A stretch of DNA of 23,736 nt, taken from the IMG/VR virus record IMGVR_UViG_3300010379_001430, positions 1-23,736 of that record; one strand, written 5' to 3'. The position numbers and the translations under genes were made by a program. This stretch comes from a virus. Positions 1 to 23,736 of the stretch are shown one piece after another. Each line of letters opens with the position of its first letter. The stretch's first letter is position 1. Below the pieces are notes generated by a model. The model was given only the letters and a program-made list of their open reading frames with translations, made no database searches and was not told the origin of the DNA.

Positions 1-2787
1 AGGAACAACGTCCATCGGCTTCGGGCCGACATCGAGGTCGTACATGGACGCCGTTACGGTCTGCGCCTCGATCTGGACCGACCAGTCCTTTTTCAGGCTC
101 CAGCGCTGGATGCGGAAGCACATCGTGATGACCTGGAACGACAGCCCGGTTCCGCCTGGCGGTGCCGGAGACGTCGTGATAGTGGAGCCATCGCTGGCAA
201 CGGCGGTGATCGTCACTTGAGAGCCGCCGATCAGGATCACCTTGTTGACCAGTTCCGAATCTCCGGTCGTGGTCCCCGCATAGGTCCAGGGGTCGCCGCT
301 CACCCACGTGGCCGTGCTGCCAGCGACGTTGCAAGTGCCGTGGAGGCCCGGAATGTCGGGGTGCGTCATCGATACGACTTGCCCGACTTCGTTACCGAGG
401 CCCAGCAGAGTGGTCTGCCATGCAGCAGTGCGCGCGTCGCGCCATTCCGCAGGAGTCACGCCGCCGACCTCTTCGCGTGTGCGGGTGGCCCCGATCCGAA
501 GTGCCTGACTCAGGGTGGAACACCCCACCGAATGCATCTGTGTCGTGAGCGGAGATCCCGCGCGGCCATAATATGCGGCGTGGCTCTTGTCGCAATACTC
601 CGCCGTGTTCGCCTGGTACTGATAGGCGACATCCGCGAATGAGATCACGAGGTGCTCGAAGCCAGACTGAATCGGCGTGAGGCGTAGGCTTTGGAACAGA
701 GAGTTGGCGAGCGTGTAGGCATCCGCCGCGCTGGCGTTGATCCGGCACCCGAGTTTCAGTTGTCCGAATTCCCAGGTGTAGAAGCCGAGGCAGCAGTTGA
801 GCACTTCGGTGAGCCAGTCGCGGAACGGTTTCTGGCTGCTGAGGATGCCCTGAAACTGGAACTGCGTCTCGGTCCCGCCGCCGAGGATTGCCGCCACAGT
901 GTCTGCGGCGATCTCGGCCGCGCCGCTTCCGTCGCCCACAATCAGCGACGGCAGCACGAACGTGGCAAGTTGGGCGGACGACGAGGGGCCTGATCCGCCT
1001 GCGGGATTTGAGCCTGTGGACGGGTCACCGTAAAGGCCCATCGCGCGCAGCAGCATGTTCACTGCAATCCAGAACGGATTGATCAGTCCCCTGACCGCCG
1101 TTCGGTTGCCGCTTTGATCCCACGTCCAGCCCCACATCCCGTAGTCAATCGGAACGGTCATCTGGTGCTGGTCGGGAGTGCTTGGCTGAATCGTGGTGGA
1201 CTTGACGATGCGGATCTCGCACGCAGCCGTGCCCGCTGCATAGACGTTTGGCTCCCAGACCTGCGGCGATCCTTGCCCGAGCGAAAAGTAATCGTTGGTG
1301 GAAACCGCTGGGTCGCTGCCGTAGACGTACCGAAGGCCGTATCCAGGCTGGTATTTCGTGATGTTCAGGTTGCCATTGACCTGAAGACCCTGCCAGAGAT
1401 AGCCATCGACCATCGGAGCCACCACGTACCGGTAGCCGTCGGCATTCGTGACGACCATCGACGCCGTGAATCCGCCAAGAGGCCCGGCTCCGAGAATGCC
1501 GAGCGAGTCTGCATAGCCGGATTCATCGCGATAGTCCACCATCATCGCGGTTGCCAGGTACGCGAAGAGCGGATTGCCGCCGCTGTTGCACCAGATCTCC
1601 GGGAGCGCCAGCCCCCAGACCGTGTCCGAGATGATCGACGTGGCGGTGACGGTGTTGCGGCCGAAGCCGAGAAAGCCGGTGGAATCGTCTTTGATGACGA
1701 CGCCCTGGGGATCGGCCTGATGCCCGCCGAAGTATGGCGACATGCCATGCACCTGGCAGCCGTTCGCCGATTCGAGGTAGTAGTCGCAGCTCGTGGGATC
1801 GCCGCCCGCCGCCGTCACCGCCGCGCTGCTATGGCCTCGTGTGGCCCACGGGCAGTTGACGCCGTCGTTGTACGTCTTCCAGCACTGGCGGCTCACCTGC
1901 CGCTCCGGGTACTGGTTCATGATCTGGAAGAAGCCGTCGGAGCACGTCACCGGGAAGACGGGTGTCCCGTCGCTAGTGAAGTTCTGGATGACGCCCTTCC
2001 ACAGTTGCAGCAGAATCCCGGAGTTGACGTGGAAAAGGCAGAGGTCGATCTCGGCGTACTTCAGGTCCGTGTCGTTGGCGAGTTGCGTCATCACGCGGTC
2101 GCCATTGGCAAAGGTGAAGCGAACGTTGTCCGAGGTACCCTTGATGTCCTGCGAGATCAGGACGTCGGAACCCGGCTCGCCGATTGAGATCAGGCGCGGC
2201 AGGTAGAGTTGGCCGCCCACCGTAACGCGCCTGTCGGAGAGGTAGATATCCGGCACCGCGGATTCCCGCACTCGGATATGGAGCAACGGGACGATTTGCT
2301 GGACTTCGGACAGCAGCGCCGTCGAAAGCGTGCTCGACGGGAACCGCGTGCAGGTGGAACTGATCGTATAGGAGGGTGCTGTTGTCGGATCGACGACCTC
2401 GATAAGGTTCAATCCGACCTGCACCGCATTGCGCAGGTACTCGAACGAGACCGGCACCTGCTCGAACGTCACGAGCACGCTGCTGGTCGTTCCGTCGGGG
2501 TTGGGGACGGTGTAGGTGAACGCCTTCCACGGCCCCTGCATCGACTCCCAGAACGCCTTAAGCTGGTTGGCTTCCGTCCAGCCGAGGTTCGGGCGTTTGA
2601 ACTGGAACTTGCGGGGGCCGATGCCGACGTAATACCGCTGCTCCTGCTTGGCGTCGAGGCTGCCGAAGCGGTGGACGATCACCGGGCGTTCGACGGAGAA
2701 GCCGAATGGGTACTGTGTCGTGAGCGGAAATGTCTGGCCGGAGTTAGTCACCGTGGGGACGGTGATGCGACCGATAGTGTCGGACAT
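1..2787 (-). CDS. Large tail-tip/hub fusion protein (C-terminus beyond left edge)
   Basis: The frame starts at the ATG at 2787-2785 and stays open for 929 codons to the window edge, so the C-terminus is missing. Residues about 1-125 form a distal-tail-type domain: a KFQF segment, then FW, a glycine turn, F-x-Y, and LRN-x-VQ-x-GL near the end. The neighbouring 140-residue protein at 5403-5825 has the same plan. Residues about 150-360 resemble lambda gpL. They carry four cysteines (C302, C312, C334, C344) followed by YFGG (352-355). The matching cysteines of lambda gpL bind a [4Fe-4S] cluster. The remainder, with the RDWL and LKLGCRI segments, looks like a tail hub in the manner of gpJ. The protein should sit at the tail tip and contact the host. 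No Shine-Dalgarno sequence precedes the ATG. Gene identity is firm; the domain borders are my estimate. Confidence 0.85.
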   Translation of the reverse strand, partial: MSDTIGRITVPTVTNSGQTFPLTTQYPFGFSVERPVIVHRFGSLDAKQEQRYYVGIGPRKFQFKRPNLGWTEANQLKAFWESMQGPWKAFTYTVPNPDGTTSSVLVTFEQVPVSFEYLRNAVQVGLNLIEVVDPTTAPSYTISSTCTRFPSSTLSTALLSEVQQIVPLLHIRVRESAVPDIYLSDRRVTVGGQLYLPRLISIGEPGSDVLISQDIKGTSDNVRFTFANGDRVMTQLANDTDLKYAEIDLCLFHVNSGILLQLWKGVIQNFTSDGTPVFPVTCSDGFFQIMNQYPERQVSRQCWKTYNDGVNCPWATRGHSSAAVTAAGGDPTSCDYYLESANGCQVHGMSPYFGGHQADPQGVVIKDDSTGFLGFGRNTVTATSIISDTVWGLALPEIWCNSGGNPLFAYLATAMMVDYRDESGYADSLGILGAGPLGGFTASMVVTNADGYRYVVAPMVDGYLWQGLQVNGNLNITKYQPGYGLRYVYGSDPAVSTNDYFSLGQGSPQVWEPNVYAAGTAACEIRIVKSTTIQPSTPDQHQMTVPIDYGMWGWTWDQSGNRTAVRGLINPFWIAVNMLLRAMGLYGDPSTGSNPAGGSGPSSSAQLATFVLPSLIVGDGSGAAEIAADTVAAILGGGTETQFQFQGILSSQKPFRDWLTEVLNCCLGFYTWEFGQLKLGCRINASAADAYTLANSLFQSLRLTPIQSGFEHLVISFADVAYQYQANTAEYCDKSHAAYYGRAGSPLTTQMHSVGCSTLSQALRIGATRTREEVGGVTPAEWRDARTAAWQTTLLGLGNEVGQVVSMTHPDIPGLHGTCNVAGSTATWVSGDPWTYAGTTTGDSELVNKVILIGGSQVTITAVASDGSTITTSPAPPGGTGLSFQVITMCFRIQRWSLKKDWSVQIEAQTVTASMYDLDVGPKPMDVVP

Positions 2788-2796
2788 GGGGGTGGG

Positions 2797-3117
2797 TTAA
2801 AAGCCGCGTGAGGCGCGCAAATACTTGGAACGGGCGGGAATCAGAATGCCGGGAGCGCCCTCGGGGCCTCCGTTGCGCGTGGCAAACTCTCCAGAACCGG
2901 GTTCACCGGCCCCGTGATACGTCCGAATGCCATCCCTTGGCTTCCCACAGCGCCGTTTCTGGACGACAAGGCGTTCACTGAGGCTCGCTCTGTGCCAGGC
3001 TATCCGGCTGCGGAGGTCTCTCGCTTCAGAGCGATTAAACGTAGCGAATGGCTGATATCCTGTACATTCGACGCCAAGCACCGCTGCCCGTAACGAAAAA
3101 GATGCCGAGGTCTCCAA
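2797..3117 (-). pseudogene. Possible 3' remnant of a small tail gene in the 329-base gap 2788-3116
   Basis: This covers the only gap longer than 300 bases. One minus-strand frame is open for about 106 codons and stops 9 bases before the ATG of the hub gene. It has no internal ATG or GTG; its upstream end is only a TTG at 3117, at the start of the cargo gene. The last 40 codons read like a basic, glycine/proline-rich small phage protein ending ...SKYLRASRGF. This fits a phage gene that lost its 5' end when the plus-strand cargo gene arrived, but a chance open frame in GC-rich DNA is equally possible. The gap must also hold the promoter of the plus-strand gene; I do not see a convincing one. 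Confidence 0.22.
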
Positions 3118-5222
3118 TGGTTCCCGACGCCTTCACCGAACAATTGTTATTCGCCGCAGATTCAGGAGATCTGGATCGTCTAAGGCGTATGGTAGACGAG
3201 AGTGGAACCGCCGATGCGACGTCAGCCTTGCAGATGGCGTTCCTTGCGTCTAAGACCGAATTGTCCCGTTACGTGCTCGCTGCGGCTGGCGCGCTACCTG
3301 ATGCGGTCGAGGTCAATCTTCCGCTCATACGCTACGCGTCCGCGCGTGCGCTCATCACGTTTGGTGCGGCGTTGACGAGTGCTGAGGATAATCCTGCGGT
3401 TCACCACGATATCGAGATCAACATTTCCGGCGGTGTTTTACAGACTGTCGTAGTACACAAGACGCCAGCGCCCGCCGGTCACGACAAGGAGGCTAGAAGC
3501 ATCTGGCCAAATGTATGTGTCGCCGTACCGATGATCGATCCGATTATGAGGATAGCCGCTGAGGCGAGTATTTTTCAGATCTGCCAGAACGCAATCACTG
3601 CGCCTGCCGTGCTGGCTGCCAACCTCGTTGTGGCGGCGGCCTTCTTCCCTAACGTTGAATTAGGAGTACCTGCCGGTTGGGCGGCAGCGGGTATTGGCTC
3701 AGCAGGGTGTTTCATCTTCGCGGGTGTGGTACCCAAAATTGGGGGAGCAGCGGGTGGAGTGCTGTGCAACCTGCTCATGGATCACCGAGCAAGAGCGGGC
3801 GGTGAGTTGCCTGGCGTCGGAACAATGACGTTACCCGTCCCAGGCTCATATCAGAATTCTTCTGCCGACGTTCGCGCTTGGCAGCAGCACGGAGAGCGTA
3901 TCAATTTCCTTCGGAACAACCTCGAATCTCGGCGTGATGAGCAGTATCGGGCCCTCGGCGAACAACAGCAGCGTGAATGGAACCAGAGTGCTGAACAGAT
4001 GCGAGACCAGCAGCGGCTTAAGAGCCTCCTTCGGGGGGATCTGGCTAGGCGGGGATCAACTTGGAGCGAATTCCAAAGTAACCGCTATGTCGGAATTAGC
4101 AGGCAATCCACTGACATTGTCAAGAAAAACCAAGAGCGTTATAAAGATATTTCCGAGCACAACCTGGGTGTCGCGCGACAAATGAATGCCCTGAAAAACT
4201 GGGCTGTCGAGGCCGGTGAAGCGTTTGACAATAATGTTCGGAGCGGAGCGAACATCGCCCCAACGTTCCCCAGCGAGGTCGACTTCGGAACTGGGAGAAG
4301 GAACGGCGGAGCCTTAGGGGACCCCAATTCTCCATACGACAAGAACTCGTCTCCTTGGGGACGTTGCGCCGGTGTCACGACGCTTTGTTTCGATGCGAAT
4401 GATCCAGGACATTTACAACTATATGGTCTATCGATGGAAGATTCGGTGGCGGAAGTGGGCAATTCACAGAGATGGCGCGAGTTCGTAATTGAGCTTAAGC
4501 GTGAAGAGCATCCTGGCAAGCCAAGCGCTGTTGGAGCCAAGTATGACTATCGAGTTAGCTTCACGCCTTGGCCAACCAAAGTCATTAATGTGCCCGATCC
4601 TCACATCGGAACGCACGCTGTAGCTTATTGTACGCCGACCATCAAAAACTTCGCCCTTGCGGTGCGCAACGTTGGTGCCACGCGGCGCAAGCTTTCGTAT
4701 TATGGCTGCGGGAAGTTAATAGAACGGGTACTGTGGCAAAATGGGGAAGCTCTTCAGACTGTAGTCGACCCTGGAGCCTCAGTCTCCCTGAACGTGGAAC
4801 TCGTAGATCTATTCAACCCCTCGCACCAGGAGCTCAACTTTCTCTGTATCCTGGCCGACGAACAACCCGCAGCAAACTTAACGTTGGATTATCACTGCTT
4901 GGAAGCAACGAAGGCCGTGGAGTTGTCGTCCGGCACCAAGCCGAGTACAGATGGCGAGAGCTGGAGCCCGAACTATCTGTTGTCAACCGGCCAAGCGCCA
5001 CTTGGTTACCTCGTGGGATCGGCCGAGTTTTGGCTGACAGGCGACCGACGCTGCGGGGAGTGGGCGACTTGTTCAGCGCTAAGCAAGAACTCGAAGGATG
5101 TGTGTTACGCATTCAGCTTGCAGGGTCACAACGAATCAGGTGTGCAGGACAAGGTGAGGTATAGCGAGGGCCATCTCCGTGTCATATACCGATTGGGCGA
5201 CGCAAGTGTACAACTGACTTGA
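3117..5222 (+). CDS. Cargo gene 1: ankyrin-like / hydrophobic / coiled-coil protein of unknown function
   Basis: The start at 3117 is preferred because GAGG (3107-3110) lies six bases before its ATG; in-frame ATGs at 3048 and 3102 have weaker sites. The product is 701 residues. Residues about 5-90 are short helical pairs of ankyrin type (LLFAADSGDLDRL and following). Residues 152-221 are strongly hydrophobic and glycine/alanine-rich, enough for two membrane passages or a glycine-zipper hairpin. Residues about 250-373 are charged and glutamine-rich, coiled-coil-like. Residues about 400-701 are probably beta-rich and have several cysteines. The gene runs against the phage operon, between the distal-tail gene and the hub gene, and is less GC-rich than its neighbours (line 4081-4140: 27/60 G+C). 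I recognise no family. A membrane-acting immune or exclusion protein is an inference from architecture alone. Confidence 0.75.
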   Translation: MVPDAFTEQLLFAADSGDLDRLRRMVDESGTADATSALQMAFLASKTELSRYVLAAAGALPDAVEVNLPLIRYASARALITFGAALTSAEDNPAVHHDIEINISGGVLQTVVVHKTPAPAGHDKEARSIWPNVCVAVPMIDPIMRIAAEASIFQICQNAITAPAVLAANLVVAAAFFPNVELGVPAGWAAAGIGSAGCFIFAGVVPKIGGAAGGVLCNLLMDHRARAGGELPGVGTMTLPVPGSYQNSSADVRAWQQHGERINFLRNNLESRRDEQYRALGEQQQREWNQSAEQMRDQQRLKSLLRGDLARRGSTWSEFQSNRYVGISRQSTDIVKKNQERYKDISEHNLGVARQMNALKNWAVEAGEAFDNNVRSGANIAPTFPSEVDFGTGRRNGGALGDPNSPYDKNSSPWGRCAGVTTLCFDANDPGHLQLYGLSMEDSVAEVGNSQRWREFVIELKREEHPGKPSAVGAKYDYRVSFTPWPTKVINVPDPHIGTHAVAYCTPTIKNFALAVRNVGATRRKLSYYGCGKLIERVLWQNGEALQTVVDPGASVSLNVELVDLFNPSHQELNFLCILADEQPAANLTLDYHCLEATKAVELSSGTKPSTDGESWSPNYLLSTGQAPLGYLVGSAEFWLTGDRRCGEWATCSALSKNSKDVCYAFSLQGHNESGVQDKVRYSEGHLRVIYRLGDASVQLT

Positions 5223-5294
5223 GAAATCTCCGGAAGCACTATCCTGCTCCGAATGCTTCGAGCCAGCCTGTACATGGCCCTCCATTTCGTAAAC

Positions 5295-5332
5295 GCCGAA
5301 CAATAACCGAACAAAACCGAACACTATTCGGC
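5295..5332 (+). repeat. Three spaced CCGAACA repeats inside a GCCGAA/TTCGGC inverted repeat
   Basis: CCGAACA begins at 5296, 5307 and 5317, so the copies are 11 and 10 bases apart, about one helical turn. The outer arms GCCGAA (5295-5300) and TTCGGC (5327-5332) are perfect inverted copies. The block lies 72 bases after the stop of the plus-strand cargo gene and 70 bases beyond the stop of the minus-strand distal-tail gene. It could be a protein-binding array or a weak bidirectional terminator; there is no run of T. The core AACCGAAC also occurs at the 3' end of the pentapeptide gene (21280-21287). Confidence 0.45.
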
Positions 5333-5402
5333 GGATTCTGGCCCATCCCCTATTGGCACAACGCTCCGAGCCAAAAGTTCGGATGTGGGACTTGTGCTAT
5401 CG

Positions 5403-5825
5403 CTACGCCACCTCCACAAGTTCCAATCCCTGAACATTCGTCCGCGCGATGTCCGTCGCCTGCGCCCAGTTCCCTCTGAACACCACCGTGGCGCGGCCTT
5501 GCGTGTTGCTGCCCGTGGGATCGTAGTTGCTGCCAATCTGCTGGCCGGACGTGACATCGAAGGGGTTGTAGAAGACGAACGGCGTCAGACCGCCGTTTTG
5601 TGAAACCCAGAAGCTGTACAGCGCGGACAGCAGCGACGAACTCAGTCGTTTGCTGAGATGGAACGTTCGCCGCGAAGTCTGCGCAAGCTGCGACCGCTGA
5701 ATCGTGCCGTCGTGAAACTGATTCTGGAGTTGAGCGTACTCGCGCAACTCCGTGAACGCGGTACACAGCGAGGCTGGCATCACCCCGTTTGGCGTGGACC
5801 CGATGAGATTGCCCGGCATGATCAC
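5403..5825 (-). CDS. Small distal-tail / minor tail protein
   Basis: This protein of 140 residues starts at a GTG (5825-5823) that overlaps the TGA of the tape measure gene as GTGA; the ATG at 5819 is an alternative. Residues about 50-140 have the pattern R-x-F-x-LS, a leucine-rich helix ending in SFW, then TPFVFY, YDPTG, VVFRG-x-W and a terminal LELVEVA. The same plan recurs in the first 125 residues of the hub protein, so the two are probably paralogous distal-tail modules. Its place directly after the tape measure matches the M/L position of lambda-type phages, where tail-tip proteins cap the tape measure. The identity rests on gene order and this internal similarity. Confidence 0.72.
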   Translation of the reverse strand: MIMPGNLIGSTPNGVMPASLCTAFTELREYAQLQNQFHDGTIQRSQLAQTSRRTFHLSKRLSSSLLSALYSFWVSQNGGLTPFVFYNPFDVTSGQQIGSNYDPTGSNTQGRATVVFRGNWAQATDIARTNVQGLELVEVA

Positions 5826-8800
5826 GCCACCGTCAATCCAGGTACCTGCATGTTGGCCGACTGCTGCGTGCGCCCGTAACTCGAATACTGAGCGGCCATT
5901 GCCTGATCCGTCACGAACTGCGGCGTCACGAACTGGCCGGTCATAAAGTTCGCGGCGTCGCTGCCGCTGACGTTCATCGAAAGGTACGTCGCGCCGGTGC
6001 CGCCCGAGGTGTTCGGGCCTCCGGGCGTCGGGTACGTCCCCGATGCGATCCCGCCGAGCGTCGGGATGTTCGAGGCGTAGGTGTGAGCCTGTCCGTCCTG
6101 GTAGCTGGCCTGCTGATAGAGGTTGCCTCCCTGCTCCACCAGGCTCCCCGCGTGGGGCGTCGTGGCCGACAGCGGCATCTTCTGGCCCGTCGCTTCCGAA
6201 TAGAGCATCACCAACTGGCGCACGCTCGGCGACCGCACAGCCACCGCGATATCGCCGCCGAACTGCGACTGCGCGATCTGAACCACCTGCTTGATCGTGC
6301 CGCTGTTCTGCGGGATGTCCACGCCGTAGATGCTCTTGATGTCGTCATGCGCCTTCCTCGGCGGCGACTCTATGCCCAGAAGCTTTTCAGTCATTCCGGC
6401 AGTGAACCCCGCAGCCGCTCCAATCGCGGCACCCCACGGCCCGCCGATCTGCTCTCCGATCAAGGCGCCTCCCGCTGTATCTTCAAGCGAGCCGGTCCAC
6501 GTGCCGCGCTGCGATCCGAACAGGCCGCTGGTCGCGAGCATCATCCCGGCGGCACCGGCTGCGGGGGACTTCGCGACGCCCTGTACGCCGCCCCAGAAGT
6601 TACTTTCGGAAGCGTTCCAGGCGTCCTGATTCCAGACCGTGCCCTTCAGATTCGAGAGCGCCTTCGTGACGCCGCCCTTGCCGAACAGGCTGTACAGACC
6701 CGACGTGCCGCCCTTGGAACCCGAACCAAGAATCGCTGCAAGCGGGTTCATGCCGCCTCCGGCGTGCGTGCTCATCGGCAGACTCATCATGTCGCCCACA
6801 CTTGGGGTTGAGGCCGAAGCCGACCCGCCCGTGACGATTGACGGAAGCGATACCTCGCTGTGACCGGAGAGGACCGGGATGCTCACGCCGGTGGACCCGG
6901 ATACGGACGCGGGTGACGAGATCGACGGAACGGAGACGCCGGGTAGCCCGGCGGTTCCCCCGGCTACGGACGGAGCCGCGATCCCCATACCTGCGGCGAG
7001 GATCGCTGTCAAGCTCGCCATCACGGCGCTATTCTGCATGGTCGCAGCCGTGTTCATGTCCGTGGAAGCGCGTACCGGGTCCTTCGATGCCCCGCGCAGC
7101 AAGCCGTTGATGCCACTCTTTCCGTCCGCCCCGTAGATGATCGGATGTAGCACGTTCGCCGCTGCGCCGCTCAGCGTTTCGGTTATGGGCTTCAGTACCG
7201 CGGAGTGGATCGTGCTCAGCAGGTCCTTGCCGAATTTCGCAGGCTTGGTGAACAGAACGTCAATCAGCTTCTCTGCCTGTTTCTGCAAGCCGTCGAACTG
7301 CGACTGCAACTCCTGTTCGCGCTTCTGCTGCATCTGCGCCTGCTTTTCGTCGAACTGATCCTGTGCTTGCGCAAGTGCAGTGTACAGATCCTTCTGCGCC
7401 TGCGCTGCCATTACTGTTCGCTTCGCCGCGTTCTCTTCTTTGGAAATCCGCGCCGCCTCGATCTCGGCTAACTGGACGGCCAGATCGATTTTGGTCTCAT
7501 ACGCCTGCCGTGCTGCCGCCTCTTCCTTTCGAGCCAATTCCCGTTGTCGTTGCGCCTGAGACATCGCTGCCGGGGTATCCGTGCCGGAGGTCAGTTCGGC
7601 CATGCGCGTCGCTCCGGCCGCGCGCCGCTTCAGTTCCTCGCGTTGCGCATCGACGCCGATGTCTTCGATCCGTTCCTGCGCCGCGAAGCCCTCTTCCCAC
7701 TCCTTCATCTGCTCTTTCGAGGGCATCATGAGGGCGATCATCTTTTGCCGCTGTTCGGCATCGTGCTTCGCGGCGTACTTCTCAAACTCCTCATCGTTCT
7801 TCTTGTACAGGACATCCGCCTGCTGGTCCGCCGACTTCCGAATCGCAGCCACTTGAGACTCCGAGGCCTTCACCTTCTCGGCCTGCTTCAAAAGCTGGTC
7901 GCGCTGATAGTAGATTTTCTCGATGGCGGTTAGCTCGGCTTCATCGCCCTTCTTCTCGAATTCGGCCGCTTGCCGGTCCCACTCGTTTAGCTCCTTCGCG
8001 GCCTCTGTGCGGGCTTTGATGTTCGCGATGGTCTGGCGTTCCTCGCCAATCTGTTTCAGAATCGGCGCGTTCACCGATGGCATGACGCCGGTCTTCAGTT
8101 GCGATTCAAGGTCGGCGAGTTTCTTCTCCGCTGTCTCCAACTGCTTACCGTTCTCGGTCGCGGCTTTCGCTGCCGCGACCATTTGATCGTTGCGCGCAAT
8201 GGCTGCTTGTTCGTCGGAGTGAGCCTTGCGGGACATTGACGCGCCATACCCCCAGCCTTCCGTCTCTCCCATCTCGATGTCGGTAGCCGTCGGTTTGCCG
8301 CCGAACAGCTTCTGCCCGAGGATCTTCCCTGGCAGCGTCATCATCTCCGAGGCAATGCCCAGCCATTTGAACGTGACGGAAACCGTAGCAGCCAGCGGCT
8401 CTTTAATGCTGCGGGTGAACCGTTCCCAGGCCATCTCGACTTCGGTCACTTCGCGCTGGTAATCCGTGAAGCGCTTTACATCGTCTTCGCTCGGGCCGTA
8501 TCCCTTTCGGCGCGCGATATCGAGATTTTCGGTAAGTTCCGCGATGACCGGGACCGCCTCCACGCCCGCGCGTTTGAAAAGCGCAAGTGCGGCCGCGTCG
8601 CGCTCAAATCCGGCAGGCAGGCGATTCAGACCCTCCGCGATCTCCTCCAGTACCTGCGCCGTCGGCTTCAGCGCGCCCGTGTGCGCGTCCACCATGGTGA
8701 CGCCGATCCGCTGCAAGGTAGTGCGCGCTTTCTCGCCTTCCTTCGACGTATCGTCGGCGGCCTCTGACAGCCCGCGCATCATCCGCTCGAAGATCGTGGT

Positions 8801-9421
8801 GTCCTGGCCCGCCGCGCGCGCCGCAAAGCCAAACTGACCGACCTCCTTCGCGGTCAGGCCCGTCCGCAATTCCACATCCCTGATTCGCACCCCGTATTCG
8901 CCGAGGCTTTTGGCTGCCTCGAACCCGGCGAGTGCAATGCCGGTGAGAACAGTGACGCCGGCCGCAATCGCGCCACCGAAGGGTCCCATGGCGGTCAAGA
9001 GGCTGGTGACCGCGCTCTTCGCGCCCGCGAGCGGGCTTTCGATGAACTGCTTGATCTTCTCGCCGAACCCTTCGAACTTCGCCTCCGACTCGATCTTCTT
9101 CTGCTCGGCGACCATCTTTTCGTAGGATTTGGTGATCGCGTCGATGGCCTGCGGCTCGCGGCTGTATCGCTGGAGAAGCTGGTCACGCTGACTGATCAGC
9201 TTGTCCACACCGCTCTTGCCGTAGGTCTCGGCCTGCTTTTCGAGAGAGGCGACGAGGCGCTGGACGCTGGTTCGGGTTTGATCCGAAATGCGGATCACCT
9301 TGCCGTGGGAAGACTCGGACTTTTTCTCGAAACTGTCGAGCGCGGTGTTGGCGCGTCCGACCGCTTCGAGTACCGGCGTCTCTTCGGCTTCGAGGATTAC
9401 GCGCTCTGCCTGGTCTGCCAT
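5822..9421 (-). CDS. Tail tape measure protein
   Basis: At 1199 residues this is the longest complete gene in the window and sits just before the tail-tip genes, as tape measures do. Residues 1-130 are charged helices. Residues 136-172 are a hydrophobic, glycine/alanine-rich segment of the type thought to enter the host membrane. Residues about 175-330 contain the conserved helical region with LRTGLTAKEVGQF. Residues about 400-740 are long alternating lysine/glutamate/glutamine helices, strongly coiled-coil. The C-terminal 400 residues are rich in glycine, serine and alanine. At the usual 1.5 angstrom per residue a tail of very roughly 180 nm would be expected, so a long-tailed virion. Its ATG lies one base after the stop of the preceding gene. 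Confidence 0.93.
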   Translation of the reverse strand: MADQAERVILEAEETPVLEAVGRANTALDSFEKKSESSHGKVIRISDQTRTSVQRLVASLEKQAETYGKSGVDKLISQRDQLLQRYSREPQAIDAITKSYEKMVAEQKKIESEAKFEGFGEKIKQFIESPLAGAKSAVTSLLTAMGPFGGAIAAGVTVLTGIALAGFEAAKSLGEYGVRIRDVELRTGLTAKEVGQFGFAARAAGQDTTIFERMMRGLSEAADDTSKEGEKARTTLQRIGVTMVDAHTGALKPTAQVLEEIAEGLNRLPAGFERDAAALALFKRAGVEAVPVIAELTENLDIARRKGYGPSEDDVKRFTDYQREVTEVEMAWERFTRSIKEPLAATVSVTFKWLGIASEMMTLPGKILGQKLFGGKPTATDIEMGETEGWGYGASMSRKAHSDEQAAIARNDQMVAAAKAATENGKQLETAEKKLADLESQLKTGVMPSVNAPILKQIGEERQTIANIKARTEAAKELNEWDRQAAEFEKKGDEAELTAIEKIYYQRDQLLKQAEKVKASESQVAAIRKSADQQADVLYKKNDEEFEKYAAKHDAEQRQKMIALMMPSKEQMKEWEEGFAAQERIEDIGVDAQREELKRRAAGATRMAELTSGTDTPAAMSQAQRQRELARKEEAAARQAYETKIDLAVQLAEIEAARISKEENAAKRTVMAAQAQKDLYTALAQAQDQFDEKQAQMQQKREQELQSQFDGLQKQAEKLIDVLFTKPAKFGKDLLSTIHSAVLKPITETLSGAAANVLHPIIYGADGKSGINGLLRGASKDPVRASTDMNTAATMQNSAVMASLTAILAAGMGIAAPSVAGGTAGLPGVSVPSISSPASVSGSTGVSIPVLSGHSEVSLPSIVTGGSASASTPSVGDMMSLPMSTHAGGGMNPLAAILGSGSKGGTSGLYSLFGKGGVTKALSNLKGTVWNQDAWNASESNFWGGVQGVAKSPAAGAAGMMLATSGLFGSQRGTWTGSLEDTAGGALIGEQIGGPWGAAIGAAAGFTAGMTEKLLGIESPPRKAHDDIKSIYGVDIPQNSGTIKQVVQIAQSQFGGDIAVAVRSPSVRQLVMLYSEATGQKMPLSATTPHAGSLVEQGGNLYQQASYQDGQAHTYASNIPTLGGIASGTYPTPGGPNTSGGTGATYLSMNVSGSDAANFMTGQFVTPQFVTDQAMAAQYSSYGRTQQSANMQVPGLTVA

Positions 9422-9422
9422 T

Positions 9423-9881
9423 TCACGCTGCCTTGAGCATCACGATGGGACGAGCCTGAAACGCCGAGAGGACGGCCTCGCGGTCATGCTGCGATACACC
9501 CCACTGGCGTTCGCGGCGGTTGTTGTAGAAAGCGATCTGCGAAGCCGTCTGGCTCCGGCCCGGAAGGGATTCGTCGAGAAAGCCGATGGCCGCGCGGTTT
9601 TCGTTCGCAGTCAGGACCTTGAGGCAGCGCAGGGTGTGCCCGTTCCACGTCCAGTCGCGGACGGGCCGGAGACCGCGCGCAGCCTTGTAGTCGGGATAGC
9701 CGCGACGGCCCGCCTGGCCTGGCTTCAGAGGCGCAGCCGCCTGGTCGTAGATGTTCTGACCGCTCTGGATGCGTGCGCGGATCGAATCCGCCAGCACCTG
9801 CCCGAAGCCCTGCATCTCGTTCGCAGTGTACGGCGAATAAACGAAGCGAGCGCTTTTGATGACGGTTTGGAATCTGGCCAT
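9423..9881 (-). CDS. Tail-completion / virion-morphogenesis-like protein
   Basis: From the ATG at 9881 the product is 152 residues beginning MARFQTVIK. A GTG at 9959 would add 26 residues, but these look like non-coding sequence of the cargo gene's upstream region. The protein is basic. It has a helical N-terminal half (EMQGFGQVLADSIRARI), a central WTWNGHTLRCLKV segment and a C-terminal ERQWGVSQHDREAV motif. The last of these recalls the R-x-x-G-x-S-x-x-D signature near the end of Mu gpG/P2 gpS-type completion proteins. It stops one base before the tape measure ATG, so the two are translationally coupled. The cargo TIR gene separates it from the chaperone-like genes and diverges from it. No Shine-Dalgarno site is obvious before either start. 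Confidence 0.6.
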   Translation of the reverse strand: MARFQTVIKSARFVYSPYTANEMQGFGQVLADSIRARIQSGQNIYDQAAAPLKPGQAGRRGYPDYKAARGLRPVRDWTWNGHTLRCLKVLTANENRAAIGFLDESLPGRSQTASQIAFYNNRRERQWGVSQHDREAVLSAFQARPIVMLKAA

Positions 9882-10049
9882 GAGACGATCTGCGAACAGC
9901 AGCGCTGCGGACAATTTGGTGGTCAGTTGGGGACTCCAACGCGGGCGTTCCACGACCACATGACTCCGTTACCTCCCGCTACGCCGCAGTTCGACTCGAG
10001 TGCAGGACGATACGTCTTTGATATCATCATTCGACAGCACTGGAGCACT

Positions 10050-11498
10050 ATGCCTGACCAAACGCTATTGGACCAGCGGATGAAGCGGCGCTTGGATTCT
10101 GAAAAGCAATTTGAGCTAGAGCAGCTTTTCAGTGAACTGCGCGGCGAGGAGTATCCTGATCCGGACGCGGAATACGATTTCATCATAAGTTCAGCCGGTG
10201 ATCACGGCAAGTCGGCTTGCGGTGCCTTTGCTGGGGCGCTCTGGCTTGTAGATCACGCGACCGTTTTCTTGCAGGCTCTAAGGCAGCATCAAACCACCAA
10301 GCCAGTGAAGCCCGGCGAGGTCTTGGGTGCATCTGCCGCAATTATGAAGGCCCTCGCGGAAGAAATCGATCTCCCTGAAGATGACGAAACTCTCCAGGTT
10401 GTATCGGGCATTCTAGCGGGTTTAGGAGTGGCTATTTCCACAGGTATGGCGTCGCCCGAGTGGGAGGACGAACAGCGTAAGAAGATCGAGTCGTTCGCCG
10501 AGCAAGCATCGTTCGCATTTAGTGGCACCGGCAATGAACTTCTTGTTTTGCCGTGGGCGCTAGAAGTTGAGAGATCGCCAAGCCTATCTCCTCTCGAAGA
10601 TCGCGTCCGGTCGCTTCGACGAGTAATACCAGATAACGTGCGCTCGCATCCCATAGGAGCCGGGGAACTCAATATGTGGGCGTACTTCTTGTTGCTTATT
10701 GGAAGATGGAAGGCGGCGACGGCTATGGCCGTCGTAGCAACCGAAATGAAAGTCACTTCAGCAGGCCTCGATACCTTGGGTTGGGCTCATTTTTTTGAAG
10801 GGAATATCGACAAATCAATCGAAATTCTTTCCAAAGCGATGAAAATGCATGAGGCGGCACTCGGCACCCCAAAGTGGCAAAGAGAGATCTGGAGCGAATG
10901 GGCAGAGGCGGGTTACCACAAGTGCTATGTTCTGTTCCGCTCCGGGCGTTGCGCCGAAGCGACCGGAGTGCTTCAACGACTGACTGCTTACGCGCCAGAT
11001 TCATTCTGGACTGATAAGGCTAAGACGCTGGAAGGCTTGCTCCCTCAGAGTGATGTGGCAACGGAACGAGGTAGCAGGGCCGAAGAGTCATTCGCCTTTG
11101 ATGTCGCGTTGTCGTTTGCAGGCGAAGACAGATCATACGCGGTCCAGATCGCGGAACGTCTCCAGGCACGAGGAGTCACCGTCTTCTATGACGATTTTCA
11201 AAAAGCGGAGTTGTGGGGAAAGAACCTCTACTCGCACCTTAGCGACCTCTATCAGAATAAAGCGCGCTTTTGCGTGATGCTGCTTTCTAAGAACTACAGT
11301 GCAAAGCCGTGGCCAACTTTGGAGAGAGAAGCAGCCCAAGCTCGGGCTTTTCAGACCGCAAGAGAATATATTTTGCCCGTTAGGATCGACGGGTCCACAA
11401 TAGCAGGAGTTCTTCCGACTGTCGGTTATCTTGACTGGCACAAAGAAGGTCCAGACGGAGTAGTGGAAAGTCTCTGTAGAAAGCTATTTACGAAGTAA
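10050..11498 (+). CDS. Cargo gene 2: helical-repeat protein with C-terminal TIR domain
   Basis: The ATG at 10050 has GGAG (10042-10045) four bases upstream. An in-frame ATG at 9960 has no such site. The product is 482 residues. Residues 1-180 are an uncharacterised domain; 203-335 form helical pairs of TPR type (GWAHFFEGNIDKSIEIL is the clearest). Residues 349-482 are a TIR domain: FDVALSFAGEDR, FYDDF, LWGKNL, VMLLSKNY, then a WPTLERE helix and YILPVR. E425 in that helix is where NAD-cleaving TIR domains keep the catalytic glutamate. Prokaryotic TIR proteins of this layout commonly serve in antiphage defence by consuming NAD or making a nucleotide signal; this is expected but not shown here. 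The gene opposes the phage operon, between the chaperone-like genes and the tail-completion gene. AT-richer codon use (line 10741-10800: 28/60 G+C) points to a separate origin. Confidence 0.88.
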   Translation: MPDQTLLDQRMKRRLDSEKQFELEQLFSELRGEEYPDPDAEYDFIISSAGDHGKSACGAFAGALWLVDHATVFLQALRQHQTTKPVKPGEVLGASAAIMKALAEEIDLPEDDETLQVVSGILAGLGVAISTGMASPEWEDEQRKKIESFAEQASFAFSGTGNELLVLPWALEVERSPSLSPLEDRVRSLRRVIPDNVRSHPIGAGELNMWAYFLLLIGRWKAATAMAVVATEMKVTSAGLDTLGWAHFFEGNIDKSIEILSKAMKMHEAALGTPKWQREIWSEWAEAGYHKCYVLFRSGRCAEATGVLQRLTAYAPDSFWTDKAKTLEGLLPQSDVATERGSRAEESFAFDVALSFAGEDRSYAVQIAERLQARGVTVFYDDFQKAELWGKNLYSHLSDLYQNKARFCVMLLSKNYSAKPWPTLEREAAQARAFQTAREYILPVRIDGSTIAGVLPTVGYLDWHKEGPDGVVESLCRKLFTK

Positions 11499-11583
11499 GT
11501 GGCTGAGTCGTTTTCACCTTTTATCGAACTATTATCCTGCGAAAGTCAATGCGTCCGGTGGTCGGCAAAACGGAACTTGCCCG

Positions 11584-11949
11584 CTACCGAGAACGCCGGT
11601 GGCACCCGTCCCCACTAGTGAGCTGCTCCTGTCGCTCGGCCTCGATCAGTTCGAGCACCCGGAATTCCTCCTCGGAGATATCGGCCAGCGTGATGGTCAG
11701 GCCGATGTTCTTCGCGCTCAGGAGGCGGAAACATCGTCGCACTAGGCCACCGTTCGGTGTATCCATTGCCTCTTCGAGCAGGTTCTTCGGGCACCCCGGC
11801 CCATGACCGACGTCGATGGCCTTCCAGTCCGCACCGCAGGCGGGGCAGCCGTCCAACTCCGTCTGCGCCGAGTAGCTGCATCGGCGGCAGCGAAAGACGC
11901 GGTCAGGGCACTCTTCGTCAAGGCCGCACAGCGCACCCTGATGCAACAC
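11584..11949 (-). CDS. Zinc-ribbon protein in the tail-chaperone T position, -1 frame
   Basis: Read from a GTG at 11949 the product is 121 residues, but no Shine-Dalgarno site precedes it. The frame is open back to 12015, overlapping the end of the gene at 12003-12611 by 13 bases. It is the -1 frame relative to that gene. This is the layout of lambda G and GT, in which a -1 ribosomal slip fuses two chaperone parts, and these two genes lie between tail tube and tape measure as G and T do. The protein has CRRC and, 11 residues later, CPAC, a typical four-cysteine zinc ribbon. A helical acidic segment (ISEEEFRVLELIEAERQEQL) follows. It may therefore be the T part of a fused chaperone, or an independent zinc-binding protein with an upstream non-ATG start. 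Confidence 0.6.
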   Translation of the reverse strand: MLHQGALCGLDEECPDRVFRCRRCSYSAQTELDGCPACGADWKAIDVGHGPGCPKNLLEEAMDTPNGGLVRRCFRLLSAKNIGLTITLADISEEEFRVLELIEAERQEQLTSGDGCHRRSR

Positions 11950-11970
11950 CGACCGGATCAGAAAGCGAAC

Positions 11971-12017
11971 GCCCGGGTCTTCCGGCCAGTCGCCGGGCGC
12001 GCCTATTCCGGGTCTTC
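11971..12017 (-). promoter_or_regulatory. Candidate -1 frameshift region with downstream hairpin
   Basis: The stop of the upstream chaperone gene is at 12005-12003, and the -1 frame is open from 12015. Five bases after the stop, GCCCGG (11998-11993 on the minus strand) can pair with CCGGGC (11976-11971) across a 16-base loop. GAAGACCCGG occurs twice, at 12017-12008 and 11982-11973. A hairpin just downstream of the overlap is what a -1 slip site needs. However, no canonical X-XXY-YYZ heptamer is visible; the nearest is A-CCC-GGA, which pairs poorly. The call is tentative. Confidence 0.3.
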
Positions 12018-12611
12018 ATCTGCCTCGATGGCCAGTTGCGCGATGACCTCGGACACCGCCGCCGACTTGTGAACAATAGGCACCGCACCGGTGTAGCCGT
12101 CGTGCGAGATGTGGAGCTTATCGTAGAGCGCACCGCTCGGCTCCAGAAACGCCCGCGTCTCAATCGACCGCCGCGCAGCCACGACACTGGTCGAAGCGCG
12201 CTCGTGGTCCTGCATCTCTTTCGCGGTCGGCATCCGCAGCACATGAACCACGCGCGCGCCGGGAACCTTCATCTCGATCCGATAGTTGATCCCTTCGCGC
12301 TCGACGTTCGCCACGGCGCACCGCTCGATGCGGCCGATCACCATGCCAGCCTCGGCATCATCGAACTCAGGTCCGTCCTTGTCGGTGCGGATCTTGGCGA
12401 ACAGTTCCGCGTTGATCTTCGGCAGGCCCAGATCCTCGCTCTGCGACTTCCCGCGCCCGAGGAAGTGCCGCACGGTGCGTTGCGCCCGCGCCCAACCGCA
12501 CCACTCCTCATCGGAAGGGAATCGGACCTCGCAACTCTTCTCGCCGCCCGAAAGGATCGGCACCACCAGCAGCTTCGCCGCGTCAAAAACAGGCTTCGTC
12601 GTCTCTTCCAT
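12003..12611 (-). CDS. Tail assembly chaperone-like protein (G position)
   Basis: This 202-residue, acidic protein has a very good Shine-Dalgarno site: AAGGAGG ends 5 bases before the ATG at 12611. It follows the tail tube gene by ten bases. The first half contains RFPSDEEWCGWARAQRTVRHFLGRGKSQ, a pattern I associate with phage tail chaperone-type proteins that recognise a substrate by its charged surface. The second half has helices ending in IAQLAIEADEDPE. Position between tail tube and tape measure is the main evidence for a G-like chaperone that guides polymerisation around the tape measure. The sequence is not close to anything I can name with certainty. It ends inside the candidate frameshift region. 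Confidence 0.6.
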   Translation of the reverse strand: MEETTKPVFDAAKLLVVPILSGGEKSCEVRFPSDEEWCGWARAQRTVRHFLGRGKSQSEDLGLPKINAELFAKIRTDKDGPEFDDAEAGMVIGRIERCAVANVEREGINYRIEMKVPGARVVHVLRMPTAKEMQDHERASTSVVAARRSIETRAFLEPSGALYDKLHISHDGYTGAVPIVHKSAAVSEVIAQLAIEADEDPE

Positions 12612-12621
12612 CGCGTCCTCC

Positions 12622-13641
12622 TTACTGGCAGATGTGGCCAGTCGTGCTCAAAATCACGGCACTGAAGATGCCGTTCGTGTTGTTGTACATCGGCTCGCCG
12701 GTCACCGAGACCGTCACGATGCCGTCCACATCCCCGATTTCCACTACCTTGAAGGCCATCTGTTGCCACGTCCCGGTGAAGGTGTCGTTGGAGCCGTACG
12801 TCAGGCCCACAACGGCGGTACCCGTGGTCAGCGCGAGCAGCGTGGCAAGTTCGGTCGAGCCATGCTGATAGCGCGCCACATAGGTGAAGGTGGCCATGCG
12901 GTCGCCGATCTCGAAGCGGCCCTGCGTCGCGTAGCCGTCCTGAAGCGTGACACCGGGGAAGAAGCCAGGCCGGAAGTTGTTGTCCCATCCCATGTCGAGC
13001 GAAACGAAGTTCTTGCTGGCCACGTAATCGACGCCGTTGATCGTCAGCGTGAGGCTGGGCGATTGCATTTCGTGCCAGGTCATCGGTGCGGGCATCGTGA
13101 CGGCGCTCGGCGTCGTGTAAAGCCCGCTGTGCACCAGGTCTTCGGTGACGACCGCGCTCAGGCGTCCCGGACCCTGCTTGATGGCCAGCTTCCAGCCCTT
13201 CACCGCGCAGCCGGTGAAGAGTTGATCGAGCACCGCCGAGCCGCCCGGGCGGATCTGCTGCACAAACTGGAAGTAGGGAAGCTCCAGCCCTGTGGAGTTC
13301 GTCGCCGGATTGATGGGCGTGATGGTATACGTGTACGGTGCGGCCGAGCCGGTCACCACGACGCTGCCGAGACCGAAGCCCAGCGCATGCGCGAGGATCT
13401 CGCTCGAAGCGGGGCGCTCGACCGTATACGAGCCGTTGTCGTAATGCGACTTCCACTGCTGGGTCGGGAACTCGTGGCCCTTGCCGATTTCCGTCCGGTC
13501 ATCGTCGTTGACGACCTTCTGCGACCACGGCTTCTTGTTGAGGTTCGGCAGACGCCAGTATCCCGGCGTCGTGGGAGTGGTCGAGATGCTCGCCTGGACC
13601 GCAAAGCCCAAACCAATAAGTAATTCGTTCAGATTTGGCAT
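12622..13641 (-). CDS. Major tail tube protein
   Basis: This protein of 339 residues begins MPNLNELLIGLGF. It is rich in threonine, glycine and aromatic residues spaced as in beta strands, with few charged helices, as in siphovirus tube proteins. Its place before the chaperone-like genes and the tape measure is the V position of lambda. Segments such as VKGWKLAIKQGPGRLSAVV, MTWHEMQSPSLTLTINGVDY and FEIGDRMATFTYVARY look like paired strands of a tube-forming domain. It is longer than lambda gpV (246 residues), so it may contain a duplicated tube fold or an added surface domain. GAGG lies upstream at a somewhat long spacing. The ATG overlaps no other gene; the 60-residue gene stops two bases before it. 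Confidence 0.85.
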   Translation of the reverse strand: MPNLNELLIGLGFAVQASISTTPTTPGYWRLPNLNKKPWSQKVVNDDDRTEIGKGHEFPTQQWKSHYDNGSYTVERPASSEILAHALGFGLGSVVVTGSAAPYTYTITPINPATNSTGLELPYFQFVQQIRPGGSAVLDQLFTGCAVKGWKLAIKQGPGRLSAVVTEDLVHSGLYTTPSAVTMPAPMTWHEMQSPSLTLTINGVDYVASKNFVSLDMGWDNNFRPGFFPGVTLQDGYATQGRFEIGDRMATFTYVARYQHGSTELATLLALTTGTAVVGLTYGSNDTFTGTWQQMAFKVVEIGDVDGIVTVSVTGEPMYNNTNGIFSAVILSTTGHICQ

Positions 13642-13642
13642 T

Positions 13643-13825
13643 TCACTTTTCCTCTTCCGCCTGCTCTTGCGGTGCCTGTGTGGCCGGTTCGTGGCCGACC
13701 GGTTCCTGGAGTCTTACCTGATGCCAGCCAGCTACCATCAACGGGACGAGATCCTTGTTCGGATCGGTCACCACAACCTCTTTCACGTCGCCCGCGGGCG
13801 ACTCCATGAAGATTTTGATCTGCAT
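13643..13825 (-). CDS. Small 60-residue protein between neck and tube genes
   Basis: A short gene with GAGG six bases before its ATG (13825) fits tightly between its neighbours: 8 bases after the terminator-like gene and 1 base before the tube gene. The product begins MQIKIFMESPAGDVKEVVV, a short beta hairpin, contains a VAGWHQVRL segment, and ends in a proline/glutamine/glutamate tail. I recognise no function. Tight spacing and a good ribosome site make it a real gene of the tail module, probably a minor structural or assembly protein. Confidence 0.7.
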   Translation of the reverse strand: MQIKIFMESPAGDVKEVVVTDPNKDLVPLMVAGWHQVRLQEPVGHEPATQAPQEQAEEEK

Positions 13826-13833
13826 TGCTGCCT

Positions 13834-14328
13834 CTACGGGTTTTGAGATTCGATGAGGTTCGCCCGAACCTCGAAGTATTCGAACGTGGCTCCATCCGCG
13901 CTGATCACGACCGTGTTGCGCTGCGCCGAGGGCAGGTAAAAATCCATCGGTTCGCAGTTGGCGTCAACCGGCGTGTGCAGCATGCTGAGACTTCCGCTCG
14001 ATGGAACGTCGTTGACGAGCCAGTTGAAGATGTCCTCGTAGCCGACGCTCGCACTTTCGGGCGCACGCAGGTACAACGAAAACTCGTGAACGAACACGAG
14101 AGCGCTGCCGAGCCTGCCGGGCCGCGTACCCTGCCATGCGATCAGGATCGAACCGGGTGGCATCGAGAGGATTGCCAGCCGGATGTTGTTCTCGGTCTGC
14201 TGCCCGAAGACGGTGGCGTTTTCGGTGTAGTACTGGATGCGGCTGCCGTCACCGATCGCCTCGACCAAGTTGGGCAGAGCCTGGAGTGCGGTCACCCACT
14301 CGCCGAGGATTGTTTTCGGATTGATCAT
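13834..14328 (-). CDS. Tail terminator / neck-like protein
   Basis: This 164-residue protein lies between the FII-like head-tail joining gene and the tube gene, where lambda has Z and U. It has an N-terminal helix (TILGEWVTALQALPNLVEAIG), several strands (IRLAILSMPPGSILIAWQG, FVHEFSLYLRAP) and a central IFNWLVNDV helix. A helix packed on a small sheet is what tail terminator proteins share, though the sequence alone does not prove it. The cargo DUF4062 gene lies upstream and diverges from it. The 114 bases between the two ATGs must hold both start signals. Confidence 0.62.
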   Translation of the reverse strand: MINPKTILGEWVTALQALPNLVEAIGDGSRIQYYTENATVFGQQTENNIRLAILSMPPGSILIAWQGTRPGRLGSALVFVHEFSLYLRAPESASVGYEDIFNWLVNDVPSSGSLSMLHTPVDANCEPMDFYLPSAQRNTVVISADGATFEYFEVRANLIESQNP

Positions 14329-14442
14329 GGCACCGATGAAAATCGTCTCTGCTGGCTGCCACAGGGTATGAGATCAGTGCAACCGAGATCGAGCAAATCG
14401 GGATTCGAGCGCGCTACCCATCGCGTGATCTAATCTCTATTT

Positions 14443-15354
14443 ATGGCAAAGCTTGGCCAGGCGAAACCCAGCGTTCCGGTGTTCGTTAGTTCCACGTTTA
14501 CCGATATGCAGGAGTATCGGCGCAAGGTGCAAGACGCGTTAACGCAACTGGAAACCATCGTACGGGGCATGGAGCAATTTGGTTCGAAGCCGGGCAGTCC
14601 GGTCGAAGAGTGCCTTCGGGTCGTCGGCTCCTGCATGGTCTACCTCGGCATATTTGGAATGAGGTACGGAAGCATTCCTGACGGCCACGAGTCCTCAATG
14701 ACTCATCTCGAATACGACGAGGCCCAGAAACTGAGCCTGCCGTCCTTAATCTATCTCCTTGACGAAAATCAACCGATTCCCGCGAAAGATGTCGAGACCG
14801 GCATCGGGGCGGAAAAGCTTCGGGAGCTAAAAGAGCATCTGAAGAGGCGCCATGTTGTCAGCTTTTACACGACGCCGGAGGACTTGCAGGCACGGATCTT
14901 ACACGACGTTCCCACCCTGCTTAAGGACCTCGGAGCCGACGTGGCCCCTGCCCCCTCAACTGAGCCTTCCGATGCCGAGTTGCTGGAGCAATTCCTGATT
15001 CTTCCCAAGCTATTTCGGAGACGCTCCGTAACTTGTGACTTCGTGAACGACAAGTTCGAGGCGGCACCGGAAGGAACCTGCGAGGCCCTTGACCTCGACA
15101 TCGGCGCTACGGTGCGCTCCTACAACAAGCCGAGTGGAGCGGGAAGGAATATGTACCTCTACGGCGAGGGAGACATGGCCGTGAGCCTAATGCGGCTTCC
15201 AAAGGGAACGAAAGTCCGTGTCCGAGCCGAAACCGCGTTCGGAGTTGAGCAGGACGTTCGATTTCATGACGACGGTACTCTGGTCAGAAAGGACAGCGTC
15301 ATCGGATTGGTGATAAAAGAAATCCTGGGTACCGATTCGACGATGGCTCAATAG
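14443..15354 (+). CDS. Cargo gene 3: DUF4062 protein with an uncharacterised C-terminal domain
   Basis: The product is 303 residues. Residues about 11-105 are a clear DUF4062 domain: VPVFVSSTFTDMQEYRRKV, then LRVVGSCMVYLGIFGMRYGSIP and SMTHLEYDEAQKLSLPSLIYLL. DUF4062 has a TIR-like Rossmann core and is often joined to NTPase or repeat domains in predicted immune proteins. Residues about 120-165 are helical. Residues about 180-303 look beta-rich (LDLDIGATVRSY, YLYGEGDMAVSLM, KVRVRAETAFG), perhaps a sensor; I do not recognise it. No Shine-Dalgarno site precedes the ATG. A -10-like TCTAAT at 14429-14434 is only eight bases from it, so the message may be leaderless. It runs against the phage operon and its stop lies four bases from the stop of the FII-like gene, a very tight convergent fit. 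Confidence 0.88.
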   Translation: MAKLGQAKPSVPVFVSSTFTDMQEYRRKVQDALTQLETIVRGMEQFGSKPGSPVEECLRVVGSCMVYLGIFGMRYGSIPDGHESSMTHLEYDEAQKLSLPSLIYLLDENQPIPAKDVETGIGAEKLRELKEHLKRRHVVSFYTTPEDLQARILHDVPTLLKDLGADVAPAPSTEPSDAELLEQFLILPKLFRRRSVTCDFVNDKFEAAPEGTCEALDLDIGATVRSYNKPSGAGRNMYLYGEGDMAVSLMRLPKGTKVRVRAETAFGVEQDVRFHDDGTLVRKDSVIGLVIKEILGTDSTMAQ

Positions 15355-15358
15355 CAGC

Positions 15359-15685
15359 TTACGCGGCGCGCTGCAACAACGTCAGGGCGATCATCCCGTA
15401 GGCATCGGGCTGGCGCACAGTCGTCACCGTGTACTGAGCGCCCCACGCGGTCACCCAGTCGCCCTTGGCCGGTGGGTTCGGGAGATCCGGCGGGTTCACC
15501 GAGATCTCTTCGAAGTTCGCTAGCCCGCCCGACTCCTCCCGCACGCGGGCGTGCCGGATTACGGTAATCGTCAATGGAGTGCCCACCGCAGTTCCAGCCT
15601 GTACCGCCTGATACACAACTGGCTCTCCGAACGTCTGTTGCATAACGGCGTTCGCCGCTATATCGAGTGAGGACCAGCTGGGCAT
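15359..15685 (-). CDS. Head-tail joining protein, lambda FII-like
   Basis: This 108-residue product is close in size to lambda gpFII (117). It begins MPSWSSLDIAANAVMQQTFGEPVVYQ, with a helix followed by a small beta barrel: LTITVIRHARVRE, a loop, PPAKGDWVTAWGAQYTVTTV and a final LTLLQRAA strand. The D-x-V-T/PxxGDxV step before the last strands is characteristic of this family, which connects the capsid portal to the tail terminator. Gene order agrees. It stands between two cargo genes: the TIR/glycine-zipper gene upstream and the convergent DUF4062 gene downstream. Confidence 0.75.
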   Translation of the reverse strand: MPSWSSLDIAANAVMQQTFGEPVVYQAVQAGTAVGTPLTITVIRHARVREESGGLANFEEISVNPPDLPNPPAKGDWVTAWGAQYTVTTVRQPDAYGMIALTLLQRAA

Positions 15686-15737
15686 GGGAGATGAACGGCA
15701 TCTTCTGGTGAAGCCACCCTTGAGCAGACGTGCGATT

Positions 15738-16367
15738 TCAGCGATCCCGAATAGTCTCGAAATAACCTCTGATCAGACCTTCAAGTTCCCTTTCGCGTGA
15801 TCGTCTTCGCGAGTCGACGACAGCGCCAGCAATGCTTCCGGCCAAACCGCCCACCACAACACCGACCGGGGCAGCTGCCACACCGATGAAGGCTCCAACG
15901 GCCGCGCCCACCGCAGTGGAGACCACATTTGCCGGGGTGTCCTTAGGCGAGGCCGAAGAAACTGGCACACCTTTTCGATGCCGTTCGGCGAGTTCCCCGT
16001 TGAGCTGACACGCGTGGTTTAGCTTCCCGCGAAGATCTATCCACTGCCTATCAGTGATAGACTCTGGCGGCGGCAGCGGGCAAAGAAGGACCGGGATGAT
16101 CACCTTCTGGCGCTGCACGGCCAGCGCCAGTTCCTTCGAAACGTAATCCGAATCTGCCGTGTCGCAGCACCAGAGGAGTACGAAACGCTTGCACCCGACA
16201 ATCGCGCTTTCGATCTCTACTGGCCACACCTGACCGGGCGAAAGAGAGTGGGCATCCCAGAAGACTCGGCGCGAATTGACCGTGAGCAACTGAACCAAAG
16301 GCTGCACGAGTTCTCTGTCCTTATGGCTATAAGAAATGAAGACATCGTAGTGGCGAGTGGTCGGCAT
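15738..16367 (-). CDS. Cargo gene 4: TIR domain protein with glycine-zipper membrane tail
   Basis: The product is 209 residues. Residues 1-115 form a TIR domain: YDVFISYSHKDRELV, VFWDAHSLSPGQVWPVEIESAI, CKRFVLLWC, then YVSKELALAV and IIPVLL. E79 in the YVSKEL helix is where SARM1 and other NAD-cleaving TIR domains have the catalytic glutamate. Residues 148-185 are a glycine/alanine-rich hydrophobic stretch with repeated GxxxG/GxxxA spacing, a glycine zipper able to insert in or oligomerise at the membrane. A basic/acidic helix (SRRRSRERELEGL) ends the protein. This combination suggests membrane-linked NAD cleavage or membrane damage upon activation; that is an inference. It lies on the phage strand between the DUF2190 gene and the FII-like gene, 85 bases after the former. 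A weak TAGAAT box is present in that gap. Confidence 0.9.
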   Translation of the reverse strand: MPTTRHYDVFISYSHKDRELVQPLVQLLTVNSRRVFWDAHSLSPGQVWPVEIESAIVGCKRFVLLWCCDTADSDYVSKELALAVQRQKVIIPVLLCPLPPPESITDRQWIDLRGKLNHACQLNGELAERHRKGVPVSSASPKDTPANVVSTAVGAAVGAFIGVAAAPVGVVVGGLAGSIAGAVVDSRRRSRERELEGLIRGYFETIRDR

Positions 16368-16452
16368 CCGCAGTTTTGACTCGTACTGTTTGATTCTATG
16401 CCGGAAGCCCCAAGCGACAGGCAGAGCTTCGGGCCGAAAGCGGTCGGTCGAT

Positions 16453-17253
16453 TTACCCGAGCGTGATGACGCTGTAGTACGCGGTAACGACCAGCGTTCC
16501 GTTGCCGGTGGCGAAAGCGGCGGTGCCGTTGGTGATATCGATGCCCGTCGCCGCCGGGGGCTGGTAAGCCGCCGAAGGAGGAGCCAGCACGTTGACGCTC
16601 GCGGTGCCGCTGTTCACGGTCGCCGCCGCGAGGTTGCCCGCATGCGGATTGATGCTCGTCCCGTGATACTGGAACGTCACCGCACCGCCGCCGGTGAAAT
16701 TCGTTCCGCCCGGCTTCGTCTGAATCACAAACTGATCGGGCACCACCACCTGGCCCGCAAGCGGCGCGGGAATGATATTCACCGGCGTGCCGTTCATGGC
16801 CTCGATCTGCGCGGCGGTCAATACGACCGTGATCTTCTGCAACAGACCGGGGTCCATGTCGGACGAAGTCACAAGACCGATAGAGCAGAGATTCAATCGC
16901 ACGCGGACGGTCGCGTCGCCGGTCAGTCCGCCCGGTGCGTTGACGCCACTGGCCTGGCAAAGGTCGGCAACGCCGATCTCACGGTTCCCTGGGGTCGTGG
17001 AAGGGGATGCCGGTGGGGCGGATGTGGCCACGAAGTTGACGTTGTCCCAGTAGACTTTGTCGCCGGGATTGAAAGTGCTGCCATCCTTCGCGAGGTCGTA
17101 AACTCCCCACGTGACGATCTCCAGCGACGCGCCCGAAGCCGCGCTGAAGACCGCGACGCCGAAAAGATTTCCAGCAAGAACGCCCTGCCCGGTAACGACG
17201 GTGTAGGGCGCGGTGACGGTGAGGGTCTCCCCCCGATGTACATAGTTCTGCAT
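16453..17253 (-). CDS. DUF2190-type capsid decoration protein with extra C-terminal domain
   Basis: The product is 266 residues. Residues 1-105 match the DUF2190 plan: MQNYVHRGETLTVTAP, GNLFGVAV, VYDLAKDGSTFNPGDKVYWD. That domain is about 110 residues in stand-alone members and is placed in capsid-decorating or stabilising proteins. Residues about 118-266 are a second domain starting at KITVVLTAAQIEAMNGTPV and containing VTFQYHGTSINPHAG and GIDITNGTAAF. The position directly after the capsid gene matches lambda D. The fusion probably gives a decoration protein with an exposed extra domain on the capsid surface. The spacing to the capsid gene stop is 30 bases, with a purine-rich ribosome site. 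Confidence 0.8.
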   Translation of the reverse strand: MQNYVHRGETLTVTAPYTVVTGQGVLAGNLFGVAVFSAASGASLEIVTWGVYDLAKDGSTFNPGDKVYWDNVNFVATSAPPASPSTTPGNREIGVADLCQASGVNAPGGLTGDATVRVRLNLCSIGLVTSSDMDPGLLQKITVVLTAAQIEAMNGTPVNIIPAPLAGQVVVPDQFVIQTKPGGTNFTGGGAVTFQYHGTSINPHAGNLAAATVNSGTASVNVLAPPSAAYQPPAATGIDITNGTAAFATGNGTLVVTAYYSVITLG

Positions 17254-17283
17254 GATCTGTTCTCCTTTTTCCTGTTGACCTTT

Positions 17284-19437
17284 CTATGCGCCCGCGCTCT
17301 TTTGCAGGCCGCGATAATCGATTGCCGCCGCGCCGAAGTCCATGCGCGCTTTGATCTCGACGCCGTCCACTTCGAAGCCCTGTCGGGTCTCGATGTACAC
17401 GCCCTGCTGGCCTTCGAGGTAGCAGTATTCCAGCGTGTCGATCAGCGCCGGATCAGTGAACAGGAACCAGTTGGTCGCAGTGCCGGTCGAGTTGTCGAGA
17501 CGCGGCTCCACAACCGGAACCAGCGAACGGACCCACTCGGGCACCACCTTCGTCTGGTCCGACGAGGCGATGTTGATCGGGTAGATCAACTGCAGGGCGT
17601 AGGTCTCAAGCGACGGAGGCACAGCCATGAAGCGCGGCACCAGATCGAGCGGTGTTCCCTGCGGAGCCTTCTGGAGCCGCATCTGCACGCGGGCTTTGGC
17701 CAGCGCGGTCAGCGGAGCGGAACTACCCACGGTGGGATCGATGCTGCTGGCCACACCGCTGAGCAGGTTGCTGTGAGCGGTATGGAAGATCGCCTTGCCG
17801 TCGAGAGTCATGACCGGGTTGCTGGTTATGAGTCCCCAGACGGTGTTCGATTCGAGTTGTGCGGCCGCCACGCCCAGAATCGCGGGGATGCGCGTCATGG
17901 CCTGGAGATCGTCGTTGATGATGACCTTGCGCGTGATGGCCACGACCTCGCCGAACGTCTGGAGCGAGTAGTTCGTGTTCATGTCGGTGAGGTTCGCGCG
18001 GTGGTACTCGCCCTTTTCGTTCAACTGCTGAAGGGCCGGCGCATCGCTCAACTGGACACGATTGATCGGCTTGAAGTCGGGAGCGGTCACCTGGCGGCAG
18101 AAGGGCTGGAAGGTGCGCGGATAGGACTCGTAAGCCTGCCGCAGCGTCTTGTTGGCGACGTTGGCGAGGATTGCCGGGAAGTCTGATGTCGATTCAGCGC
18201 CGCCGCCGAAGTATTCGGCTCCGCGGCTCGGAGCCTGCAACGCCAGTTCGGCGATCCGGTTCTTGTTCATGCCCCGGTGGTTGATGCCCCGAATTTCGAG
18301 GGACTCGCGGGCCATCTCCATGAGCGACAAGCCCACGTACTCGCGTCCCATCTCTTCGGCGCGCCGCTGATTTTCCGCGCCGCATCCGTTCAGCAGTTCT
18401 CCGGTCTTCGGATGCTTTGCCAGGAAGAACTTCGGATCGTGCCGCAGCAGCATGGCGTTCTGCATTGCAGCCAGCCGGGTCTCCCCGCCATCGCGGGTGA
18501 TGCTCAACTCGCTGCGAATGGGCCGGTCTTCGCCGCCCGTGGTTTGCTGACCCTTTGCACTCAGCGCCGCGAAGGCCTCGACGCTGAACTGGTCTGCCGT
18601 CTTGCCGTCGGAGATTGCTTTGCGGACAAAGTCATCTCCAAGAATCGATTTGAAGCGAGTGGCGCGGTGTTCGATTTCAACAATGCGCTCTCGCTCCAGC
18701 TTCACCGCCTCGCCGCGCGCTGCGACGAGTGCCTGTTCGTTCACACGGGCCTCTGCGCCCGCCGTCTGTGTAGTGCTTTCTGCCATGGCAGGTTTCTCCT
18801 TATGTGGGCTTGAGGCCCGTGCTGCTTGCCCGTCGGTCTTTGTGGACAAAGGCTCGGCGGACAAAAACGTTGTGTTGAAATCGGCGGGGACCGGAACGAC
18901 GGATATCTCGAACGGCTCCCAATCGGTCGCCGTGAACATGCCGATCTCGTTCGGGTTGCCGTACGGTGGCTTGCCTTCCGTCTGAGCCTGTACCGTCGTC
19001 TTCTCGCGGTTGTAAATCCACGCTCCGAAGCTCAGGTTCTGCACGATCCCGCTCGATACCTTGCGGAACAACTCCGCGCCGTCCTCGTCGCCGAGATCGA
19101 ACTTCAGCGTGGCCATCCCATTCGAACCGTCCGCCCACGCCTTGTTCACGACGCCGACCTGGGCCTTGGTGCCAGCCTTCCCGGCGACCACGGACTTGTA
19201 GTCGTCGCCGGTGAAGTGGGTATCGAAGACGGGTGCGCCCGCATTCAGACGGTCGAGGCGCGCCCCGCCCATGTCGAGCGTGAGCATGTACGGATCGCCG
19301 GTGTCGGGGTCTTTCCTCGGAACCTGCGCGCCCGTGTACCAGACGACGTCAATCGTGCCGTCCTTCTCGTTGGCCGTGCTGGCGACAGGCTTTGCATCGG
19401 ACGCGGCGAAAAACTCAAGCGCCTGATTTGCTTTCAT
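17284..19437 (-). CDS. Prohead protease / major capsid protein fusion
   Basis: One 717-residue frame holds both functions, as in a known group of phages. Residues 1-200 are a U35-type prohead protease: VFDTHFTGDDY supplies the candidate histidine, SGIVQNLSFGAWIYN the candidate serine, and EISVVPVPAD closes the domain. Residues about 220-320 are a charged helical stretch (ALVAARGEAVKLERERIVEIEHR), the scaffold or delta-like part. Residues about 330-717 are the HK97-type capsid: LRQAYESYPRTFQPFC, FGEVVAITRKVIINDD, PAILGVAAAQLESNTVWGL and LIDTLEYCYLEGQQG. The protease should cut the scaffold from the capsid during prohead maturation. An internal ATG with a strong ribosome site at residue 218 may give a separate scaffold-capsid product. 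The portal gene stops 15 bases before the start. Confidence 0.93.
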   Translation of the reverse strand: MKANQALEFFAASDAKPVASTANEKDGTIDVVWYTGAQVPRKDPDTGDPYMLTLDMGGARLDRLNAGAPVFDTHFTGDDYKSVVAGKAGTKAQVGVVNKAWADGSNGMATLKFDLGDEDGAELFRKVSSGIVQNLSFGAWIYNREKTTVQAQTEGKPPYGNPNEIGMFTATDWEPFEISVVPVPADFNTTFLSAEPLSTKTDGQAARASSPHKEKPAMAESTTQTAGAEARVNEQALVAARGEAVKLERERIVEIEHRATRFKSILGDDFVRKAISDGKTADQFSVEAFAALSAKGQQTTGGEDRPIRSELSITRDGGETRLAAMQNAMLLRHDPKFFLAKHPKTGELLNGCGAENQRRAEEMGREYVGLSLMEMARESLEIRGINHRGMNKNRIAELALQAPSRGAEYFGGGAESTSDFPAILANVANKTLRQAYESYPRTFQPFCRQVTAPDFKPINRVQLSDAPALQQLNEKGEYHRANLTDMNTNYSLQTFGEVVAITRKVIINDDLQAMTRIPAILGVAAAQLESNTVWGLITSNPVMTLDGKAIFHTAHSNLLSGVASSIDPTVGSSAPLTALAKARVQMRLQKAPQGTPLDLVPRFMAVPPSLETYALQLIYPINIASSDQTKVVPEWVRSLVPVVEPRLDNSTGTATNWFLFTDPALIDTLEYCYLEGQQGVYIETRQGFEVDGVEIKARMDFGAAAIDYRGLQKSAGA
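18784..18801 (-). promoter_or_regulatory. Internal ribosome site and start codon inside the protease/capsid gene
   Basis: AAGGAG (18801-18796 on the minus strand) is followed after nine bases by an in-frame ATG (18786-18784) at codon 218, exactly at the border between the protease domain and the scaffold/capsid part. Initiation here would give a 500-residue product, MAESTTQ and onward, without the protease. Independent starts for scaffold or capsid are known in lambda (C/Nu3); use of this one is inferred. Confidence 0.5.
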
Positions 19438-19452
19438 GTTTGAACCTCTTTT

Positions 19453-21126
19453 CTACGAGCGGAAAATTCGTGAAGGAGAATCCCAGGACCGCGAAGCGGG
19501 CGTCCCCGAGAACAACTCCGCGATAGCTTCGGCATCCGCATTCGAAACGGCGGGCATCTTCGAACCGGGCATAGTCGGCTTCGAACTCGGCGTGCGCTCG
19601 TCGCTTGCGGCAGGCTGTTCCTGGCCGCGATCCGTCACGTTGCGCGGGTCGCAATCCAGAATGATTTCGAGCTTGTCGAGAATCTTGTTGACGCGCGCGA
19701 TCTTCTGCAACCGCTCTTCCGGGTCGTATCCGTTGCGCGAGATCGCCTCGAACAGATCGAGCGTCCCGGTACGGATCATCTTCAGTTCCGCGGCCGCGTC
19801 CTTCACCGGATCGACGCTCTCGAACTTCGGCGCGGTCCACTGCACCGCATGAACGGCGACCTTCGGATCGTCGAGCGCCTTCTGCGGAATCTTCCCCTGA
19901 AGGATCAACGTATCCACGAAGCGACGCCACACGGGCATGCAGAACAACGGGATCAGCGTGAGCCAGCGGTAAGCCTCCACCGTGTTGCGGAACCCGAGCA
20001 TGCCGCCGCGCCACGAGGAGTAATTCACCTGCGACATATCGCCGGTGCCGAGCTCGTAGGGTAGGCCGATGCCTGCCATAATTCCCTGCAACTCGGTCAT
20101 CTTGTACTCGCGGTAACCGCCCGCCGCCGGAGGATTGTTGAACTTGATTTCCTGTCCCGGCTTCAGGTACTCGACCATCCCCGGCTGAAACGTTTCGACG
20201 GGCGCTCTCGTGACCGGGTCGGTACCGGAAATGCCGAGCGGATCGCCCTCGATGCCTTCCGGCTGCTGCACGAACGCGGTGACGCACGCCTCTACCTTCT
20301 TGCGCACGCGCTCCGCGTCGCAGTAATCGTCGAGGTCTCGGAGCGCCATCATAACGGGCGAGAGCCACGGAACGCCTCGCACCTGGCCGGGCCGGAGCAC
20401 GCGATAGACGTGCATGATCTGATCGGCCGGCACGGGCTGGCTGATGATTCCGCCGCGCGGATTCAGGATCAGCACGCCACCCGGGTGATAACTGAACAGC
20501 CAATAGGCGGCGCGACGTCCCATCTCGTCGAACTGCACGCCCTCCATCACGTGGCCGTTGACCAGCCCCATCGTTCGGGACTGGTCTAAGAAATCTGCCT
20601 CCAGCATTTGAAGCTGTAGAGGAACGCGCAGATTAGAGGCGGCCAGACGCGGGCGAAACCGTACGAGCGCTTCGCCGCTTTCCGCCATCGTGCGAACGGC
20701 CAGCGTTTGCATCCCAAAGAAGTCCAGGCGCTGCGGCGTGTCGCAGGCATCCGCGAAGAAAGGCCACTCGGCGTCGATGATCTTGTCGATTGCAGCATTG
20801 CCTGTCTTCGCCTTCGGAACAATCCCGGTCCCGACTACATTCCCGGCCAACTCTTCAATCGCGCGCGCCGCATACGGATTGTTGCGGATTAGATCGCGGC
20901 TCCGGTTGCGAAGCCAGATGAGCGATCCCATCAACTCGACGTTGGCGTCCGTCGAGGCGGCGTACCAGCCATGCGCGCGTCGCCCTGCCGTCGCTCCGTC
21001 GTAGCTGAACCGTTGCGCGTGCCGATCCAGATAGTCCTGGGTCAGTTCCAGCGCCACACGGCTCCGCACCCGTTGCAGCGCGCGCTGCGGCGCAACAATG
21101 CCGATGGCTTTGTCGAGAAAATTCAT
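19453..21126 (-). CDS. Portal protein, lambda gpB family
   Basis: The product is 557 residues; lambda gpB has 533. Typical segments are RSRDLIRNNPYAARAIEELAGNVVGTGI near residues 73-100, LQMLEADFLD, ADQIMHVYRVLRPGQVRGVPWLSP, and YSSWRGGMLGFRNTVE, all hallmarks of this family. The last 50 residues are low-complexity and rich in serine, proline and charged residues. Twelve copies should form the ring through which DNA enters and leaves the capsid and to which the terminase docks. The start ATG at 21126 has no strong Shine-Dalgarno site. The 151 bases upstream, between it and the pentapeptide cargo gene, contain no gene I can support; a 36-codon open frame ending in GAATGA is not convincing. Confidence 0.93.
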   Translation of the reverse strand: MNFLDKAIGIVAPQRALQRVRSRVALELTQDYLDRHAQRFSYDGATAGRRAHGWYAASTDANVELMGSLIWLRNRSRDLIRNNPYAARAIEELAGNVVGTGIVPKAKTGNAAIDKIIDAEWPFFADACDTPQRLDFFGMQTLAVRTMAESGEALVRFRPRLAASNLRVPLQLQMLEADFLDQSRTMGLVNGHVMEGVQFDEMGRRAAYWLFSYHPGGVLILNPRGGIISQPVPADQIMHVYRVLRPGQVRGVPWLSPVMMALRDLDDYCDAERVRKKVEACVTAFVQQPEGIEGDPLGISGTDPVTRAPVETFQPGMVEYLKPGQEIKFNNPPAAGGYREYKMTELQGIMAGIGLPYELGTGDMSQVNYSSWRGGMLGFRNTVEAYRWLTLIPLFCMPVWRRFVDTLILQGKIPQKALDDPKVAVHAVQWTAPKFESVDPVKDAAAELKMIRTGTLDLFEAISRNGYDPEERLQKIARVNKILDKLEIILDCDPRNVTDRGQEQPAASDERTPSSKPTMPGSKMPAVSNADAEAIAELFSGTPASRSWDSPSRIFRS

Positions 21127-21263
21127 TCAGGTGTGATGCTGTTCGCCAGAAGCGGGTCGAACAGGCCGCAAGTCGCAGATTGGGCGGTTTTGGTATAGAG
21201 ATTGGAGTGAGGTGGTTCGAGATGTCCTACGCGCTACCCGGATGAGAACTGCGGCCCGCGTCA

Positions 21264-21290
21264 GCCGATTCGGTTGCCTAACCGAACGGC
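21264..21290 (-). terminator. Hairpin overlapping the stop codon of the pentapeptide gene
   Basis: TTCGGTT (21269-21275) and AACCGAA (21280-21286) are perfect inverted copies around a four-base loop. GCCG (21264-21267) and CGGC (21287-21290) extend the stem across a one-base bulge. The TAG stop of the pentapeptide gene (21280-21278) lies in the loop. No U-run follows on the minus strand, so a factor-independent terminator is incomplete; it may stabilise the 3' end, attenuate read-through into the portal gene, or bind a protein. Confidence 0.5.
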
Positions 21291-22390
21291 CTACCGAAAT
21301 AGGTGAGCACCCAAAGCGCGATTAGATAGACACTCAGCAGGGACTGAAAGCCTGAGGCCGTCCGCGCCCAGCCTACCGCCTTGAGGTCGTATTCACGACG
21401 CGTCAGCAACCGCAGCCAGCGCCCGAAGTTGATGTCGCGAAAGCCGATGTTGAAGGCCGACATCAGGCTGAAGAACATGGCAGCGCGCAGCACGCGCCAC
21501 TCCTGCCGCAGCCAGAGGAAAGGAAGCTTCCACCATCTGGCGGCGCGAAGGGTGCGCGGTCGGATTTGTATTCCTTGAGTGTTCGATTTGCCTCGGGACC
21601 ATCTGGTCCCGACAAGATAGATGCCGCCTTTCCCGTTCCGGTGCATGAAGACGGCATACACGATTGAGAAAAGCACCCACAACCACAGAACGATTCGTAA
21701 AGGCCGCCCCGGCGCAAAACCGTACTGGCAGGTCAGGTCGAAGGCGACGCGCTTGAACCATCGCTCGATTGGCGGGTCCAGATCCGCCTCGCGGCGATTC
21801 AGCGCATAGGTGATCGCTCGCTCCTGCTCTCTGTACCCAGCATCCTGGAACTGCTTGCGGAGTTGGTTTAGCGGGCCAGGGTTGGACTTGTAAGTCATCA
21901 GTTCCAGATGCTGCGCTGCTGCCAAGTACTCCGGCTTGGTTAGGCTACGGGGCTCGAATATCGCACCTCCTAAGTCGGCACCAATAACCCACGCGTCCGT
22001 TAAAATGGCCCCGGTAAGGTCGGAGTTGCTCAGGTCGGCACCCTTCAGGTTGGCGGAGCCAAGGGCCGTGGGGGCCAGAATTGCGCTGCTGAGGTTGGTC
22101 CCCTCCAGATCGGCCTCCTCCAGCATGTAATAGCTCAAGTCTGCCCCGTGAAGATTTGCGCCCTTCAGTGCTGATTCCCACCAGCTGTCCAACCCACGCT
22201 TGTGCTCGGGTGTCAGCAGCCAGAGCTTGTGCTGCTTCGAGATGTCATCGAGGTCCGCGCGTGACCTGACCTTGCGATCCCGGTCCGTCCATTTCCCGTC
22301 CCATGGCTGCTGTGCCAGTGTTGGGATAGTGGCGGAAAGGCAAAGCGAAATTAAGATTAATCGAGAGCCAACTCTTGTGCGCCGCTTCAT
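21278..22390 (-). CDS. Cargo gene 5: pentapeptide-repeat membrane protein
   Basis: The product is 370 residues. Residues 1-26 are a Sec signal peptide or signal anchor (MKRRTR, a leucine/isoleucine core, likely cut at TLA/QQ). Residues about 74-148 are pentapeptide repeats of A(D/N)LxG type (KGANLHGADL, KGADLSNSDL). Residues 231-249 are a clear membrane segment. A cytoplasmic-type basic loop follows, then an amphipathic stretch near 303-316 and a last membrane segment 350-366 ending YFGRPFG. This C-terminal membrane part is shared with other pentapeptide-repeat proteins whose function is unknown to me. It is inserted between the gpW-like gene and the portal gene, on the phage strand, with its own TATAAT box and a terminal hairpin, the classic moron layout. 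A role in envelope sensing or superinfection exclusion is possible but not shown. Confidence 0.85.
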   Translation of the reverse strand: MKRRTRVGSRLILISLCLSATIPTLAQQPWDGKWTDRDRKVRSRADLDDISKQHKLWLLTPEHKRGLDSWWESALKGANLHGADLSYYMLEEADLEGTNLSSAILAPTALGSANLKGADLSNSDLTGAILTDAWVIGADLGGAIFEPRSLTKPEYLAAAQHLELMTYKSNPGPLNQLRKQFQDAGYREQERAITYALNRREADLDPPIERWFKRVAFDLTCQYGFAPGRPLRIVLWLWVLFSIVYAVFMHRNGKGGIYLVGTRWSRGKSNTQGIQIRPRTLRAARWWKLPFLWLRQEWRVLRAAMFFSLMSAFNIGFRDINFGRWLRLLTRREYDLKAVGWARTASGFQSLLSVYLIALWVLTYFGRPFG

Positions 22391-22407
22391 CCTGCCCCGA
22401 AAAACGC

Positions 22408-22428
22408 ATCGTCAAACCGACGATTATA
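22408..22428 (-). promoter_or_regulatory. TATAAT box with overlapping perfect inverted repeat upstream of the pentapeptide gene
   Basis: TATAAT (22428-22423 on the minus strand) lies 32 bases before the ATG at 22390. ATCGTC (22408-22413) and GACGAT (22419-22424) are perfect inverted arms around five bases, and overlap the end of the -10 box and the expected transcription start. No good -35 box lies 17 bases upstream, which fits a promoter needing an activator or a weak promoter. The inverted repeat is where a repressor operator would be expected. Confidence 0.55.
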
Positions 22429-22463
22429 GATCACAATTATCAACCCGGTAGATCGAGCCGAGC

Positions 22464-22718
22464 TTACCACCGGTCGTACAGCGATGGGCCACCCGGACCA
22501 TCTCCGCGTTTGTGCTGCGCGAGTGTCGTGCGGCTCCCGCTCTTGCCGCTGGCCTGACGGATGTCCTCTTCGATCTCTGCCTTCGCTTTGCGGAGTTCGT
22601 CCACCGAGCGGTACGTCACCTCGCGCCCATCCGGGAACCGGACCCGCAACGTGGGATTCCCGAGGGCCTGGTTGATCGCGTCCAGATTCGCCTGCAACTG
22701 TAAAACCGTCAGAGCCAT
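22464..22718 (-). CDS. gpW-like head-tail joining protein
   Basis: The product is 84 residues, MALTVLQLQANLDAINQAL onward, with a helix, then a short beta hairpin (TLRVRFPDGREVTYRS) and a second helix (VDELRKAKAEIEEDIRQ). This alpha-beta-alpha order and the size match the lambda gpW family, which adds to the portal after DNA packaging. GGAGG lies eight bases before the ATG, and the terminase stop is one base away. A longer open frame upstream overlaps the terminase and is rejected. In lambda the portal gene follows directly; here the pentapeptide cargo gene intervenes. Confidence 0.85.
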   Translation of the reverse strand: MALTVLQLQANLDAINQALGNPTLRVRFPDGREVTYRSVDELRKAKAEIEEDIRQASGKSGSRTTLAQHKRGDGPGGPSLYDRW

Positions 22719-22719
22719 C

Positions 22720-23736
22720 TCATCTGCCTCCAAACCAATTGCGACGCGGTATCCATTGCTCCGCGCGCTCGAACGGCGCAGGGATGCGCACTTCGTTTTC
22801 CTGCGGCTCCGCTGGCTCTGGGGGCGGAACATTCACCGCGACCACCGACGGCGGAATCGTCTTCGCTCCCTTGCGCCGCGAGCCAGCCATCTTCGCGAAG
22901 CGGTCGCAGTGGACGCCCAGCTTCAAACCGCTGGCGTAGAGCGCCTGCAACGCGGCATAGGCATACACGCGGCAATCGAGGGCCTCGTTCCGCGCGGCAG
23001 GAGGCTTCCGCCATTCCTGCTTCGGATAGCCGTTGTGATAGCGCGTGAACTTCCGCTCGGCGGTGAGTTGATCGAAGTACTCCTGATCGCGCCCAATCGG
23101 GAAGTGGCAGTATCCCGGCCCGACCTCGCCGATCTTCAGCCGGTCATAAAGCGCCGTCTTCGCCGCATCCACGCCGACCATGAAGAAAGGCGTCTGGTTC
23201 TTCCGGCTCGGCTTGCGCGGCCAGATCGGAGACTCGCCCGCTCGTCCCTTCACCGCATACACGCGGCGCGCATAACGGTCGCGCGTGAACCGCAGCACCG
23301 TCGCATCCTTGAACCCGCAATCGATGCACGCGGCCACGATCCGCAGCGTCTGACCGGAGTCGTGCAGATGCTCTGCAAGGAGCAAGCCTTCGAGGTGATC
23401 CCATACCTCGTTGCGCATCACGTCGCCGGGGATCACATGGTGCGCAATCGACCAGGACTCCTCGTCGCGACCCCAGCCCACGATCTCGACTTCGAGGCGG
23501 TCGGCCTGCACATCGACGCCCGCCGTGATGAGCGCGACGCCGTCGGGCGCCTCCGCTTCAAATGGCTCGCAGCGGTTCCACAACGCCCGCGCGTCGGTGG
23601 GCGCTTCGTGGTTCTCTTCCCACAGTTCCGCAAGGACCGTGTTCATGAACGCCTTGAGCGTCTCGGGCGACTTCTTCGCCGCGACGAACTCGGTGGCAAT
23701 CGAACCCCACGGGCGTTTCAGCGAGATCAACTGCGA
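22720..23736 (-). CDS. Terminase large subunit, GpA family (N-terminus beyond right edge)
   Basis: The frame is open to the window edge and holds 338 residues, roughly the C-terminal half of a GpA protein (lambda gpA has 641). The ATPase domain lies outside. The visible part is the RNase H-like nuclease that cuts the DNA concatemer: ALITAGVDVQADRLEVEIVGWG carries the first acidic residues, AACIDCGFKD the next, and RNEALDCRVYAYAAL the last aspartate. EYFDQLTAERK and the proline-rich tail with QWIPRRNWFGGR, which would dock to the portal, are also typical. TTG at 23730 is not a believable start. It forms a tight pair with the gpW-like gene. Confidence 0.95.
   Translation of the reverse strand, partial: SQLISLKRPWGSIATEFVAAKKSPETLKAFMNTVLAELWEENHEAPTDARALWNRCEPFEAEAPDGVALITAGVDVQADRLEVEIVGWGRDEESWSIAHHVIPGDVMRNEVWDHLEGLLLAEHLHDSGQTLRIVAACIDCGFKDATVLRFTRDRYARRVYAVKGRAGESPIWPRKPSRKNQTPFFMVGVDAAKTALYDRLKIGEVGPGYCHFPIGRDQEYFDQLTAERKFTRYHNGYPKQEWRKPPAARNEALDCRVYAYAALQALYASGLKLGVHCDRFAKMAGSRRKGAKTIPPSVVAVNVPPPEPAEPQENEVRIPAPFERAEQWIPRRNWFGGR

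Follow-up and report, generated by a model that had tools for sequence, protein, structure and literature searches.

The question raised by this locus is whether one small gene, lying among the head genes of a phage, could encode a complete NAD-cleaving effector. The window, i.e., the whole stretch of DNA analysed here, is one entire virus record of 23.7 kb (23,736 nucleotides; IMGVR_UViG_3300010379_001430), the record itself being a fragment. The gene was followed from its reading frame and domains to its homologues, its insertion site and the other cargo of the same phage.

The gene encodes a TIR domain resembling those of NAD hydrolases

The open reading frame at 15738..16367 was confirmed on the minus strand, with an ATG start at 16367 and the product of 209 aa that the preliminary description had given; the plus-strand frame of the same interval was interrupted by stops. 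The TIR domain that had been claimed for the protein was recovered by Pfam TIR_2, by the AF2 model and by Foldseek, and spans residues 7-115 (16023..16349, minus strand). The Pfam TIR_2 match covered residues 9-115 with an E-value of 1.5e-22 and 80.8 bits, against a cut-off of 28. The TIR part was modelled confidently by AF2, for the most part with a pLDDT of about 90, and the Foldseek comparison with the PDB returned 117 matches at E<=0.001, with TIR domains on top. The leading matches were C. elegans TIR-1, Hydra TRR-2, SARM1, the SPARTA TIRs and AbTir; TIR-1, SARM1, AbTir and the SPARTA TIRs are NADases. A profile built from the TIR homologues likewise gave its top scores to the NAD hydrolases tir-1/SARM1. 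No second sensor domain (STAND, reverse transcriptase, APAZ or SAVED) was detected in the 209-aa protein by profile searches. The matches to the TIR-NLR, retron-TIR, SPARTA and TIR-SAVED families were confined to the TIR part, and those to NCBIfam models were far below their cut-offs. Pfam revealed no DUF4062 domain in this protein; the neighbouring gene has one.

The residue that had been named as a catalytic-type glutamate, position 79, is indeed Glu (codon 16131..16133, minus strand). It corresponds in position to the catalytic residue of TIR NADases and aligned with the catalytic Glu of both SARM1 and AbTir, in which the role of this residue is established. Conservation of the glutamate among homologues had been put forward beforehand as a point on which the proposed reading could fail. 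Glu79 was invariant in 15 of 15 aligned TIRs from several phyla (this protein and 14 from other genomes); the 14 comparison TIRs were mostly chosen via an N-terminal motif, and Glu79 lies outside that motif. It was present in both membrane-tailed homologues as well (see below). The aromatic residue ahead of Glu79 is Tyr75, whereas AbTir has Trp at this position. Many TIRs work as scaffolds, and the Tyr75 substitution could be taken to indicate that the domain serves assembly or signalling without enzymatic activity, or else that the effector has decayed and the Glu was kept by chance or for the fold. This explanation is quite unlikely, given the intact frame, the invariant Glu and the fact that the best profile matches were NAD hydrolases.

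The protein also showed weak similarity to ThsB (best PADLOC ThsB match 7.5e-07; Pfam ThsB_TIR 3.6e-05, 24.5 bits, cut-off 21.2). Such matches would agree with a Thoeris-like signalling TIR that makes a cyclic ADP-ribose messenger from NAD for a separate effector, the tail serving for localisation only. For the P2-like phage AC1 it has been proposed that a TIR protein signals to transmembrane proteins encoded by separate genes (PMC9122126). We regard this arrangement as unlikely for the window protein, as the insert consists of a single gene and the cargo proteins of the window that were tested include no recognisable ThsA-type partner (SIR2-SLOG, macro-TM or caspase), a distant partner being possible because the record is a fragment.

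The TIR domain is followed by a glycine zipper and a charged helix

The preliminary description placed a glycine zipper at residues 148-185, followed by a short charged helix, and both elements were borne out. The zipper (15813..15926, minus strand) has the form GxxxGxxxG, an AAAP turn and GxxxGxxxGxxxG, and was assigned from a shuffle test, hydropathy and weak Gly-zipper profile matches. Residues 148-184 are almost exclusively small or hydrophobic and rich in Gly, Ala and Val. The eight Gly are found at positions 154, 158 and 162 and at positions 169, 173, 174, 177 and 181, the two runs being separated by P167. The tail contains five GxxxG pairs (G154/158/162 and G169/173/177/181) versus a mean of 1.39 in shuffles of the same composition (P=0.0017), and none of the other Gly spacings tested in the tail was significantly enriched over shuffles. 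As a sequence pattern the glycine zipper is genuine. The Pfam Gly-zipper_YMGG model matched the tail with E=0.005 and 17 bits, under its cut-off of 28.9. Residues 186-209 (15741..15812, minus strand) are charged and predicted to be helical. In the AF2 model a single helix extends over residues 168-208 with moderate confidence (pLDDT about 63-76), and the first zipper half was modelled with low confidence.

The zipper segment is hydrophobic, with a Kyte-Doolittle value of about 2.0, and membrane insertion of the predicted tail is plausible. A crude sum of insertion energies gave +1.9 and +4.2 for the two zipper halves. These values are only marginal, so constitutive membrane insertion of the tail is not assured. 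The glycine zippers of the T6SS DNase effector Tde1 and of the T7SS effector TelE are reported to be necessary for translocation or toxicity (PMC10240207, PMC10434224), and the window protein might by analogy be a secreted antibacterial effector whose zipper serves either end. We consider such a role highly improbable: neither an adaptor gene nor one linked to secretion was recognised nearby, and the gene is located inside a phage head module.

Hydrophobic tails recur among homologues, and glycine zippers are rarer

No homologue over the whole length of 209 residues was found at high identity. An uncharacterised protein of 225 aa, WP_221067486.1, encoded on plasmid pRS11DPr5 of Methylomagnum ishizawai (L082), shares the combination of a TIR domain, 34% identical over 112 residues, with a Gly/Ala-rich tail that is on its own enriched in GxxxG (P=0.016, shuffles). 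It differs from the window protein in that the tail is longer and more hydrophobic, and in the plasmid location of its gene, downstream of two GTPase genes. The Methylomagnum tail also gave a weak match to DUF3482 (E=0.0013), below the cut-off.

The second tailed relative, an uncharacterised protein of 295 aa, is encoded at 179-1066 of the phage record IMGVR_UViG_3300036046_000272 (L140) and was reached only by a three-row alignment (A4). It was 31% identical over residues 7-184, with similar motifs in the TIR and a hydrophobic C-terminal part, and its gene lies just upstream of a portal gene on the same strand. Unlike the window protein, it carries ordinary hydrophobic segments and no glycine zipper, and it belongs to another phage, distantly related to that of the window (portal 24%, capsid 31% identity). 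The TIR of L127, a protein encoded in a Bacteroidota genome, was more similar to that of the window protein (38%), but no hydrophobic tail follows it. A hydrophobic segment followed the TIR in eight of the ten best-scoring distinct homologues, a count that may be biased, as the homologue profile was partly built from tailed proteins.

Viral contigs searched with the protein alone, with a two-row alignment or with the Methylomagnum protein yielded no relative, and neither did the phages collection. The genome scan with the TIR-zipper protein returned 16 TIR relatives, none of which had a glycine-zipper tail when the full frames were read. Alignment searches of genome samples from Pseudomonadota, Chloroflexota, Actinomycetota and Bacteroidota returned ordinary hydrophobic tails and no further glycine zipper beyond Methylomagnum. 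Judged from these sequences, bacteria repeatedly combine a TIR with a hydrophobic segment at the C-terminus, and the glycine-zipper form is a rarer one with a single other example found, that of Methylomagnum. In line with the preliminary description, no characterised system with exactly the TIR plus glycine-zipper build was found in the literature searched, and the listed co-mentions of both terms did not concern a bacterial TIR. Proteins of this kind are known; what is new is the minimal build and its setting within a phage head module.

The TIR-zipper gene is private cargo at a clean junction

The minus-strand genes of the window encode a terminase, a head-tail adaptor, a portal protein, a protease-capsid fusion, a cement protein and an attachment protein, as well as tail proteins assigned by position. 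The TIR gene is the only gene of a 767-bp insert (15686..16452) that extends from the stop of the cement gene to the start of the head-tail attachment gene. The upstream border of this slot is the phage cement or head decoration protein (16453..17253, minus strand; Pfam PF09956 1e-16, phrog_122), and the downstream border is the head-tail attachment protein (15359..15685, minus strand; Pfam PF05354 2.6e-10). A scan with the capsid protein yielded 80 relatives, the closest of which have -1 to 7 bp in place of the insert. The gap between the cement and attachment genes was 6 bp in L002, L003, L005 and L020 and 5 bp in L007, and in L009, L010, L011 and L054 the cement stop meets the attachment start. 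The capsid proteins of L002, L003 and L005 are 99% identical to that of the window, yet these phages have 6 bp at the slot. Inserts at this position were found in 3 of the 56 records having both genes, namely the window, L008 and L021. The ORF of the L008 insert (196 aa), at the same slot, is another gene, with no Pfam match and no TIR motif on reading. As near-identical relatives are empty at the site and inserts occur in so few records, the TIR gene can be described as private cargo at a clean junction.

The GC content of the TIR gene is 58%, versus 62-65% for the head genes. It lies on the head-gene strand with short gaps at both sides, and late expression is possible owing to this shared orientation. 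No consensus sigma-70 promoter was found around the gene, and promoter and terminator scans of its surroundings performed no better than shuffles. The edges of the insert showed no convincing direct or inverted repeats, and no Rfam RNA or tRNA was detected in the whole window. The strand and the short flanking gaps would also suit a late phage protein (a virion component, an ejected protein or a lysis helper) made together with the head genes and having no role in the lysogen. That is very unlikely, since the gene is missing from relatives with a 99% identical capsid protein, its GC content departs from that of the head genes, and L008 has another gene at the site.

Integrase genes are present in the records of the relatives L020, L011 and L051; none was seen in the window itself. 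These integrases suggest that the phage group is probably temperate, and the window phage is probably temperate too. Host assignment via the capsid protein did not succeed, the best matches in Pseudomonadota genomes being just 39-56% identical.

Proposed mode of action and comparison with known systems

We judge it moderately probable that this one gene provides the prophage with a membrane-associated TIR NADase that works through abortive infection, and infer for it NADase activity, membrane association, oligomerisation through the zipper, a trigger and a role in defence. The signalling, non-enzymatic, virion and secreted explanations considered above are less supported. A one-gene effector is plausible on sequence grounds because the TIR gene is a stand-alone insert in the phage. 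The gene would be a moron, or accessory gene, in a probably temperate phage, set between the genes for head decoration and head-tail attachment, and its N-terminal TIR of the NAD-cleaving type, two-part zipper and charged C-terminal helix would together form a one-protein effector. The zipper would serve helix packing and would probably be attached to the inner membrane or switch into it. The protein would be kept inactive in the lysogen. Upon infection by another phage, a trigger, either a phage protein or a membrane disturbance, would cause copies of the protein to cluster via the zipper; the clustered TIR domains would then form active sites, deplete NAD and thereby abort the infection. The activation of TIR NADases by clustering is established and is restated in PMC13174449. 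Apart from the TIR itself, only the zipper and the charged helix are candidate clustering parts of this protein. The effector reading is further favoured by the DUF4062 gene and the second TIR gene of the same phage, by the defence-like genes in the slots of relatives, by the integrases of relatives and by the tailed TIR protein next to the portal gene of L140. Counting against it are the failure to find a high-identity homologue over the full length, the marginal insertion energies and low-confidence model of the zipper, the tail-less L127, and the shared orientation with the head genes. A bolder version, which we regard as doubtful, would make the zipper a switch: membrane insertion or oligomerisation induced by infection would cluster the TIRs and link the sensing or permeabilisation of membranes to the destruction of NAD. 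The phage would in this version stack three TIR-superfamily NADases among its structural genes as layered lysogen immunity.

AbTir and SARM1 share with the window protein the fold and the position of the catalytic glutamate; both are activated through other domains and, to our knowledge, have no glycine zipper. TIR effectors known so far mostly depend on a sensor, whether separate or present as a large domain. If the proposal is true, the window protein would rank with the smallest self-contained NADase effectors, with a TIR, a zipper and a short helix in 209 residues, and would offer a compact model for membrane control of TIR activation. Phage AC1 and the TIR-NLR of P4-like satellites are alike in carrying TIR cargo amid conserved phage or satellite genes, theirs protecting the lysogen or host (PMC9122126). 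AC1 employs separate genes, whereas the window protein joins a TIR and a hydrophobic part in one small chain, and the satellite TIR-NLR has an extra STAND NTPase and TPRs. Swarozyc (PMC13174449) follows a single-gene NADase logic like the one proposed here, and the window phage has a DUF4062 gene as its next cargo; Swarozyc differs in having DUF4062 and not TIR_2, a helical stalk and an auxiliary domain in place of the zipper, and activation by a phage portal protein. PdpSau (PMC10127798) is likewise a single membrane-anchored prophage accessory protein that blocks other phages, but it acts with membrane depolarisation, and its abstract reports no TIR.

Other cargo genes of the window phage and its relatives

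Besides the TIR-zipper gene, four cargo genes break the structural module. The neighbour of the TIR gene encodes a DUF4062 (TIR-like) protein of 303 aa (14443..15354, plus strand; Pfam PF13271 4.9e-23), with Glu90 in an LEYDEA motif as the candidate catalytic residue. According to a preprint (PMC13174449), the DUF4062 family comprises TIR-like NADases, and a phage portal protein activates its Klebsiella member. The DUF4062 protein of the window is a candidate prophage-borne NADase of the Swarozyc type. A viral-contig scan with this DUF4062 protein gave no relative. The second TIR cargo protein, of about 483 aa, has a C-terminal TIR (10047..11498, plus strand; Pfam TIR_2 1.2e-17, residues 353-467); its start at 10047 was picked by inspection within a frame open from 9288. 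Its N-terminal part is uncharacterised, with a weak TPR signal, and the gene runs opposite to the tail genes. A gene for 724 aa located between tail genes (3048..5222, plus strand) had no recognised domain in profile searches. The fourth gene encodes a pentapeptide-repeat protein with a hydrophobic C-terminal part (21278..22390, minus strand; Pfam PF00805 1.2e-14); it has a signal-like N-terminus and sits between the head-tail adaptor and portal genes.

The slots of the relatives held 72 groups of ORFs of at least 110 aa, some chance ORFs included. Their contents comprised, among others, FRG/PDC-S15, DzbA, HD-CE plus HATPase, FGE-sulfatase, WD40 and methyltransferase genes. By these assignments several of the slot genes are defence-like, and the majority are without assignment. 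This phage family, its head and tail genes punctuated by exchangeable, often defence-like cargo, is a promising place to look for new anti-phage genes. The busiest cargo hotspot was the slot between the genes at 11584-11949 and 9423-9959, which exceeded 350 bp in 25 of 30 records and held unrelated genes. The close relative L020 carries two further cargo proteins, one of 886 aa with HD-CE plus HATPase (18186-20846) and one of 658 aa with HATPase and a partial REase_II match (13011-14987). In L064, an ORF at 917-1501, between the portal and capsid genes, gave a weak ferritin-like match and belongs to a cluster of 38 members.
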